Assembly: GCF_900141825.1 (NCBI RefSeq)
Contig: NZ_FQYQ01000001.1
Location: 248,001 to 312,000, forward strand
Direction of reading: 5' to 3'
DNA from: Pseudobutyrivibrio xylanivorans DSM 14809
GTDB taxonomy: Bacteria > Bacillota > Clostridia > Lachnospirales > Lachnospiraceae
DNA length: 64,000 nucleotides
The notes beneath the pieces are model-generated. The model saw only the letters and a program-made list of their open reading frames with translations. It did not search any database and had not been told where the DNA came from. This document shows, piece after piece, positions 1-64,000 of this stretch (its first letter is position 1; each line of letters begins with the position of its first letter). The translations under genes and the position numbers were made by a program.

Positions 1-2
1 AT

Positions 3-56
3 GAAGGCGATACGGTAGAAAATATAGACACCATTAAGGAAATAAAAACAGCATAG
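3..56 (+). CDS. C-terminal end of an upstream gene (partial)
   Basis: The window opens inside a reading frame that continues for 17 codons (EGDTVENIDTIKEIKTA) to a TAG at 54-56. A strong terminator follows directly, which supports this being a true gene end. Too little is visible to name a product. By position it could be another part of the transporter whose binding protein follows, but that is a guess. Confidence 0.4.
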   Translation, partial: EGDTVENIDTIKEIKTA

Positions 57-72
57 GCTGACCAAAAAGACT

Positions 73-108
73 GGAGGCTTTCTTTTTTGAAAAGAAGGTC
101 TCCTTTTA
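73..108 (+). terminator. Rho-independent terminator
   Basis: A 14-bp stem (73-86 with 90-103, two G-T wobbles) with a 3-nt loop is followed by TTTTAT. It sits between the upstream gene end and the RBS of the lipoprotein at 125, only about 20 bases from that start. It may therefore act as a partial, intra-operon terminator. Confidence 0.8.
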
Positions 109-124
109 TATTAGGAGGTATGGT

Positions 125-1213
125 ATGAAAAAGAATTACTTGAAGAAAATACTTGCAGTGACAATGACTATTGCAGTTAGTGCAGGATTTGCAGGTTGTG
201 GCAACGAAGGTGTGGATACTATTGAGGCAGGTTCTGCTTTGAAAAATGAAGTGAATGAAGAAGCAAGCATTGATGCAGACTCATTTAATATAGATGATGT
301 GGGCGAAATTACACTTAGGGTTGGAGTGTGCTCAGGAGATCCTAATCAATATCTAAAAGTTTTAGATAATCATACTAATTTCTTAAAAGACAGGGGGATT
401 AATTTAGAGACTACTGAATTTGCAGCAGGAATAAATACTATTGATGCTATTACAATTGACCAGCTGGATATAGGTAATTTTGCAGATTATGCGGGTATTA
501 ATAGAATTGGTAATACATTGGCTGAAACAGATTTAAGAGCTTTTACTATGACAGGTATCAATAAAACTTCCGTTTTGTATGTCAATCCTGAGCACATAAA
601 AACAGCCAAAGATTTAGAGGGGGCAGTTCTTATTTCACATGCAGGTGTAGTCGTTGAATACGATTATGGTAAATTGGCTGAGACATATGATTTGGATCCA
701 GACAAACTGGAATATACAAATGTATCGAGTTCTCAGGAGGCACTTGCTCTTGCAACATCAAATTCAGGTGATGCTTATTGGGCTGGGAAACAGGTTCAAC
801 CAAAATTTGAAGAGGCTGGTTGGGTACCATTCACAAGCATAGTGGATGTAGGGGCTCCAATGTATTGCTTCCTTGTAGCAAATAATAAGTTCCTTGAGGA
901 GCATAAGGCAGAGGTGGCAAAATATTTGGCAGTCAGTGAAGAAGGATTTGCATATATAACAGAACATTTAGATGAATTTGCAGGATGGGTAGAGGCAGAC
1001 CTTGGTCTTAGAAAGGACTTGGTAATCTCGGGATGGCAGGAAAGCACCCATGATTATGGATTTCCTCAGGAGGCATATGAGGATTTGTACAGTGTTGAAG
1101 AATGGTGCTACAAAAATGGGAATTTCCCAACACAGTACGACCCAGCAGATTTCATCAACACCGATGCGCTAGCTTTATATAAGCCAGATGCTGTTACCTG
1201 GGAGAGAAAATAG
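125..1213 (+). CDS. ABC transporter substrate-binding lipoprotein, NMT1/SsuA-like
   Basis: This 362-residue protein begins with a lipoprotein signal peptide: a KK-rich n-region, a hydrophobic stretch and the lipobox GFAGC, so it should be anchored to the outer face of the membrane. The mature part has the periplasmic-binding-protein type II layout of the NMT1/THI5/SsuA group (IxLRVGVCSGD near residue 60, then xDAITIDQLDIGNFADYAG), which binds sulfonates, nitrate, pyrimidine precursors and similar ligands. The substrate cannot be read from sequence. Its position beside a sulfate assimilation island makes an organosulfur ligand plausible, but that is inference. The start at 125 is preceded by AGGAGGT; an in-frame-independent ATG lies at 120. 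No permease or ATPase is present downstream, so partners must lie upstream of the window. Confidence 0.8.
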   Translation: MKKNYLKKILAVTMTIAVSAGFAGCGNEGVDTIEAGSALKNEVNEEASIDADSFNIDDVGEITLRVGVCSGDPNQYLKVLDNHTNFLKDRGINLETTEFAAGINTIDAITIDQLDIGNFADYAGINRIGNTLAETDLRAFTMTGINKTSVLYVNPEHIKTAKDLEGAVLISHAGVVVEYDYGKLAETYDLDPDKLEYTNVSSSQEALALATSNSGDAYWAGKQVQPKFEEAGWVPFTSIVDVGAPMYCFLVANNKFLEEHKAEVAKYLAVSEEGFAYITEHLDEFAGWVEADLGLRKDLVISGWQESTHDYGFPQEAYEDLYSVEEWCYKNGNFPTQYDPADFINTDALALYKPDAVTWERK

Positions 1214-1250
1214 CAACAGGAGGATGTAGGAATAGGTTATTCAACTATAG

Positions 1251-1303
1251 TTGCAACTATACTTCTATGGAGTTATAATAATTATACTTCCAAAGAAGTA
1301 TAG
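1251..1303 (+). promoter_or_regulatory. Promoter overlapped by a 47-bp imperfect palindrome
   Basis: TTGCAA (1251-1256), a 17-nt spacer and TATAAT (1274-1279) form a sigma-A promoter. An imperfect palindrome at 1257-1303 overlaps it: CTATACTTCT at 1257-1266 is perfectly repeated inverted as AGAAGTATAG at 1294-1303, with further inner symmetry (TGGA...TCCA). The position over the -10 and start site is typical of autoregulation by a toxin-antitoxin repressor, probably the HTH protein at 1967. Confidence 0.65.
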
Positions 1304-1311
1304 GAGTGAAA

Positions 1312-1965
1312 ATGAATAAGATTACTTTATATCATGGCTCGGATAAAATTATATCTGAGCCTAAAATTAATTTAGGGAAAAAATATAATGATTATGGTCA
1401 GGGATTATATTGCACTAGACATTTAGAGCTTGCAAAAGAATGGGCAGTAGATGAAGGAAGAGATGGTTTTGTAAACATCTATGAACTAGATATAAAGGGG
1501 CTGAAAGTACTAGATCTTAATAGTGAAGATTATAGTATTTTACATTGGCTTACAGTTCTACTAGAGCATAGAGTTTTAAATGTCAATGCCCCTGTCGCCA
1601 TAGAAGGAATGGAATATTTGAAGAGGCATTACCATATATCTCTGGATGATTATGATGTAGTTTTGGGATATAGGGCTGATGATTCTTATTTTTCATTTGC
1701 TAGGGCTTTCATATCAAATTCTATAAGCATAGCTCAGCTTGAAAAGGCAATGTATCTTGGAAATTTAGGTACTCAGTATTTTATTAAAAGCAAAAATGCA
1801 TTCTCAAAATTGAATTTTATTGAGGCATTGCCAGTGGATAGTACTGAATTTTTTTCTAAAAAAAATCAAAGAGATACTAAAGCTAGAGCTGATTATGAAA
1901 AAATAACTAATGCTATGGACAGAGATGGAGTTTATATTTTGGATTTGATAAGAAAGGAGAAGTAA
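1312..1965 (+). CDS. DUF3990 protein, predicted ADP-ribosyltransferase-fold toxin
   Basis: The protein (217 aa from ATG 1312) begins with TLYHGSDKII near residue 4, followed by YNDYGQGLYCTRHLELAKEWA near residues 26-46. The YHGS and D-x-G-x-G-[LF]-Y-x-T pattern is the signature of DUF3990. This family has been predicted to adopt an ADP-ribosyltransferase-like fold and usually sits in small toxin-antitoxin-like loci. ATG 1312 is preferred over the GTG at 1306 because AGGAG (1302-1306) overlaps the GTG and is spaced 5 nt from the ATG. The next gene starts 1 bp after the stop, so the two are translationally coupled. Substrate and toxicity are unproven; a housekeeping NAD-utilising role cannot be excluded. 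Confidence 0.75.
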   Translation: MNKITLYHGSDKIISEPKINLGKKYNDYGQGLYCTRHLELAKEWAVDEGRDGFVNIYELDIKGLKVLDLNSEDYSILHWLTVLLEHRVLNVNAPVAIEGMEYLKRHYHISLDDYDVVLGYRADDSYFSFARAFISNSISIAQLEKAMYLGNLGTQYFIKSKNAFSKLNFIEALPVDSTEFFSKKNQRDTKARADYEKITNAMDRDGVYILDLIRKEK

Positions 1966-1966
1966 G

Positions 1967-2599
1967 ATGGCACATCCTTATAATAAAATGTATTTATCAG
2001 ATGCTATGGAAAATCTTGCAGATGCCTTTGATACAGCAGCAAGCATTTATAAGTTTCAGCTTGATTACTTTTTAAAGCTTTTTATTATCTCGGGAATTGC
2101 TGCTCAGTTTGAAGTAGGTAATCCTAAATTTGTTTCTGGAAAGTCTGGTGCAGAATTAGTTGCTGATGTTGTATCTAAAACAAATGCATCAAAGGTTATT
2201 ATTCCTAAGCCGATTTATAAAGAACCTACAGAAGAGTACTGGACTGGCTGGGTATTAGCTTACTATCAGTGGCGTTCAAACAAAAGATTCAGGGACATTC
2301 AAAAGCTAATAACTATGGAAGAACTAAAGGCAAAATATCATCCTTTCCATGAAATGGATGAAGAAAAAATAGTAGATTATATTGATATGAAAAGAGATAA
2401 TTCTGCTACAGTAAGACGACTTCAGGCATACAGAAAGGCTTTGGGATTGTCTCAGAGTCAATTGGCTAAGGAATCAGGTATTAATCTTAGGACTCTTCAG
2501 CAATATGAGATAGGGGCAAAAGAATTGAATAAAGCCTCTGCTTCTACGGTATTAGCCCTTACAAAAACACTTAAATGTGATATTGAGGATTTAATATAG
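1967..2599 (+). CDS. XRE-family HTH protein with N-terminal partner domain, putative antitoxin
   Basis: The 210-residue protein has a C-terminal XRE/Cro-type helix-turn-helix (about residues 146-205: LQAYRKALGLSQSQLAKESGINLRTLQQYE). The N-terminal region of about 140 residues is helical and begins MAHPYNKMYLSDAMENLADAFD. Such a fusion, translationally coupled to a DUF3990 gene, fits an antitoxin that both binds its partner and represses the shared promoter. The 47-bp palindrome upstream of the pair is a good candidate operator. Pairing of DUF3990 with HTH proteins is known; the assignment here is by context. A terminator follows at 2641. Confidence 0.75.
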   Translation: MAHPYNKMYLSDAMENLADAFDTAASIYKFQLDYFLKLFIISGIAAQFEVGNPKFVSGKSGAELVADVVSKTNASKVIIPKPIYKEPTEEYWTGWVLAYYQWRSNKRFRDIQKLITMEELKAKYHPFHEMDEEKIVDYIDMKRDNSATVRRLQAYRKALGLSQSQLAKESGINLRTLQQYEIGAKELNKASASTVLALTKTLKCDIEDLI

Positions 2600-2640
2600 C
2601 CCAGATAACAGTTGAATAATGATTGAAATAACCATAACTT

Positions 2641-2684
2641 TGGTCAGCTATAGATTTGATTTATAGCTGGCCATTGTTTTTTTT
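2641..2684 (+). terminator. Rho-independent terminator
   Basis: TGGTCAGCTATA (2641-2652) pairs with TATAGCTGGCCA (2662-2673), one wobble, followed by TTGTTTTTTTT. It ends the DUF3990/HTH operon. Its stem resembles the hairpins at 11321 and 16973. Confidence 0.85.
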
Positions 2685-2708
2685 GAATACTCAATAGGCG
2701 TGAAAGTA

Positions 2709-2755
2709 TTGAATTTATGAGTAGTGTTCTGTTATTATCCTAGCAACCTAGTAGG
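2709..2755 (+). promoter_or_regulatory. Sulfate operon promoter with Rrf2-type operator
   Basis: TTGAAT (2709-2714), an 18-nt spacer and TATTAT (2733-2738) make a promoter. CCTAGCAACCTAGTAGG follows immediately at 2739-2755. The same CCTA-N3-ACCTA element lies next to the promoters at 11380, 22301, 35890 and 35988. Repressor occupancy here would cover the start site. I infer control by the Rrf2 protein at 35423. Confidence 0.65.
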
Positions 2756-2786
2756 CGAATATGTTTAACACCAAGGAGGAAAAGGT

Positions 2787-3893
2787 ATGAAAAAGAACAA
2801 AATTTTATCACTTGCAATTGTAGCAGCACTTTCAACATCGCTTATAGCTTGCGGAAACAGCAGTAGCAATGGTTCATCAGTAGCTGAGGGTTCAGATGAG
2901 ATAAAGGCAGCAAATTCGGGAGAGGTTATCGAACTTACAAATGTATCTTATGATCCAACTAGAGAATTGTATGCAGCATACAATGAAGTGTTTGCGAAGC
3001 ACTATCAGGATGAGTTTGGACAGACAGTAGAGATTACCCAGTCACACGGTGGTTCTGGTAAGCAGGCACTTGAGGTTGCTAATGGACTTGAAGCAGATGT
3101 GGTAACACTTGCACTTGAGGGTGATGTGCAGGTTGTTGCAGATGCAGGTCTTATTGATGATGGATTTACATCAGAGTACGAATTAGATAGCTCACCATAC
3201 ACATCAACAATCGTATTTTTAGTTCGTTCAGGAAATCCAAAAAAGATTTATGACTGGAACGATTTAATCAGAGAAGATGTCGGTGTAATCACACCAAACC
3301 CTAAGACATCAGGTGGTGCTATGTGGAACTATCTTGCAGCTTGGTATTACTTCGAGCAGCAGGGACAGAATGATTCAGAAATTCTTGATTCAATCAAGCA
3401 GCTTTATGCAAACGTAGTTGTACTTGATTCTGGTGCAAGAGGAGCTACAACATCATTTGTTGAAAACAAGCAGGGTGATGTACTTATTGCTTGGGAGAAT
3501 GAAGCATTCCTTTCACTTAAGGAATACCCAGGAGAGTATGAAATTGTGGTTCCTTCAGTTTCAATTCTTTGCCAGCCAACAGTAGCTGTAGTAGATGAGG
3601 TTGCTAAAAAGCACGGTACAGCAGATGTAGCTAAGGAATACTTAGGATATTTGTATTCAGATGAAGCTCAGGAAATTGAGGCACAGAACTTCTACAGACC
3701 TAGCACAAAGTCAATCTATGACAAGTATGTATTTACAGCTGATTCAAACACAATCACAGAAATTCCAGCTGATGGAAAGTGGATTAATGACAACGTAAAT
3801 CTTACAGATATCAATCATTTCGGTGGCTGGGCACAGGCCAGAGCAGATCACTTTGCTGATGGTGCAAACTTTGACAGTATTTACGAGCAATAA
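2787..3893 (+). CDS. sbp: Sulfate ABC transporter, substrate-binding lipoprotein
   Basis: The 368-residue protein has a lipoprotein signal (lipobox LIACG). The mature domain shows the sulfate-binding-protein signature: LTNVSYDPTRELYAAYNEVF near residue 53, QSHGGSGKQA near residue 88 and DVVTLALEGDV. It captures sulfate (or thiosulfate) outside the membrane and delivers it to CysT-CysW. It is the first gene of the sulfate assimilation operon, downstream of an Rrf2-type operator. A stem-loop with a T-run separates it from cysT, which should keep it expressed above the membrane parts. RBS AAGGAGGA is well placed. Confidence 0.93.
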   Translation: MKKNKILSLAIVAALSTSLIACGNSSSNGSSVAEGSDEIKAANSGEVIELTNVSYDPTRELYAAYNEVFAKHYQDEFGQTVEITQSHGGSGKQALEVANGLEADVVTLALEGDVQVVADAGLIDDGFTSEYELDSSPYTSTIVFLVRSGNPKKIYDWNDLIREDVGVITPNPKTSGGAMWNYLAAWYYFEQQGQNDSEILDSIKQLYANVVVLDSGARGATTSFVENKQGDVLIAWENEAFLSLKEYPGEYEIVVPSVSILCQPTVAVVDEVAKKHGTADVAKEYLGYLYSDEAQEIEAQNFYRPSTKSIYDKYVFTADSNTITEIPADGKWINDNVNLTDINHFGGWAQARADHFADGANFDSIYEQ

Positions 3894-3901
3894 GATTATT
3901 T

Positions 3902-3933
3902 CTTGGAATGGGGCAACCCATTCCAAGGTTTTT
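3902..3933 (+). terminator. Intra-operon hairpin (partial terminator)
   Basis: CTTGGAATGGG (3902-3912) pairs perfectly with CCCATTCCAAG (3917-3927), with loop GCAA and a GTTTTT tail. It lies between the binding-protein gene and cysT, where a leaky terminator or mRNA-stabilising hairpin commonly sets binding protein above permease. Confidence 0.7.
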
Positions 3934-3950
3934 CAGAGAGGATTATGACT

Positions 3951-4784
3951 ATGAATAAAAGAAGAAGTATAATACCAGGCTTTGGAATTTCAATGGGAAT
4001 AACAATTACGATACTAAGTATCATTGTGTTGATTCCCCTTTGTTCTCTTGTAGTCTTTTCTGCAAAATTAAGTTTTTCAGAATTCGTATATACGGTGACA
4101 AGACCAAGAATTCTTTCAGGATATTTTGTATCTATCTCCACAGCCTTTGTTGCTTCACTTATCAATGTGGTAATGGGTCTTATCCTGGCTTGGATATTAG
4201 TAAGATATGACTTCAAAGGAAAGAGATTTATAGATGGAATCATAGAGCTTCCATTTGCTCTGCCAACAGCAGTTGCAGGTATTTCACTTACACATCTGAC
4301 CACTACAAACGGATGGGTGGGACAGATTTTCTACAATCTTTTTGGAATCAGAATAGCTTACACAAGAATTGGTATTACAGTAGCCCTTGTCTTTATTGGC
4401 ATCCCATTCGTAGTACGAAGCGTGCAGCCAGTTTTGGAAAAAATAGATATTCAGTACGAGGAGGCTGCTTTTATTTTAGGCGCTGATGCCAAGACTACCT
4501 TTAGAAAAGTAATCTTTCCGGAAATATTACCGGCGATTATTTCAGGTTTTACTTTAGCATTTGCCAGATCAATCGGTGAGTATGGAAGCGTAGTTTTCAT
4601 CGCCGGAAACACTCCATACGAAACAGAGATTGCACCACTACTTATCATGTCAGAGCTACAGGAATACGATTACTCAGCGGCAACCTCCATCGCTCTTGTA
4701 ATGCTTGGTATAGCCATTGTTATTTTGTCAGTAAATGCACTGGCACAAAGCATTGTTTCAAAGAGAGTTAATGGAAAAGCATAG
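3951..4784 (+). CDS. cysT: Sulfate ABC transporter permease CysT
   Basis: An integral membrane permease with about six transmembrane segments and the binding-protein-dependent EAA loop (EEAAFILGADAKTTFRKVIFP, around residues 182-202) that docks to the ATPase. ELPFALPTAVAGISL and ARSIGEYGSVVFIAGN are typical of CysT/CysU. It forms the channel with CysW. A longer frame begins at TTG 3903 inside the hairpin; ATG 3951, spaced 9 nt from GAGAGG, is the likelier start, with ATG 3945 as the alternative. cysW follows after 11 bp. Confidence 0.93.
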   Translation: MNKRRSIIPGFGISMGITITILSIIVLIPLCSLVVFSAKLSFSEFVYTVTRPRILSGYFVSISTAFVASLINVVMGLILAWILVRYDFKGKRFIDGIIELPFALPTAVAGISLTHLTTTNGWVGQIFYNLFGIRIAYTRIGITVALVFIGIPFVVRSVQPVLEKIDIQYEEAAFILGADAKTTFRKVIFPEILPAIISGFTLAFARSIGEYGSVVFIAGNTPYETEIAPLLIMSELQEYDYSAATSIALVMLGIAIVILSVNALAQSIVSKRVNGKA

Positions 4785-4795
4785 GAGAAGAGATT

Positions 4796-5626
4796 ATGAA
4801 TCTAAGAAGAGAGAATAAGGTTTTAAAATATGTTCTAATCACAATCAGTTTTATTTTCCTGGGAGTGTTTCTTATACTTCCTCTCATTTATATCGTAATT
4901 ACGGCATTAAAAGATGGTATTTCCGGATATATAAATGCAGTTACAGATGAATATGCTATCAAGGCAGCTCTTTTGACAATTGAGGCAACCGTATTTGCGG
5001 TTATTGTAAATACGATATTTGGAATTGCTGCAGCATGGCTTATTACAAAGTATGCATTTAAGGGCAAAAAGCTATTATCTACTTTTATAGATTTGCCGGT
5101 TACAGTTTCACCAATTATAGCAGGTCTTATTTATGTACTTACCTTTGGACGACAGAGCAGTCTATATCCAATTTTAGATTCCTATGGAATTCAAATTATA
5201 TTTGCTGTTCCGGGAATCGTTTTAGCTACGATCTTTGTCACATTTCCATTTATTTCAAGAGAGCTTATACCAGTGCTTACAGCTCAAGGAACGGATGAAG
5301 AAGAGGCAGCATCAATTATGGGCGCTGGCACCTTTACCATTTTTAGAAAGGTAACATTTCCACATATCAAATGGGCTTTGCTTTATGGAATAGTGCTTTG
5401 TACAGCAAGAGCCATGGGAGAATTTGGCGCTGTATCAGTTTTATCAGGACATCTTAGAGGCAAGACAAACACATTGCCACTTTATATAGAGCTTTTGTAT
5501 CAGGGCTATGATTTCACAGGGGCATTTGCAGCATCTTCTATTTTGGTAGTGCTGGCAATTGTAGTTTTAATACTGAGACTGGTAATTGAAAAACGCGGAC
5601 AAAAGGAACTTGATTTAAATAAGTAG
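4796..5626 (+). CDS. cysW: Sulfate ABC transporter permease CysW
   Basis: A 276-residue permease, partner of CysT, with six predicted membrane segments and its own EAA loop (EEEAASIMGAGTFTIFRKVTFP). DLPVTVSPIIAGLIYVLTFG and ARAMGEFGAVSVLSGHLRGKTNT are CysW signatures. It sits between cysT and cysA in one transcription unit with short gaps. The substrate may include thiosulfate or molybdate in some relatives, but the neighbouring cysDN and Apr genes favour sulfate. Confidence 0.93.
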   Translation: MNLRRENKVLKYVLITISFIFLGVFLILPLIYIVITALKDGISGYINAVTDEYAIKAALLTIEATVFAVIVNTIFGIAAAWLITKYAFKGKKLLSTFIDLPVTVSPIIAGLIYVLTFGRQSSLYPILDSYGIQIIFAVPGIVLATIFVTFPFISRELIPVLTAQGTDEEEAASIMGAGTFTIFRKVTFPHIKWALLYGIVLCTARAMGEFGAVSVLSGHLRGKTNTLPLYIELLYQGYDFTGAFAASSILVVLAIVVLILRLVIEKRGQKELDLNK

Positions 5627-5640
5627 AAGGGGTGAAAAAT

Positions 5641-6702
5641 ATGGCTTACGTTGAGCTTCATAATATTAATAAGCACTTTAAAAAATTTCATGCATCTAAG
5701 GACATTAATATTTCCATTGAAAAGGGAAAGCTCGTGGCATTGCTTGGACCATCTGGAAGTGGCAAAACTACAATTCTTAGAATGATTGCAGGCTTGGAAC
5801 AACCTGATTCTGGAGAGATTATTATCGATGGCAAGGTGGTAAATAATGTACCTGGAAGCGAAAGAGGGATAGGATTCGTATTTCAGAATTATGCACTTTT
5901 TAGATATATGACAGTTTACGACAATATTGCCTTTGGTCTTAGAGTTAAAAAGATACCAGAAGATCAGATAAAGGAACGTGTTACAGAGCTATTAAATCTA
6001 ATTAACTGCCAGGGACTGGAAAAAAGATTTCCTAGTCAGCTGTCAGGAGGACAAAGACAAAGGGTGGCTTTTGCTAGAGCTCTTGCTCCAAATCCAAAGA
6101 TTTTGCTTTTGGACGAGCCTTTTGCAGCTATTGATGCAAAGGTTAGATTAGAGCTTAGAACCTGGCTTAGAGAGATGATTACAAAGCTAAATATTACAAG
6201 TGTTTTTGTTACTCACGATCAGGATGAGGCCATCGAGGTGGCAGACGAAATCATCGTAACAAATCAGGGCAGAGTGGAGCAGTCCGGCACTCCTCAGGAG
6301 CTTTATAAGAATCCGCTTACTCCATTTGTTGCACAGTTTATAGGAAATTCTGTAGCTGTAGAAAACTATCAGGAGTTTAGATATTTCAACAGAAAGGGAG
6401 AGGGTACAAAGGCATATATTCGTCCTGAGTTTGTAAGCGTATTTAAGAAGGGCGAAAGCGTTCAGTTTGCAAATTCTGCTGAGGAAGCTGTTGTTGAAGA
6501 TATTATCTTTAGAGGCAGCAGTCTTGAAATAAAGGCGAGACTTCACGGTAATCTGATATCTGCAAGCAGAAGTATAAACGAGCCTGAAATCAAGGTTGGA
6601 GAGACTGTTGATTTGTTTATTTACCGACTTTATATCGTGTCAGAGGATGAGGTATTCCTGGCAACTAACAGCTCACTTGCAGAAGAAGATGTTGTAATTT
6701 AA
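5641..6702 (+). CDS. cysA: Sulfate ABC transporter ATPase CysA
   Basis: A 353-residue ATPase of the CysA/PotA type. It has Walker A GPSGSGKTT near residue 38, Q-loop FVFQNYALF, signature LSGGQRQR near 137, Walker B ILLLDEPFAAID and switch His in FVTHDQDEA. The C-terminal ~120 residues form the accessory TOBE-like domain (AYIRPEFVSVF). It powers sulfate import through CysT-CysW. The start at ATG 5641 is preferred to GTG 5632 because GAAGGGG ends at 5632, 8 nt before the ATG. aprA follows after 10 bp. Confidence 0.93.
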   Translation: MAYVELHNINKHFKKFHASKDINISIEKGKLVALLGPSGSGKTTILRMIAGLEQPDSGEIIIDGKVVNNVPGSERGIGFVFQNYALFRYMTVYDNIAFGLRVKKIPEDQIKERVTELLNLINCQGLEKRFPSQLSGGQRQRVAFARALAPNPKILLLDEPFAAIDAKVRLELRTWLREMITKLNITSVFVTHDQDEAIEVADEIIVTNQGRVEQSGTPQELYKNPLTPFVAQFIGNSVAVENYQEFRYFNRKGEGTKAYIRPEFVSVFKKGESVQFANSAEEAVVEDIIFRGSSLEIKARLHGNLISASRSINEPEIKVGETVDLFIYRLYIVSEDEVFLATNSSLAEEDVVI

Positions 6703-6712
6703 GGATGTTTGA

Positions 6713-8437
6713 ATGAAAGAATTGATACAGGTAGAAAAATTAAATACAGATATTTTGATAATTGGCGGCGGTACAGCAGGCTGCTACGCTGCATATACAT
6801 TTGGCCAAAGCGGAAAGCACAAGGTCCTTGTGGCTGAAAAGGCAAACATTAAAAGAAGCGGATGCCTTGCTGCCGGTGTAAACGCCATAAATGCATATAT
6901 TACAGAGGGAAGAGTTCCTCAGGATTATGTGGATTATTGTAAGAAGGATGCAAAGGGAATCGTAAGAGAGGATTTGCTTTTATCCATATCTGAAAATCTA
7001 AATGAGGTAACACATAAGCTTGAAGAAAACGGGCTGGTTATCTTAAAGGATGAAAATGGTAAATATGTTACCAGAGGAAACAGAAATATAAAGATAAATG
7101 GAGAAAACATAAAGCCTATTTTAGCTAAGATGGCAGAGGCTCAGGACAATGTTTCAATCATTAATCATATTAATATTACAGATCTTTTGGTAAAGGATAA
7201 TAAGGTATTTGGAGCTGTTGGGTTTGATGTAAATAGTCAAAAGGCCTACGTGATAATAGCAAAGGCGGTGCTTATTGCAACAGGCGGAGCAGCAGGTCTT
7301 TATCGACCAAATAACCCGGGTTTTTCAAGACATAAAATGTGGTATCCACCTTTTAATACCGGAGCAGGCTATGCTATGGGAATCAATGCAGGAGCAGAGA
7401 TGACCACTCTTGAAATGAGATTTATCGCACTTCGATGCAAGGATACAATTGCTCCTACAGGAACCATAGCTCAGGGTGTGAGAGCAAAGCAGATGAATGG
7501 CAAAGGCGAAATTTATGAGACAAAGTACGGCGTTGCCACCTGCGAAAGAGTTTATGGCACTACTGAGGAAAACAGACTTGGAAATGGGCCCTGTTATCTA
7601 AAGACAGATGAGATTTCAAAGGAGCAGGAGGACGAGCTTTACAAAGCCTATCTGAACATGGCACCATCCCAGACACTAAAGTGGCTAGAGGGCGGTCAGG
7701 GACCAGCTAAACAGAATGTGGAGATAGAAGGCACAGAGCCATATATAGTAGGCGGTCACACAGCCAGTGGATTCTGGGTGGACAATAACAGAGCCACTAC
7801 CGTAAAAGGCTTGTATGCTGCTGGAGATGTGGCAGGAGGTGCCCCACAGAAATACGTAACGGGAGCTCTAGTAGAGGGAAAGCTTGCCGCACTTGGAATT
7901 GAAGAATTTTTGGCAGAAGGTCAGGAGGCATATTCTGATGATAGCTGGGAGACCATAGTTTCTCAGTATGAAAAATTCTTAAATAATGAGGAAGGAAATA
8001 TTACCATAGAGCAGCTGGAAGAGAGCATGCAAAAAATCATGGATGAGTATGCCGGTGGAATCAACAAGGCTTATCAGTTTAATGAGACAGGACTAAAGCA
8101 TGCAAAAGAAAAGATCTCTGGCTTGTTTGACGTTCTTGAGACCTTGAAGGCTTCTGATACAGATGAGTTATTACAAATCTACGAAATCAAAGAAAGATTA
8201 ACAGTGTGCCTTTCTCTTATAGAGCATTTAAAGGCCAGAAAAGAAACACGTTGGCACAGCTTTGCAGAAAACAAAAATTATCCGGACGAGGATAAGGATT
8301 TTGAGGTCTATATTAATTCAATCAAAGAGGACAACCAGATAAAAATAATAAAAAGACCACTTGTTGTAGATGATTACAAACCAGTGATTTTTGCCTTTGA
8401 TGGCAACAAACTGGTAGATGCAGGAGGTGAGGTTTAA
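6713..8437 (+). CDS. aprA: Adenylylsulfate reductase alpha-like flavoprotein (AprA-like)
   Basis: A 574-residue FAD protein of the fumarate reductase/succinate dehydrogenase/AprA superfamily. The N-terminus has the dinucleotide-binding motif DILIIGGGTAGCYAAY (residues 14-29). VEIEGTEPYIVGGHTASGFWVD and GLYAAGDVAGGAPQKYVTGAL correspond to the FAD/active-site region of AprA. It is shorter than dissimilatory AprA (around 660 residues). It lies between cysA and cysDN and overlaps the ferredoxin-like aprB start (TAATG), so it very probably reduces APS to sulfite and AMP for assimilation. This arrangement is known in some Clostridia. A fumarate-reductase activity is the main alternative and is disfavoured by context. 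Confidence 0.85.
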   Translation: MKELIQVEKLNTDILIIGGGTAGCYAAYTFGQSGKHKVLVAEKANIKRSGCLAAGVNAINAYITEGRVPQDYVDYCKKDAKGIVREDLLLSISENLNEVTHKLEENGLVILKDENGKYVTRGNRNIKINGENIKPILAKMAEAQDNVSIINHINITDLLVKDNKVFGAVGFDVNSQKAYVIIAKAVLIATGGAAGLYRPNNPGFSRHKMWYPPFNTGAGYAMGINAGAEMTTLEMRFIALRCKDTIAPTGTIAQGVRAKQMNGKGEIYETKYGVATCERVYGTTEENRLGNGPCYLKTDEISKEQEDELYKAYLNMAPSQTLKWLEGGQGPAKQNVEIEGTEPYIVGGHTASGFWVDNNRATTVKGLYAAGDVAGGAPQKYVTGALVEGKLAALGIEEFLAEGQEAYSDDSWETIVSQYEKFLNNEEGNITIEQLEESMQKIMDEYAGGINKAYQFNETGLKHAKEKISGLFDVLETLKASDTDELLQIYEIKERLTVCLSLIEHLKARKETRWHSFAENKNYPDEDKDFEVYINSIKEDNQIKIIKRPLVVDDYKPVIFAFDGNKLVDAGGEV

Positions 8438-8748
8438 TGAGTATTAGAATTAACGCCTTGTCCTGCATAGGTTGTAAAAGATGCGCAGAGGTATGTCCAG
8501 GAAATCTTATAAAGATAGTAAATAACAGAGCTGTAATCAAAAGAGAAAAGGACTGCTGGGGATGTACTTCCTGTCTAAAGGAATGCAAGACTGGTGCTAT
8601 CGAGTTTTTCCTAGGAGCTGATATAGGAGGAAAGGGTTCCATTCTTTCTGTTGAAGAAAAAGGAGATTTAAGAACCTGGATTGTAAAAAGACCCGATGGC
8701 AGCAGTGAAACAATTACCGTAAATACGAAGGAATCTAACAAATACTAG
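8437..8748 (+). CDS. aprB: AprB-like 2[4Fe-4S] ferredoxin subunit of APS reductase
   Basis: A 103-residue protein with two [4Fe-4S] binding motifs: [12 protein letters not shown] (residues 10-21) and [11 protein letters not shown] (about 44-54). The second cluster lacks the usual Pro after its last Cys. The remaining ~45 residues are a short tail, much shorter than dissimilatory AprB. Its ATG overlaps the aprA stop, so it should be made in equal amount and pass electrons to the AprA-like flavin. cysD follows after 11 bp. Confidence 0.85.
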
Positions 8749-8759
8749 AGAGGAATGCT

Positions 8760-9665
8760 ATGAGTAAATTGACACATCTTGATGAGCTGGAAGCTGAGGC
8801 AATATACATAATCCGTGAGGTTGCCGCAGAATGCGAAAAGCCAGTTATGCTTTATTCTATTGGAAAGGATAGCTCGGTAATGCTTCACCTTGCATTAAAG
8901 GCATTTTACCCTGAAAAGCCACCATTTCCATTTTTACATGTAAATACCACATGGAAGTTTAGAGAAATGATTGAGTTTCGTGACGCAGTTGCAGAAAAAT
9001 ATGGACTGACAATGCTTGAATATGTAAACGAGGAAGGTGTTGCTCAGGGAATCAATCCATTTGATCACGGCAGTGCCTATACAGATATTATGAAGACTCA
9101 GGCACTAAAGCAGGCTCTTGATAAGTACGGTTTTACAGCTGCCTTTGGTGGAGGCCGACGAGATGAGGAAAAATCCAGAGCAAAAGAGAGAATCTTTTCA
9201 TTTAGAAATTCTGCTCATGCATGGGACCCAAAGAATCAGCGCCCAGAGATGTGGAAGCTTTTTAATACAAAGCTTTTCAAAGGTGAAGAAGTAAGAGTAT
9301 TCCCACTTTCAAATTGGACTGAAAAAGACATTTGGCAGTACATCAAAAGAGAAAATATCGAAATTCCATCTCTTTATTTTGCAAAGGAAAGACCTGTTGT
9401 TTACAGGGATGGAAATATCATCATGGTGGATGATGAAAGAATGGAAAAGAGACTTCCTCCTGGTGAGGAGGTTGTAAATAAAAAGGTGCGTTTTAGAACT
9501 CTGGGCTGCTATCCACTTACAGGCGGTGTGGAGTCGGATGCTGACACTTTGGATGAAATCATAGAGGAGACACTAAGTGCCGTTTCCAGCGAGCGAACAA
9601 CACGAGTTATCGACAACGAGGCAGCAGGCTCGATGGAACGTAGAAAAAGGGAGGGATATTTCTAA
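8760..9665 (+). CDS. cysD: Sulfate adenylyltransferase subunit 2 (CysD)
   Basis: A 301-residue PP-loop ATP pyrophosphatase. It has the motif [18 protein letters not shown] near residues 32-49, then [21 protein letters not shown] and YPLTGGVES, all characteristic of CysD. It makes APS from sulfate and ATP, driven by the GTPase CysN. Its length matches the family (about 300). It overlaps cysN by one base. In this operon the APS appears to be passed to an AprAB-like reductase rather than to PAPS synthesis. Confidence 0.96.
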
Positions 9666-11302
9666 TGCAGTTACTTAAATTTATTACATGCGGAAGTGTG
9701 GACGACGGAAAATCTACTCTCATTGGACACATTCTTTATGATTCAAAGCTTCTTTATGCAGATCAGGAAAAGGCACTGGAGCTTGATTCAAAGGTAGGTA
9801 GTAGAGGCGGTGCTATTGATTATTCCCTACTTTTAGATGGACTTATGGCAGAACGAGAGCAGGGCATCACAATCGATGTGGCCTACAGATATTTTACTAC
9901 TGACAATCGTAGTTTTATCGTTGCAGATACACCAGGTCACGAAGAATACACTAGAAACATGGCTGTGGGAGCATCTTTTGCAGACCTTGCAGTTATTCTT
10001 ATAGATGCAAAGCAGGGTGTACTGGTGCAGACAAGAAGACATGCAAGAATCTGCTCTCTTATGGGAATTAAGTACTTCGTATTTGCGATAAATAAAATGG
10101 ACCTTGTGCGTTATAGCAAGGAGCGTTTTGATGAGATTACCGAGCAGATTGAAGAGCTGGTAAATGAATTAAAGCTTGAAAACCATGTAGTTATTCCTGT
10201 ATCAGCCACAGAAGGCGATAATGTTACAAAGCGTTCAGAAAACATCGACTGGTATGAGGGTCCAGTTTTGCTTGAATATCTTGAGCAGGTGGACGTGGCA
10301 TCTGAAAAGGAAGAGAAGGGATTTTACATGCCAGTACAGCGTGTATGCCGACCTAATCATACCTTTAGAGGATTCCAGGGGCAGATTGAAGCAGGTGTGG
10401 TTCATGTGGGAGATGAGCTTACCATTCTTCCAAGTGGAGAAAAGGCTAATGTTAAAAGCATTCATGTACTTGATAAAGAAGTGGATGAGGCATCTATTGG
10501 AAGACCTGTCACCATTCAGCTTAATCGAGAGGTGGATGTATCAAGAGGCTGTGTTCTTTCATCAAATGTTGAAATAGGCGTTACATCATCAATTGAGGCT
10601 ACACTTCTTTGGATGGATGATGAGAAGCTTGAGACAGGAAAGAACTTCTTTGTAAAGCTTGGAACAAAGCTTATTCCTGGTGTTGTTACAAATATCAGAA
10701 ATACAATTGATGTAAATACAGGAGAGAAGAAGGAAGCTACCTCATTAGATAAAAATGAGATTGCCGTATGTGAGCTGCAGCTTGCAGACAGCATCGTGGT
10801 AGACACCTTTGCAAAGCACAAAACACTTGGTGAGCTTATTCTTATTGATAGAATCACAAATATGACTTCTGCCTGTGGTGTAGTAAACCAGGTATATAAG
10901 GAAGAGGCGGGAATTTCTGCCACAGTTATAGATAGAGAAGTGAGAAGCAACTGGAAGGGACAAAGAGCCATTACAGTAGAGCTTAGCGAAAGCAGACTAG
11001 TTAATCTTGAGTTTGTACAGAAGCTGGAAAAAGAGCTTAGCAACAGAGGACGACATACATATCTTTACGCACCGGAAAGCAACCATGGAATAAAGGGTGT
11101 TGTAAAGCATCTTAATGATGCAGGTATTGTGGTGCTGCTTTTTGCAAAAAAGGATTTGGATACCTCTGTATTTAAATCTACAAGAGGATATATCAGTGAT
11201 TGGATCACAGATGAAATCACTTCAGTGACAGATGCATCAGATTATATTTACAAAGCATCAGCAATAAGTGGTGAAACAGCTACAGTTGGAGATTATATTT
11301 AA
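9665..11302 (+). CDS. cysN: Sulfate adenylyltransferase subunit 1 (CysN) with degenerate APS-kinase tail
   Basis: A 545-residue elongation-factor-like GTPase. G1 is GSVDDGKST (residues 11-19), G3 DTPGHEEYTRNMA, G4 NKMDLV, followed by the two beta-barrel domains. It drives APS formation by CysD. CysN alone is usually about 475 residues. The extra C-terminal ~120 residues keep APS-kinase-like sequence (WKGQRAITVEL, then RGRHTYLYAPESN and LNDAGIVVLL), but the P-loop that should read GLSGAGKS is absent, replaced by ELSESRLV. This looks like a decayed CysC domain of an ancestral CysNC. A terminator hairpin follows at 11321. Confidence 0.93.
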   Translation: MQLLKFITCGSVDDGKSTLIGHILYDSKLLYADQEKALELDSKVGSRGGAIDYSLLLDGLMAEREQGITIDVAYRYFTTDNRSFIVADTPGHEEYTRNMAVGASFADLAVILIDAKQGVLVQTRRHARICSLMGIKYFVFAINKMDLVRYSKERFDEITEQIEELVNELKLENHVVIPVSATEGDNVTKRSENIDWYEGPVLLEYLEQVDVASEKEEKGFYMPVQRVCRPNHTFRGFQGQIEAGVVHVGDELTILPSGEKANVKSIHVLDKEVDEASIGRPVTIQLNREVDVSRGCVLSSNVEIGVTSSIEATLLWMDDEKLETGKNFFVKLGTKLIPGVVTNIRNTIDVNTGEKKEATSLDKNEIAVCELQLADSIVVDTFAKHKTLGELILIDRITNMTSACGVVNQVYKEEAGISATVIDREVRSNWKGQRAITVELSESRLVNLEFVQKLEKELSNRGRHTYLYAPESNHGIKGVVKHLNDAGIVVLLFAKKDLDTSVFKSTRGYISDWITDEITSVTDASDYIYKASAISGETATVGDYI

Positions 11303-11320
11303 GAAGAATTTTGCGCAGAC

Positions 11321-11365
11321 AGAGCCAGCTATCAATTAATTTGATAGCTGGCTCTAATTATCTTT
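11321..11365 (+). terminator. Hairpin terminator after cysN
   Basis: AGAGCCAGCTATCAA (11321-11335) pairs perfectly over 15 bp with TTGATAGCTGGCTCT (11341-11355), with a 5-nt loop. The tail AATTATCTTT is only weakly T-rich. It closes the sulfate activation operon before the promoter at 11380. Confidence 0.75.
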
Positions 11366-11379
11366 AGGAACTAGAAGTA

Positions 11380-11433
11380 TTGATTTTAAAGGGCTTAGAG
11401 TCTATAATCCTATCAACCTAGTGGTTAGGTAGG
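11380..11433 (+). promoter_or_regulatory. Encapsulin/cysteine operon promoter with Rrf2-type operator
   Basis: TTGATT (11380-11385), a 17-nt spacer and TATAAT (11403-11408) form a near-consensus sigma-A promoter. CCTATCAACCTAGTGG (11409-11424) follows directly, with a further AGGTAGG to 11433. It matches the elements before sbp and metY, so the three operons are probably co-regulated. Confidence 0.7.
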
Positions 11434-11463
11434 AGAATGCAAAAAGCAAGAGGGGAGTTAGCT

Positions 11464-11880
11464 ATGGGTGAAACATTTGTAATCGAAGAGAATGCATACA
11501 ATAAATTAGCTGCACACGTAGAAAACACCTATCCAGATGAGGCATGTGGGATTCTTATTGGAAGCATTCAGGATAATCGTATATACGATATACATGAAAT
11601 AGTAAACAGAGAAAAAGATAAAAAGGAAAGCTTTTTTTCAATTAGTCCGATGGATATATATAAATTTGAGAAGGAACAAAAGGAAATCATAGGTTTTTAT
11701 CATTCTCATCCTGATAAGATGGCGATTCTATCTACATTGGATAAAGAGTATATGATGCCCTATGTTTTGAATCTTGTTTTTTCTGTTACAAAGAATGGTG
11801 TTTTTGATATGAGGGCATACAAAAAAGAAGGAATGGAGATTACAGAAGTAATCGAAAAAAGTGTACTGGTTCATATATAA
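11464..11880 (+). CDS. JAMM/MPN+ (M67) metallopeptidase, carrier-processing
   Basis: A 138-residue JAB1/MPN+ domain. The Glu of the active site is in EACGILIG (about residue 28), and the zinc ligands are in HSHPDKMAILSTLD, a HxHPx6-Sx2D pattern in which the usual Pro before Ser is Leu. Relatives (Mec+, HcyD) cut peptides or amino acids from the C-terminal GG of ThiS/MoaD-like sulfur carriers. The next gene encodes such a carrier fused by its GG to an E1, so this enzyme is the likely processor. ATG 11464 has AGGGGAG 7 nt upstream; the ATG at 11437 lies 1 nt after an AGGAG and is rejected. Confidence 0.88.
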   Translation: MGETFVIEENAYNKLAAHVENTYPDEACGILIGSIQDNRIYDIHEIVNREKDKKESFFSISPMDIYKFEKEQKEIIGFYHSHPDKMAILSTLDKEYMMPYVLNLVFSVTKNGVFDMRAYKKEGMEITEVIEKSVLVHI

Positions 11881-11898
11881 GACTTGGAGGGAAGAATA

Positions 11899-13356
11899 AT
11901 GCTAGTTTACATTTCGGCTACACTTAGAAATTTTTTTGATAAAAACGTACAGCTTGATGTAGAAGCTGACAACATAAAGGACGCATTACGGTTTCTTACC
12001 GACGAGTATCCAGATTCTAAAAAAGTATTGTTTGATGAAGAAGGAAAGCTCAGAAGCTTTGTTCAAATATATGTAGGTGATGAAAATTATAGCCATAGAG
12101 ATAATTGGAACAAAGCTATTGATGCGTCAAAAGAGGTTCTTCTTCTTCCTGCAATTGCAGGTGGAGCACCAGAGGACAGCATAATCTCAGATGCAAGAAG
12201 AAAAGAGGTCGCTTTTGATGATTCGGAGGTGGAGCGCTTCAGCAAACATTTGATGCTTCGTGAGATTGGTGTTAAAGGTCAGAAGAGAATCAAGGCGGCA
12301 AGAGTGGTTGTGGCAGGCGCTGGTGCACTTGGCTCACCAGTAATCCAGTATCTTGCGGCAGCTGGTGTGGGCACTATAAAGGTGGTGGATTTTGATGAGG
12401 TATCCCTTGAAAATCTTCAGAATCAGGTGCTTCATACAAATCGTGATTTAAAAAGACCAAAGGTGGCATCTGCCAGAGACAAGGTCAGAAATATAAATAG
12501 AAATATTAAGTTCGAGGATGAGAATGTTCAGCTTGATGCGGACAATATCGTCTCAGTGATAGATGGCTATGATTTGGTAATCGATTGTACTGATAATTAC
12601 AAAGCCAGATATCTGATAAATGATGCCTGCGTGCTTACAGGTATACCATTTGTATTTGGCGCTATTTTCCAGTTTGAAGGTCAGGTGGGAGTCTTTAATT
12701 ATAAAGGCGGTCCATGTCTGAGATGTCTGTATCCTGCTCCACCAGAGCCGGGACTTGTTCCTACCTGTTCTGAAGGAGGTTCTATAAGTCCGTTAGGTGG
12801 AATAATAGGAAGTATTCAGGCAAACGAAGCCTTAAAGCTGATAATTGGAATTGGAGAGCACTTGGATGGAAAGCTACTTGTTATAGATAGTCTGTATCTT
12901 CATTCAAGAATACTGCATGTAGATAAAAATCACGATTGCCCACTGTGTGGCTACTCACCAACAATCACTGACGTGGAGGACTTTGATTATGAAGAATTCT
13001 GCGGCTTAAAGGTGGATGAGGATGAGGAACCAATAGAAAGTGTTGAGCCAGATGAGCTGGCTAGAAGAATTGAAAATGAGGAGCAAATCACATTTGTTGA
13101 TGTAAGAGAGCCTCACGAAAGAGCAGTTCTTCGATTCCCTAATGCAGTTGTTATTCCAATTGGTCAGCTTGCAAGAAGGAAGAATGAACTAAATCCTGAT
13201 GTTGACACCATATTTATTTGTAAACAAGGCAAGCGAAGTGAGCTTGCAATCAGAACCCTTAGGGAAGCTGGCTATGAAGGACCTATGTACAATCTTAAGG
13301 GAGGATTGGATGCTATGAAAGATATTATCTTCTCCCATGAAGGTGCATGGTTATAA
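11899..13356 (+). CDS. Ubiquitin-like sulfur carrier / MoeB-ThiF E1 / rhodanese fusion
   Basis: A 485-residue three-domain protein. Residues 1-89 are a MoaD/CysO-like beta-grasp carrier ending LLLPAIAGG, the diglycine normally at a free C-terminus. It continues directly into APEDS and the E1-like adenylyltransferase (about 107-350: VVVAGAGALGSP nucleotide site, CLRCLYP and CPLCG zinc cysteines, PTCSEGG with the candidate catalytic Cys). The last ~110 residues are a rhodanese (FVDVREPHERAV, active loop ICKQGKRSE). It should accept sulfur at the rhodanese Cys, adenylate the carrier and form a thiocarboxylate, but only after the GG is freed, presumably by the JAMM peptidase 18 bp upstream. ATG 11899 follows GGAGGGA. 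Confidence 0.9.
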   Translation: MLVYISATLRNFFDKNVQLDVEADNIKDALRFLTDEYPDSKKVLFDEEGKLRSFVQIYVGDENYSHRDNWNKAIDASKEVLLLPAIAGGAPEDSIISDARRKEVAFDDSEVERFSKHLMLREIGVKGQKRIKAARVVVAGAGALGSPVIQYLAAAGVGTIKVVDFDEVSLENLQNQVLHTNRDLKRPKVASARDKVRNINRNIKFEDENVQLDADNIVSVIDGYDLVIDCTDNYKARYLINDACVLTGIPFVFGAIFQFEGQVGVFNYKGGPCLRCLYPAPPEPGLVPTCSEGGSISPLGGIIGSIQANEALKLIIGIGEHLDGKLLVIDSLYLHSRILHVDKNHDCPLCGYSPTITDVEDFDYEEFCGLKVDEDEEPIESVEPDELARRIENEEQITFVDVREPHERAVLRFPNAVVIPIGQLARRKNELNPDVDTIFICKQGKRSELAIRTLREAGYEGPMYNLKGGLDAMKDIIFSHEGAWL

Positions 13357-13413
13357 GGGTAGAAATCGCATAAGCGTTTCTATAATTATTTTTTTAAGGA
13401 GGATAAGAGAAAA

Positions 13414-14370
13414 ATGGCAAAAGAAGTAGAAAAAACTGAAGGCATCAATGCTCTTGGTGCCCAGGCGGCCTACAATCTTGCTAACGTCACAAAAACAAAG
13501 CCTCAGTTTGGTGCTATTACACCAAAGTGGCTCACAAAGTTTTTGGAGTTCAAAGGATTGGAGACAGGTATTTACAGAGTAAACAAGGTAGTGGAAGGTG
13601 AGACACCACTTGATGTTCTCTGCAGTCAGACTAAGAAGTCAGACATCATTCCTGATGGATATGTTGAGTATGAGACTTCACCAAGAGAGTACAGATTAAA
13701 CTCTATCTCAACAATCATCAATGTAAACACAGTAATCGAGGATGTTTACAGTGCACCTTACGATCAGGTACAGGAGCAGCTTTCACTTGCAATCGAGTCT
13801 TTAAGAGAGCGTCAGGAAAGCCAGTTAATCAACAATGATGATTACGGTCTTCTTAAGAACGTTCCAGATTCTCAGAGAATCCAGACAAGAAATGGTGCTC
13901 CAACACCAGATGACCTTGATGAGCTCATCACAAAGGTATGGAAGGAGCCTTCATTCTTCCTTGCACATCCACGTGCAATTGCAGCTTTCGAAAGAGAGTG
14001 TACAAAGAGAGGTGTTCCACCTGTAACTGTAAATCTTGCTGGAGGAACATTCTTAGCATGGAGAGGTATTCCAATTATCCCAACCGACAAGCTTTTGGTT
14101 GATGGTCTTAAGAATCCTAAGTCACAGAGCGGTAAGACTAACATCTTACTAATTCGTACAGGTGAGGCAAAGCGTGGTGTAGTTGGATTATTCCAGGCTG
14201 GTCTTAAGAATGAACACTCAAGAGGCTTATCTGTTCGTTTTAGAGGAATCGATGATAAGGGTGTAGCATCATATCTCTTGTCTTTATACTGCTCAGCAGC
14301 AATTCTTGCAGATGACGCTATTGCGGTATTGGAAGATGTAGAGGTAGGTGAGTATTATGACTACGATTGA
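13414..14370 (+). CDS. Family 2A encapsulin shell protein (SrpI-like)
   Basis: A 318-residue HK97-fold shell protein of encapsulin family 2A. It closely resembles cyanobacterial SrpI: VTKTKPQFGAITPKWL near residue 26, YVEYETSPREYRLNSIST near 87, RERQESQLINNDDYGLL and GAPTPDDLDELITKVWKEPSFFLAHP around 150-180, and VGLFQAGLKNEHSRGLSVRF. Its length fits the family (about 305-320). Family 2A shells package a cysteine desulfurase and are linked to sulfur storage. The next gene, overlapping by 14 bases, is that cargo. The RBS (AAGGAGGATAAGAG) is strong, fitting the high copy number a shell needs. No insertion of a cNMP-binding domain (family 2B) is present. Confidence 0.95.
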   Translation: MAKEVEKTEGINALGAQAAYNLANVTKTKPQFGAITPKWLTKFLEFKGLETGIYRVNKVVEGETPLDVLCSQTKKSDIIPDGYVEYETSPREYRLNSISTIINVNTVIEDVYSAPYDQVQEQLSLAIESLRERQESQLINNDDYGLLKNVPDSQRIQTRNGAPTPDDLDELITKVWKEPSFFLAHPRAIAAFERECTKRGVPPVTVNLAGGTFLAWRGIPIIPTDKLLVDGLKNPKSQSGKTNILLIRTGEAKRGVVGLFQAGLKNEHSRGLSVRFRGIDDKGVASYLLSLYCSAAILADDAIAVLEDVEVGEYYDYD

Positions 14371-15985
14371 GAATCTTGCAGGGGTTCCAAGTGCAGCGGA
14401 ACTGACAGCACTTGCTAATCAATTGTTCCCTGATTTGACAGGCAGCATAGCAGAGCCTGAGGCACCAGCTACATCTTCAATAGGTGTGCAGGTCCCAGCC
14501 GCATCAGAGGTTCCAGCTGTATCTGCTCCAGAGACTTCCGGAGTTTCTTCACCAGGATTTTCATCTGTATATCAGCCAGAGATTTTACTACCTTATCAGT
14601 CTTTTGGAGGAGGACAGGACACAGCTGCACCTTTTGCACCTGTAGTTTTATCCCAGTCACAGGCTGATGAAGCTGAAAGAGCAATTGATGTGCCTACATC
14701 ACTTGGCGGTGATCAGGTGGAGAAGAAAAGTGAGGAATATATTTCTTATTCATCAAGAGATGAGTCAATCAGAATTGGTTCTAAAAATCTTGCACAGATA
14801 AGAAGTGATTTCCCTATTCTTTCAGAGCAGATAAACGGTCATCAGCTGGTATGGCTTGACAATGGTGCTACAACACAAAGACCAAAACAGGTAATCGACA
14901 GAATCTCATATTATTATCAGCATGAAAATTCAAATGTGCACAGAGGAGCACACACACTTGCAGCTCGCTCCACAGATGCATATGAGAATGCCAGAGATAT
15001 TGTAAGAGACTTTATCGGTGCCGGTTCATCTGATGAAATCGTTTTTGTCAGAGGAACCACAGAGGCTATTAATCTTGTGGCGAACGCATATGTAAAGCCA
15101 ACACTAGAGCCAGGTGATGAGATTATCGTTTCCATCTTAGAGCACCATGCAAATATTGTTCCATGGCAGCTCATTGCTCAAGAGACAGGTGCTGTACTTA
15201 AGGTCATTCCTGTTGATGAATCAGGCCAGCTGAAGCTAGATGAATATGAGAAGCTGTTTACAAAGAAGACCAAGTTTGTCTCAGTAGCTCATGTATCAAA
15301 TGTACTTGGTACAGTTACACCAGTGGCAGAGCTTATTGCCATTGCTCACAGACACGGTGTAAGAATCCTTATAGATGGAGCTCAGTCTATAGCACATATT
15401 CCAGTCAGCGTCACAGCTCTTGATGCAGATTTCTTCGTGTTCTCAGGACACAAGGTATTTGCACCTACAGGAATTGGTGTTGTATACGGAAAGAAAGAAC
15501 TTTTAGATGCTGCCAGACCATATCACGGCGGTGGCAATATGATTAAGGATGTTACTTTTGAGCGCACCATCTACAATCCAGCACCAAACAAGTTTGAGGC
15601 TGGAACAGGAAGTATTGCCGATGCAGTAGGACTTGGGGCAGCACTCACATATCTTTCTGAGATAGGAATGCCATGTGTCTACAGATGGGAGCACGAGCTT
15701 CTTCAGTATGCTATGAAGGAAATGAAAAATGTAAAGGGACTTCACTTTATTGGAACAGCCCTTAACAAAGCATCAGTTCTTTCATTTAAATTAGATGGCT
15801 ACTCAGACGAAGAGGTAGGAAACAGACTTAACAGCTATGGTATTGCAGTAAGAACAGGGCATCACTGCGCACAGCCAGTGCTTAGACATTTTGGATATGA
15901 GAGTTCAGTTCGTCCTACATTAGCACTTTATAATTCACCAGATGATATTGATACTCTTGTAAGAGTATTAAAAACATTTGCTTAA
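14357..15985 (+). CDS. Cysteine desulfurase, encapsulin cargo (SufS-type with disordered targeting tail)
   Basis: A 542-residue PLP enzyme. Residues 1 to about 145 are Ala/Pro/Ser/Thr-rich and lack predicted fold (for example PAASEVPAVSAPETSG). This is the kind of N-terminal extension that targets cargo into family 2A encapsulins. The SufS-like catalytic domain follows (DFPILSEQINGHQLVWLDNG at 151-170). Lys366 in FSGHKVF is the PLP lysine and Cys504 in RTGHHCAQP the sulfur-accepting cysteine. It converts cysteine to alanine and bound persulfide. ATG 14357 gives good RBS spacing; GTG 14348 overlaps the RBS. A housekeeping SufS would be about 400 residues without the tail. Confidence 0.93.
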   Translation: MTTIENLAGVPSAAELTALANQLFPDLTGSIAEPEAPATSSIGVQVPAASEVPAVSAPETSGVSSPGFSSVYQPEILLPYQSFGGGQDTAAPFAPVVLSQSQADEAERAIDVPTSLGGDQVEKKSEEYISYSSRDESIRIGSKNLAQIRSDFPILSEQINGHQLVWLDNGATTQRPKQVIDRISYYYQHENSNVHRGAHTLAARSTDAYENARDIVRDFIGAGSSDEIVFVRGTTEAINLVANAYVKPTLEPGDEIIVSILEHHANIVPWQLIAQETGAVLKVIPVDESGQLKLDEYEKLFTKKTKFVSVAHVSNVLGTVTPVAELIAIAHRHGVRILIDGAQSIAHIPVSVTALDADFFVFSGHKVFAPTGIGVVYGKKELLDAARPYHGGGNMIKDVTFERTIYNPAPNKFEAGTGSIADAVGLGAALTYLSEIGMPCVYRWEHELLQYAMKEMKNVKGLHFIGTALNKASVLSFKLDGYSDEEVGNRLNSYGIAVRTGHHCAQPVLRHFGYESSVRPTLALYNSPDDIDTLVRVLKTFA

Positions 15986-16004
15986 AATGTAGAAAGGGGA
16001 CATA

Positions 16005-16967
16005 GTGAGCACACTAGTTAAAGAACAACAGGAAATAGATGTGATTGTAAAAGATATCCTTGCGGATTTTGACGGTCGAAAAAATATTGATGCTGTTGAT
16101 ATCTTTAATAAGCCGGATAAAAGGGAAGTGCAGGAATTGGTGAAAAACCTTTTCAAAATAGTTTATCCTGGCTATTTCAGAGATAAGTCATTCAAAATAT
16201 ACAATCCTAGCAATAGCTATGCTGTCATTATCGAGGATACTTTTTATCATATGAACAAGCAGGTCTTTCTGGCACTGGATTTCTGTAAAAAACGAGGCAC
16301 TATGACAGAAGATGACAGAAGAAAGGAAAGCTACAGAATCTGTAAAGCCTTTTTTGGTAGAATACCAAAGATTCGCGAATACATAGAAAGCGATTTGCTG
16401 GCTGCTTACGACGGCGACCCTGCTGCAGGTTGTTTTGAGGAAATTATTCTTGCTTATCCTGGTCTGATAGCTAGTACAGTTTATAGAATTGCCCACGAGC
16501 TTTATGTTGAGCAGGTGCCAGTATTGCCACGTATGATGACAGAGCTTGCTCATTCAAAAACTGGTATTGATATTCATCCTGGCGCCACTATTGATAAAAA
16601 TTTCTTTATAGATCACGGAACAGGTATTGTTATTGGTGAGACGGCGATTATAGGAAAAAATGTAAAGATCTATCAGGGAGTTACCATAGGAGCTCTTTCT
16701 ACCAGAGGTGGTCAAAAGCTTTCTGGAAAGAAGAGACATCCTACCATTTGTGACAATGTCACTATATATGCAGGAGCTTCCATATTAGGAGGTAATACTA
16801 TAATAGGAGAGAATGCTGTAATAGGTGGTAACACATTTATTACCAGCTCAATCAATCCTAATACTATTGTGAGCATGAAAAATTTGGAGATGGAGTATCG
16901 GACATCCGAAAATACGATAGCGACAGAAGAGTTGCATCAATCAGAGGAGTGGTATTACATCATTTAA
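16005..16967 (+). CDS. cysE: Serine O-acetyltransferase
   Basis: A 320-residue serine acetyltransferase of the longer EpsC/SrpH type. An N-terminal helical domain (about 1-190) is followed by left-handed beta-helix hexapeptide repeats: IDIHPGATIDKNFFIDHGTGIVIGET, then NVKIYQGVTIGALST and NVTIYAGASILGGNT. The catalytic His is in DHGTG. It makes O-acetylserine from serine and acetyl-CoA. Serine acetyltransferase is a regular partner of family 2A encapsulin-desulfurase clusters. The start is GTG 16005 with AAAGGGG 5-10 nt upstream. No cysteine synthase is in the window. It ends the operon before the hairpin at 16973. Confidence 0.92.
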   Translation: MSTLVKEQQEIDVIVKDILADFDGRKNIDAVDIFNKPDKREVQELVKNLFKIVYPGYFRDKSFKIYNPSNSYAVIIEDTFYHMNKQVFLALDFCKKRGTMTEDDRRKESYRICKAFFGRIPKIREYIESDLLAAYDGDPAAGCFEEIILAYPGLIASTVYRIAHELYVEQVPVLPRMMTELAHSKTGIDIHPGATIDKNFFIDHGTGIVIGETAIIGKNVKIYQGVTIGALSTRGGQKLSGKKRHPTICDNVTIYAGASILGGNTIIGENAVIGGNTFITSSINPNTIVSMKNLEMEYRTSENTIATEELHQSEEWYYII

Positions 16968-16972
16968 TTAAG

Positions 16973-17004
16973 GAGCCAACTATAAGTCAATTTATAGTTG
17001 GCTC
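16973..17004 (+). terminator. Hairpin terminator after serine acetyltransferase
   Basis: GAGCCAACTATAA (16973-16985) pairs perfectly with TTATAGTTGGCTC (16992-17004) with a 6-nt loop. There is no clear T-run after it. The 3' arm contains the -35 of the hemA promoter. Confidence 0.6.
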
Positions 17005-17026
17005 TGTTATAGAGATAATATATAAT
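16998..17026 (+). promoter_or_regulatory. hemA promoter
   Basis: TTGGCT (16998-17003), 17 nt, TATAAT (17021-17026). Transcription would start near 17033, downstream of the ATG at 17025. This argues that hemA translation begins at 17055. Confidence 0.55.
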
Positions 17027-17054
17027 GATGGGCAATGAAAGGGCGATAAGTGTT

Positions 17055-18164
17055 ATGTTTGTAGTTTCAGTAAATCATAAAACAGCATCTACTGAATTTA
17101 GACAGAGTTTTGCTTTTGATGAAGACAAAACAAAGCTTTTTTTTCGTAGACTGAGTGATGCAGGAATAAAAGAAATAGTTTACGTTAATACCTGCAATAG
17201 GTGTGAGGTTTACGGCGTTGGAAAAGCATCCCTGGTTCTACAGGTCTGGGCAGAGCTTGCAGGTGTAGAGGTGGAAGAGCTAAAAGAAAATGTGTTGTTT
17301 TTTGATGGAAATGGTGCTGTTAGTCATCTGTTTCATGTTACAGCAGGATTTGAATCTATGGTTTTGGGAGAAGACGAGATTCTTAGACAGATTAAGAATG
17401 CCTATCTCTATTCTATGGAAGAAGGATTTACTGGATTTGAGCTAAATAGTATATTTCAAAGCGCTATTGCCTGTGCCAAAAGAATAAAGACGGAGACTAA
17501 GCTTTCAAAGTCCTCTGTATCTGTAGCATCACTTGCCGCCACTAAGATTCACAACTATAGTCATAAGCTTAAAAAGGTTATGATTATCGGTGCCACAGGA
17601 GACACAGGTAACAAGGTATTTAAAAACCTTTTGTCCTACGGGGATTGTGAGATTTATGTAACTAAGCATATTCATCAGATAGATTCTAAAAACGTAAATA
17701 CGATACCTTATGAGGATAGATATAAATACATTAATGATATGGATGTGGTAGTATCAGCTACAAAGAGTCCACATTATACCATTACATACGGGAAACTTGT
17801 GGATATTCACATGGAAGAAAGGGACAGACTGTTTATAGATTTGGCTGTTCCAAAGGATATTGACGAAGACATATTAAAGCTTGGTAAGAGCCAGCTTATT
17901 ACAATAGATGATTTTGAAGCTATAGCAAAGGAAAATAATTCCATAAAGCTTCAGGAAAAAGAAAGCGGAGAGCTTATTATTGAGGAAGAGATTAATGATT
18001 TGCTTAAAGATCTGATCTTCCACGATAACAGGGAAAAGCTAAAAGCTATAAAGAACTCTCCAAGTGGAGATTTTCAGCATTTCCTTTTTAAATACAAGGA
18101 AATTGCCACGGCAGAAGAATTTTCAAGCTTCGTAAATGTGGTAACACAGATGACAGGAGCTTAA
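17055..18164 (+). CDS. hemA: Glutamyl-tRNA reductase (HemA)
   Basis: A 369-residue protein catalysing the first C5-pathway step, glutamyl-tRNA to glutamate-1-semialdehyde. The N-terminus [15 protein letters not shown], the catalytic Cys in [33 protein letters not shown] and the NADPH site [13 protein letters not shown] identify it. Length is slightly below the usual ~420 because the dimerisation domain is short. The in-frame ATG at 17025 overlaps the promoter -10, so ATG 17055 is chosen. hemB and hemL follow in the same unit. With HemC, CobA-HemD and SirC further on, the pathway leads to siroheme. Confidence 0.93.
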
Positions 18165-18187
18165 TAAATAGATTAGAGAGAAGGATT

Positions 18188-19159
18188 ATGAGAAGATTTA
18201 GAAGATTAAGACAGACACCCCAGATGAGAAGCTTTGTCAGGGAAAATGAAGTATCAGTAAAGGATTTGATTTATCCATTATTTGTAATTGAAGGAAGCAA
18301 TATTAAAAATGAAGTTCCTTCAATGCCCAATATCTATCAGTATTCCCTTGATAGAATAGATGAAGAATTGGATAAAGTTGTGGCAGCAAAGATTCCTGCC
18401 ATCCTTCTTTTTGGAATTCCAGAGCATAAGGATGAAAAGGGAAGCGGCGCTTATGACGACAATGGAATTACACAGCAGTGTGTAAGACACATTAAGGAAA
18501 ACTATCCTGGTCTTATCGTAATTGCGGATGTTTGTCTTTGCGAATATACAAGCCACGGTCACTGTGGACTTGTCTGCGAAGGTCATATTTTAAATGATGA
18601 GACACTTCCACTTCTGGCAAAGATGGCAGTATCTATGGCAAAGGCCGGAGCAGATATCGTGGCACCATCGGATATGATGGATGGAAGAGTTGCAGCCCTG
18701 AGAGAGGCTTTGGATGAGGCTGGCTTTATCGACACTCCAATCCTTAGCTACAGTGCAAAATTTGCATCAGGCTACTATGGACCATTTAGAGATGCAGCAG
18801 GCTCTGCACCTCATTTTGGAGATAGAAAATCTTATCAGATGGACCCTGCAAATGGCAGAGAAGCCATGAGAGAAATAGAGGATGATTTAGAGGAAGGTGC
18901 AGATATGATTATCGTAAAGCCGGCTCTTGCTTATCTTGATATTATGAAGGAAGCAAGAGAGTGCTTTGATGTGCCTTTCATCACATATAATGTCAGCGGC
19001 GAATATTCTATGGTAAAGGCCGCAGCTGCCAATGGCTGGATAGATGAAAAGAGAATTGTTCTTGAAAATATGATTGCTATGAAGCGAGCTGGTGCAGACA
19101 GAATCATCACCTATCATGCACTTGATGTAGCCAGATTTTTAGAGGAAGAGGACGTTTAA
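18188..19159 (+). CDS. hemB: Delta-aminolevulinate dehydratase (HemB)
   Basis: A 323-residue porphobilinogen synthase with full family length. [16 protein letters not shown] opens the protein. [15 protein letters not shown] carries the Cys-rich zinc site. The two active-site lysines are in [16 protein letters not shown] and [12 protein letters not shown]. It condenses two 5-aminolevulinate molecules to porphobilinogen. It is 23 bp after hemA and 2 bp before hemL. Confidence 0.96.
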
Positions 19160-19161
19160 TA

Positions 19162-20415
19162 ATGAGTGTGTCACATGATTTTTTTGAGGATGCAAAGCAG
19201 CATATTCCTGGTGGAGTAAATTCTCCTGTAAGAGCTTTTAGAGCAGTGGGACAGGATCCACTTTTTATAGACCATGCAAAGGGTAGTCACATATTTGATG
19301 TGGATGGAAATGAATATGTAGATTATGTATGTTCATGGGGACCTATGATTTTAGGTCATGCATATCAGCCTGTTATCGACGCTGTAAAAGCAGCCTGCGA
19401 TAATGGACTTTCTTACGGAGCGCCTACTCAGAAGGAAACACTACTTGCAAAGCTTATATTAGAGGCTGTTCCCTTTATGGATAAGGTTCGTCTTGTAAAT
19501 TCTGGAACAGAGGCTGTTATGAGTGCCATCAGAGTTGCAAGAGGCTACACAGGTAAGGACAAGATTATAAAATTCAGAGGAAACTATCACGGACATAGTG
19601 ATGGACTCCTTGTTACAGCAGGCTCAGGTCTTCTCACTGAGTCCACACCTGATTCTGCAGGGGTGCCAAAGGGATATACTCAGACTACGCTATTGGCTAA
19701 TTACAATGATGAGGATTCTGTGGAGGCTTTGTTTAAGGCCAATAAGGGCGAGATTGCAGCAGTTATTGTGGAGCCTGTCAGTGCAAATATGGGTGTTGTT
19801 CCACCAAAGGAAGGCTTTTTAGAGTTTCTTCGAAAGATTACAAAGGATAATGAAGCACTTCTTATTTTTGATGAGGTTATTACAGGCTTTAGATTAGCCT
19901 TTGGTGGTGCATCAGAGTATTTTGGAATCCAGCCGGATATGATTACCTTTGGAAAAATTGTAGGTGGAGGAATGCCACTTGCAGCCTATGTGGGAAAAAA
20001 GGATATTATGGATGTAGTGGCACCACTTGGTGCTGTATATCAGGCAGGAACACTTTCTGGAAATCCTATTGCTGTTACAGCAGGCATCGAAAGTCTAAAG
20101 GCTTTAAAGGCAGATAAAGACATTTATAATAGAATAGATAAATATGCTGCAAAGCTTGAGGAAGCTTACAAGAATAAAGGAATTACCGTTAATCGAGTAG
20201 GTTCACTGCTTTCTCCATTCTTTACAGAGGGTACAGTGGAAAGCTACGCTGATGTACTTAAATGTGACACAGAAAAATTCGCCCAGTATTTTAGAGGCAT
20301 GGTGGCTGAGGGAATTTATGTGGCACCTAGTCAATTTGAGGCGATGTTTATTTCTGATGCTCATACCAAGGAGGATTTGGAAAAAACATTATCAGCGATT
20401 GACAAAGTATTATAA
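19162..20415 (+). CDS. hemL: Glutamate-1-semialdehyde 2,1-aminomutase (HemL)
   Basis: A 417-residue class-III aminotransferase-fold PLP enzyme. IPGGVNSPVRAFRAVG is the signature N-terminus. NSGTEAVMSAIRVARGYTG, the PLP site DEVITGFRLAFGGASE and the catalytic Lys in ITFGKIVGGGMP follow. It converts glutamate-1-semialdehyde to 5-aminolevulinate. The start lies 2 bp after the hemB stop. The final codons contain the -35 of a candidate promoter for the next gene. Confidence 0.96.
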   Translation: MSVSHDFFEDAKQHIPGGVNSPVRAFRAVGQDPLFIDHAKGSHIFDVDGNEYVDYVCSWGPMILGHAYQPVIDAVKAACDNGLSYGAPTQKETLLAKLILEAVPFMDKVRLVNSGTEAVMSAIRVARGYTGKDKIIKFRGNYHGHSDGLLVTAGSGLLTESTPDSAGVPKGYTQTTLLANYNDEDSVEALFKANKGEIAAVIVEPVSANMGVVPPKEGFLEFLRKITKDNEALLIFDEVITGFRLAFGGASEYFGIQPDMITFGKIVGGGMPLAAYVGKKDIMDVVAPLGAVYQAGTLSGNPIAVTAGIESLKALKADKDIYNRIDKYAAKLEEAYKNKGITVNRVGSLLSPFFTEGTVESYADVLKCDTEKFAQYFRGMVAEGIYVAPSQFEAMFISDAHTKEDLEKTLSAIDKVL

Positions 20416-20447
20416 ACCAAATACAATACACCTAGTGATTTGGTAGG
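20399..20447 (+). promoter_or_regulatory. Candidate promoter with weak Rrf2-like site
   Basis: TTGACA (20399-20404, inside hemL), 17 nt, TACAAT (20422-20427). ACCTAGTGATTTGGTAGG follows at 20430-20447, a degenerate version of the sulfur-operon element. The spacing between its half-sites differs, so the regulatory claim is tentative. Confidence 0.4.
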
Positions 20448-20449
20448 AG

Positions 20450-20482
20450 AATAAGCAGATGGGATATTCACATCTGCTTATT
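20450..20482 (+). terminator. Hairpin after hemL
   Basis: AATAAGCAGATG (20450-20461) pairs perfectly with CATCTGCTTATT (20471-20482), loop 9 nt, with a short TTT tail. It would end the hemABL transcript, or sit in the leader of tcdA if the promoter at 20399 is used. Confidence 0.65.
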
Positions 20483-20502
20483 TGAAATGTAAAGAGGTAT
20501 TT

Positions 20503-21273
20503 ATGTTAAACCAGTTTTCGAGAACAGAATTGCTTCTTGGTAAGGATGCCATGGAGCAGTTACAGAATAAGAGAGTTGCCATCTTTGGTATAGGTGGAGT
20601 TGGCGGATATGTGTGTGAGGCCTTGGTTCGTACAGGCGTAGGTCACTTTGATTTGATTGATGATGATAAGGTTTGTCTCACAAACCTCAATCGTCAGATT
20701 ATAGCTACCCGTTCTACAGTTGGAAAGCACAAGGTAGACGTTATGAAGGAGCGTATGCTTGATATCAACCCAAAGGCTGATATCACTGTTCACAAGTGTT
20801 TCTTCCTTCCTGAGAATGCTGATGATTTTGATTTTAAATCATATGATTATGTTGTAGATGCTGTTGATACTGTCACAGCAAAGATTGAGATTATTATGAG
20901 ATGTAAGCAGGATGATGTTCCTATTATCAGTTGCATGGGCGCAGGTAATAAGCTTGATCCTAGCCGTTTCAGGGTGGCTGATATTTACAAGACTACCATG
21001 TGTCCTCTGGCAAAGGTTATGCGTCGTGAGATGAAAAAGCGCGGTGTTAAGAATCTCAAGGTTGTATTCTCAGACGAGAAGCCTACACGTCCAATAGAGG
21101 ATATGGCTATCAGCTGTAGGACAAATTGTATCTGTCCACCAGGTGCAGAGCATAAATGTACAGAGCGCAGGGACATTCCAGGTTCTATTGCATTTACACC
21201 TGCTGTGGCAGGTCTGGTACTTGCAAGTGAAGTCATAAAGGATTTATCTAACGGATTCGGTAGAGGTTTATAA
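20503..21273 (+). CDS. tcdA: TcdA-like tRNA threonylcarbamoyladenosine dehydratase (ThiF/E1 family)
   Basis: A 256-residue E1-like protein: RTELLLGKDAMEQLQNKRVAIFGIGGVGGY gives the nucleotide-binding loop, DDDKVCLTNLNRQ the Asp/Arg pair, and RDIPGSIAFTPAVAGLVLASEVI the C-terminal signature of TcdA (CsdL/YgdL). TcdA cyclises t6A37 in tRNA using ATP. Its partner desulfurase in E. coli is CsdA, so location in a sulfur island is suggestive. ATG 20503 follows AAAGAGG; the TTG at 20482 lies in the hairpin and is rejected. It is distinct from the two E1 proteins at 11899 and 25280. Confidence 0.85.
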   Translation: MLNQFSRTELLLGKDAMEQLQNKRVAIFGIGGVGGYVCEALVRTGVGHFDLIDDDKVCLTNLNRQIIATRSTVGKHKVDVMKERMLDINPKADITVHKCFFLPENADDFDFKSYDYVVDAVDTVTAKIEIIMRCKQDDVPIISCMGAGNKLDPSRFRVADIYKTTMCPLAKVMRREMKKRGVKNLKVVFSDEKPTRPIEDMAISCRTNCICPPGAEHKCTERRDIPGSIAFTPAVAGLVLASEVIKDLSNGFGRGL

Positions 21274-21291
21274 TAGGCTAGGGGGAATAAT

Positions 21292-22233
21292 ATGACACTT
21301 CAACAGGTTTTATACGCACTAACAATTCAGGAATGTGGCTCTATGAACAAGGCTGCTGAAAAGCTGTACATTGTACAGCCTACACTTACATCAGCTATTC
21401 AGGAGCTTGAGAATGAAGTGGGAATTACCATTTTCATGCGAACAAACAAGGGCGTAATTGTCACTCCTGAGGGAGCAGAGTTTCTTGAGGATATCAGGGG
21501 CTTTTATCGTCAATACGATATCGTTATGCAGAAGTACAGCGGAGAAGGAAATTACAAGAGAAAGTTCGGTGTTTCCACACAGCATTACACCTTTGCCGTA
21601 CGTGCTTTTGTTGATATGGCAAAGCAATATGATATGAACGAGTTCGATTTCGCTCTTCGCGAGACTACCACCATGGACATCATTAAGGATGTCAGCACAC
21701 TTAAGAGTGAGATAGGAGTCCTTTATATCAACGAGCTCAACCGCAAGGCTATGAATAGACTATTCACTGAGCATGCCCTGGAGTTCCATCCCCTTATAAA
21801 ATGTAAGGCTTTTGTTTACCTGTGGAAGGATCATCCTCTTGCAAATCAAGAATATATTACCATGGAGGATTTGGAAGATTACCCATGTATGTTCTTCGAG
21901 CAGGGAGACAACAGTGAGTTCCTTGCAGAGGAAATCCTTAGCGAGAATTTCTATCCTAAGACACTTCGTGTTACAGACCGTTCTACCATGCTTAATCTCG
22001 TAAAGGCTCTTAACGGATATACGTTATGCTCAGGTATCATCTACGGTGATTACAATGGTGATGGTTATATTGTTGTTCCATTTAAGGGCGACGAGGAAAA
22101 CCCAAACAGCGTGATGGAAATCGGCTATATCACAAAGAAAAATGCTGTCATGAGTAAGATTGGTGTTCAGTATCTTGAAGAGGTAGATAAGGCTTTAGAA
22201 CAGATTGATAAGTCTGTAATTTATGAGGATTAA
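21292..22233 (+). CDS. LysR-family transcriptional regulator
   Basis: A 313-residue LysR-type regulator. The N-terminal winged helix-turn-helix is clear (LQQVLYALTIQECGSMNKAAEKLYIVQPTLTSAIQELENEVG, residues 3-45), followed by an effector-binding domain from about residue 90. It lies 18 bp after tcdA and upstream of the metY operon. By position it might sense O-acetylserine or another sulfur intermediate, as CysB-type regulators do, but the ligand cannot be inferred from sequence. A terminator follows. Confidence 0.88.
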   Translation: MTLQQVLYALTIQECGSMNKAAEKLYIVQPTLTSAIQELENEVGITIFMRTNKGVIVTPEGAEFLEDIRGFYRQYDIVMQKYSGEGNYKRKFGVSTQHYTFAVRAFVDMAKQYDMNEFDFALRETTTMDIIKDVSTLKSEIGVLYINELNRKAMNRLFTEHALEFHPLIKCKAFVYLWKDHPLANQEYITMEDLEDYPCMFFEQGDNSEFLAEEILSENFYPKTLRVTDRSTMLNLVKALNGYTLCSGIIYGDYNGDGYIVVPFKGDEENPNSVMEIGYITKKNAVMSKIGVQYLEEVDKALEQIDKSVIYED

Positions 22234-22289
22234 TATCGTAAATACGTTGCTATAAATTTCATTAATAACCAGATATAAGATTAATGTTG

Positions 22290-22320
22290 AACCAGGTTTA
22301 TTGACCTGGTTCTTTTTATT
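22290..22320 (+). terminator. Rho-independent terminator after lysR
   Basis: AACCAGGT (22290-22297) pairs with ACCTGGTT (22304-22311), 6-nt loop, tail CTTTTTATT. The 3' side of the loop and stem also carries the TTGACC -35 of the next promoter. Confidence 0.85.
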
Positions 22321-22348
22321 TGATAATATCCTATCAACCTAGTAGGTA
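22301..22348 (+). promoter_or_regulatory. metY operon promoter with Rrf2-type operator
   Basis: TTGACC (22301-22306), 17 nt, TAATAT (22324-22329). CCTATCAACCTAGTAGG begins directly after the -10 at 22330 and contains the perfect palindrome ACCTAGTAGGT (22337-22347). It is the best-preserved copy of the motif shared with the promoters at 2709 and 11380. Confidence 0.7.
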
Positions 22349-22384
22349 ATTGGTTGTTAGAGTAATAAAAGGGAGAACGCTTGG

Positions 22385-23611
22385 ATGAGATTTAATACTA
22401 GATTACTCCATGAAGGTGTAATAAGAGAGATAAATGGAGCAACACTTCCTCCTATATATCAAAGTAGTGCCTTTGATCAGGAAACTGCAGAGGATTTGGC
22501 AGGAATCTTTGGAAATAAAAAGATGGGGTATTGTTACACGCGAGTAGCAAATCCCACAATTACGGTCTTTGAAAATAGGATTACAAAGCTTGAAGGAGGA
22601 ATAGGATCAGTTGCCTGTTCTTCAGGAATGGCAGCTTTATCAAATGCTTTGCTGAACATTTTACAGGCTGGAGATGAAATAATCTCAAGTGCCAGTCTTT
22701 ATGGCGGAACAATTGATTTGTTCCGTGACATAGAAGCATTTGGAATAAAAACAAATTATGTGCGAAACAATGACCTAGAGCAAATAGAAGCTGCTTTCAA
22801 TGAACGTACCAAGGTGGTATTTGCAGAGACCATCGGCAATCCCTGTTTGGACGTAACAGACATCAAAAAACTTGCAGAAATCGCTCACTCACATGGAGTT
22901 CCACTTATTGTTGATAATACAACAGCTACTCCTTATTTAATAAAAGCAATTGAGCTTGGTGCCGACATAGTAGTGAATTCTTCTTCAAAATATATAAATG
23001 GAAGCAGCAATTCAATCAGCGGTGTATTAACAGACAGCGGACATTTCAAATGGACAAGGGAAAAATATCCAATACTTGGAGACTATGTAAAGTTTGGCCC
23101 TATGGCTTATATAGCAAAGATGCGTAGCGGTTTATTCAGAAATATGGGTACATGCCTGTCACCATTCAACGCATATCTGAATGTGATTGGACTGGAGACA
23201 CTTGGTCTTAGAATGGATAGACAATGCAGCAATGCCTTAGCTCTTGCAACATGGCTTGAGGAAACATATCCAGACATCACAGTAAATTACCCGGGACTAA
23301 AGTCTAGCAAATGGCATGATATAGCAGAAGGACAATTGAAGAATGGATATGGAGCGATTCTTACTATTAGAGTGGGTTCTAAAGAAAGAGCCTTCCAGAT
23401 AATGAATAAGTTGACGATTCCATATATCCTTTCAAATATAGGAGATACAAAAACACTGGTAGTTCATCCAGCTTCAACGATTTCTCTTCACAGTACTCCA
23501 CAGGAGCTGGAAGATGCAGGTGTGTACGATGATTTAATTCGTATATCCGTAGGAATCGAAGACGTTGATGATTTGATAGAAGATTTTAGAAATGCATTAA
23601 AAGGAGAATAA
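22385..23611 (+). CDS. metY: O-acetylhomoserine sulfhydrylase (MetY)
   Basis: A 408-residue Cys/Met-metabolism PLP enzyme. It starts RFNTRLLHEGVIREINGATLPPIYQSSAF. The PLP site is in VACSSGMAALSNALLN and the catalytic Lys in VVNSSSKYINGSSNSISGV. The MKSGLFRN-like segment (AKMRSGLFRNMGTCLSPFNAYL) favours O-acetylhomoserine sulfhydrylase over cystathionine gamma-synthase. It forms homocysteine from O-acetylhomoserine and a sulfur donor. The six following genes encode sulfide production and a protein-thiocarboxylate donor, as in the Wolinella MetY/HcyS system. It overlaps the next gene by one base. Confidence 0.92.
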   Translation: MRFNTRLLHEGVIREINGATLPPIYQSSAFDQETAEDLAGIFGNKKMGYCYTRVANPTITVFENRITKLEGGIGSVACSSGMAALSNALLNILQAGDEIISSASLYGGTIDLFRDIEAFGIKTNYVRNNDLEQIEAAFNERTKVVFAETIGNPCLDVTDIKKLAEIAHSHGVPLIVDNTTATPYLIKAIELGADIVVNSSSKYINGSSNSISGVLTDSGHFKWTREKYPILGDYVKFGPMAYIAKMRSGLFRNMGTCLSPFNAYLNVIGLETLGLRMDRQCSNALALATWLEETYPDITVNYPGLKSSKWHDIAEGQLKNGYGAILTIRVGSKERAFQIMNKLTIPYILSNIGDTKTLVVHPASTISLHSTPQELEDAGVYDDLIRISVGIEDVDDLIEDFRNALKGE

Positions 23612-24486
23612 TGATGGCAGAAGCAATTGATTACAAAGCTCTGAAGGCTGGCGGCTTCATGAAGCAGGTACAAAAGGGATATGGGTCCCTCAGATTACAG
23701 GTTATCGGAGGCAACCTTGATGCAAAGGCAATCAAGACTGTTGCTGAGGTAGCAGAGAAATATGGTCATGGATATGTTCATATGACATCTCGTCAGGGAA
23801 TTGAGATTCCATTTATCCATGTAAATGATCTTCAGAAGGTAAAGGATGAACTTAAGGAAGGCGGAGTTGGTACCGGTGTATGCGGACCTAGAGTACGTAC
23901 TATCACAGCTTGTCAGGGTTCAGAGATTTGTCCTAGTGGATGTATTGATACATACACTCTTGCAAAGGAACTTGACGCAAGATATTTCGGTAGAGAGCTT
24001 CCACACAAGTTTAAGTTTGGTGTAACTGGATGTCAGAACAACTGCCTTAAGGCGGAGGAAAACGATGTCGGAATTAAGGGCGGTATGACAGTTGAGTATA
24101 AAGAGGATGCATGTATTTCATGCGGTGTCTGCGTAAAGGCTTGTAGAGAAAAAGCTCTTACAATGACAGATGGCAAGGTAGAAATCGACAGAACAAAGTG
24201 TAACAACTGTGCACGATGTGTAAAGAGCTGTCCTACTGATGCATGGGAAGGCACTCCAGGATATATCGTATCCTTCGGTGGAACCTTTGGAAATAAGATT
24301 TACAAAGCCGAGGAGCTTGTCCCAATCATCCGTGATAAGGAGACACTTTTTAGAGTAACAGATGCAGCTATCGAATACTTCGAGGCTAACGCAAATCCAA
24401 GTGAACGCTTCCGCGCAACACTTCAGAGACTTGGAGATGAGGGATTAAGAGAAGTTGTAAATAAAGCATACGAAGGAGGTAACTAA
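23611..24486 (+). CDS. Siroheme [4Fe-4S] sulfite reductase with ferredoxin domain (AsrC/Fsr-like)
   Basis: A 291-residue single-subunit sulfite/nitrite reductase. The N-terminal ferrodoxin-like half-domain contains HMTSRQGIEIPFIH. The siroheme-cluster cysteines are Cys101-x5-Cys107 (ACQGSEICPSG) and Cys141-x3-Cys145 (TGCQNNCLKAE). Two further [4Fe-4S] motifs follow (CISCGVCVKACR, CNNCARCVKSCP). It reduces sulfite to sulfide with six electrons. It is far smaller than CysI (about 570) and resembles AsrC and the Wolinella cluster enzyme. Siroheme would come from the hem/sirC genes of this island. ATG 23614 is an alternative start with slightly better RBS spacing. Confidence 0.9.
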   Translation: MMAEAIDYKALKAGGFMKQVQKGYGSLRLQVIGGNLDAKAIKTVAEVAEKYGHGYVHMTSRQGIEIPFIHVNDLQKVKDELKEGGVGTGVCGPRVRTITACQGSEICPSGCIDTYTLAKELDARYFGRELPHKFKFGVTGCQNNCLKAEENDVGIKGGMTVEYKEDACISCGVCVKACREKALTMTDGKVEIDRTKCNNCARCVKSCPTDAWEGTPGYIVSFGGTFGNKIYKAEELVPIIRDKETLFRVTDAAIEYFEANANPSERFRATLQRLGDEGLREVVNKAYEGGN

Positions 24487-24487
24487 A

Positions 24488-24736
24488 ATGGCAGATGTAA
24501 TTGAATTTGATGAGAAGATTGATATCACTGATAAGGTTTGCCCTTTGACTTTTGTAACTGCAAAAGTTGCAATCGAAGAGCTTGATGATGGTGAGGTTTT
24601 GGCAATTCGCCTTAATGATGGTGAGCCAGTACAGAACGTACCTCGTTCATTTAAAGAGGATGGCCATCAGGTACTTAAGCTTGATGACAATGGCGATGGC
24701 ACATATACACTTTATGTGAGAAAGGTAGAGGAATAA
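24488..24736 (+). CDS. tusA: TusA-family sulfur carrier
   Basis: An 82-residue TusA/SirA-like protein. The conserved sulfur-binding Cys lies in TDKVCPLTFVTAKVAIEEL (CPxTxxxxK-type motif, near residue 18), followed by the acidic strand GEVLAIRLNDGEPVQNVPRSF. TusA proteins carry persulfide between desulfurases or reductases and acceptors. It starts 1 bp after the reductase stop and overlaps the thioredoxin gene by one base, so it is part of the sulfite-to-homocysteine relay. Confidence 0.9.
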   Translation: MADVIEFDEKIDITDKVCPLTFVTAKVAIEELDDGEVLAIRLNDGEPVQNVPRSFKEDGHQVLKLDDNGDGTYTLYVRKVEE

Positions 24737-25053
24737 TGGCAGAGAGAATTTACGCGGATGATTTTCAGGCAAAGGTTTTAGATAGTCCCGTTCCAGTGCT
24801 AGTAGATTTTTACGCTGATTCATGCATTGCCTGCAAAAAGCTTGCTCCTACACTTTGCGATGTGGAGGAAGATTACGAGGGCAAGGTAAGTGTATTCAAG
24901 GTAAATACAGGCTATGACACAAAGCTTGTTCAGGAATATGAGATTTTAAGTAATCCTACATTGATTTTTTTTAAGAATGGCGAAGCTGTTGATCGACAGA
25001 TTGGTGCCAAGGATTATGACGAGTTAACTGACTGGATTGATGGTCTAATTTAG
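24736..25053 (+). CDS. Thioredoxin-like protein with CIAC active site
   Basis: A 105-residue thioredoxin fold: VLVDFYADSCIACKKLAPTL near residues 21-40 and NPTLIFFKNGEAVDRQIG with the cis-Pro. The active site reads CIAC instead of CGPC, which should alter its redox potential. In this operon it may supply electrons to the sulfite reductase/TusA system or release sulfur from persulfides. That role is inferred from its tight operon position between tusA and the carrier gene. Confidence 0.9.
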   Translation: MAERIYADDFQAKVLDSPVPVLVDFYADSCIACKKLAPTLCDVEEDYEGKVSVFKVNTGYDTKLVQEYEILSNPTLIFFKNGEAVDRQIGAKDYDELTDWIDGLI

Positions 25054-25073
25054 TAGTAAAGGAGAATGGAAAA

Positions 25074-25280
25074 ATGACAATTACAGTAGCAGGAGAGAAA
25101 AAGGAATACAAGGATGGACTTACACTTCCTGAGCTTATTGAAGCAGAGAATGTAGAGACACCAGAGTATGTAACAGTATCAATTAATGATGAGTTTATTC
25201 TTACAGAGAATAAAGAGACAACAGTTTTAAATGAAGGTGATTCAGTAGAGTTCCTTTACTTCATGGGAGGTGGACAATAA
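25074..25280 (+). CDS. ThiS/HcyS-like sulfur carrier ending GGGQ
   Basis: A 68-residue beta-grasp protein of the ThiS/MoaD family (ITVAGEKKEYKDGLTLPELI). It ends FMGGGQ, so one residue (Gln) follows the glycines. Ordinary ThiS ends in GG; Wolinella HcyS carries an extra C-terminal residue that the JAMM protease HcyD must remove before thiocarboxylation. The same logic fits here, because an E1 and a JAMM gene follow immediately. It overlaps the E1 start by one base. A thiamine role is possible but no other thi gene is nearby. Confidence 0.88.
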   Translation: MTITVAGEKKEYKDGLTLPELIEAENVETPEYVTVSINDEFILTENKETTVLNEGDSVEFLYFMGGGQ

Positions 25281-26110
25281 TGGCTATGACAGATCAGCAG
25301 ATTGAACGTTATAGTCGCCACATCATCCTTAAGGAGGTAGGAGCTAAGGGACAGAAGAAGCTTCTTAATGCAAAGGTCCTTATCATTGGTGCTGGCGGAC
25401 TTGGTGCTCCAGCAGCTATGTATTTGGCAGCAGCAGGCGTTGGTACAATTGGTATCGTAGATGCGGATGAGGTTGATTTATCAAATCTTCAGCGTCAAAT
25501 AATTCATGCTACAGCGGACATTGGAAAACCTAAGGTTAAGTCTGCTAAAGAGACAATGAATGCAATGAATCCAGATGTGGAGGTAAAGACTTACCACAAG
25601 TTTGTGGATTCTACAAATATAAGAGAGATAATTCGTGAATACGATTTTGTAATTGATGGAACAGATAATTTCCCAGCTAAGTTCCTTATCAATGATGCAT
25701 GCGTAATGGAGAAGAAACCATTTTCTCACGCTGGTATCATTCGCTTCAAGGGACAGCTTATGACTTATGTTCCTGGGGAAGGACCATGCTACAGATGCGT
25801 ATTCAAAAATCCACCACCAAAGGATGCTGTGCCTACATGTAAGCAGGCTGGTGTAATCGGTGCAATGGGTGGTGTTATCGGTTCACTTCAGGCAATGGAG
25901 GCTATTAAGTACATTGTAGGAGTTGGTGAGCTTCTCACAGGAAAGCTTCTTACATATGATGCAGTAAATCAGGATTTCAGAAAGATTAAGCTTCCAGGTG
26001 ATACATGCAAGTGTCCAGTTTGTGGAGCAAATCCAACTATTACAGAGCTTATTGATTACGAGCAGGTTGTATGTGAGGAAACTGCAGGACGCTTTGAGGC
26101 AGCAAGATGA
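25280..26110 (+). CDS. E1-like carrier-activating enzyme (HcyF/MoeB/ThiF)
   Basis: A 276-residue E1-like adenylyltransferase. The N-terminal QIERYSRHIILKEVGAKGQKKL is typical. VLIIGAGGLGAPAAMYLAAAGVG is the nucleotide site, DLSNLQRQ the catalytic Arg region, CYRCVF and CKCPVCG the zinc cysteines, and VPTCKQAGVIG the candidate thiol. It adenylates and thiocarboxylates the upstream carrier. Unlike the paralogue at 11899 it lacks both the fused carrier and the rhodanese. It overlaps the JAMM gene by 4 bases. Confidence 0.92.
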   Translation: MAMTDQQIERYSRHIILKEVGAKGQKKLLNAKVLIIGAGGLGAPAAMYLAAAGVGTIGIVDADEVDLSNLQRQIIHATADIGKPKVKSAKETMNAMNPDVEVKTYHKFVDSTNIREIIREYDFVIDGTDNFPAKFLINDACVMEKKPFSHAGIIRFKGQLMTYVPGEGPCYRCVFKNPPPKDAVPTCKQAGVIGAMGGVIGSLQAMEAIKYIVGVGELLTGKLLTYDAVNQDFRKIKLPGDTCKCPVCGANPTITELIDYEQVVCEETAGRFEAAR

Positions 26111-26535
26111 TAATAAGAATTGACTACAAATTATACGATGAGCTGGCAGCCTATGCCAGAGAACATCTTCCAGAGGAGGCCTGTGGACTTATAGCAGGCA
26201 CCGAAGAGGATGGAGAAAGATTCATCAAAAAGATTTATTATTTGGAAAATATTGATCACGCAACTGATCATTTTACACTAGATCCCAAAGAACAGATGTC
26301 GGCAATAAAGGATATGCGTTCATTAGGGCTAAAGCCACTAGGAAACTGGCATTCTCATCCTGAGTCGCCATCAAGACCATCTGTTGAAGACATCAAATTG
26401 GCTTTTGATTCAAAGGCCAGCTATATGATATTATCATTAATGGCGAAGGAAGCAGTTTTTAACAGCTTTCACGTGGAAAAAGGTGAAGTGACAAAAGAAG
26501 ATTTGAGAATCATTTCAGATGAATATTATTATTAA
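26107..26535 (+). CDS. JAMM/MPN+ (M67) metallopeptidase, HcyD-like
   Basis: A 142-residue JAB1/MPN+ peptidase with a canonical motif: Glu in EEACGLIAGT (about residue 22) and HSHPESPSRPSVED for zinc binding. In the Wolinella system the equivalent enzyme trims the extra residue from the carrier and later releases homocysteine from it. The upstream carrier ends GGGQ, giving it an obvious substrate. It is the last gene of the carrier trio; hemC follows 17 bp later in the same direction. Confidence 0.9.
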   Translation: MIIRIDYKLYDELAAYAREHLPEEACGLIAGTEEDGERFIKKIYYLENIDHATDHFTLDPKEQMSAIKDMRSLGLKPLGNWHSHPESPSRPSVEDIKLAFDSKASYMILSLMAKEAVFNSFHVEKGEVTKEDLRIISDEYYY

Positions 26536-26552
26536 TTGCCACAGGAGATTTC

Positions 26553-27458
26553 ATGAAGATACGAGTTGGAACAAGAGGTTCTAAGCTGGCTTTAGCTCAG
26601 ACTAATTACGTTTTGGATAGACTTAAGGCAGCGTTCCCAGAAAATGAATATGAAATAGAGGTTATTACTACTAAAGGCGACGTGGATTTATCAAGGCCCT
26701 TGGATGCAATTGGTTCCAAGGGACTTTTTGTAGACGAAATCGAGAATGCCTTACTAGAAGGAAAGATACAGATGGCGGTTCATTCCATGAAGGATATGCC
26801 TGACACTCCAAAGGAGGGACTGGTATTTGCTGATTCCTGGACAAGAGAGGATGCCAGAGATGTATTGATTCTAAGAACGGCTTCATCTTTGGAGGAGCTT
26901 CCACTTGGGGCAAATATTGCCACAGGAAGTAAGAGACGGTCATACCAGCTTTTAAAGCTAAGACCTGATATAAATATTATCCCTATAAGAGGAAATATCG
27001 ATTCGCGAATCAGAAAGCTTTATGAGGAAAATCCCTGTAAGGAGAGACTTGATGGAATTATCCTTGCTGCAGCCGGCGTGAGAAGACTCGGATTGGAAGG
27101 AAACATTTCTCAGTATTTAGATGTGGAGGATATGCTTCCTGCACCTGCACAGGGTACACTTGCTATTGAGATAGCAGAGGAAAATACTGAGCTTTTAAAT
27201 ATCGTAAATACGTTGGCAGATGAAGAGACAAAAGAGATTACATTTTTGGAGAGAGGCTTTTTAAAAGCTATTGGTGGAGATTGTCATTTGCCAGTTGGAG
27301 CATATGCTTCAAAGAACGAAGAAGGTTATACCTTAAGAGCTTTATTTGGTGATGAATCGGGAAGCAAGCTTGCTACTACAGTGGTAAGTGGCAAAGAAGC
27401 CAGCCAGGAATTGATAGATAAAGCTGTTGCTGAAATAAAGGCACAGCTAGGTGAATAA
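26553..27458 (+). CDS. hemC: Hydroxymethylbilane synthase (HemC)
   Basis: A 301-residue porphobilinogen deaminase with the N-terminal IRVGTRGSKLALAQTNYVLD, FVDEIENALLEGKIQMAVHSMKDMP, ATGSKRRSYQLLKLRPD and the dipyrromethane-cofactor Cys in GGDCHLPVGAYA. It polymerises four porphobilinogens to hydroxymethylbilane. Family length is normal. The next gene, encoding CobA-HemD, begins 4 bp after its stop. Confidence 0.96.
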   Translation: MKIRVGTRGSKLALAQTNYVLDRLKAAFPENEYEIEVITTKGDVDLSRPLDAIGSKGLFVDEIENALLEGKIQMAVHSMKDMPDTPKEGLVFADSWTREDARDVLILRTASSLEELPLGANIATGSKRRSYQLLKLRPDINIIPIRGNIDSRIRKLYEENPCKERLDGIILAAAGVRRLGLEGNISQYLDVEDMLPAPAQGTLAIEIAEENTELLNIVNTLADEETKEITFLERGFLKAIGGDCHLPVGAYASKNEEGYTLRALFGDESGSKLATTVVSGKEASQELIDKAVAEIKAQLGE

Positions 27459-27462
27459 TGTA

Positions 27463-28968
27463 ATGAGTACAAACAGAAAAGTAGCTTTAATCGGAGCAGG
27501 TCCAGGTGATTTGGATCTGCTCACTTTAAAAGGAAAAGAATATTTAAGAAAAGCAGATTGCATCATATATGACAGACTTTGCAATAAAAAGATGCTAGAG
27601 CTTGCCAGCTCAAAGTGTGAAATGATTTTTGTGGGTAAAGCCAATCATCATCATACTTTGCCACAGGATAAAATCAACGAGCTGTTGTTTGAAAAGTCAA
27701 AGGAATATGATTTTGTAGTCCGACTCAAAGGTGGTGACCCATATGTTTTTGGCAGAGGTGGCGAGGAAGCTCTTTATCTAAAGGAGAGAGGCGTCTTGGT
27801 GGAGATTGTTCCTGGTGTCAGCTCATCCATAGCAGTACTTGCTGATGCAGGAATTCCCATCACACACAGGGGACTTGCAAAGGGCTTTCAGGTTATCACT
27901 GCCCACAGCAGAAAGGACGAGCCTACCAACATAGATTTCACTCAGCTTATGGATGAGGAGGTAACACTGGTTTTTCTTATGGGACTTGCTCATGTAGGTG
28001 AGATTGCAAAAGGATTAATCAGTGCTGGAAGAGCAGCCGATACAAAGGCTGCTGTTGTTTCAAATGGAACCACAAATCATCAGCGCAAGGTGGTAGGAAC
28101 ACTTTCAAATATAGAGTCTCTTGCAAGGAAAGCGGGGCTTGAATCTCCGTCAATCATCGTTGTGGGAAATGTAGTTGAGCTAGCTGACCAGCTCGATTTC
28201 TTTGAGAAGAGACCACTCTTTGGAAAGAGATTTTTCCTTCCAAAGATTGTCAGCTTTAATTACAAGCTGGAGACAGGGATTACAGAGATTTTATACAACG
28301 AGCTGGAAGAGCGACTTGAAAAGGATGGAGCTGAGGTTGTTACAGTTGTCACAGGTAAGATTAAGCCAGTTGAGTGTGATTTAGGATTTTTGGAATTAGC
28401 CACCACGGGAGACTATATCGTATTTACCAGTGGTAATGGAGTCCGCTCTTTCTTCTGGAATCTTTTTGAAAAGCAGGGAAGAGATATTAGGGCGGTATCA
28501 AACTTTAGATTTGCTGTTGTAGGAGAAAAGACAGCAGCTATATTACGAGAGTTTGGCATTGTAGCTGATTTAATTCCTGAAAAGCAGACAGGTGCAGAAC
28601 TTGCAGAATTACTTAAGAAAAATGTTAATGCAGGCGAAGCAATACACTGGCTTTGTGGAAAAGTGCAATCACCAGAATTTGAAAAGACTCTTGGAAGTGA
28701 CTATGCCTTGAATAAAATAGTCTGCTATGAGAATGTACAAAATGAGCTTACAATTTCTGATGAGCTTAAGGAAGAAATTCGTAAATGCGATGGAGCTATC
28801 TTTACAAGTGGAAGCAACGCAAAGGCAGTGGCAGGGATAACTTTTCCTGACAAGGTATTTTCTATCGGACCAAGCTGTACAGCTGTTTTAAAAGGTCAGG
28901 GCGTGAATGAGGTGACGGAGGCTGTGGATGCTTCTTATGATGGAATAATAAATATATTGAGGTACTAA
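27463..28968 (+). CDS. cobA-hemD: Uroporphyrinogen-III C-methyltransferase / uroporphyrinogen-III synthase fusion
   Basis: A 501-residue bifunctional enzyme. Residues 1 to about 245 are the SAM-dependent methyltransferase CobA/SUMT (ALIGAGPGDLDLLTLKG, RLKGGDPYVFGRGGEE, VPGVSSSIAV). The remaining half is HemD, a weakly conserved uroporphyrinogen-III synthase (DYIVFTSGNGVRSFF, AIFTSGSNAKA). It cyclises hydroxymethylbilane and methylates the product to precorrin-2. CobA-HemD fusions are common in Clostridia. ATG 27463 is chosen because AGGTGA lies 8 nt upstream; GTG 27451 would overlap hemC. Confidence 0.94.
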   Translation: MSTNRKVALIGAGPGDLDLLTLKGKEYLRKADCIIYDRLCNKKMLELASSKCEMIFVGKANHHHTLPQDKINELLFEKSKEYDFVVRLKGGDPYVFGRGGEEALYLKERGVLVEIVPGVSSSIAVLADAGIPITHRGLAKGFQVITAHSRKDEPTNIDFTQLMDEEVTLVFLMGLAHVGEIAKGLISAGRAADTKAAVVSNGTTNHQRKVVGTLSNIESLARKAGLESPSIIVVGNVVELADQLDFFEKRPLFGKRFFLPKIVSFNYKLETGITEILYNELEERLEKDGAEVVTVVTGKIKPVECDLGFLELATTGDYIVFTSGNGVRSFFWNLFEKQGRDIRAVSNFRFAVVGEKTAAILREFGIVADLIPEKQTGAELAELLKKNVNAGEAIHWLCGKVQSPEFEKTLGSDYALNKIVCYENVQNELTISDELKEEIRKCDGAIFTSGSNAKAVAGITFPDKVFSIGPSCTAVLKGQGVNEVTEAVDASYDGIINILRY

Positions 28969-28969
28969 T

Positions 28970-29593
28970 ATGGCATATTTTCCAATGTTTATAGACTTAA
29001 CAGACAGCGACTGCCTAATCATCGGCGGCGGACAGGTGGCATACAGAAAGGTGAAAGTCCTTTTGGATTTTGATGCCAGAGTCACTGTTATTTCCAAGGA
29101 AGTATCTTCAAAGATTAGTGAAATCGCTGGTAAGAATAATAATTTACAAATAGAAGAGCGTCAGTTTGAAGACTCTGATTTAAAGGGGAGAAAGCTTGTT
29201 GTAGTCGCTACAGATGACAATGATTTTAACAGTTTTGTATCTGAAAAATGCAACGAAGCAAACATCCCAGTAAACGTGGTAGATGATCAGGAAAAATGCT
29301 CCTTTATTTTTTCATCATATGTGAAAGAGGGGGACCTCGTAGGAGCTTTCTCCAGTAGTGGAAAGAGCCCAGTACTCACCCAGTATCTTCGAGATAAAGA
29401 GAAGGAGGTCCTTACGCCTAAGCTTGGAAAAATAAATGAGCTTATGGGGCAGTGGAGAGCACAGGTAATAGACGAACTTCCTAATGAAGCTGAAAGAAAA
29501 GAAGTTTTTCAAAGCATCCTTAAATATTCTTTGGATAATGATAATTTACCTACAGAAGAAGAGATAAAAGTAATTATAAAGGAAAGAGTTTGA
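28970..29593 (+). CDS. sirC: Precorrin-2 dehydrogenase / sirohydrochlorin ferrochelatase (SirC/Met8-like)
   Basis: A 207-residue protein with the NAD-binding N-terminus DCLIIGGGQVAYRKVKVLLDF, then VVVATDDNDFNSFV and FSSSGKSPVLTQYLR, typical of CysG-N/Met8/SirC. It oxidises precorrin-2 to sirohydrochlorin and may insert iron. It completes siroheme synthesis, matching the need of the sulfite reductase in the same cluster. It starts 1 bp after cobA-hemD, and its stop codon lies inside the terminator stem. Whether it also chelates iron cannot be judged from sequence alone. Confidence 0.92.
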   Translation: MAYFPMFIDLTDSDCLIIGGGQVAYRKVKVLLDFDARVTVISKEVSSKISEIAGKNNNLQIEERQFEDSDLKGRKLVVVATDDNDFNSFVSEKCNEANIPVNVVDDQEKCSFIFSSYVKEGDLVGAFSSSGKSPVLTQYLRDKEKEVLTPKLGKINELMGQWRAQVIDELPNEAERKEVFQSILKYSLDNDNLPTEEEIKVIIKERV

Positions 29594-29616
29594 CTGAAAG
29601 GTCAAACTCTTTTTAT
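29583..29616 (+). terminator. Rho-independent terminator after sirC
   Basis: AAAGAGTTTGAC (29583-29594) pairs perfectly with GTCAAACTCTTT (29601-29612), 6-nt loop, TTAT tail. It ends the metY-sirC transcript. The sirC stop codon (29591-29593) lies within the stem. Confidence 0.88.
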
Positions 29617-29842
29617 AAAAATGGCTTCTAGAGCAGTGCAAATGAAATAAAATCCCACCGTCACTGCCTCAAAGGCAGTGCAACTCAATTAATATACAGC
29701 CAATACTGCTCCTAGGATAGTGTTTATCAATTATTCCCCAAATTTTGATAAGAAAAGAGCTGTGCTATTCTAGAACGGAATGGCAAAACTCTTTTTATGA
29801 ATGTCCAAAGGTCATATTATACTTCCAAATACACTGGCCTTA
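29617..29842. other. Non-coding leader region with hairpins
   Basis: About 225 bases without a gene. A perfect 8-bp hairpin CACTGCCT-AGGCAGTG sits at 29662-29680. GCAGTGCAA occurs twice (before and within it). A TTATCAA...TTGATAA pair lies near 29730-29755. I recognise no known riboswitch class here. Confidence 0.4.
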
Positions 29843-29871
29843 TTGCTATACTTCTAATTGGAGTTTTAAAT
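29843..29871 (+). promoter_or_regulatory. Candidate promoter resembling the DUF3990 promoter
   Basis: TTGCTA (29843-29848), 17 nt, TTAAAT (29866-29871). The spacer TATACTTCTAATTGGAGTT is nearly the same as that of the promoter at 1251 (TATACTTCTATGGAGTT), and ATTATACTTCCAAA occurs upstream at about 29816 as it does at 1281. Confidence 0.4.
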
Positions 29872-29887
29872 ATTAGGAGGTGCAGAT

Positions 29888-30271
29888 ATGGCTTGTTTTA
29901 CAGTGCCAGCTGGCGAGGCTGTAGTTACAACTATAGTTAAGAAAGTAATTGATAAGAAAGAGATTAAGGAAGGAACATCTACACCAAAGAATGGTATTCC
30001 ATTTTCGCGTAAGTTAAAGTGGCTTACAAACCTTCTCTGGGGTGGTTCAGTTCTTTTAGCATACGAGCATGTATGGCATGGAGAGGTAAAGCCTTTCTTC
30101 CCATTCCTTACAGCTATGGAAAATCCAGCAGATAAAGCAGAGATGCTTCATGAGATGGGTACAGTAGGAGTTGGAATGGCAGTTCTTGTTACTGCAGTTT
30201 GGATTGGAATTTGTGTTGCAGCTGACATTATTGTTAAGCGTCCAGTCTCAGGAGCAAAGGCTTCAAACTAG
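29888..30271 (+). CDS. Small membrane protein, unknown function
   Basis: A 127-residue protein with a soluble N-terminal ~40 residues (MACFTVPAGEAVVTT, KKVIDKKEIKEG) and two likely membrane segments: LLWGGSVLLAYEHVW near residue 50 and VGMAVLVTAVWIGICVAADIIV near 97-118. I do not recognise a characterised family. It has a good RBS (AGGAGGT) and is paired with the gene 9 bp downstream, also a small membrane protein. The pair looks like a conserved two-gene unit with its own promoter. Confidence 0.75.
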   Translation: MACFTVPAGEAVVTTIVKKVIDKKEIKEGTSTPKNGIPFSRKLKWLTNLLWGGSVLLAYEHVWHGEVKPFFPFLTAMENPADKAEMLHEMGTVGVGMAVLVTAVWIGICVAADIIVKRPVSGAKASN

Positions 30272-30280
30272 GAGGTAGGT

Positions 30281-30583
30281 ATGACATTACTATTGACAAT
30301 ATTTGCAGCAATCATAACAACAGTTTTTTGGTACAACAGAAAGAATAATGATATGCAGCTTCATGTTTTGCTGTTTATGTTCTGGGGTGCATCACTTATG
30401 TGGTTTGTTGATGCTATCGCTGAATATATAGAGCTTGGTGCAGATTATTTTGCACCTGCAGTAGAGGATATGATTAATGATAGCTTCCTCGGATTTTCTG
30501 TTATTGCATTTGCACTTATCATTTGGGTAGTGTATTTGCTTATCAAGGATCCAAAGGGTGTAGTTAGAAAGTCTATTTCATAG
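30281..30583 (+). CDS. Small membrane protein, partner of the preceding gene
   Basis: A 100-residue protein with about three hydrophobic segments: an N-terminal LLLTIFAAIITTVFW, LHVLLFMFWGASLMWFVDAI near residues 28-47, and FLGFSVIAFALIIWVVYLL near residues 70-88. A conserved acidic stretch (DAIAEYIELGADYF) lies between. There is no family I can name. An AGGAGGT RBS precedes it and a terminator follows at 30593, so the two genes form a closed unit. Confidence 0.72.
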   Translation: MTLLLTIFAAIITTVFWYNRKNNDMQLHVLLFMFWGASLMWFVDAIAEYIELGADYFAPAVEDMINDSFLGFSVIAFALIIWVVYLLIKDPKGVVRKSIS

Positions 30584-30592
30584 CATAAATTG

Positions 30593-30624
30593 GCTCAGGG
30601 TATTTAGCTCTGAGCTTTTAATTT
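30593..30624 (+). terminator. Rho-independent terminator
   Basis: GCTCAG (30593-30598) pairs with CTGAGC (30610-30615), with two further inner pairs, and the tail is TTTTAATTT. It closes the small-membrane-protein unit. Confidence 0.75.
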
Positions 30625-30709
30625 GTGTTTAAAATGTGAAGTTTTTGTGAAACATATACAAAATAGCCAAACTTAAATTAACGAAAACGTCGAAATTGTA
30701 TATGAGGTA

Positions 30710-30738
30710 TTTACAAAAACAGGAATTAACTGTAAAGT
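30710..30738 (+). promoter_or_regulatory. licT promoter
   Basis: TTTACA (30710-30715), 17 nt, TAAAGT (30733-30738). It is followed by the RAT/terminator leader. The stretch between 30625 and 30709 is A/T-rich and I see no other element in it. Confidence 0.5.
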
Positions 30739-30762
30739 ATCTCTTGTAAGCAAAACAAGTTC

Positions 30763-30880
30763 GGATTGTTACTGCAAGGCAGGCAAGACTGAATCGCCCA
30801 ATTTATTTTGTAATCATTTATGGTTATGATATTATCTTTCTTAGGTAATGTGTCGTGGGGCTGATTCGGTCATTTTTTTA
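30763..30880 (+). promoter_or_regulatory. RAT antiterminator and terminator before licT
   Basis: GGATTGTTACTGCAAGGCAG begins a ribonucleic antiterminator (RAT, 30763-30790) of the BglG/LicT type. Its 3' end overlaps GACTGAATCGCCC (30787-30799), which pairs with GGGGCTGATTCGGTC (30857-30871) followed by ATTTTTTTA. LicT binding to the RAT would block the terminator, giving autoregulated expression. Confidence 0.85.
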
Positions 30881-30910
30881 TTTTAAAATTAGTAGAAAGA
30901 ACTACAAGAA

Positions 30911-31744
30911 ATGAAGATTAAAAAGATTTTAAATAATAATGCAGCCTTGGCAGTGGATGACAAGGGAAACGAGATAGTTTATACAGGCTGTGGCCTCTGC
31001 TTTCAAAAGAAGAGCGGGGACGAGCTGGACGAGAGCAAGATAGAAAAAACTTTCGTCATGGAAAAGTCCAGCGAGCAGTTTATGAAGCTTGTAGCTGAAA
31101 TGCCTTATGAGCAGATTCAGGTAGCTGATGAAATTATCACCTACGCATCTAATAACCTTGGTAAGAGACTTTGCAATAATATTTACATCACTCTTACAGA
31201 TCACCTTGGCTTTGCCATTGAGCGAAGCAAGACAGGAACAGTTCTTAAAAATAAACTCCTTTGGGAGATTAAGAACTACTACAAGACAGAGTATAACATG
31301 GGCTTGCATGCCCTTGATATTATCAAGGACAAATTGGGAGTTGAGCTTCCAGAGGATGAGGCAGGATTTTTTGCACTGCACATCGTAAATGCGGAGTTAG
31401 ATGGTAATATGCATCACACCATGGAGGCTCCAGAAATCATTGATGATATAGTAAGCATTGTCAAATTCACATATAACTCAGAGCTTGATGAAGGCAGCTT
31501 CTCATATGAGAGATTCATCACTCACCTGAAATACTTTTTACAGAGGGCAGAACGTAGTGCTTACTACGAGCCACAGGATGAAGAGTTATATGAAAGTATA
31601 AAAAGAAGATTTCCTGATGCCTATAAATGCGCTCAGCGTATTCAAAGCTATATGGAATCCAGATATCCACAAAAGATTACGGACGAAGAGATGCTATATC
31701 TCACAGTCCACATCTCAAGAATTACAGAAAGAGCAAAAGCTTAG
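30911..31744 (+). CDS. licT: LicT/BglG-family transcriptional antiterminator
   Basis: A 277-residue antiterminator. The CAT RNA-binding domain covers residues 1 to about 55 (MKIKKILNNNAALAVDDKGNEIVYTGCGLCFQKK). Two PTS regulation domains follow, with conserved histidines in ITLTDHLGFAIER and FFALHIVNAE (PRD1) and ITHLKYFLQRAER and LTVHISRI (PRD2). Phosphorylation by PTS components would control RNA binding. Two RAT elements flank the gene, one before it and one before the PTS gene, so it controls both itself and its targets. The inducer should be the beta-glucoside taken up by the EII downstream. Confidence 0.95.
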   Translation: MKIKKILNNNAALAVDDKGNEIVYTGCGLCFQKKSGDELDESKIEKTFVMEKSSEQFMKLVAEMPYEQIQVADEIITYASNNLGKRLCNNIYITLTDHLGFAIERSKTGTVLKNKLLWEIKNYYKTEYNMGLHALDIIKDKLGVELPEDEAGFFALHIVNAELDGNMHHTMEAPEIIDDIVSIVKFTYNSELDEGSFSYERFITHLKYFLQRAERSAYYEPQDEELYESIKRRFPDAYKCAQRIQSYMESRYPQKITDEEMLYLTVHISRITERAKA

Positions 31745-31749
31745 TCTGA

Positions 31750-31842
31750 GGATAGTTACGGCGTTAGAGTCGGCTAAACCTGTACATTAGTTTAAAGGTA
31801 TATCTATGTTTAGATAACCTAACTATGTGCAGGTTTTTTTAT
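31750..31842 (+). promoter_or_regulatory. RAT antiterminator and terminator before the PTS gene
   Basis: GGATAGTTACGGCGTTAGAG starts a second RAT (31750-31780). It overlaps AACCTGTACATTAGTT (31777-31792), which pairs with AACTATGTGCAGGTT (31821-31835) plus a T-run, a terminator. LicT should allow readthrough into the PTS and glucosidase genes. Confidence 0.85.
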
Positions 31843-31888
31843 TGGTACTTTTCAGGTCAGTGCGCAGGACCTGTAGAGATATATTTAA

Positions 31889-35362
<3,474 letters not shown>

Positions 35363-35372
35363 TAAACTAAAG

Positions 35373-35408
35373 CGGGTCGGCACTTAAAAGTGCTGACCCG
35401 TTGTTTTT
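35373..35408 (+). terminator. Bidirectional-looking terminator
   Basis: CGGGTCGGCACTT (35373-35385) pairs with AAGTGCTGACCCG (35388-35400), one wobble, loop AA, tail TTGTTTTT. It ends the bgl operon facing the convergent Rrf2 gene. Confidence 0.9.
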
Positions 35409-35422
35409 GTACTAAATATAAT

Positions 35423-35824
35423 TTAGGCAATTACTAAATCGCTAAGCTTTTTGCCATAGAAAAAGTCTTTTTCCAGCATGTAAAATTCAGTCCACATAGG
35501 AAGTGTTTTGCAAATACCTTCCCTTGGACAATTGTAATTTTCATCAGAGAGACATGCAACAGGAGAGAGGCTTCCTTCCATAAGCTCGATAATCTCCCCA
35601 ACGGAGTATTCGTTGGCAGGACGAGTAAGCTGGTAGCCCCCACCTTTTCCACTGACTCCCTTTACAAAGCCACCGTGAACTAATTCCTTAACAATAATCT
35701 CTAAATACTTTTTTGAAATATCCTGACGCTCTGCAATATCTTTTAAGGGAATGTATTCTTCCTGATTCTGCTGAGCCAAATCTATCATAACACGTAGAGC
35801 GTATCTTCCTTTAGTGCTAAACAT
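35423..35824 (-). CDS. Rrf2-family regulator, CymR/IscR-like
   Basis: A 133-residue winged-helix Rrf2 protein: MFSTKGRYALRVMIDLAQ, then IPLKDIAERQDISKKYLEIIV (recognition helix) and VSGKGGGYQLTRPANEYSVGEII. Three cysteines lie at VACLSDENYNCPREGICKTL, spaced C-x7-C-x5-C, close to the IscR Fe-S pattern (C-x5-C-x5-C) and unlike CymR, which has no cluster. It may therefore sense Fe-S state, cysteine, or both. The promoter carries the CCTA-N3-ACCTA motif found at the sulfur operons, so it is the likely regulon repressor and autoregulated. ATG 35824 is preferred; GGAGG lies 5 nt upstream, inside the TTG-started extension. Confidence 0.88.
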   Translation of the reverse strand: MFSTKGRYALRVMIDLAQQNQEEYIPLKDIAERQDISKKYLEIIVKELVHGGFVKGVSGKGGGYQLTRPANEYSVGEIIELMEGSLSPVACLSDENYNCPREGICKTLPMWTEFYMLEKDFFYGKKLSDLVIA

Positions 35825-35889
35825 TCTAACCTCCAAGTCCGCTTGTTACACTTTCAATCCTAGCTACAAGCTTATCTGTTATTTACACT

Positions 35890-35918
35890 ATTATAACCTA
35901 GGTAAATAGGCGAATCAA
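35890..35918 (-). promoter_or_regulatory. Rrf2 gene promoter with internal operator
   Basis: On the minus strand, TTGATT (35918-35913), a 17-nt spacer and TATAAT (35895-35890). The spacer contains CCTATTTACCTAGGT (35910-35896), matching the element at the sulfur operons. Binding between -35 and -10 would repress the gene itself. Confidence 0.72.
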
Positions 35919-35987
35919 GATTAAAAAAGTGCGTAGCTATAAATTCATTTGATAGCGGATTATCAATTTCTACAATTATAATACCCA

Positions 35988-36016
35988 TTGACTCAGTAGG
36001 TAAATAGGTTTAATAT
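35988..36016 (+). promoter_or_regulatory. SGNH/cystine-type ABC operon promoter with operator
   Basis: TTGACT (35988-35993), 17-nt spacer, TAATAT (36011-36016). The spacer holds CAGTAGGTAAATAGG, whose complement CCTATTTACCTACTG matches the Rrf2 promoter element in both sequence and position. It divides the region between two divergent operons. Confidence 0.68.
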
Positions 36017-36064
36017 GCATACATGTAAAGCGAAAGCGACATACATACGAGAGAGGAGGACAAT

Positions 36065-36682
36065 ATGAAAAGTATACTTTGTTTTGGTGATTCAAATACA
36101 TATGGGTTGAAGCCAGACGGCAGTGGCAGATTTGAGAAGACAGAAAGATGGCCAGGTATACTTTCAGAACTTCTTGGACATCAGAATTATGAAGTAATAG
36201 AGGAAGGACTTGTTGGAAGAACAACAGTATTCGAAGACAGCACCAGACTTGGCAGAAATGGATCGAAGCTACTTCCTGTTTTACTTGAAAGCCATGGTCC
36301 CGTAGATACAGTGGTGTTGATGCTTGGCACAAACGATTGCAAAACTGTATATAATGCATCAGCTACATTAATCGGAAGGGGCACTGAAATTCTCCTTAAA
36401 CAAATCAGAGCGAACAATCCTGATGCTGAGATTTTACTTCTTTCTCCTATTTATTTAGGAGAGCAGGTATGGAAAGAGCAGTACGACCCAGAGTTCAACG
36501 AGCGGTCAATTGTTACTTCTAAAGAGCTCAAGGCTGTCTTTCGAAGACTTGCAGAGGAATTTGACTGTAAGTTTTTGGCAGCATCTGATGTGGCGGAGCC
36601 TTCAGAAACGGATCAGGAGCATATGGATTTGAGGGGTCATAAGCTTTTAGCGGGAGCGATTTATGAGAAATTGATAGCGTAA
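36065..36682 (+). CDS. SGNH/GDSL-family hydrolase
   Basis: A 205-residue esterase-fold protein. Block I is ILCFGDSNTYGL (Ser near residue 9), block III VLMLGTNDC (Gly-x-Asn-Asp), and block V DxxH-like in EHMDLRGHKLL. No signal peptide is evident, so it is probably cytoplasmic. Members of this arylesterase-like subgroup deacylate small esters. It is the first gene of an operon with an amino-acid ABC transporter and starts 26 bp before it, downstream of an Rrf2-type operator. A possible role is removing acyl groups from imported sulfur compounds, but this is inference. Confidence 0.85.
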   Translation: MKSILCFGDSNTYGLKPDGSGRFEKTERWPGILSELLGHQNYEVIEEGLVGRTTVFEDSTRLGRNGSKLLPVLLESHGPVDTVVLMLGTNDCKTVYNASATLIGRGTEILLKQIRANNPDAEILLLSPIYLGEQVWKEQYDPEFNERSIVTSKELKAVFRRLAEEFDCKFLAASDVAEPSETDQEHMDLRGHKLLAGAIYEKLIA

Positions 36683-36707
36683 ATAAATAGAAAAGAGGAC
36701 ATAGATT

Positions 36708-37601
36708 ATGAAGAACAATTTAGTAAAGAAATTAACAGCAGCAACATTAGCAACAGGCCTTTTAGCAGCTTCACTAACAGGATGCGGTTCTAGTGCAGCG
36801 ACAAGTGAGGTGGCTGGGACAGAAGAGAAGACAGTAGAGGCTTCTTCAAATGCAGGATATAGAACACTTGATGAAATCAAGGAAAGCGGAACAATCAACA
36901 TCGGTGTATTCTCAGACAAGAGCCCATTCGGATATGTAGATGAGAATGGTGAGTATGCAGGTTATGATGTTTATTTTGCAGAGCGTATTGGAAAGGACCT
37001 TGGCGTTGATATCAATTACGTATCTACAGAGGCAGCTAACAGAATCGAATACTTACAGACAGGAAAGGTTGATATAATCCTTGCAAACTTCACAGTTACA
37101 GAGGAGCGCGCACAGGAGGTTGATTTTGCTCTTCCATACATGAATGTAGCTCTCGGTGTTGTTTCACCTGAGTCAGCAGTAGTAGAAAGTCTTGATGACA
37201 TTGGTGCAGATGATGAGATTATCGTCATTTCTGGTACAACAGCAGAGACATATCTTACAAAGAATTATCCAGACATAAAGCTTCAGAAGTATGATGCTTA
37301 TGCAGAGGCTAAGACAGCATTCGAAAATGGCAATGGCGTAGCATGGGCAAATGATAACACAGAGGTTATTGCTTTCTCATTAGAGAATGAAGGTTATACA
37401 GTAGGTATTCCATCTCTTGGTGATCAGGATACAATCGCTCCAGCTGTAACAAAGGGAAATGAGACACTTCTCAAGTGGCTCAACGATGAAATCGAGACAA
37501 TCGGTGCAGAGAATTTCTTCCATGCAGATTATGAGGCAACACTTCTTGATACATATGGAGCAGAGTACGAGGATACATTAGTTCTCGAGGGTGGCAAGTA
37601 A
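36708..37601 (+). CDS. Amino-acid (cystine-type) ABC transporter substrate-binding lipoprotein
   Basis: A 297-residue lipoprotein (lipobox SLTGC) with a family 3 solute-binding domain: YRTLDEIKESGTINIGVFSDKSPFGYVDENGEYAGYDVYFAERIGKDLG near residues 48-96, then VDIILANFTVTEERAQEVDFALPYM. The upstream Rrf2-type operator and the divergent Rrf2 gene suggest cystine or another sulfur amino acid as ligand, as with TcyA/TcyJ systems. Specificity is not provable from sequence. Two permeases and an ATPase follow directly. Confidence 0.88.
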   Translation: MKNNLVKKLTAATLATGLLAASLTGCGSSAATSEVAGTEEKTVEASSNAGYRTLDEIKESGTINIGVFSDKSPFGYVDENGEYAGYDVYFAERIGKDLGVDINYVSTEAANRIEYLQTGKVDIILANFTVTEERAQEVDFALPYMNVALGVVSPESAVVESLDDIGADDEIIVISGTTAETYLTKNYPDIKLQKYDAYAEAKTAFENGNGVAWANDNTEVIAFSLENEGYTVGIPSLGDQDTIAPAVTKGNETLLKWLNDEIETIGAENFFHADYEATLLDTYGAEYEDTLVLEGGK

Positions 37602-37643
37602 CAAATCGTATATACGATATGAAAGGAACATTAACCTAAAGTA

Positions 37644-38303
37644 ATGGATAAGGATATTCTTATTGAATACCTTCCACTATATAAGGATGCACTATTTCTT
37701 ACACTTAAGATTGGATGGCAGGGCATTTTATTGGCCTTTGTAATAGGCCTTGTAGGCTCTGCCATATTCCATTTTAAAGTGCCAGTGCTGAAGACAATAG
37801 TGGGAGTATATATTGAACTATTTAGAAATACACCGCTTTTGGTGCAATTATTTTTTATTTATTTTGCATTGCCAAAGGTGGGAATACAAATTACAGCTGA
37901 GCTTTGCGGTGTACTTGGCTTAGGACTGCTTGGCGGAGCGTACATGATTGAAACCTTTAGAAGTGGTTTGGAGGCTATTCCTGTGATTCAGACAGAGAGT
38001 GCCCTTAGTCTTGGAATGAATGATTTACAAACACTATGGCACGTTATTTTGCCACAGGCTATTTCTATAAGCGTGCCAGGACTTTTGGCAAACGTGATAT
38101 TCCTTCTAAAGGAAACATCCGTATTTTCAACAATAAGTCTTATGGACTTGATGTTTACTGCCAAGGATTTAATTGGAATGTATGCAAAGACAATAGAATG
38201 CTTATTTCTTTTGGTTGTGTTCTATCTGATAATGCTTCTTCCTGTTTCTATCATCGGAGCAATTGTAGAAAGGAGGTTGCGTTATGGACAGTTTGGGGAT
38301 TGA
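37644..38303 (+). CDS. Amino-acid ABC transporter permease, first subunit
   Basis: A 219-residue HisM-type permease with five membrane segments: LFRNTPLLVQLFFIYFALP near residues 59-77 and the docking loop ESALSLGMNDLQTLWHVILPQAI (about 119-141). It pairs with the next gene as a heterodimer. It ends 20 bases inside the second permease, indicating translational coupling. Confidence 0.92.
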   Translation: MDKDILIEYLPLYKDALFLTLKIGWQGILLAFVIGLVGSAIFHFKVPVLKTIVGVYIELFRNTPLLVQLFFIYFALPKVGIQITAELCGVLGLGLLGGAYMIETFRSGLEAIPVIQTESALSLGMNDLQTLWHVILPQAISISVPGLLANVIFLLKETSVFSTISLMDLMFTAKDLIGMYAKTIECLFLLVVFYLIMLLPVSIIGAIVERRLRYGQFGD

Positions 38304-38958
38304 TGTTTTATTTAAAGGAACCAACTTTCTTAGACTTTTGCAAGGATTATGGGTTTCAATTGAAATCAGCTTGATTTCGGTGGCTCTTAGCATAGTTTTA
38401 GGATTGTTAATAGGAATTTTAATGACTGTGGATAACAAGCCATTGAAAGCGATTTTAAAGGTATATCTGGAGACAGTCAGAATAATGCCTCAGATGGTTT
38501 TATTATTCATAGTGTATTTTGGAACCACAAGAGTTTTTGGATGGGACATGTCCGCGGAATCCTCTGCAATATTCGTATTTACGTTTTGGGGAACAGCTGA
38601 AATGGGAGATCTTGTCAGAGGCTCCATAAAGAGTGTTCCAAAGATTCAGTTTGAATCTGCTTTTGCTCTTGGAATGGATAAGATACAGACCTATTTATAT
38701 ATTATTCTTCCCCAAACAATACGAAGACTTATTCCACTTTCGATAAATCTGATTACAAGAATGATTAAGACTACATCACTTGTTATGATGATTGGAATTG
38801 TGGAAGTGTTGAAGGTGGGACAACAGATTATTGAGGCAAACAGAAAGGTTTCGCCTAATGCGGCATTTGGAGTTTTTGCGGTGGTGTTTTTACTATATTT
38901 TATAGTGTGCTGGCCTATTAGCAGGCTTGCTACTTATTTGGAAAAAAGGTGGGCATAA
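38284..38958 (+). CDS. Amino-acid ABC transporter permease, second subunit
   Basis: A 224-residue HisQ/HisM-type permease: TVRIMPQMVLLFIVYFGTTRVFGWDM near residues 60-85, and docking loop FESAFALGMDKIQTYLYIILPQTIRRLIP at about 120-148. The first motif, RIMPQM, departs from the usual RgtPl. It overlaps the first permease by 20 bases and the ATPase start by one (TAATG). The pair likely forms one polar amino-acid channel. Confidence 0.92.
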   Translation: MDSLGIDVLFKGTNFLRLLQGLWVSIEISLISVALSIVLGLLIGILMTVDNKPLKAILKVYLETVRIMPQMVLLFIVYFGTTRVFGWDMSAESSAIFVFTFWGTAEMGDLVRGSIKSVPKIQFESAFALGMDKIQTYLYIILPQTIRRLIPLSINLITRMIKTTSLVMMIGIVEVLKVGQQIIEANRKVSPNAAFGVFAVVFLLYFIVCWPISRLATYLEKRWA

Positions 38959-39698
38959 TGAGCGAATTATTAAAGGTTACACATCTACATAAGGAATTTG
39001 GAACAAACGTAGTTTTAAAGGATATCAATTTATCAGTTAAAAAGGGCGAGGTAGTTGTAATTATTGGCCCATCAGGATGTGGTAAGAGTACATTTCTTCG
39101 CTGTTTAAATGGATTAGAGGATATACAGGGAGGCGTTATCACTGTAGATGGTCTGCCAGTGGAGGCAGGAAAGCGTGATATCACAAAGCTTCGTCAGAAG
39201 ATAGGAATGGTTTTCCAATCCTATGAGCTGTTTCCACATATGACAGTTTTGGAAAATATTATTTTAGCACCAACAAAGGTGCAGAAGCGCCAAAAGGATG
39301 AGGCTGTAAGAGAAGCCCTTGAGCTTTTGGATAAGGTAGGACTTTCTGATAAGAAGGATTACTATCCACGTCAGCTTTCAGGTGGTCAAAAGCAGAGAGT
39401 AGCTATTGTAAGGGCACTTCTCATGCATCCGGAGGTGATTCTTTTTGATGAGGTTACAGCAGCTCTTGATCCAGAGATGGTTCATGAGGTATTAGAAACT
39501 ATGATTGCACTTGCAAAAGGTGGCTCGACTATGCTTATAGTTACCCATGAAATGGCCTTTGCAAAGGCTGTTGCTGACAGAATTGTTTTTTTAGATAAGG
39601 GTGATATTGTGGAAGAAACAGAGGATGTGGCTGGCTTCTTCAATGAGCCTGAAACAGACAGAGCAAAAAAATTTTTAAAAACATTTTCATACGAATAA
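38958..39698 (+). CDS. Amino-acid ABC transporter ATPase
   Basis: A 246-residue ATPase of the GlnQ/HisP type: Walker A GPSGCGKST near residue 36, VFQSYELFPHMTV, signature LSGGQKQRVAIVRALLMHP, Walker B VILFDEVTAALDPE and switch LIVTHEMAFAKAVADR. Asp-Glu is followed by Val rather than the usual Pro-Thr. It energises the import system of the two preceding permeases. ATG 38958 is chosen; GTG 38949 would overlap the permease further. The operon ends at the 575-bp palindrome. Confidence 0.93.
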   Translation: MSELLKVTHLHKEFGTNVVLKDINLSVKKGEVVVIIGPSGCGKSTFLRCLNGLEDIQGGVITVDGLPVEAGKRDITKLRQKIGMVFQSYELFPHMTVLENIILAPTKVQKRQKDEAVREALELLDKVGLSDKKDYYPRQLSGGQKQRVAIVRALLMHPEVILFDEVTAALDPEMVHEVLETMIALAKGGSTMLIVTHEMAFAKAVADRIVFLDKGDIVEETEDVAGFFNEPETDRAKKFLKTFSYE

Positions 39699-39703
39699 TA
39701 TTC

Positions 39704-40278
39704 AAGCCTTCCTCACCCCAGCAGGCCCCTGCCCCACCGTGGTTTTGGAAAACAATTTCGCGAATATTATAGTTTTTCAACATGCAAGAATTTGAGCATC
39801 AGCATGTGTCTTGTTGCGGGATGAACCGTTTTTCAAAAATGTATGACTGAAGCGGACACATTGAAATAACAAATATATTTTAAAAATATTTGCAGATACT
39901 TGGGTTCATATTACATTCACTAAGAAAAATAACAAAAGCAGGTTTTGTATGTATAGTCACCGTGGCACATTCAACGTCGTGTTTCAAGTGACCACTGCTG
40001 CCGCCGTCCTAGCGGCAGCTGCCTATACATAGCAAAACCTGCTTTTTATTTTTCTAAGCTCATTCCAAAATCACCCAAGTATTCTGCAATATTCTTTAAA
40101 ATATATCTTCTTAAGTATAAGAGTGTCCGCATTCAGACAAACATTTTTGAAAACTGTACAGACCTGCAAAAGACACATGCTAATAAAGATGCGAAAACTT
40201 GCATGTATGAAAAACATAATATTCTTGCGATGTTTTCCAAAACCACGGTGGGGCAGGGACCTGCTGGGGGGAAGGCTT
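39704..40278. repeat. 575-bp imperfect palindrome between convergent genes
   Basis: The ends match inversely (AAGCCTTCC at 39704-39712, GGAAGGCTT at 40270-40278), and the similarity continues along both ~285-nt arms: CCCCACCGTGGTTTTGGAAAAC on the left recurs inverted before 40260, GCATGTGTCTT recurs inverted near 40170, CAAAAATGT near 40145, and AGCAGGTTTTG (39937-39947) with CAAAACCTGCT (40033-40043). The centre holds two further hairpins (TCAC...GTGA, GCTGCCGC...GCGGCAGC). No protein is encoded. Whether it is a mobile MITE-like element, a large structured RNA or a bidirectional terminator region is open. Confidence 0.75.
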
Positions 40279-40282
40279 AATT

Positions 40283-40933
40283 TTATTTATTAATTCTGTG
40301 GAGATAATCACGCTCTAGAACAATAAGTAATTCGTTATCTGCATCAAGTGGTTCTGTTGGATCAAGAATTTTCCAATGACCAGTTTCATGATTCATATAT
40401 GCGATAACATTGATTTTGTAATTTTTACGAAGGTTAAGCTCTACCATATTTTTTCCAACCCATTTTGGAAGAGGAAGCATTTCAACCATACAAAGGTTTT
40501 CATCAACCTTGAAGTAGTCTAAGAATGTATCTGAGGCAAGGATTCTTGCTGACTGTTCTCCGCCGTACTCCTCAGGAACGATAACCTTGTCGGCACCAAT
40601 CTTTTTAAGGATGGAGGTCATTCTGTCTGAAGAGCTTTTCGCTACGATAAGAGGTACCTTTAATTCCTTTGCAACGGCTACAGACATGATGCTGGCTGAA
40701 AGATTACCTGCCATGGCAACAGCCACGATATCCATATTTTTAAGGCCAAGCATCTCCACCTCGTCCTCATTGGTAAGGTCTGCACACACAGAAGCTGTGC
40801 AATAACCATCCATATCCTTAAGCTTATCTGGGTCGTTGTCTACAACCAAAACATCAGCACCCATTTCATACATGCTTTTTGCAAGACTGATGCCATATTT
40901 TCCTAATCCTAAAACTGCTATTGTCTTTTTCAT
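40283..40933 (-). CDS. ktrA: Potassium uptake regulatory subunit KtrA/TrkA
   Basis: A 216-residue RCK protein: Rossmann N-terminus TIAVLGLGKYGISLAKSMYEMGADVLVVDNDPDK and a C-terminal RCK_C domain from about residue 130 (EMLPLPKWVGKNMVELNLRKNY). It binds nucleotide and gates the membrane subunit KtrB, located immediately upstream on the same strand. Length is that of KtrA (about 220), not of two-domain TrkA. The gene ends against the long palindrome. Confidence 0.92.
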   Translation of the reverse strand: MKKTIAVLGLGKYGISLAKSMYEMGADVLVVDNDPDKLKDMDGYCTASVCADLTNEDEVEMLGLKNMDIVAVAMAGNLSASIMSVAVAKELKVPLIVAKSSSDRMTSILKKIGADKVIVPEEYGGEQSARILASDTFLDYFKVDENLCMVEMLPLPKWVGKNMVELNLRKNYKINVIAYMNHETGHWKILDPTEPLDADNELLIVLERDYLHRINK

Positions 40934-40943
40934 TTTTATCTCC

Positions 40944-42308
40944 TTATCCTACGAAGAAATCCCCTTCGGTGTATCTGCATTTACTTTTATGATGTCCTCT
41001 TCCTGCAAAGAAAATTGCAAGGGAAATTGGACCGATTCTTCCTAAGTACATGGCTATGATAATTATGATTCTGCCAACTGTGTTTAACTGAGAGGTAAGA
41101 CCTCTGGATAAACCAACGGTGGCAGATGCACTTATTACCTCATATAATCCGTCTTCGATGTTGATTGGATTTGTGACTATAAGGGCAAGTGTCAGTACGA
41201 TGATTGTAAAGGTGGCTACAGAAACAATGACTGTTGCCTTTCTCATGCTTTCCTCTGTGATACGCTTGTTGAAGACGATGCTTTGGTCGTCATCATGGAT
41301 ATATGAAATAACGTTTAACAAAGCAAGGAAGATGGTGACTGTTTTAACACCACCAGCAGTACCGATTGGAGAACCACCTACAAACATAAGCATGTAACAC
41401 ATTACGCAGGAGAAGTCTGACATATTTTCCTGTGGGAAAGAGCAGAAGCCTGCGGTTCTTAGCGTGATGGATTCAAAAAAACTGTTCATTATCTTATCGA
41501 AGAGATTAAAATCTCCGATTGTTCCGGAATTATTGTATTCAGCGAAAAAGAAGAATAGTGCTCCGGAGATAATGAGGGCAAGTGTTACAGTAATAACCAG
41601 CTTTGTGTGCTCGTTAAAGCGCTTGAAAATCTGGACAGGTGTGAAGCCCTTTCGAATGCCTTTTTTTATTTTCTCAGACATATCAAACCATACTACATAA
41701 CCTAAACCACCCATGATTATTAAAATCATTGTGGTACACATTACCAAAGGATTAGATTTGTAATCCATAAGGCTGTTGTTGCCAATGATATCGATTCCTG
41801 CATTACAGAAGGCTGATATAGAATGGAAGATTGAAAACCAGATTCCCTTTGTAACGCCAAATTCAGGAATAAAAACAATGGAGTACAGAATGGCTCCAAC
41901 GGCCTCGACTTTTAATACATCCTTTGAAATACGGATTAATATTTTAAGTATTCCTACATCAGTATTAAGATTAAGGGAATCCTGAAGCATTTTTCTGTCA
42001 CCCAGTGAAAATTTCTTTTGTGTGATAAGCATTATCATAGAAATAAAGGTAATGATTCCCAGACCGCCAATTTGAATCAAAATCAGAATTATTATCTGCC
42101 CGAATATACTGAAGTAGCTGAAGGTATCCACAACCACAAGACCTGTTACGCAGGTAGATGTGGTGGAGGTGAACAATGCTACAAGGGGATTAGTCCAATG
42201 ACCTGATGCTGATGAAATAGGAAGCATTAAAATAAGCCCTCCCATTACGATGGCAATGAGAAAGCTTAACGGTATCAATTGGACTGATGAAATTTGTTTC
42301 TTTTTCAT
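40944..42308 (-). CDS. ktrB: Potassium uptake membrane subunit KtrB/TrkH
   Basis: A 454-residue Trk/Ktr transporter with four repeated membrane-pore-membrane units. Selectivity-loop sequences include TSTTCVTGLVVVDTFS, FHSISAFCNAGIDI, TLRTAGFCSF and SASATVGLSRGLTS. It moves K+ under control of KtrA. The start is ATG 42308 with GGAG 5 nt upstream; the TTG at 42362 would add 18 residues upstream of the RBS. The ktrA gene follows after 10 bases. Confidence 0.92.
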   Translation of the reverse strand: MKKKQISSVQLIPLSFLIAIVMGGLILMLPISSASGHWTNPLVALFTSTTSTCVTGLVVVDTFSYFSIFGQIIILILIQIGGLGIITFISMIMLITQKKFSLGDRKMLQDSLNLNTDVGILKILIRISKDVLKVEAVGAILYSIVFIPEFGVTKGIWFSIFHSISAFCNAGIDIIGNNSLMDYKSNPLVMCTTMILIIMGGLGYVVWFDMSEKIKKGIRKGFTPVQIFKRFNEHTKLVITVTLALIISGALFFFFAEYNNSGTIGDFNLFDKIMNSFFESITLRTAGFCSFPQENMSDFSCVMCYMLMFVGGSPIGTAGGVKTVTIFLALLNVISYIHDDDQSIVFNKRITEESMRKATVIVSVATFTIIVLTLALIVTNPINIEDGLYEVISASATVGLSRGLTSQLNTVGRIIIIIAMYLGRIGPISLAIFFAGRGHHKSKCRYTEGDFFVG

Positions 42309-42371
42309 AAATTCTCCAAGTGGTATCTTACCAAGTAAATATTGTGCTTTCGTTAGCACCACTAAGAAGAA

Positions 42372-42400
42372 ATAGTATTACAAGACGATTGTAAAGTAAA
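42372..42400 (-). promoter_or_regulatory. ktrBA promoter
   Basis: On the minus strand, TTTACT (42400-42395), 17 nt, TACTAT (42377-42372). I see no c-di-AMP riboswitch in the ~60-nt leader. Confidence 0.45.
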
Positions 42401-42475
42401 TGTATATTTACACTAAGTTAATATATTGGAAACTTCAATTCAATGGTGAAATTGTCTTTTGAGGTGCGAGTCTTT

Positions 42476-43276
42476 TTATATACATAAATTATGATTTTCA
42501 ATAGGAATGCGCTCAGCAGCTTGTTCGTATGCCTTATATAATAATTCAAGCTTGTCAGCGGTTATGTCTGGTTCGTAGCATACTTTGTATTTATCAGGGA
42601 TGAAATCCAGTAAAATTATGTTGGAAATAAGAATGTTTTCACTGGAAATTTTTTCCAAATCAGATGGTTGATTTACATAAAGTACGCTGTCGAAGGTGTT
42701 ATTGGTAAATTCCTTTTTTTCTGTATTGGCTGTTTCGAGCATTATATATTGATAAGGTGTGCCTTTAAATTTCTTTTCAGCGGCAGTCTTCAGTCGATCG
42801 AGATTTGTATTGATTTGGAAAAACAGCGAGTCGTTAATATAGCAGTCCAAAGCTAAAAGTGGTGCGAAGTTGCAATCGCCCAAAGCAGCAAATGTCTTTT
42901 TATCCAAATCATAGCAAATCAGGGCATCGGCCTGACCATAGTTTTCAAAACGTGATGGTGGAATTAAGAATACATCATAGTTTTTGTCACCCATAAATTC
43001 GGCAACAGATTTCATGACATGCATCTGGTCGGCAATCCTTAAGGATGATTGAGTCTCAGAGATAGCAAATCCTATCTGGCTTTTACGCTTTGATGCAAGT
43101 GCTTTTGCGGCCTGATTAGGAGAGTAATTTAGAAGATTGATTACCTGTAAAACCCTTTTTCTAGTTTCATCAGATATCTTTAAATCGGTTCTTCCGTTGA
43201 CCACATATGAAACTGTTGCTACTGATACACCAGCCTCTCTTGCAACGTCTTTTATGGTGACTTTTTTGCTTGCCAT
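42476..43276 (-). CDS. LacI-family regulator, short form
   Basis: A 266-residue protein with a clean LacI helix-turn-helix ([41 protein letters not shown], residues 6-46) and hinge ([15 protein letters not shown]). The effector domain is only about 205 residues, against about 270 in typical LacI proteins, and diverges strongly after [10 protein letters not shown]. It is divergent from a maltodextrin operon whose promoter region holds two matching palindromic operators, so it probably represses that operon and itself. The shortened effector domain may bind a different ligand or form different dimers. Confidence 0.88.
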
Positions 43277-43306
43277 TTTTCTCCTCCGAAAATTTTATTT
43301 TCTCTA

Positions 43307-43412
43307 TTGACATCGAAAAATAAAAATTATACTATGAAGATAGTTTAAACGATTAAACAAGCTATATCAAGAGCTTGTTTATATTTTTAAAAATCAATTT
43401 AAACGGTTAAAT
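43307..43412 (+). promoter_or_regulatory. Maltodextrin operon promoter with two LacI operators
   Basis: TTGACA (43307-43312), 17 nt, TACTAT (43330-43335). GTTTAAACGATTAAAC (43343-43358) and ATTTAAACGGTTAAAT (43397-43412) are near-palindromic LacI-type operators. Between them AAACAAGCT (43355-43363) pairs with AGCTTGTTT (43372-43380), followed by ATATTTTT, possibly an attenuator. Confidence 0.78.
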
Positions 43413-43430
43413 GGATTGGAGGATTTTATT

Positions 43431-44225
43431 ATGAAAAGAAAAATTGCCCTTTATTTGCTATTAACCTGTGTCACTGTAAATGCGGTTACAATGACAGGTT
43501 GTGGAAGCAGTAAGGAAATGTCTACAACAGAAATTACTGCATCTACTCAGGTAGATAATAATGAGCACACTGTGACATTTTATGATTCGGATGGTTCTAC
43601 AGTGCTTAAGACTGAGACAGTAGGCCATAAGGAAAATGTGGAAAGCTACGTTCCAAAAAAAGATGGATATACATTTGTTGGTTGGTTTGCCACACCAAAG
43701 CTTACAAGAGAGTTTGATTTTGACAGAGCTATTACTGAGGATACTCCTTTGTATGCAGGTTTTGTCAGCTATACTGAGGACACCAGAGAGTTTTATATTG
43801 TAGGTTCTGGTACTTCGGATGTCTTAAGTGAATCAGACTGGGGAAAGGTTATTGGAGAATCCCAGAAGTTCACAAAAGAAGATGTGGAAAATGAAAACGT
43901 ATATACGATAACCCTTGAGCTTAACGAGGGAGACCAATTCCAGTTTGCTACAGATTCCAGCTGGTCAAATCAGAGAGGCTATGGTTATCTTGAGTCAGGA
44001 ATGTTTGATGGTACTACATATTTCAAGAATGCGGGAGGCTTGGGAGATACACCTGCTGAGAAGTCGAATATCGAGGTTGCTGTTGCAGGTACATATACCT
44101 TTGTACTTACAACTTATCCTGGTGAAGATGTGTACGACGAGGAAGATCCATACTATACAGAGGAAACAAGAGAGAATTTTAACTCAAACCCATATGACAA
44201 GATTACCTGGAATTTCGTAGAATAA
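43431..44225 (+). CDS. Surface lipoprotein with InlB-type repeat and putative glycan-binding domain
   Basis: A 264-residue lipoprotein (lipobox VTMTGC). Residues about 45-105 form one InlB/Flg_new-type repeat (HTVTFYDSDGSTVLKTETVG, then GYTFVGWFATPKLTREFDF). The remaining half, from TREFYIVGSG to the end, is beta-rich with aromatic residues (FATDSSWSNQRGYGYL, TYTFVLTTYPG). This resembles starch-binding domains of SusE/CBM-like proteins. As the first gene of the maltodextrin operon it probably binds alpha-glucan at the cell surface. The binding role is inference. ATG 43431 follows GGAGGA. Confidence 0.72.
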   Translation: MKRKIALYLLLTCVTVNAVTMTGCGSSKEMSTTEITASTQVDNNEHTVTFYDSDGSTVLKTETVGHKENVESYVPKKDGYTFVGWFATPKLTREFDFDRAITEDTPLYAGFVSYTEDTREFYIVGSGTSDVLSESDWGKVIGESQKFTKEDVENENVYTITLELNEGDQFQFATDSSWSNQRGYGYLESGMFDGTTYFKNAGGLGDTPAEKSNIEVAVAGTYTFVLTTYPGEDVYDEEDPYYTEETRENFNSNPYDKITWNFVE

Positions 44226-44236
44226 GGAGTTTTTAG

Positions 44237-45868
44237 ATGAATAAGCACGCACTGTTACATATACCAGAATCGAGATTTTGCTTTCCATTATCAAAGGAGG
44301 AGGTAGTCATCAGACTCAGAACTGCGCGAGAAGATGCAGAGGCTGGTCTGAAAGTAAAAATCATTTACGGCGTTAAATATGATTACCAAAAGGAAAGATT
44401 TACTGAAGAGGTTCCACTTAAGTATGAGGATGAGCTTTACGCATTTTATGAAGTGAAGCTTAATATTACCGATGTTCGATTGGTATATATTTTCCAGCTT
44501 GAAGAGAATGGAAAGAAGTATTACTTCAGTGAAGATGGCCTCACAAAGGACTACAATTATGAAGAATGCTTCTATAATTTCTTCCAGCTTCCATATATTA
44601 ATGAAAATGATGTTATGCCTATGGTGGACTGGATGCCAGGCACAGTGTTCTATCAGATATTTGTGGATAGATTCTGCATTGGAGATGAGAACAAGGACAT
44701 GTCCTACATTGATATGAAATGGGGAGATAAGCCTACTCCTAAGAATCATGCAGGTGGAGATTTGAAGGGTATTATCAAGCGCTTGGATTATATAAAAGAT
44801 TTAGGTATTTCAGGTATTTACCTCACACCTATATTTGAATCTGAATCAAATCATAAATATAACATTGTCGATTACAAGAAAATTGACCCACAGTTTGGTA
44901 CTACAGAGGATTTGGTAAAGCTTGTAGATGAGGCTCACAAGCGAGGAATTAAGATTGTTTTAGATGCAGTGTTTAATCACTGTAGCGATAAGATGGCTGA
45001 GTTCATGGATGTGGTAAAGAAGGGAAAGGACTCTGAGTTTTATGACTGGTTTATCGTAGATGGAGATAAGCTGGACATGAAAAAGAGAAATTTTGAATGC
45101 TTTGCACATTGTGAGTACATGCCTAAGCTTAATACAGCAAATGCAGGGGTACAGAAATTCTTGCTTGATATCGCTACTTATTGGATTGATGTGGCTGATA
45201 TTGATGGCTGGAGACTTGATGTGGCAGATGAGGTGTCCCATGATTTCTGGCGTATGTTTAGAAAGGCTGTTAAGGCTAAAAAGAGTGATGCGGTAATTAT
45301 CGGTGAAAACTGGCATGATGCATATCCTGCACTTATGGGAGAGCAGCAGGATAGCATTATGAATTACGCATATACGAAGGTGTGCCTTGATTATTTTGCA
45401 AAAGAAAGATGTGATGAGAAAAAGACAGTATGGCATCTGAATTCTATCTTAATGCGTAATATGGAGCAGGTAAATTATATGATGCTCAACCTCCTTGATA
45501 GCCATGATACATTACGTTTCTTTACCGAGATAGGAAAGGATAAGAAGAAGCTTGAGACTGCTTTAGCGCTTACCATGTTCTTCCCAGGCACACCTTGTAT
45601 GTACTATGGAACTGAAATTGCCATGGAAGGTGGATATGATCCTGATTGCAGACGTTGTTTTGACTGGGATAAGAGCCATTGGGATATGGATTTGATGAAC
45701 AAAGTCAAGGAACTGCTGGCATTGAAGAAGAATCCTGTTTTACAGTGGGGAGATGTTTCTATCAAAGATGTAGATGGAGCGATTAGGATTGTTAGAAGCT
45801 TCAATGGAAAGAAGGCTGTTTTGGCAATTACAAGTCCTACCGCATATACGATAGAGATGGATATATAG
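44237..45868 (+). CDS. GH13 alpha-glucosidic hydrolase (cyclomaltodextrinase/neopullulanase-like)
   Basis: A 543-residue GH13 enzyme with no signal peptide, so cytoplasmic. An N-terminal beta domain (about 1-125) precedes the barrel. The four conserved regions are visible: DAVFNHCSD (I), GWRLDVADEV with the nucleophile Asp (II), IIGENWHD with the acid/base Glu (III) and LLDSHDTLR (IV). MPGTVFYQIFVDRF fits the GH13_20 group acting on maltodextrins, cyclodextrins or pullulan fragments. It degrades sugars brought in by the ABC system encoded next. Exact product specificity is unresolved. Confidence 0.9.
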   Translation: MNKHALLHIPESRFCFPLSKEEVVIRLRTAREDAEAGLKVKIIYGVKYDYQKERFTEEVPLKYEDELYAFYEVKLNITDVRLVYIFQLEENGKKYYFSEDGLTKDYNYEECFYNFFQLPYINENDVMPMVDWMPGTVFYQIFVDRFCIGDENKDMSYIDMKWGDKPTPKNHAGGDLKGIIKRLDYIKDLGISGIYLTPIFESESNHKYNIVDYKKIDPQFGTTEDLVKLVDEAHKRGIKIVLDAVFNHCSDKMAEFMDVVKKGKDSEFYDWFIVDGDKLDMKKRNFECFAHCEYMPKLNTANAGVQKFLLDIATYWIDVADIDGWRLDVADEVSHDFWRMFRKAVKAKKSDAVIIGENWHDAYPALMGEQQDSIMNYAYTKVCLDYFAKERCDEKKTVWHLNSILMRNMEQVNYMMLNLLDSHDTLRFFTEIGKDKKKLETALALTMFFPGTPCMYYGTEIAMEGGYDPDCRRCFDWDKSHWDMDLMNKVKELLALKKNPVLQWGDVSIKDVDGAIRIVRSFNGKKAVLAITSPTAYTIEMDI

Positions 45869-45880
45869 GGGGAATAGAAA

Positions 45881-47338
45881 ATGAAACGAAAAGTAGCAAT
45901 GGCACTTGTAGCAATCATGGCTTTAAGTGTACTAAATGGATGTGGCAGTGAGGGGGATAATTCTGGTTCAGCCAGCGAAGGCTCAACAGCAAATAGTATT
46001 TTTAGCGGAGAGCTTGAAGAAAATGTCACTATTCAGGTTCTTGAAAATGATACTGCCATTTCAAAGGGGTATTTTGAACAGCTTATAGAAGCCTTTAATA
46101 AAGAATATGAGCAGTACGGTATAACAGCCGTAGATGCAAACATGGATCAGTATTTGGATTTGGCAAACGATGGCCCTTACGGTTATGGTCCAGATGTCTT
46201 GTATCAGGCAAATGATGTGATTATGCAGTATGCCCAGGGAAAGCATATTTTACCACTGCCAGTAGAGGAATTAGATTGCTATTCTAAGATTCCAAAAACG
46301 GCATGGCAGGCATATAAGGTTTCTGTAGAGGGAAATGATTACACCTGTGGTGTTCCAGTAAATGTTCAAGCTCCAATGCTTTATTACAGAAAGGATTTGC
46401 TTCCCGAGGATTGGAAAGAGACCTGGGATAACAACACCAATGATGTTCCAGACATGATTGAGGACTGGAAAAATATGTACGATTTTTCGGTTCAGCGTCA
46501 TCAGGAGAATCCAGAGCAGTTTGGTTACATGAAGTCGTTATTTGATGTGTATTTTTCAAGTGGATTCTTATTTTCGTATGGTGGTTACATTTTTGGAGAT
46601 AACAATACAAATCCTGAGGATATAGGGTTTGCAGCAGGAGAATCAGAAAAAGGAGCATGGGTACTAAGCCAGCTTGCCAGCACAATGAATGAGGACTGTA
46701 TCGATGATACTATCACAACAAATGCTTACAGTAAGCTTGCTGATGGAACTTATTTTGCTACTCTTTCTACTCCAGATACATACTCAACATTCTATGATGA
46801 GCTTGTTAATTCATATGTAGCAGATGGTGCTTCTCAGGAGGAAGCAGAGGAGAAGGCAAAGGAGAATCTTGTCATGACAGGGCTTCCTCAGCTTCCTGAA
46901 AGTGGAAATCTTACCGAGGAAAATCCAAAGCTTGTGGATAGCAAGTCCATGGGCGGTGTAAATGGCTATGCTATTAGCTCTTACACAAAATATCCAAATG
47001 CCTGCCTGGCTTTCGTTGATTTTGCAACAAGCTACGAAATGATTATGCTTAGAAATGAGACTCTTGGAATAGCCCCTGCAAGAGAGGATGCTGCATCAGA
47101 TTTAGGTGGTCTTTCAAAGGATATGTTTGAAGAGCTGGATAAGGGAAATATAGTATTGATGCCATCCATTAAAGAAGTGAGCCAGATTTGGACACCAGGA
47201 CAGACATTCTTTACCGACTTAGCAAAGGACGCATTCCGAAGTGAGGCTGAGAAGAAATATAAAGATTTGGATTCAATGAAGGCTGGCCTTACAGATATGA
47301 GCAATCAGATTCATGATGCAATATATACCTTGGAATAG
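45881..47338 (+). CDS. Maltodextrin-type ABC substrate-binding lipoprotein
   Basis: A 485-residue lipoprotein (lipobox SVLNGC) of the family 1 extracellular solute-binding class: NVTIQVLENDTAISKGYFEQLIEAFNKEY near residue 50, YTCGVPVNVQAPMLYYRKDLLPE near 150, and GGVNGYAISSYTKYPNACLAFVDFA near 350. Adjacent GH13 and MalF/MalG-like permeases point to maltooligosaccharides. It is larger than E. coli MalE (396). Expression should follow the two LacI operators upstream. Confidence 0.88.
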   Translation: MKRKVAMALVAIMALSVLNGCGSEGDNSGSASEGSTANSIFSGELEENVTIQVLENDTAISKGYFEQLIEAFNKEYEQYGITAVDANMDQYLDLANDGPYGYGPDVLYQANDVIMQYAQGKHILPLPVEELDCYSKIPKTAWQAYKVSVEGNDYTCGVPVNVQAPMLYYRKDLLPEDWKETWDNNTNDVPDMIEDWKNMYDFSVQRHQENPEQFGYMKSLFDVYFSSGFLFSYGGYIFGDNNTNPEDIGFAAGESEKGAWVLSQLASTMNEDCIDDTITTNAYSKLADGTYFATLSTPDTYSTFYDELVNSYVADGASQEEAEEKAKENLVMTGLPQLPESGNLTEENPKLVDSKSMGGVNGYAISSYTKYPNACLAFVDFATSYEMIMLRNETLGIAPAREDAASDLGGLSKDMFEELDKGNIVLMPSIKEVSQIWTPGQTFFTDLAKDAFRSEAEKKYKDLDSMKAGLTDMSNQIHDAIYTLE

Positions 47339-47349
47339 AGGGAAGGATA

Positions 47350-48669
47350 ATGTTAGAAGGATTTAAAAATCACATGGGAGCTTTCAAAAATAGCTCATGG
47401 CGAGTGAAGCTTTCCGCACTGATTATGGGAAGCGGTCAAATTCTATATGGATGCGTTGCCAAGGGATTGATTTTTCTACTTTTTGAGATAGGCTTTATTT
47501 CCTATATGGTTCATAGAGGATGTAATGATATAAAAGGATTTTTTACTTTGGGAACCCAGAAGGCAGATGCTTGGCTTGGTATTGCAGGAGATAATTCAGT
47601 TGTAATGCTTCTGATGGGAATTTTCGCCTGGATAGTAGTAATTCTTTTTATTGGAATATACGTATCAAATATAAAGGATGTAATTAATATCGAAAATACG
47701 ATAATTTCAGGAAAGAATCCAAAAGGATTTGTAGATGAGCTAAAGGAATTCGTAGATAGAAAATTCTATGTGACAGTACTAGTTTTACCTGTGATTGGAA
47801 TATGTGTTTTCAATATTCTTCCAATTATATTTATGGTACTTATTTCATTCACTAATTATGGTGGGAGTATTGTTCCGCCGGAGCTTGTAGACTGGGTCGG
47901 TTTGGAAAACTTTAAAAAGATACTTACACTCTCAAAGTTTGCTCCTACCTTTATTAGAATATTGGGCTGGAATATTTTGTGGGCAGTTGTATCCACAACA
48001 CTTAATTATTTTGCCGGAATAGGTCTGGCCCTTTTATTAAATAAAGACTGTGTAAAAGGAAAGGCTATTTTTAGAGCTTTCCCAATTTTGGCTTATGCCA
48101 TACCGGGATTTATTACTTTGTTAGCATTCAAATTCATGTTTTCATATGGCGGTCCTATTAATCATATGATAAAAAGTGCAGGTGGTGTCCCAATCGGATT
48201 CCTGGATTTGGATGCAAAGTGGATAGCAAGACTGATAGGACTTTTGGTTAATTGCTGGATAAGCGTTCCATCTATCATGCTTCTGGCAACAGGGCATTTA
48301 TCAAACAGAGATATGTCATTATATGAGGCTGCCAGAATAGATGGCGCTACGCCGTTTCAGCAGTTTAAAAAGCTGACAATGCCATTTATGCTTTTTGCTA
48401 CCATGCCGGTTCTTTTAGGTCAGTTTATAGGAAACTTTAATAATTTTGGTATTTTCTATTTCCTCAGAGGAGGATTATATCTGGATGGGTATTTCCTTGC
48501 CAGCGATACAGATTTATTAATTAACTGGCTGTACAATCTTTCAATTGATAATAATTATTACTGTATAGGTGCAGCAATAAGTTTGATAATTTTTATTATC
48601 ACTTCAGTGATTTCACTTGTTGTTTACGTGAATTCACCATCATATAAAGAGGAGGATACATTCCAATGA
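47350..48669 (+). CDS. Maltodextrin ABC transporter permease, MalF-like
   Basis: A 439-residue permease with an N-terminal extra membrane region (about 1-130) and the main permease domain ending with the docking loop SLYEAARIDGATPFQQFKKLTMP (about 325-347). PIIFMVLISFTNYGG and the long N-terminal part resemble MalF. It pairs with the MalG-like gene, which it overlaps by 4 bases. Confidence 0.9.
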   Translation: MLEGFKNHMGAFKNSSWRVKLSALIMGSGQILYGCVAKGLIFLLFEIGFISYMVHRGCNDIKGFFTLGTQKADAWLGIAGDNSVVMLLMGIFAWIVVILFIGIYVSNIKDVINIENTIISGKNPKGFVDELKEFVDRKFYVTVLVLPVIGICVFNILPIIFMVLISFTNYGGSIVPPELVDWVGLENFKKILTLSKFAPTFIRILGWNILWAVVSTTLNYFAGIGLALLLNKDCVKGKAIFRAFPILAYAIPGFITLLAFKFMFSYGGPINHMIKSAGGVPIGFLDLDAKWIARLIGLLVNCWISVPSIMLLATGHLSNRDMSLYEAARIDGATPFQQFKKLTMPFMLFATMPVLLGQFIGNFNNFGIFYFLRGGLYLDGYFLASDTDLLINWLYNLSIDNNYYCIGAAISLIIFIITSVISLVVYVNSPSYKEEDTFQ

Positions 48670-49505
48670 TGAAAAAGCATAGTTTCGGAAAAATATTTGA
48701 CGCAGCCTGGACTTATGCCCTTCTTATAGTTGTTGGATTTATATTCTTCTTTCCATGTCTTTGGATAGTGCTGGCTTCCTTTTCAAAATCAGGAAGTATT
48801 TATTCTTTTGAAGGCTTTTTTCCAAGTGCCTATAGCATAGATACCTTTAAGAGGTTATTTACCGATACTACCATGTACAATTACCCTAGGTGGTTCTTTA
48901 ATACTTTATTTGTTGCAGCAGGAAGCTGTATTTTGGGAACCTTTCTCACAATACTTACTGCTTATACCATGTCCAGATTTGAGTTTAGAGCCAGAAAACC
49001 GATGATGAAAACTACAATGGTTCTCGGTATGTTTCCATCATTCATGGGGATGACAGCAGTGTACATCCTGATGACACAGTTCGGATTAATCAATCAGATT
49101 TGGGGATTAATCCTAATATATGCTGCAGGTGCACCTATGGGATATCTGACACAAAAGGGTTTTTTTGACACCATTCCAAAGGCTATAGATGAGGCTGCGA
49201 AAATAGATGGTGCTAATTCTGCTCAGATATTTTGGAAAATAAATTTGCCATTGGCAAAGCCAATTATCGTATATACGGCTTTAACATCATTTACATGGCC
49301 TTGGTCAGATTTTATCTTGCCTAAGCTTTTACTTAAGGAGAAAGATTTATACACCGTTGCTGTTGGTTTAATGAGTCTTGACGAAACAGAATTCGCCAGA
49401 TTTGCAGCAGGTAGTGTGTTTATTGCTGTGCCAATAGTAATCTTGTATTTTGCCCTTGTTAAGAACATGGTAAATGGTATAGCAGAAGGAGCCGTAAAGG
49501 GTTAG
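48666..49505 (+). CDS. Maltodextrin ABC transporter permease, MalG-like
   Basis: A 279-residue permease with six membrane segments. TMVLGMFPSFMGMTAVYILMTQFGLINQIWGLILIYAAG and the docking loop IPKAIDEAAKIDGANSAQIFWKINLPLAKP (about 171-200) are MalG-like. No ATPase gene is in the operon, so a shared MsmX/MsmK-type ATPase encoded elsewhere probably drives it, as is common in Firmicutes. Confidence 0.9.
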   Translation: MMKKHSFGKIFDAAWTYALLIVVGFIFFFPCLWIVLASFSKSGSIYSFEGFFPSAYSIDTFKRLFTDTTMYNYPRWFFNTLFVAAGSCILGTFLTILTAYTMSRFEFRARKPMMKTTMVLGMFPSFMGMTAVYILMTQFGLINQIWGLILIYAAGAPMGYLTQKGFFDTIPKAIDEAAKIDGANSAQIFWKINLPLAKPIIVYTALTSFTWPWSDFILPKLLLKEKDLYTVAVGLMSLDETEFARFAAGSVFIAVPIVILYFALVKNMVNGIAEGAVKG

Positions 49506-49526
49506 ACAAGTGTGCAGGGGATGATT

Positions 49527-50309
49527 ATGAAACCAGTTGTGAAAAATGAAATAATAGATGCAGTGAAAAAAGTTGGTCTGACTAAAGGGGATTCCGTTAT
49601 GGTTCACACCTCGCTTAGTCAGATTGGATATGTGTGCGGAGGTGCTCAGACTGTTATTGAGGCACTGATAGAAGTAGTTGGACAGGAAGGTACAATTATG
49701 ATGCCTACCCAGTCCTGGAAAAACTTAGATCCTGATACTGGAGTTCACTGGGATGTGGACGAGCAGTATTGGAATATAATTCGAGAGAACTGGCCAGCCT
49801 ATGATAAAAAAATAACCCCAACAAACACCATGGGTGCTACGGCAGAAATGTTCCGTCAGTGGCCAGGAGCTCTTCGAAGTGACCACCCGGCAAGATCTGT
49901 AGCAGCTTGGGGCGAGCATGCTAAATATCTTACAGAAAATCACAATCTGTGCGATATTTTCGGAGAAGATTCTCCTGTAGGAAAGCTTTATAAGCTTAAT
50001 GGTAAGGTGCTGTTAATAGGTGTGGACTATGACAAGAATACATCTATTCACTTAGCAGATGCCAGGGCAGAGTATAAGAGTAAGCATAATACCATAGAAC
50101 ACAGTGCCGTGGTTGAAGATGGTAAGCGTGTGTGGAAAGCTTATGAGACTCTGTTCGTGGATGGAGAGGACTTTGTTGAGATAGGCAAAGCTTTTGAAAA
50201 ACAGCATGCCGTAAAAAAAGAAAAACTAGGAAACGCCGAGCTAAAATGTATGACTCAGCGAGACCTAGTAGATTTTTCAGTCACTTGGATTGAGAAAAAT
50301 AGAAAGTAG
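49527..50309 (+). CDS. AAC(3)/YokD-family N-acetyltransferase-like protein
   Basis: A 260-residue protein of the antibiotic 3-N-acetyltransferase fold: GDSVMVHTSLSQIGYVCGGAQTVIEALIEVVGQEGTIMMPTQSW at about 18-61, HPARSVAAWGEHA near 115, and DSPVGKLYKLNGKVLLIGVDYDKNTSIHLAD. The family includes aminoglycoside resistance enzymes, but chromosomal relatives such as YokD have unknown natural substrates. Here it follows the maltodextrin operon by 21 bases, with no mobile element nearby, so a housekeeping acetylation is as likely as resistance. ATG 49527 follows AGGGG. Confidence 0.82.
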   Translation: MKPVVKNEIIDAVKKVGLTKGDSVMVHTSLSQIGYVCGGAQTVIEALIEVVGQEGTIMMPTQSWKNLDPDTGVHWDVDEQYWNIIRENWPAYDKKITPTNTMGATAEMFRQWPGALRSDHPARSVAAWGEHAKYLTENHNLCDIFGEDSPVGKLYKLNGKVLLIGVDYDKNTSIHLADARAEYKSKHNTIEHSAVVEDGKRVWKAYETLFVDGEDFVEIGKAFEKQHAVKKEKLGNAELKCMTQRDLVDFSVTWIEKNRK

Positions 50310-50310
50310 A

Positions 50311-51480
50311 TTAAAAGTAAGCTACTGACATGTCAACAGGCTTTGGCGCACCTGGAATTGTTGCTTTATCTGTGTATTGCCACATTGAGCATTTTCCACT
50401 GTAGCTAGGGCCTGTTTCTAATGTGGAGAGGTCTTTGCTATACCAGGCAAGCCATACCATATAGCTCTGTTCAATCTGAGAAATATTCCATTTATTATTA
50501 TTTACAAGTTCATATTTTGAAGCGTAGAACATTGGTGTATATCCACGACTCTGCACCTGAGCGAGAAATGCCATGGCTATATTGCTACGCTCATCCTTTG
50601 TGAGGGTATATTGTCTACTGCTTGGCTTTTCATAGTTCTCACAGTTGTAAACAACTGGAAGGGAAATAGAATATCCTGAAATATAATCAGCTACCCAGTT
50701 GGCCTCTTCAATGGCTTCCTCCTGAGTAGTAGCAGTAGAGAAGAAGTAGGCGCCTACCTTTAAGCCGTTGTTAATGGCTCCCTGTAAGTTGGCTTTTGCA
50801 TTTCCGTCTTCCAGGATTTCTCCGGTGGTAGATTTTCTGAGTCCCACACGAATGATAGCACTATCAACACCGGATGCAGCTACCTGTGCCCAGTCAATAG
50901 AGCCCTGAAATACAGATACATCTATTACCTTTTTACCACTTGGCCCCTGAGCCTTAGCCGCCTCTGCAGCAGCCTTTTCTTGTTCGGCTTTTTCAAGAGC
51001 TTCCTGTTCAGCCTTTTTTTTCTCTTCTTCAGCCTTCTTTTCTTCCTCGGCCTTTTTCAGCTCTTCAGCCTTCTTTAGCTCCTCGGCCTTTTTTGCTTCT
51101 TCAGCTTTCTTAGCCTCCTCGGCTTTTTTGACTTCTTCGGCTTTTTTAGCTTCTTCAGCTTTCTTTTTTTCCAGCTCTTTAGCTTTTTCTTCTTCAGTAT
51201 CGTTAACAACTACTTCAATTTTTACATCACCATAATCTATAGGCTCTGGAGTAGGCTCTGCCTCGACAGGCTCCGGCTCTGGCTGTTCATACGCGATGAT
51301 TTCTTCTTCTTCCATATCAGTGGAGAGCTTCTGGGCGAAAACGAAGCCGCCTACAGCTAGCGAGATAACTCCCACAGAAACGCCTCCGATAAGAAGTCTG
51401 CGCTTTAACACTCGCATTTTTCGGCGCTTCTCACCAATGGCAATTTTTTCTTTATGATTAAGATCTTTATAACTTTTCAC
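50311..51480 (-). CDS. Membrane-anchored GH25 muramidase with coiled-coil stalk
   Basis: A 389-residue protein. A basic cytoplasmic N-terminus is followed by one membrane segment (LLIGGVSVGVISLAVGGFVFA, about 28-48). An acidic Pro/Glu stretch and a long KKAEEA-type repeat coiled coil (about 95-180) form a stalk. The GH25 domain begins VIDVSVFQGSIDWAQV (about 186). The catalytic D-x-E triplet of the family reads N-C-E here (LPVVYNCENYE), so the first Asp is Asn. It would hydrolyse peptidoglycan outside the membrane. The start is GTG 51480 with GGAGG 5 nt upstream; the extension to 51510 contains that RBS and is rejected. Confidence 0.88.
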   Translation of the reverse strand: MKSYKDLNHKEKIAIGEKRRKMRVLKRRLLIGGVSVGVISLAVGGFVFAQKLSTDMEEEEIIAYEQPEPEPVEAEPTPEPIDYGDVKIEVVVNDTEEEKAKELEKKKAEEAKKAEEVKKAEEAKKAEEAKKAEELKKAEELKKAEEEKKAEEEKKKAEQEALEKAEQEKAAAEAAKAQGPSGKKVIDVSVFQGSIDWAQVAASGVDSAIIRVGLRKSTTGEILEDGNAKANLQGAINNGLKVGAYFFSTATTQEEAIEEANWVADYISGYSISLPVVYNCENYEKPSSRQYTLTKDERSNIAMAFLAQVQSRGYTPMFYASKYELVNNNKWNISQIEQSYMVWLAWYSKDLSTLETGPSYSGKCSMWQYTDKATIPGAPKPVDMSVAYF

Positions 51481-51586
51481 AATATCCTCCAATAACAATA
51501 GATAAATCACAACTTAATAACTTTGTGTCTATCAAACATGTCTACAATGATAACACATATGGGGCATGATGATAAAAAAAATTGAC

Positions 51587-51704
51587 TTCTTGTGGGCTAC
51601 TTAAGGAAAAAGCCCACAAGAACTTGGCTTTGCCAAGCAATATTTTCTTTCAGAAAATATTGGTCCATGTCCGGTTCTTGATTTTCTGAGGAAAATCAAA
51701 AACC
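51587..51704. repeat. Cluster of four tandem hairpins
   Basis: Four perfect or near-perfect hairpins lie within 118 bases: TTCTTGTGGGCT/AGCCCACAAGAA (51587-51622), CTTGGC/GCCAAG (51623-51637), CAATATTTTC/GAAAATATTG (51638-51662) and GATTTTC/GAAAATC (51680-51697), the last extended by GGTT/AACC. They lie in the ~310-base gap between the GH25 gene (minus) and the diguanylate cyclase (plus). No gene is seen here. Confidence 0.65.
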
Positions 51705-51789
51705 TATACTATTATCGTCACATTTCTTAAATATATTCTTGATAAAATGCTACCATGAGCGTTGTGTGATTTGTCATGGAGGCATGATT

Positions 51790-52995
51790 ATGGCGATTCA
51801 GTTGGAGTCACAGATTAAACCTTTTATACTTTTGATTCTTGCAGTTTGCCTTGTATCATTGAATATAATTTTCGCCAAAACTAATGAGAGTATAGGTAAT
51901 AAGAGAGAGGTAATGTCCTTTAAGGGGATGCTTGTGTCATTTATGATATATGCCCTTGTGGACATACGTCTGCTTATTGGAGATGGATTTTACACAATGT
52001 TCCCAAGACCAATTGTACTTTTTATAGTAGCAATTGGTTTTGGGGTTATGTCTCTCGCCTGTTACTTTTGGTTCATCCACGTTTCATCAAACATCGATCC
52101 CAAAGTAAAATCAAAGCAAATAAAAAAGTTCAGATTGTTTGACATTCTTTTCTTGCTTCCGCTTGCTATTGTTGTAATTTTGCTTTTTACACCACTTCAT
52201 GTTTTGGTTTATGACATAGTAGATGGAATGGTTGTGTTCTACCCAATGTTGTCATTTATCTTATTCCTAGACTATGTATATCTGATTTCCGCTACTATTA
52301 TTTCCATTAGAAATAGACGACGAGCAAAGAATAGACTGGAAAAGAAGAAATATGGTAGCCAAATTCTGTTTATCATTTTCTTTACAATCAGCGGAATGCT
52401 TATAGGATTTTTGCTAAATCTTCCGGCGATAGAGCTTTGCGTAATACCTGTTGTTATCAAGCTGTTTGTGGAGCTACAGGATTCTCAGATATATACTGAT
52501 GCTTTGACTAAGCTTAATAACAGAAGACGTATTACAGAGTACATACATAATGAATTGATAAACTGCGGTGAGGAAAATCCACTTACAGTTATCATGGTGG
52601 ATCTTGATTATTTTAAGAGTATTAATGATATTTTTGGACATGATGAGGGCGACAGGGCTCTAATTGTATTTTCAGATTCCCTTAAAGAGGTTTTTAAAGG
52701 CAGTGACGCCATTGTAGCAAGATGGGGTGGAGATGAATTTGTAGTGGCATGCAGAGAGGAACGTATTGCTACAGATGTGAGAGAAAAACTTGAGGATGTT
52801 CTTCATAAAAACAATGAACTATCTTACGCTCTTTCTTTTAGTGTGGGAGCATATACATGTACCTCATCAAAAATGACCTATGAGCAGGTATTCAATGAAG
52901 CGGATGAATTACTTTATAAAGATAAAGAAGTTCAACACAGGAGAAGGATGGATTTTAATCAGAAATTGAAAAATATTAAGTCAGTAGGTAGATAG
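51790..52995 (+). CDS. Membrane-bound diguanylate cyclase (GGDEF)
   Basis: A 401-residue protein. About six hydrophobic segments fill residues 5-235, forming a membrane sensor of no recognised type. The GGDEF domain follows (about 245-395): TDALTKLNNRRRI, MVDLDYFKSINDIFGHDEGDRAL and the active motif ARWGGDEFVVA. It should make c-di-GMP. No RxxD inhibitory site is evident before GGDEF. No EAL domain is present. ATG 51790 is chosen because GGAGG ends 7 nt upstream. It lies next to chemoreceptor genes, in keeping with motility control. Confidence 0.9.
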   Translation: MAIQLESQIKPFILLILAVCLVSLNIIFAKTNESIGNKREVMSFKGMLVSFMIYALVDIRLLIGDGFYTMFPRPIVLFIVAIGFGVMSLACYFWFIHVSSNIDPKVKSKQIKKFRLFDILFLLPLAIVVILLFTPLHVLVYDIVDGMVVFYPMLSFILFLDYVYLISATIISIRNRRRAKNRLEKKKYGSQILFIIFFTISGMLIGFLLNLPAIELCVIPVVIKLFVELQDSQIYTDALTKLNNRRRITEYIHNELINCGEENPLTVIMVDLDYFKSINDIFGHDEGDRALIVFSDSLKEVFKGSDAIVARWGGDEFVVACREERIATDVREKLEDVLHKNNELSYALSFSVGAYTCTSSKMTYEQVFNEADELLYKDKEVQHRRRMDFNQKLKNIKSVGR

Positions 52996-53010
52996 CATAG
53001 GCTAGATAGA

Positions 53011-53038
53011 AGGGATTCCATTAGTGGAGTCCCTTTTT
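53011..53038 (+). terminator. Rho-independent terminator
   Basis: AGGGATTCC (53011-53019) pairs with GGAGTCCCT (53026-53034), one wobble, followed by TTTT. It ends the diguanylate cyclase transcript. Confidence 0.82.
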
Positions 53039-53055
53039 AGTAAAATTATCAGAAT

Positions 53056-53090
53056 TTTAACCAATTATTCATAAATTTGTCGTATAATTC
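53056..53090 (+). promoter_or_regulatory. Chemoreceptor promoter, shared with 58030
   Basis: TTTAACC (53056-53062), 20 nt, TATAATTC (53083-53090). The promoter before the second chemoreceptor has the same two elements at the same distance, with TTCATA and TTTG also conserved between. The spacing is unlike sigma-A, so a motility sigma factor is possible. Confidence 0.45.
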
Positions 53091-53136
53091 TCTTGTGGTG
53101 TGCAGTGGGGCTGCTTTTCAGTAAAGGAGAGGGAAC

Positions 53137-55185
53137 ATGGCAAAGAAACCAAAACCTAAGAGTGCCAATACTCAGTCAGGTATTAATCCAAAGGATAGTG
53201 TAAAGACCAAACTTATAGTTATTATGGCTTTACTTGTGGCAGTTCCTTTGATTGTCGCCATCTTTATTAGTTATTTGTCATCATCTAATAAGGCAAAAAA
53301 AGATGCTTTGGAATTGCTTGAGACAACGTCTGAGTATGTTGAAAAGGAATATGAACAGATTATAAGAGAAAATGTTGATTCTCTACAGATGTTCGCTACA
53401 TCTCCAAGTACTATGGATTATATGGAATATTATGGTACTGATGGAAGCAATATTCCAGATGCAGTAATTCAGGCACATATGGCTCAAATTAATACAATAA
53501 TTAATGATGGAAACGATAGCGTAGTATTAACTTTGGCGTCAGGTCAGCAGATTCTGAGAACTGATGGTGGAGACTGTGTAAATATAGCTGATCGTGAATT
53601 CTTCCAGAGAGCAACATCTACAGGAAAGCCTGCAGTTTCAGGTGTAATAGTTAGTAAATCTTCAGGAGCAAGAGTAGCCATTATTGCTGTACCTATTTTT
53701 AGTGAGAGTGGCGAGGTTATTGGCGAGTGCCAGAGGAGTATAGATTTATCAGTTCTTCATGAGTTTTTGGCAGCCAATATAAGTGACGGTTATATCGTGG
53801 ATCAGAATGGTATCATGGCTGCACATGCTCAGTTTGATATTGGCCCTGATGAAGAGTATGATATGAGCGGCATCGAGAGTGTAACATCTTCTGAATCAAG
53901 TGGTATGTTTGAGCAGGCTTTCAGCGGTGCCAATACATATAATGCATGGGTAAAAGAGCCTATTACAGGATATTCTGTTATTGTGGCGGAACAGGAGAGT
54001 GCAATTACAGCAGAGGCAAATAAAGCAGCCATAACTGTAGTTATTATAGGAATAATTCTTCTGGTAGTTGCTGTTATTATATCTCTTTTTATGGCAACAA
54101 GCTTTACTAATCCAATCCTTGCTGTTACAAATACAATTACAGAGCTTGCAGACGGACGATTTAAAAAGATTAATGGCTATACAGGTCGAAAGGACGAGTT
54201 TGGCGAGATAGTTCGTAGTACAAATTCGGTTATTGATAAGTTAGATAATATTGTTACCGCTATAAAACAGTCTGCTACTACAGTAACTACTTCATCTGAG
54301 GATTTAGCAGATATGGCAAACCAGATTGCTGCCACAACAGATACTGTTGCAAATGCGGTACAGGAAATTGCCACAGGTGCTGTTCAGCAGGCTGAGGAAA
54401 TCCAGCAAGCAGCTGAGAATGTTGGAAAGATTACAGACGCTGTAACAGGTGTTCAGTCATCCACTGAAAATATGGAAAGTCTTGCAGGCAAGATGAAGGA
54501 TGCTTCACAGACCTCCAGCAAGTCACTGCTTAATCTTCAGGATTCTAGTAGCGATATGACTGCTAAGATTGAGGAAATCGCAAGAACAATTTCTGCTACT
54601 AAGGATGCTGTTACAAGCATCAATGAAAGTGTAGAAGGTATTTCTGGAATTGCATCTCAGACAAATCTTCTTTCACTTAATGCTTCTATAGAGGCTGCTC
54701 GTGCTGGTGAGGCAGGTAAGGGCTTCGCAGTAGTTGCTGAGGAAATCAGAAAGCTTGCTGATGATTCAGATAGCATGGCACAGGATATTAGAACCCAGAT
54801 GGATATTCTGTTAAAGCAGTCTGAGGCAGCAGTTGCAGCAGCTAATCTTGTAAAGCAGGGCAACTTAGAGCAGCAGGAAGCTATCGGTGGAACACTTGAA
54901 TCTGTAAACGGTATGCTTGATGATATTAATGGTACTGTTGATGGTGTTAAGGAAATCGCTGGTGGTGCTGAGACTTGTGTATCTTCTAATGATATTGTTT
55001 CTGATGCCATGTCATCACTTTCAGCAATTTCGGAAGAGAACGCTGCATCTTCAGAAACTACAGGAGCTTCTGTGCAAGAGCTTTCAGCTACAGTTTCAAG
55101 TCTTGCAAATTCAGCAGACGACCTGAAGGAGATAGCTGTTAAGCTTAACGAAGAGATTTCATTCTTCAAGGATGATACAGAATAA
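53137..55185 (+). CDS. Methyl-accepting chemotaxis protein 1 (dCache)
   Basis: A 682-residue chemoreceptor. A membrane segment ([22 protein letters not shown], about 26-47) is followed by a Cache-type extracellular sensor to about residue 290 ([38 protein letters not shown]). A second membrane segment (about 293-315), HAMP, and the signalling domain with hairpin tip [26 protein letters not shown] come next. The C-terminus [11 protein letters not shown] is shared with the two other receptors here. It senses an unknown small molecule and feeds CheA/CheW. Its last ~300 residues are nearly identical to those at 58112 and 60237. Confidence 0.95.
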
Positions 55186-55207
55186 GAGTATTCATATTAA
55201 ATGCTAT

Positions 55208-55235
55208 GGCTAGGGCGTTATGCCCTAGCTTTTTA
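55208..55235 (+). terminator. Rho-independent terminator
   Basis: GCTAGGGC (55209-55216) pairs with GCCCTAGC (55222-55229), 5-nt loop, TTTTT tail. It ends the first chemoreceptor transcript. A second hairpin (55235-55261) with AGCTATAAAT follows. Confidence 0.88.
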
Positions 55236-55338
55236 GCTATAAATTCAATTTATAACCAGCTATTATTTTTATCTATTTCACATATCAATGAAAACAGTGG
55301 TATAGTTAACCCATCATTTAAGAAAGGAGCAAGACAAA

Positions 55339-55458
55339 ATGAAAAAGCAAAATAGCTTTACAGGGATGTACATGTGCATGCGTCGAATGCTTATCTCCCA
55401 GGCAGCTGATTATGGCCCTGGCGCGATGGCTTTTTGTCTTGCGCCTGTTACGGATTAA
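55339..55458 (+). CDS. Met-rich leader peptide upstream of metNIQ
   Basis: A 39-residue small ORF with AGAAAGGAG 9 nt upstream of its ATG. It reads MKKQNSFTGMYMCMRRML and then continues to VTD. Internal Met codons at 10, 12, 14, 17 and 30 (with Cys at 13 and 33) are far above chance. The ORF lies in the leader of the methionine transporter operon, upstream of a terminator. I infer a translated attenuator peptide sensing Met-tRNA or methionine supply. It is too short for normal gene finders. Confidence 0.72.
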   Translation: MKKQNSFTGMYMCMRRMLISQAADYGPGAMAFCLAPVTD

Positions 55459-55520
55459 ATCACTGAGATTTGATTGAGCCATTGCCTGGGAGTCAAAAGC
55501 CTGGCAATGGTTTTTTTATT
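55395..55520 (+). promoter_or_regulatory. Attenuator (antiterminator/terminator) before metNIQ
   Basis: The terminator is CCATTGCC (55479-55486) with GGCAATGG (55503-55510) and seven T. CTCCCAGGCA (55395-55404, inside the leader ORF) is perfectly complementary to TGCCTGGGAG (55483-55492), which overlaps the 5' terminator arm. Pairing of these would block the terminator. CAGGC (55399-55403) can also pair with GCCTG (55443-55447), giving a third state. No S-box or T-box features are visible. Confidence 0.72.
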
Positions 55521-55550
55521 GCCATTTATAGATATGAGGAGAGATAAAAG

Positions 55551-56345
55551 ATGCATGAGATAGAAATTAAGAATCTTTGTAAAAGCTTCATAGACAAGGA
55601 TACAAGGGTAGATGCTCTCAGAGACATCAACATCACTGTTGATAAGGGAGACATCTTTGGAATCATAGGAATGTCTGGAGCAGGAAAAAGTACTTTGATT
55701 CGATGTATAAACTACTTGGAGAAGCCTACAAGCGGTCGGGTAATCGTAGAAGGTAAGGAGCTTGGACAGCTTAATGAAAAAGAGCTTAGAACTCAGCGAC
55801 AGGATATTGCAATGATATTCCAGCACTTCAACTTACTTCAGCAGAAGAATGTTATTGATAACATTATTTTTCCACTTGTTTTACAGGGGGTTAAAAAGAA
55901 GGAAGCAAGAGAAAAGGCATTTGAGCTACTTTCAAAAGTAGGACTTGAGGATAAGGCAAAATCTTATCCATCACAGCTTTCTGGAGGACAGCAGCAGAGA
56001 GTTGCTATTGCAAGAGCCCTTGCAGCAGATCCAAAGATTCTTCTTTGTGACGAGGCAACAAGTGCACTTGACCCACAGACTACAGCATCAATACTTACAC
56101 TTCTTAAGGAGATTAATAAGGAATACGGAATTACGATAGTTCTTATCACTCATCAGATGTCAGTTGTTAAGGCTATCTGTAACAAGGTAGCAGTTTTAGA
56201 AGAAGGACAGCTGATTGATAGTGGAAGACTTGAGGATGTTGAACTTCCAGAGGATAAATTCTTTTGGTTGAATAAAGAAAATGAGCTGAAGAATAAAGAG
56301 TTCGAGAAAGCTGGCATTAAGGAGGTAAGAAACTATGTGGGATAG
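55551..56345 (+). CDS. metN: Methionine ABC transporter ATPase, short form
   Basis: A 264-residue ATPase of the MetN type: Walker A GMSGAGKST near residue 39, MIFQHFNLLQQKNVIDNI, signature LSGGQQQRVAIARALAADP and Walker B ILLCDEATSALDPQTT. Classical MetN is about 340 residues with a C-terminal NIL domain that binds methionine and trans-inhibits transport; that domain is missing here. Control is then probably at transcription, through the leader attenuator. It overlaps metI by 11 bases. Confidence 0.9.
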   Translation: MHEIEIKNLCKSFIDKDTRVDALRDINITVDKGDIFGIIGMSGAGKSTLIRCINYLEKPTSGRVIVEGKELGQLNEKELRTQRQDIAMIFQHFNLLQQKNVIDNIIFPLVLQGVKKKEAREKAFELLSKVGLEDKAKSYPSQLSGGQQQRVAIARALAADPKILLCDEATSALDPQTTASILTLLKEINKEYGITIVLITHQMSVVKAICNKVAVLEEGQLIDSGRLEDVELPEDKFFWLNKENELKNKEFEKAGIKEVRNYVG

Positions 56346-56994
56346 CACAACAATTAACATGATATTAGAGGGAATTGTTGGAACAGTATACATGAGTATA
56401 GTTTCTACATTCTTTGGATATATATTGGGACTTCCAATGGGAGTACTACTTACAATTTCAGACAAGAATGGCTTAAAGCCAAATCCAGTGCTTTATAAGA
56501 TTTTAGATGCGATTTCAAATGTTGTACGATCTGTACCATTTTTAATTCTTCTTATATTATTGATACCATTTACAAGACTTGTGGTTGGAAAGTCTTATGG
56601 CACAACAGCTACAATTGTTCCACTTGTAATCAGTGCAGCACCATACATAGCAAGAATGGTGGAGTCTTCACTTAAGGAAGTGGATGAGGGTGTTATTGAA
56701 GCAGCAAAGGCAATGGGAGCTTCAAACACCCAGATAGTTTTTAAGGTTTTATTAGTAGAGGCCAGAACCTCACTTATCACCAACGCGACAATAGCCCTTG
56801 GTACTGTCCTTGGATATTCAGCAATGGCAGGCACCATAGGCGGTGGCGGACTTGGCGACATCGCAATCCGCTACGGATACTATCGATATCAGGCAGATAT
56901 CATGATTGTTACAGTTATCTTGCTTATTGCATTGTTCCAGATTTTCCAGAACACTGGAATGTTTATAGCAAGAAAGCTTAACCATAAAATTTAA
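56335..56994 (+). CDS. metI: Methionine ABC transporter permease
   Basis: A 219-residue permease typical of MetI: VRSVPFLILLILLIPFTRLVVG near residues 63-84, docking loop VIEAAKAMGASNTQIVFKVLLVEA (about 120-143), and AGTIGGGGLGDIAIRYGYYRYQ near 163. It has five membrane segments and functions as a homodimer with MetN. Confidence 0.94.
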   Translation: MWDSTTINMILEGIVGTVYMSIVSTFFGYILGLPMGVLLTISDKNGLKPNPVLYKILDAISNVVRSVPFLILLILLIPFTRLVVGKSYGTTATIVPLVISAAPYIARMVESSLKEVDEGVIEAAKAMGASNTQIVFKVLLVEARTSLITNATIALGTVLGYSAMAGTIGGGGLGDIAIRYGYYRYQADIMIVTVILLIALFQIFQNTGMFIARKLNHKI

Positions 56995-57040
56995 ATGAAA
57001 CAGGACACAATTAACATTACACAATAAAGGAGAAAGAACT

Positions 57041-57916
57041 ATGAAAAAGAAATTATTGGCAGGAATTTTAACAACAACATTTGCAGTAGCAGCACTTACA
57101 GGCTGCGGTAGCGCAAACACAGAGGAGACAGCTGCAGAGCCAGCAGAGGCTACAACAGAGGAAGCTGCAGATAAAGCAACTGGCGAGCTTACAACAATCA
57201 AGGTAGCAGCTTCAGCTACACCTCATGCAGAAATTTTAGAGTATGCAGCACCTCTTCTTGAAGCAAAGGGATACAAGCTTGATGTTACAGTATTTGATGA
57301 TTATGTACAGCCAAACCTTGTAGTAGAGTCTGGTGAGTTTGATGCAAACTATTTCCAGCATGTACCTTATCTTGACAGCTTCAACGAGGAGCAGGGTACA
57401 CATATCGTAGATGCAGGTGATATCCACTATGAGCCATTCGGAATTTACCCAGGTACAAAGGCATCTCTCGATGATGTTGCTGATGGTGATGTAATCGCTA
57501 TCCCAAATGATACAACAAACGAGGCTAGAGCACTTCTTCTTCTTCAGGACAACGGACTTCTTACACTTAAGGAAGGTGCAGGTCTTACAGCTACAATCAA
57601 CGACATTACAGAGAATCCTAAGAACATTGAGTTTCAGGAGCTTGAGGCAGCACAGGTTGCACGAGTAAAGGACGAGGTTGCATTCGTAGTATTAAATGGT
57701 AACTATGCTCTTGAGGCAGGCTTCTCGGTAGCTAAGGATTCTATCGCATATGAGGCTTCTGATTCAGAGGCGGCAAAGACATACGTTAATATCATTGCAG
57801 TTGCTGAGGGCAACGAGAACAATGACGGAATTAAGGCTTTAGTAGAAGTTCTTAAGTCTGATGACGTTCAGAAGTTTATTAACGATACATACGATGGAGC
57901 AGTAGTTCCATTCTAG
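57041..57916 (+). CDS. metQ: Methionine-binding lipoprotein
   Basis: A 291-residue NlpA/MetQ lipoprotein (lipobox AALTGC). A Glu/Ala/Thr-rich linker (TEETAAEPAEATTEEAA) precedes the binding domain. IKVAASATPHAEILEYAAPLLEAKGYKLDVTVFDDYVQPNLVVESGEFDANYFQHVPYLD and FGIYPGTKASLDDV are MetQ signatures. It binds methionine (possibly also D-methionine) outside the membrane. A terminator follows at 57965. Confidence 0.94.
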   Translation: MKKKLLAGILTTTFAVAALTGCGSANTEETAAEPAEATTEEAADKATGELTTIKVAASATPHAEILEYAAPLLEAKGYKLDVTVFDDYVQPNLVVESGEFDANYFQHVPYLDSFNEEQGTHIVDAGDIHYEPFGIYPGTKASLDDVADGDVIAIPNDTTNEARALLLLQDNGLLTLKEGAGLTATINDITENPKNIEFQELEAAQVARVKDEVAFVVLNGNYALEAGFSVAKDSIAYEASDSEAAKTYVNIIAVAEGNENNDGIKALVEVLKSDDVQKFINDTYDGAVVPF

Positions 57917-57964
57917 TATTATTAAGAACAAAATAAGAAATTGACATTTTTAATTAATCCTCTT

Positions 57965-57992
57965 AGGGTCGGCTTTGCCGGCCCTTTTTTTA
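57965..57992 (+). terminator. Rho-independent terminator after metQ
   Basis: AGGGTCGGC (57965-57973) pairs with GCCGGCCCT (57977-57985), one wobble, loop TTT, seven T. It resembles the hairpin after the next chemoreceptor (60179). Confidence 0.9.
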
Positions 57993-58029
57993 TGTATTAT
58001 ATTAAAACAAATTGTGAACAATTATGTTG

Positions 58030-58064
58030 TTTAACCGTTTCTTCATATTTTTGCCCTATAATTC
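58030..58064 (+). promoter_or_regulatory. Promoter of chemoreceptor 2
   Basis: TTTAACC (58030-58036), 20 nt, TATAATTC (58057-58064), aligned with the promoter at 53056 including TTCATA and TTTG between. The -10 region reads GCCCTATAA, which also resembles a sigma-28 site. Confidence 0.45.
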
Positions 58065-58111
58065 ACTTAGTTATTAATAGTAACCTGTTGATTTTGTATG
58101 AGGAGTGTACT

Positions 58112-60163
58112 ATGGGAAAGAAAGAAGAGAAGGCTAATAAGTCAGCTAAGTCAGGTATTGCTTTTAAAGACAGTATTAAGACTAAGCTTATATGTATAAT
58201 GGCATTGCTTGTAGCGGTTCCTTTGCTTATAGCAATTATAATAAGCTATAACAACTCTACATCTAAGTCTAAGGATGATGCTTTAGAATTATTGAATATG
58301 ACCGCAAGAATGGTAGAGACAGAGTTTGCAGAAATTGTTGTGCAAAATACTGCAGCTCTCCAATCATTTGCCACTGCACCTAGTTCGATTAATTATCTTG
58401 AAAACTATCATACAGAGAATCAGCCAGTGCCAGATGAAGTAATGCTTGCACATATGGATGCGATAAATGATTTTATAAATGATGGAAATAAAAGCGTTAT
58501 CTTTACTAAGGCTGATGGTGATCAGATGCTTAGAACTGACAGGAAAGAGAATGCTAATATTTCTGATAGAGAATATTTCCAGGAGGCTGTTTCAACTGGA
58601 AAGCCTGCAATCTCTAATGTTCAGGTAAGTAAGAAGGCTGGAAACCGTATCATGATTATCTGTGTTCCCGTATATAACGAGGCAAAAACTCAGGTTATAG
58701 GCACTATTCAGCGAAGCTATGATTTGAATAGATTACATGAATTCCTTGCTGCAAATATTTCTGATGGTTTTATTGCTGACCGTGCAGGCATGATGGTAGC
58801 ACATGCTCAGTTCGAAATTACTCCTGAGGATGAATATGATTTGAGCTCATATGGATTTGTTGGCTCTAGTGAAAGCAGTGGTGTTATTGAATCAGAATTC
58901 GAATCAGGGCTTACATATATGTCCTGGGTACGAGAACCAATGACAGGATATGTTGTAGCAGCATCAAAGACTAATGCAGAAATCATGTCAGCTGCTATCA
59001 AATCAGCTATGATGACTGTATTTATAGGAATCATATTACTTGTAATTGCAGTAGTTATTTCTCTTCTTATTGCAACAAGCTTTACTAGACCTATTCTTGC
59101 AGTTACTGCAACCATCACTCAGTTGGCAGACGGTCGTTTCAAAAAGATTGATGGCCATGAAAAGCGTAAGGATGAATTTGGCGAAATAGTTCGTAGTACA
59201 AACTCCGTTATTGATAGATTAGGCGATATAGTAAATTCAATTAAACATTCAGCAGCTACTGTTACAACATCTTCTGAGGATTTGGCAGATATGGCAAATC
59301 AGATTGCTGCCACAACAGATACTGTAGCAAATGCAGTACAGGAGATTGCAACAGGCGCTGTTCAGCAGGCTGAGGAGATTCAGGAAGCAGCGGAGAATGT
59401 TGGAAAGATTACAGATGCTGTAACTGGTGTACAGACATCTACAGATAATATGGAAACTCTTGCAGGCAAGATGAAGGAAGCTTCACAGGCTTCAAGCAAG
59501 TCACTTCTTAATCTTCAGGATTCAAGTAGTGACATGACAGAGAAGATTGAAGAGATTGCTAAAACAATTTCCGCTACAAAAGATGCTGTTACAAGCATTA
59601 ACGAGAGCGTAGAGGGTATTTCAGGAATTGCATCTCAGACAAATCTCCTTTCACTTAATGCAAGTATCGAGGCAGCACGTGCTGGTGAGGCCGGTAAGGG
59701 CTTCGCAGTCGTTGCTGAGGAAATTAGAAAGCTTGCTGATGATTCAGACAGCATGGCTCAGGACATCAGAACTCAGATGGATATTCTTTTGAAGCAGTCT
59801 GAGGCTGCGGTTGCAGCAGCTAACCTTGTTAAGCAGGGTAACCTAGAGCAGCAGGAAGCTATCGGAGGAACTTTGGAATCTGTTAACGGAATGCTTGAAG
59901 ACATCAATGGTACTGTTGATGGTGTTAAGGAGATTGCAGGTGGTGCTGAGACATGTGTATCTTCTAATGATATCGTATCAGATGCAATGTCATCTCTTTC
60001 AGCTATTTCAGAAGAGAATGCAGCATCTTCAGAGACAACAGGAGCTTCTGTTCAGGAGCTTTCAGCTACAGTTTCAACACTTGCAGCTTCCGCTGACGAT
60101 TTGAAGGATATTGCTGTTAAACTTAATGAAGAGATTTCCTTCTTTAAAGATGATACTGAATAA
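58112..60163 (+). CDS. Methyl-accepting chemotaxis protein 2 (dCache)
   Basis: A 683-residue chemoreceptor of the same design as the one at 53137: membrane segment [22 protein letters not shown] near the N-terminus, Cache sensor ([45 protein letters not shown]), second membrane segment, HAMP and a conserved signalling domain. Its sensor differs clearly from receptors 1 and 3, so it should respond to another ligand, while the signalling part is almost the same. ATG 58112 follows GAGGAG. The frame remains open upstream to 57941 but crosses the metQ terminator and promoter, so the extension is rejected. Confidence 0.95.
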
Positions 60164-60178
60164 AACATATGAATTTGT

Positions 60179-60201
60179 AAGGGTCAGCTTTGCTGGCCCT
60201 T
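60179..60201 (+). terminator. Hairpin after chemoreceptor 2
   Basis: AAGGGTCAGC (60179-60188) pairs with GCTGGCCCTT (60192-60201), loop TTT, but no T-run follows (ATGTGT). It may be a weak terminator, permitting readthrough into chemoreceptor 3, which starts 36 bases later without an evident promoter. Confidence 0.6.
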
Positions 60202-60236
60202 ATGTGTAAAAGGGTTTGCTTTGGAGGAGTATAAAA

Positions 60237-62270
60237 ATGGGAAAAGCAAAACTGGTGAAAAATAATGAAAATGATATTTCATGGAAGAATAGCATCAAAA
60301 CGAAGCTTATTTCATCAATGTTACTTGTGGCGGCTATCCCTTTGTTAATCGCTGTAAGTATCAGTTATTACACTTCTACAACAAAAGCAGTTGCAGATGC
60401 TCTTGATTCTTTGGAGTGGCAGGCCTGGTATGTACAGAGTGCAATTCTGACAGTTATCCAGAATAATGAGTCGACGATTAGATCCTTTGCTGAATCGCCT
60501 ACAACAATTGCTTTTATGAGAGGCGAAGAAGTTGATATGGATGAGCTAAAGGCTCAAATGAAGTCTTTGGATGAGTATCTTGGAGATGGCAATGTTATAG
60601 TACTTTCTAATGCCGAGGGCCAGATGGTTCTTAGGGATGATGACGGTGCTCTTGTAGATATTAGTCAGAGGGAATATTGGCAGGAAGCAATGACTGGTAA
60701 ATTTTCCGTATCCAATGCTATAGTAAGTGCCTCTACCGGCACCAGAAGTATTAGTATGGCATGCCCGGTTATTGACAATCATACAGGTAAGGTCCTTGGA
60801 ACAGTTCATAGAAATTATAATCTGAATGATTTCCATGAAATTCTTGCAGCAGAATGCGACGAAGGCTTCGTGGTAGATAGAAATGGTGACATGCTTGCTC
60901 ATTCACAGTATGAGATTAGTGCAGATGATGAGGTTTTAAATTTTAGTGCATCGCCATATATGAATACCGATGGAATAGAAGGCTCTTACAGATCAACAGC
61001 AGCAGGATATCCTACTTACTTGGCATATGCAAAGGATAACGATCTTTCAGGTTTTACAGTTTGTGTTGCAAAAAAAGAAAGTGATATCATGGCATCTGCA
61101 AGAAAGTCAGCTTATATAGTAATTGGAATAGGCATTGCTTTACTTGTTATAGTAGCTGTTTTGTCTGTAATATTAGCTAATGGATTTGCAAAGCCTATTA
61201 CTTCAGTAGATTCTTCTTTATCAAACCTTGCTGAAGGCCGATTTAAACAGATTGATGGCTTCGCAAATCGTAAAGACGAAATTGGTAAGATAGTTCGCAG
61301 TACGAATTCGGTAATAGGTAAGTTAGATGACATTGTAGGACATATAAAATCCTCTGCGTCTATTGTAGGAGATTCTTCTGAGAATCTATCTGATATGGCT
61401 AATCAGATTTCTTCAACAGCTGAAGGCGTATCAAATGCGGTTATGGAAATTGCTACAGGTGCTACACAGCAGGCAGAAGAGATTCAGCAGGCTGCAGAGA
61501 ATGTTGGGCGAATAACAGATGCAGTTACTGGAGTACAGCATTCTACTGAAAACATGGAGAATCTTGCTAGTAAGATGAAGCAGGCTTCAGAAGCGTCTAG
61601 TAAATCCCTTATCGATCTTCAGAGCTCTAGTAGCGATATGACTGAGAAGATTGAAGAAATTGCAAGAACCATTTCGGCAACCAAGGATGCTGTTACAAGC
61701 ATTAATGAAAGTGTTGAAGGTATTTCGGGAATTGCTTCACAGACAAATCTTCTTTCGCTTAATGCTTCTATCGAGGCAGCTCGAGCTGGTGAGGCAGGTA
61801 AGGGCTTCGCAGTTGTTGCTGAGGAGATTAGAAAGCTGGCCGATGATTCAGATAGCATGGCTCAGGATATCAGAACACAGATGGATATTCTTTTAAAGCA
61901 GTCTGAGGCAGCTGTTACAGCAGCAAATCTTGTCAGACAGGGAAATCTGGAGCAGCAGGAGGCCATTGGCGAGACCTTGGAATCAGTTAATGGTATGCTT
62001 GCAGATATTGATGGAACTGTTGATGGTGTGCGTGATATCGCTGGTGGGGCAAGCACTTGTGTGGAGTCTAATGATGTCGTATCAGATGCCATGTCATCAC
62101 TTTCAGCTATTTCAGAAGAGAATGCAGCATCTTCAGAAACAACTGGAAATTCTGTTCAGGAATTATCTGGAACAGTTTCAGACCTTGCAAAATCTGCTGA
62201 TGACCTTAAGGACATAGCTATTAAGCTTAATGAAGAGATTTCCTTCTTTAAGGATGATGATGAAGTATAG
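60237..62270 (+). CDS. Methyl-accepting chemotaxis protein 3 (Cache)
   Basis: A 677-residue chemoreceptor. The sensor (about 50-290: [46 protein letters not shown]) is Cache-like but more diverged than in receptors 1 and 2. A HAMP and signalling domain follow, ending [12 protein letters not shown], two residues longer than the others. ATG 60237 has TTGGAGGAG upstream; the TTG at 60216 is rejected because that RBS lies inside it. It is probably co-transcribed with receptor 2. Confidence 0.95.
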
Positions 62271-62281
62271 AATAAGATAAT

Positions 62282-62320
62282 AAAAAGCTTAGGATGAGAT
62301 AAAGCATCCTAAGCTTTTTT
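62282..62320 (+). terminator. Rho-independent terminator after chemoreceptor 3
   Basis: AAAAAGCTTAGGATG pairs over about 14 bp with CATCCTAAGCTTTTTT, ending in a T-run. It closes the receptor 2-3 unit. Confidence 0.9.
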
Positions 62321-62376
62321 AATGATTTTCGATTGTTGGGGTTGCTTGTATGTCATAGGGAAAAAAATGAGAAAAT

Positions 62377-62598
62377 GAGGCTTCAAGCATATAAAAATGA
62401 GAAAAAGTTGAAAATTATATGCTCAAATGTCTGTTTTGATTGAAGAAAATGAGGCTTCAAGCATATAAAAATGAGAAAAGCTTGAAAATTATATGCTTAA
62501 ATGTCTGTTTTGATTGAAGAAAATGAGGCTTCAAGCATATAAAAATGAGAAAAAGTTGAAAATTATATGCTTAAATGCTTGTTTTGAATAAGTCAAAG
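62377..62598. repeat. Three tandem 74-bp repeats
   Basis: GAGGCTTCAAGCATATAAAA begins copies at 62377, 62451 and 62525, an exact 74-base period. Copies differ at only a few positions (GCTCAAATG/GCTTAAATG, AAAAAGTTG/AAAAGCTTG); the third diverges after about 60 bases. Each unit has an internal AAGCATATA...TATATGCT inverted repeat. No ORF of any length follows the array. Confidence 0.85.
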
Positions 62599-62606
62599 TT
62601 GGTTTT

Positions 62607-62646
62607 AAGCATATAATATCTTTAATTTTGGAGATATTATATGCTT
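62607..62646. repeat. Hairpin related to the tandem repeats
   Basis: AAGCATATAATATCT (62607-62621) pairs perfectly over 15 bp with AGATATTATATGCTT (62632-62646), 10-nt loop. It shares AAGCATATA/TATATGCTT with each repeat unit and looks like a fourth, altered copy. From 62647 to 62869 I see no gene; TATAAT at 62826 may be the -10 of larB. Confidence 0.7.
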
Positions 62647-62884
62647 TTGCCCATAATCCCTTGTTGCCAACAGGGGAGAGGAGTTCTAAAAATCCAGATT
62701 TAAAGAATATATATTTCCCTAAATAGCTTTTGTAAGTTTTGTGGCATTGCATCAATCAATCATAAGAGTGGACAGTTTCTCTTCAGGCTCCTAGCTTTTT
62801 AAGTGTATTTTTTTAGTTCATATACTATAATAGTAGCTAGTACAAATACATGATTTTGAGGAAGCACTATTGGAGAAAAATAAT

Positions 62885-63631
62885 ATGAATATAGATGAAA
62901 TTCTAACTAGATTTGAAATGGGAAATTTATCAAAAGAAGATGCAGTAAAAATGCTGTCAGCAGATGGCACATTAGAAATGGCTTATGCCAAGCTTGATAT
63001 AGGAAGAAAAAAAAGACAGGGGTTTCCTGAAGTGGTTTATTGTAGTGGGAAAAAGGATGACTACCTCTTGGAAATTTTTAAAAAGCTATATGAGCTTAAT
63101 GGCGAAGTGCTGGGTACCAGAGCATCTAAAGAACAATATGAATTATTAAAAAATGAGTTACCACAGATACAATTTGATGAGGAATCATCTATATTAAAAA
63201 TTGAAGCGCCAGAGAAAAAGCATATTGGAAAGGTGGTCGTATGTACTGCCGGAACCGCAGATATTCCTGTGGCTAAAGAAGCAGCAGAAGTAGCGGAGTT
63301 TATGGGAGCCAATGTGGAAAAACTATTTGACGTTGGTGTAAGTGGTATACACAGGCTATTTCATAATCTGGATATTTTTAATGACGCAAGTTGTGTTATA
63401 GCGGTAGCAGGAATGGAAGGGGCTCTTGCAAGTATAGTTGCAGGGCTCGTTAGTTGTCCGGTTATTGCGGTACCTACCTCTGTGGGATATGGAGCGAGTT
63501 TTAATGGCATATCTGCTCTTTTGACAATGCTTAATTCCTGCGCTAATTGTATTGCTACAGTAAATATTGATAATGGCTATGGAGCAGGGGTTTTAGCCAG
63601 TCAGATAAATAGACAGACATACGAGAAATAA
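62885..63631 (+). CDS. larB: Nickel-pincer cofactor biosynthesis protein LarB
   Basis: A 248-residue protein. An N-terminal helical part (MNIDEILTRFEMGNLSKEDAVKML) is followed by a PurE/AIR-carboxylase-like domain (VVVCTAGTADIPVAKEAAEVAEFMGANVEKLFDVGVSGIHRLF, and GMEGALASIVAGLVSCPVIAVPTSVGYGASFNGISALLTMLNSC). LarB carboxylates nicotinic acid adenine dinucleotide for the nickel-pincer cofactor of lactate racemase-type enzymes. No larA, larC or larE is seen. ATG 62885 is chosen; a TTG at 62870 with GAGGAAG upstream is an alternative start. Confidence 0.92.
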   Translation: MNIDEILTRFEMGNLSKEDAVKMLSADGTLEMAYAKLDIGRKKRQGFPEVVYCSGKKDDYLLEIFKKLYELNGEVLGTRASKEQYELLKNELPQIQFDEESSILKIEAPEKKHIGKVVVCTAGTADIPVAKEAAEVAEFMGANVEKLFDVGVSGIHRLFHNLDIFNDASCVIAVAGMEGALASIVAGLVSCPVIAVPTSVGYGASFNGISALLTMLNSCANCIATVNIDNGYGAGVLASQINRQTYEK

Positions 63632-63673
63632 ATATAATGGTTTGTAGTTATAAACAAGTCATGGAGGAAAAAG

Positions 63674-64000
63674 ATGATTAAAGTAGGAATTTTAGGTTAC
63701 GGAAACCTTGGACGTGGAGTGGAAGCAGCAGTTTCATTAAGTGAAGATATGGAACTTGTTGCCATTTATACAAGAAGAGACCCAAAGACAGTTACAGTAA
63801 AATCAAATGTACCAGTTAAAAGCACAGATGATTTGGACACAGGAAAAGAGGATATTGATGTTTTAGTTATCTGTGGTGGTAGTGCTACAGACCTTCCTGA
63901 GATGACACCTAAATATGCGAAGCTCTATAACGTTATTGATTCATTTGATACACATGCAAGAATCCCAGAGCACTTTGCAAATGTTGATGCAGCCTCAAAG
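63674..64000 (+). CDS. ddh: meso-Diaminopimelate D-dehydrogenase (partial)
   Basis: The first 109 residues are visible; the gene runs off the window. The start MIKVGILGYGNLGRGVEAAVSLSEDMELVAIYTRR has the NADP-binding Rossmann motif, and VLVICGGSATDLPEMTPKYAKLYNVIDSFDTHARIPEHF is the Ddh signature. It converts L-tetrahydrodipicolinate, ammonia and NADPH to meso-diaminopimelate in one step of lysine and peptidoglycan synthesis. RBS TGGAGGAAAAAG precedes ATG 63674. It lies 42 bp after larB with no terminator seen between them. Confidence 0.93.
   Translation, partial: MIKVGILGYGNLGRGVEAAVSLSEDMELVAIYTRRDPKTVTVKSNVPVKSTDDLDTGKEDIDVLVICGGSATDLPEMTPKYAKLYNVIDSFDTHARIPEHFANVDAASK

What the first reader, a model, noticed from the sequence alone, without database searches (positions are those of the whole stretch)
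11464..13356. Sulfur carrier fused through its diglycine to an E1, next to a JAMM peptidase
The carrier domain ends PAIAGG at residue 89 and runs on as APEDS into the E1. A carrier must have a free GG C-terminus to be adenylated, so the polyprotein should be inactive until cut after GG, as with ubiquitin precursors. A JAMM peptidase with HSHP...SxxD lies 18 bp upstream. This suggests proteolytic activation as a control point. The alternative is that the carrier domain never functions as a free protein.
Basis: partly seen in the sequence, partly recalled or inferred. Interest (0 to 1): 0.82.

Follow-up and report, generated by a model that had tools for sequence, protein, structure and literature searches.

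The report
Self-masked sulfur carrier with its protease
A gut bacterium makes a small ubiquitin-like sulfur carrier locked inside a larger activating enzyme, next to a metalloprotease that most likely cuts it free, which would make protein cutting a first step of this sulfur pathway.

Summary
An intact JAMM gene ends 18 nt upstream; an encapsulin-2A shell, its desulfurase cargo and CysE follow. GG is kept in 99 of 99 fused carrier-E1 frames found in the loci held, 95 distinct, while what follows it varies. A JAMM lies just upstream in 84 of 86 family loci; the other two begin at a contig edge.

Five split relatives make a free carrier that also runs 2-5 residues past GG. The window's second carrier ends GGGQ beside a second JAMM; this genome's ThiS, with no JAMM within 5 kb, ends at bare GG. 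In 75 carriers, masking goes with a JAMM within 5 kb: 13 of 14, against 8 or 9 of 61. Activation by cleavage after GG is well supported but not shown. JAMM may also release cysteine, as Mec does. A control point is untested. Parallels: fused MoaX, cut after GG; archaeal pro-ubiquitin, cut by Rpn11. New variant of a known kind.

The parts
11321..11355 (+). 15-bp hairpin with T-rich tail between cysN and the JAMM gene, terminator-like
   Evidence: recognisable in same-genus loci such as L065, L067, L068
11380..11408 (+). Promoter-like site TTGATT-17-TATAAT ahead of the JAMM gene, followed by an AACC-N4-GGTT inverted repeat
   Evidence: 10 of 12 matches; promoter-like sites in the region are not in excess of shuffles, 17 against a mean of 15.9; similar in several of the 8 related upstream regions aligned
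11464..11880 (+). JAMM/MPN+ metallopeptidase (alternative ATG at 11437); proposed processing protease and cysteine-releasing hydrolase
   Evidence: PF14464 56.2 bits, PF01398 40.5 bits; metal-site residues conserved in 78 distinct neighbours
11899..12165 (+). CysO/MoaD-like sulfur carrier domain, residues 1-89, ending in G88-G89
   Evidence: NF041918 and TIGR01687 matches under their cut-offs; best solved relative 3dwg chain C, E=5e-4
12160..12168 (+). Proposed scissile junction Gly88-Gly89|Ala90
   Evidence: GG invariant in 81 of 81 distinct proteins; next residue A 62, S 10, V 7, K 2; pLDDT under 50 at residues 85-90
12241..12942 (+). MoeB/MoeZ/UbaA-type E1 adenylyltransferase domain, residues 115-348, with C273, C276, C290, C347, C350 invariant where the row is present
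   Evidence: PF00899 253.2 bits; columns, 79 of 81 rows present; Foldseek Uba4 6yub, MoeB 1jw9
13048..13317 (+). Rhodanese domain, residues 384-473, C441 in CKQGKRS
   Evidence: PF00581 50.8 bits; C441 in 78 of 78 rows present
13414..14370 (+). Family 2A encapsulin shell protein
   Evidence: NF041162 493.9 bits, cut-off 380
14348..15985 (+). SufS-like cysteine desulfurase with N-terminal extension, encapsulin-cargo type
   Evidence: NF041166 787.5 bits, cut-off 800; TIGR01979 539.6, cut-off 475.1
16005..16967 (+). Serine O-acetyltransferase (CysE/EpsC)
   Evidence: NF041874 152.4 bits, cut-off 150; TIGR01172 161.8, cut-off 210.65
25074..25280 (+). Comparator: second, free carrier (68 aa) ending FMGGGQ, one residue past GGG
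   Evidence: 55 of 58 loci searched gave such a carrier, none ending at bare GG
25280..26110 (+). Comparator: MoeB-type E1 of the second system
26107..26535 (+). Comparator: second JAMM, the only other Prok-JAB gene found in this genome

Best explanation
The gene makes a masked precursor: a CysO-like sulfur carrier whose GG tail is blocked by the very E1-rhodanese that will charge it. The adjacent JAMM cuts after Gly89 and frees both. The E1 then adenylates the free GG, and the rhodanese, perhaps loaded by the desulfurase encoded next door, supplies sulfur to form the carrier thiocarboxylate. A cysteine synthase adds this sulfur to O-acetylserine (CysE product), and the same JAMM releases cysteine from the carrier, as Mec does. 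Shown by sequence: architecture, invariant GG, intact JAMM, gene linkage, and masked carriers beside JAMMs in relatives. From established chemistry: a free C-terminus is needed for adenylation. Inferred: that this JAMM makes the cut, the sulfur source, the cysteine product and the JAMM's second role.
For: GG kept in 99 of 99 fused carrier-E1 open frames of the loci held, 95 distinct: 92 CysO-like and 3 HcyS/ThiS-like. On a FastTree tree of 79 family members made without the carrier columns, G88 and G89 change 0 times while residues 90, 92 and 93 change 12, 40 and 32 times. The linker before the E1 model varies from 4 to 28 residues in CysO-like fusions, and 85-90 is one of three stretches with pLDDT under 50. 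JAMM just upstream in 84 of 86 loci, metal-site residues conserved. Split relatives L178-L182: JAMM-carrier-E1-encapsulin order, carriers ending GG plus GFQGI, CL, RV, GSWL, RKWD (5 of 5). Second system: 55 carriers found in 58 loci, each with 1-6 residues past GGG. PF02597 sample: not bare in 13 of 14 with a JAMM within 5 kb, 8 or 9 of 61 without; Fisher p about 2e-8 or 5e-8, not corrected for relatedness. This genome's ThiS ends at bare GG. HcyS/ThiS-like fusions sit apart from CysO-like ones on the E1 tree; at least 6 changes of fused state over 75 rows. Distant fusions L169-L172 and L177 lie with cysteine synthase and JAMM, L173-L176 with JAMM. Precedents: PMC4326299 and PMC6043591 (passages or sections read).
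Against: No biochemistry exists for these proteins. Linkage of JAMM is expected from a Mec-like role alone. Mycobacterial CysO appears to end at bare GG in its structure file (query residue 89 aligns to residue 93 of 93) although that pathway has the Mec protease, so a JAMM does not imply masking. In the sample 8 or 9 of 61 carriers without a JAMM within 5 kb were not bare; five of these (G083 twice, G008, G014, G122) are in genomes with a JAMM elsewhere, but G029 (two carriers) and G130 (one) show none. L302 has a carrier ending GGC with no JAMM found in 15 kb; L305 is a fusion with no JAMM found in 13 kb although its genome has three. L168 has a fusion whose only JAMM in the genome is 3.4 kb away in the second system. 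Rpn11 was blocked by Glu just after the cut (PMC6043591, section 13); bulky residues (R, K, Q, E) do occur there in some carriers here. No cysteine synthase lies next to the window's fusion. In split relatives the extra residues overlap the E1 start codon, so overlap may have created them.
Confidence: 0.72

Rival explanations
1. The JAMM is only a Mec-type hydrolase that releases cysteine from the carrier. The fusion is cut after GG by another protease or spontaneously.
For: Mec releases cysteine from CysO-cysteine (PMC3227635, passages); cysteine synthase lies with fusion and JAMM in L169-L172, L177, L183 and L184. In fused MoaX the protease is unidentified (PMC4326299, abstract and passages). 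L305 has no JAMM found within its 13 kb.
Against: Masked tails other than fusions (1-6 residues) also go with a JAMM nearby, in a second carrier type. A hydrolase cutting GG-Cys already has the specificity needed (inference). No other protease gene was looked for in the cluster.
Confidence: 0.15
2. The carrier domain never becomes free. It is a tethered structural or regulatory domain, as proposed for ubiquitin-like domains fused to some ThiF proteins that occur with a separate ThiS.
For: Such ThiF fusions are described, with a role thought to differ from ThiS (PMC1779556, passages). The genome has two further carriers.
Against: GG and the preceding P84 are invariant while the junction after them is variable and predicted with low confidence. 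Split relatives in the same gene order make it as a free protein.
Confidence: 0.07
3. The module conjugates the carrier to proteins and the JAMM removes it, like archaeal SAMP and desampylase.
For: Weak matches to SAMP1 (50 bits, cut-off 60), the SAMP-activating E1 UbaA (303.8, cut-off 450) and desampylase (46.4, cut-off 130).
Against: None reaches its curated cut-off; the neighbours are sulfate assimilation, desulfurase and CysE genes.
Confidence: 0.06

Closest known systems
CysO-CysM-Mec-MoeZ cysteine pathway of mycobacteria
   Same: CysO-like carrier (best solved relative 3dwg_C), E1-rhodanese, JAMM; a cysteine synthase in the same cluster in relatives
   Different: Carrier fused through GG to the E1; no cysteine synthase beside it in the window; encapsulin and desulfurase added; mycobacterial CysM uses O-phosphoserine (PMC3227635, passages) whereas CysE lies here
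MoaX, fused MoaD-MoaE, cut between Gly82 and Ser83 (PMC4326299)
   Same: Carrier fused through an internal GG to its partner; cleavage after GG required
   Different: Partner is MoaE, not an E1; protease unidentified there, JAMM gene adjacent here
Caldiarchaeum pro-ubiquitin and Rpn11 (PMC6043591)
   Same: JAMM cuts after GG of a masked ubiquitin-like protein
   Different: Serves protein ubiquitination; mask is a short tail; no E1 fusion
HcyS/HcyD and QbsE/QbsD systems (recalled; the papers are not held, only a reference title was seen)
   Same: As recalled, a JAMM trims residues beyond GG of a sulfur carrier
   Different: Short tails, separate E1; the window's second system (22385-26535) resembles HcyS/HcyD as recalled
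Operon types 4a-4e of Iyer et al. 2006 (PMC1779556, passages)
   Same: ThiS/MoaD-like protein, E1 with or without rhodanese, JAB peptidase, sulfur genes; the paper also notes ubiquitin-like domains fused to ThiF, including in low-GC Gram-positives
   Different: The passages read list carrier and E1-rhodanese as separate proteins in the JAB operons; the ThiF fusions are thiamine types with a solo ThiS; no encapsulin in the passages
Family 2A encapsulin operons (PMC8346489, passages)
   Same: Shell, cysteine desulfurase cargo, serine acetyltransferase, rhodanese
   Different: The words ubiquitin, MoeB and sulfur carrier do not occur in its main text

Membership tests
CysO/Mec cysteine pathway | CysO-like carrier with C-terminal GG | tested here: inconclusive
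   GG present at the domain end but internal to the chain
CysO/Mec cysteine pathway | MoeZ-type E1 with rhodanese | tested here: inconclusive
   Domain layout met; NCBIfam MoeZ equivalog 359 bits, below its cut-off of 647
CysO/Mec cysteine pathway | Cysteine synthase in the same locus | tested here: not met
   None between 11.4 and 17 kb of the window; two cysteine-synthase-like genes elsewhere in the genome; present beside the fusion in relatives L183, L184
CysO/Mec cysteine pathway | JAMM hydrolysing carrier-cysteine | not testable with these tools
   Metal-site residues present; activity unknown
JAMM/MPN+ metalloprotease | Glu, H-x-H-x7-S-x2-D metal site | tested here: met
Family 2A encapsulin system | Shell protein over the curated cut-off | tested here: met
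   NF041162 493.9 of 380
Family 2A encapsulin system | Desulfurase cargo over the curated cut-off | tested here: inconclusive
   NF041166 787.5, cut-off 800, adjacent gene
Ubiquitin-type precursor cut after GG | Invariant GG followed by a variable extension | tested here: met
   GG in 99 of 99 frames; extension variable
Ubiquitin-type precursor cut after GG | Cleavage observed | not testable with these tools
   No experiment
SAMP/desampylase system | Members score over curated cut-offs | tested here: not met

The most novel reading that the evidence does not exclude
The operon is a sulfur bank. The encapsulated desulfurase deposits sulfane sulfur taken from cysteine; the rhodanese-E1 withdraws it onto the carrier; CysE and a cysteine synthase turn it back into cysteine. 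The JAMM gates withdrawal twice, by releasing the carrier from its polyprotein and cysteine from the carrier, and masking of GG until a JAMM acts is a general rule for JAMM-linked carriers of this kind.
Probability: 0.22. Interest if true: 0.78.

Novelty: new variant of a known kind. Interest (0 to 1): 0.6.

Why it matters
It would make polyprotein maturation by a JAMM, known from archaeal ubiquitin precursors, a standard step of sulfur assimilation in many gut bacteria, with the activating enzyme itself as the mask. It gives a sequence rule that can be tested at once (carriers that run past GG go with a JAMM), and it links family 2A encapsulins to a defined sulfur-carrier pathway.

Tried and rejected
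Frameshift or assembly artefact: rejected, 86 loci of 86 aligned have the fusion. Internal restart that would make a separate E1 from the same gene: the first in-frame start-type codons after GG are GTG at residue 111, TTG at 118 and ATG at 119; GGAG directly abuts the GTG, too close for a normal site, and an E1 made there would not free the carrier. JAMM beside the fusion by chance: the genome search found two Prok-JAB genes, both beside a carrier and an E1. Identifying the cysteine synthases as CysM or CysK by solved relatives was not decisive. Known RNA at the locus: the only Rfam match in the window is at 39.9 kb. A degenerate DNA pattern for the junction found nothing because I wrote the wrong serine codons. 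Paper search for sulfur storage in encapsulins listed only PMC8346489; one search listed six papers, none opened on that account.

Limits: one search kept 80 of 91 confirmed loci, mostly rumen Lachnospiraceae, so rows are related; the Fisher test ignores this, and 12 of the 13 masked carriers near a JAMM in the sample are of one type (FLYFMGGG). The one bare carrier counted with a JAMM (G082, 4 kb away) rests on a JAMM-like frame that showed no HxHx7SxxD motif and no Prok-JAB match. Seven genomes of that table (G001, G143, G092, G136, G076, G097, G146) were not in the genome-level JAMM search. Of the matches that reach the domain end, four were left out: the window's own second carrier (G000:C10) and the fusions G074:C8, G147:C195 and G135:C26:35317 (the first two fusions are L010 and L011, with JAMM upstream; the third is L305, without). 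G084:C6 reaches only position 74, ends VVGAG and is counted both ways. Several regions stop at contig ends, so a JAMM could be missed. In one search no carrier was found in L044, L052 and L083; for L085 and L108 a spurious ORF was listed first and the second, ending GGGR, was taken; L066 gave an odd ORF that ends GGGR. The tree is a quick one with 25 of 69 inner branches open. No genome search was made outside the window's phylum.

Full report
What is there. Window 11899-13356 encodes one 485-residue chain: an 89-residue carrier ending AIAGG, a linker that begins APEDSIISDARRKEV, a MoeB/MoeZ-type E1 (115-348) and a rhodanese (384-473). A complete JAMM gene ends 18 nt upstream. Downstream come a family 2A encapsulin shell protein (NF041162, 493.9 bits, cut-off 380), a SufS-like desulfurase of the encapsulin-cargo type (787.5 bits, cut-off 800) and a CysE. 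Upstream lie a sulfate ABC transporter, an AprA/AprB-type APS reductase and CysD/CysN (CysD, CysN and the other transporter genes named by me from their sequences). A terminator-like hairpin (11321-11355) and a promoter-like site (11380-11408) separate cysN from the JAMM gene, and parts of both recur in related loci; so JAMM, fusion, shell, desulfurase and CysE are probably one transcription unit (inference). Close relatives are Pseudobutyrivibrio: the fusion is 95% identical in L068, P. ruminis, and 97% in L065.

Conservation. A scan of named genomes gave 80 loci, kept from 91 confirmed; none of its search patterns covered the GG. With six from the family search (42 of 299 genomes matched, most of these with an ordinary MoeB only) this made 86 aligned fusions, 81 distinct. 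G88 and G89 are the same in 81 of 81; the next residue is A 62, S 10, V 7, K 2, and the linker varies in length. Six of the 89 carrier columns never vary. On a FastTree tree made without the carrier columns (79 rows), G88 and G89 change 0 times, A90 12 times, E92 40 times, D93 32 times. Over all loci held, 99 of 99 fused carrier-E1 frames keep GG; taken by the stretch around the junction they are 95 distinct, 92 CysO-like and 3 HcyS/ThiS-like. Of the 86 loci, 82 show the encapsulin gene, 85.6-100% identical to the window's; the four without (L037, L076, L083, L106) end within or just behind the fusion. The AlphaFold model (53 rows, mean pLDDT 81, pTM 0.70) has three stretches under 50: 85-90, which is the junction, 404-407 and the C-terminus 483-485. 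Its E1 part matches Uba4 and MoeB.

The protease. A JAMM frame lies just upstream of 84 of 86 fusions (within 900 nt, or overlapping); the other two, L060 and L084, start at a contig edge. The metal-site residues are conserved in 78 distinct JAMMs, although overall identity to the window JAMM is mostly 30-45%. The genome search found two Prok-JAB genes, both beside a carrier and an E1. By sequence the best solved relatives of the JAMM are 2kcq and 2kks, then BRCC36 and AMSH types, with Rpn11 types further down.

Relatives with a free carrier. Five genomes of the same order have the same cluster, JAMM-carrier-E1-rhodanese-encapsulin, with a cysteine synthase upstream in four of five, but the carrier is a separate gene (L178-L182). 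In 5 of 5 it runs past GG (GFQGI, CL, RV, GSWL, RKWD). The extra codons overlap the start of the E1 gene, so overlap may have produced them; a bare GG is still possible with an ATGA overlap (GGATGA), and a carrier with extra residues still has to be trimmed to work (inference).

A second system as comparator. At 22385-26535 the window has an OAH-sulfhydrylase-like gene, a sulfite-reductase-like gene, a free carrier ending GGGQ, a MoeB and a second JAMM. In 58 loci searched for this system, 55 gave a carrier, each with 1-6 residues past GGG; one of them (L066) is an odd frame, and 3 loci gave none. ThiS in the same genome ends at bare GGG with no JAMM found within 5 kb.

Test over a sample. PF02597 carriers from 150 genomes of the family: 75 were read with flanks. 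Of 14 with a JAMM-like frame within 5 kb, 12 are free with extra residues, 1 is fused and 1 is bare (G082, 4 kb away; that frame showed no metal-site motif and no Prok-JAB match). Of 61 without, 52 are bare, 8 have extra residues and 1 (G084) ends VVGAG. Fisher p is 2e-8 or 5e-8 depending on G084, not corrected for relatedness. Of the eight, those of G083 (2), G008, G014 and G122 are in genomes with a JAMM elsewhere (for G014 at the start of another contig); G029 (2) and G130 (1) have none detected. Outside that sample, G531 fits (carrier with 21 extra residues, JAMM in the same gene run) and G388 fits (bare, no JAMM found in its 14 kb), while G668 does not (GGC, none found in 15 kb).

More than one origin. 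Distant genomes of the phylum carry CysO-like fusions with as few as 4 residues between GG and the E1 model, with JAMM nearby and, in L169-L172 and L177, a cysteine synthase. Three HcyS/ThiS-like fusions (L138, L143, L186; L185 holds the same gene as L138) also keep GGG and have a JAMM. On the quick E1 tree these stand apart from the CysO-like ones, and the state fused or not changes at least 6 times over 75 rows.

Mechanism. A carrier needs a free C-terminal glycine to be adenylated (established for MoaD, ThiS and CysO). The uncut chain therefore cannot be charged at Gly89. The simplest reading is that the JAMM cuts after Gly89. A JAMM that releases cysteine from a GG-Cys adduct (Mec, PMC3227635, passages) already has this specificity, so one enzyme may do both. 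Rpn11 of Caldiarchaeum cuts a masked ubiquitin after GG; a Gly just after the cut speeds it and a Glu there blocks it (PMC6043591, section 13; section 6 and outline also read). The mostly small A, S and V here fit, but K here, and R, Q or E in some comparators, do not fit as well. MoaX, a carrier fused through GG to MoaE, is cut between Gly82 and Ser83 by an unidentified protease (PMC4326299, abstract and passages). What the pathway makes is inferred: CysE next door and the CysO-like carrier point to cysteine, and the desulfurase could be the sulfur source, but making cysteine from cysteine sulfur is circular unless sulfur is stored.

Against. No biochemistry; JAMM linkage is expected from the Mec role alone; CysO in its structure file appears to end at bare GG though its pathway has a JAMM, so a JAMM does not imply masking; three masked carriers sit in two genomes without a detected JAMM; one fusion, L305, has no JAMM found within 13 kb, and one, L168, has its only one 3.4 kb away in the second system.

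Novelty. The set of carrier, E1-rhodanese, JAB and sulfur genes is known (PMC1779556, passages), as are processed fusions and processed precursors. In the passages, sections and listings seen I found no carrier-E1-rhodanese chain joined through GG, no JAMM assigned to cutting one, and no link of this system to encapsulins; most subscription papers are not in the library. New variant of a known kind.

Noticed in passing
6713-8748: AprA/AprB-type (dissimilatory-style) APS reductase subunits sit in what otherwise looks like an assimilatory sulfate cluster with CysD/CysN and a sulfate ABC transporter.
   Followed up: no
11380-11436: Promoter-like site followed by an AACC-N4-GGTT inverted repeat, similar upstream of the JAMM gene in several related loci; possibly a sulfur-responsive repressor site.
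   Followed up: partly
13414-14370 and loci L083, L094, L095, L099, L101, L105, L113: The cluster appears in six Fibrobacter-labelled MAGs and one Succinivibrionaceae MAG with the fusion 61-70% identical and the shell 85-88% identical where present, which suggests horizontal spread in the rumen; mis-binning was not excluded.
   Followed up: no
L007-L115: The shell protein is about 85-99% identical to the window's in the loci that hold it, while the adjacent JAMM is mostly 30-45% identical.
   Followed up: no
L245 and L305 (genome G135): One genome carries two fusion genes (67% and 55% identical to the window's); the second has the longest linker seen (28 residues before the E1 model), encapsulin and desulfurase genes, but no JAMM found in 13 kb.
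   Followed up: partly
L302:11536-12006: Free CysO-like carrier ending in GG plus a single Cys, with no JAMM found in 15 kb; could be a fixed adduct-like tail or be trimmed by a distant JAMM.
   Followed up: no
L255, L264, L267, L278, L230: A few ThiS-like carriers end one to three residues past GGG (C, SSC, CY, Q, LSN) without a JAMM found within 5 kb.
   Followed up: partly
39909-40069 (-): Rfam match to the TwoAYGGAY RNA family (56.4 bits, gathering 43).
   Followed up: no
22385-26535: Second sulfur-carrier system (OAH sulfhydrylase-like, sulfite reductase-like, a small 82-residue protein that looks TusA/SirA-like, a thioredoxin-like protein, carrier, MoeB, JAMM), resembling the HcyS/HcyD homocysteine pathway as recalled.
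   Followed up: partly
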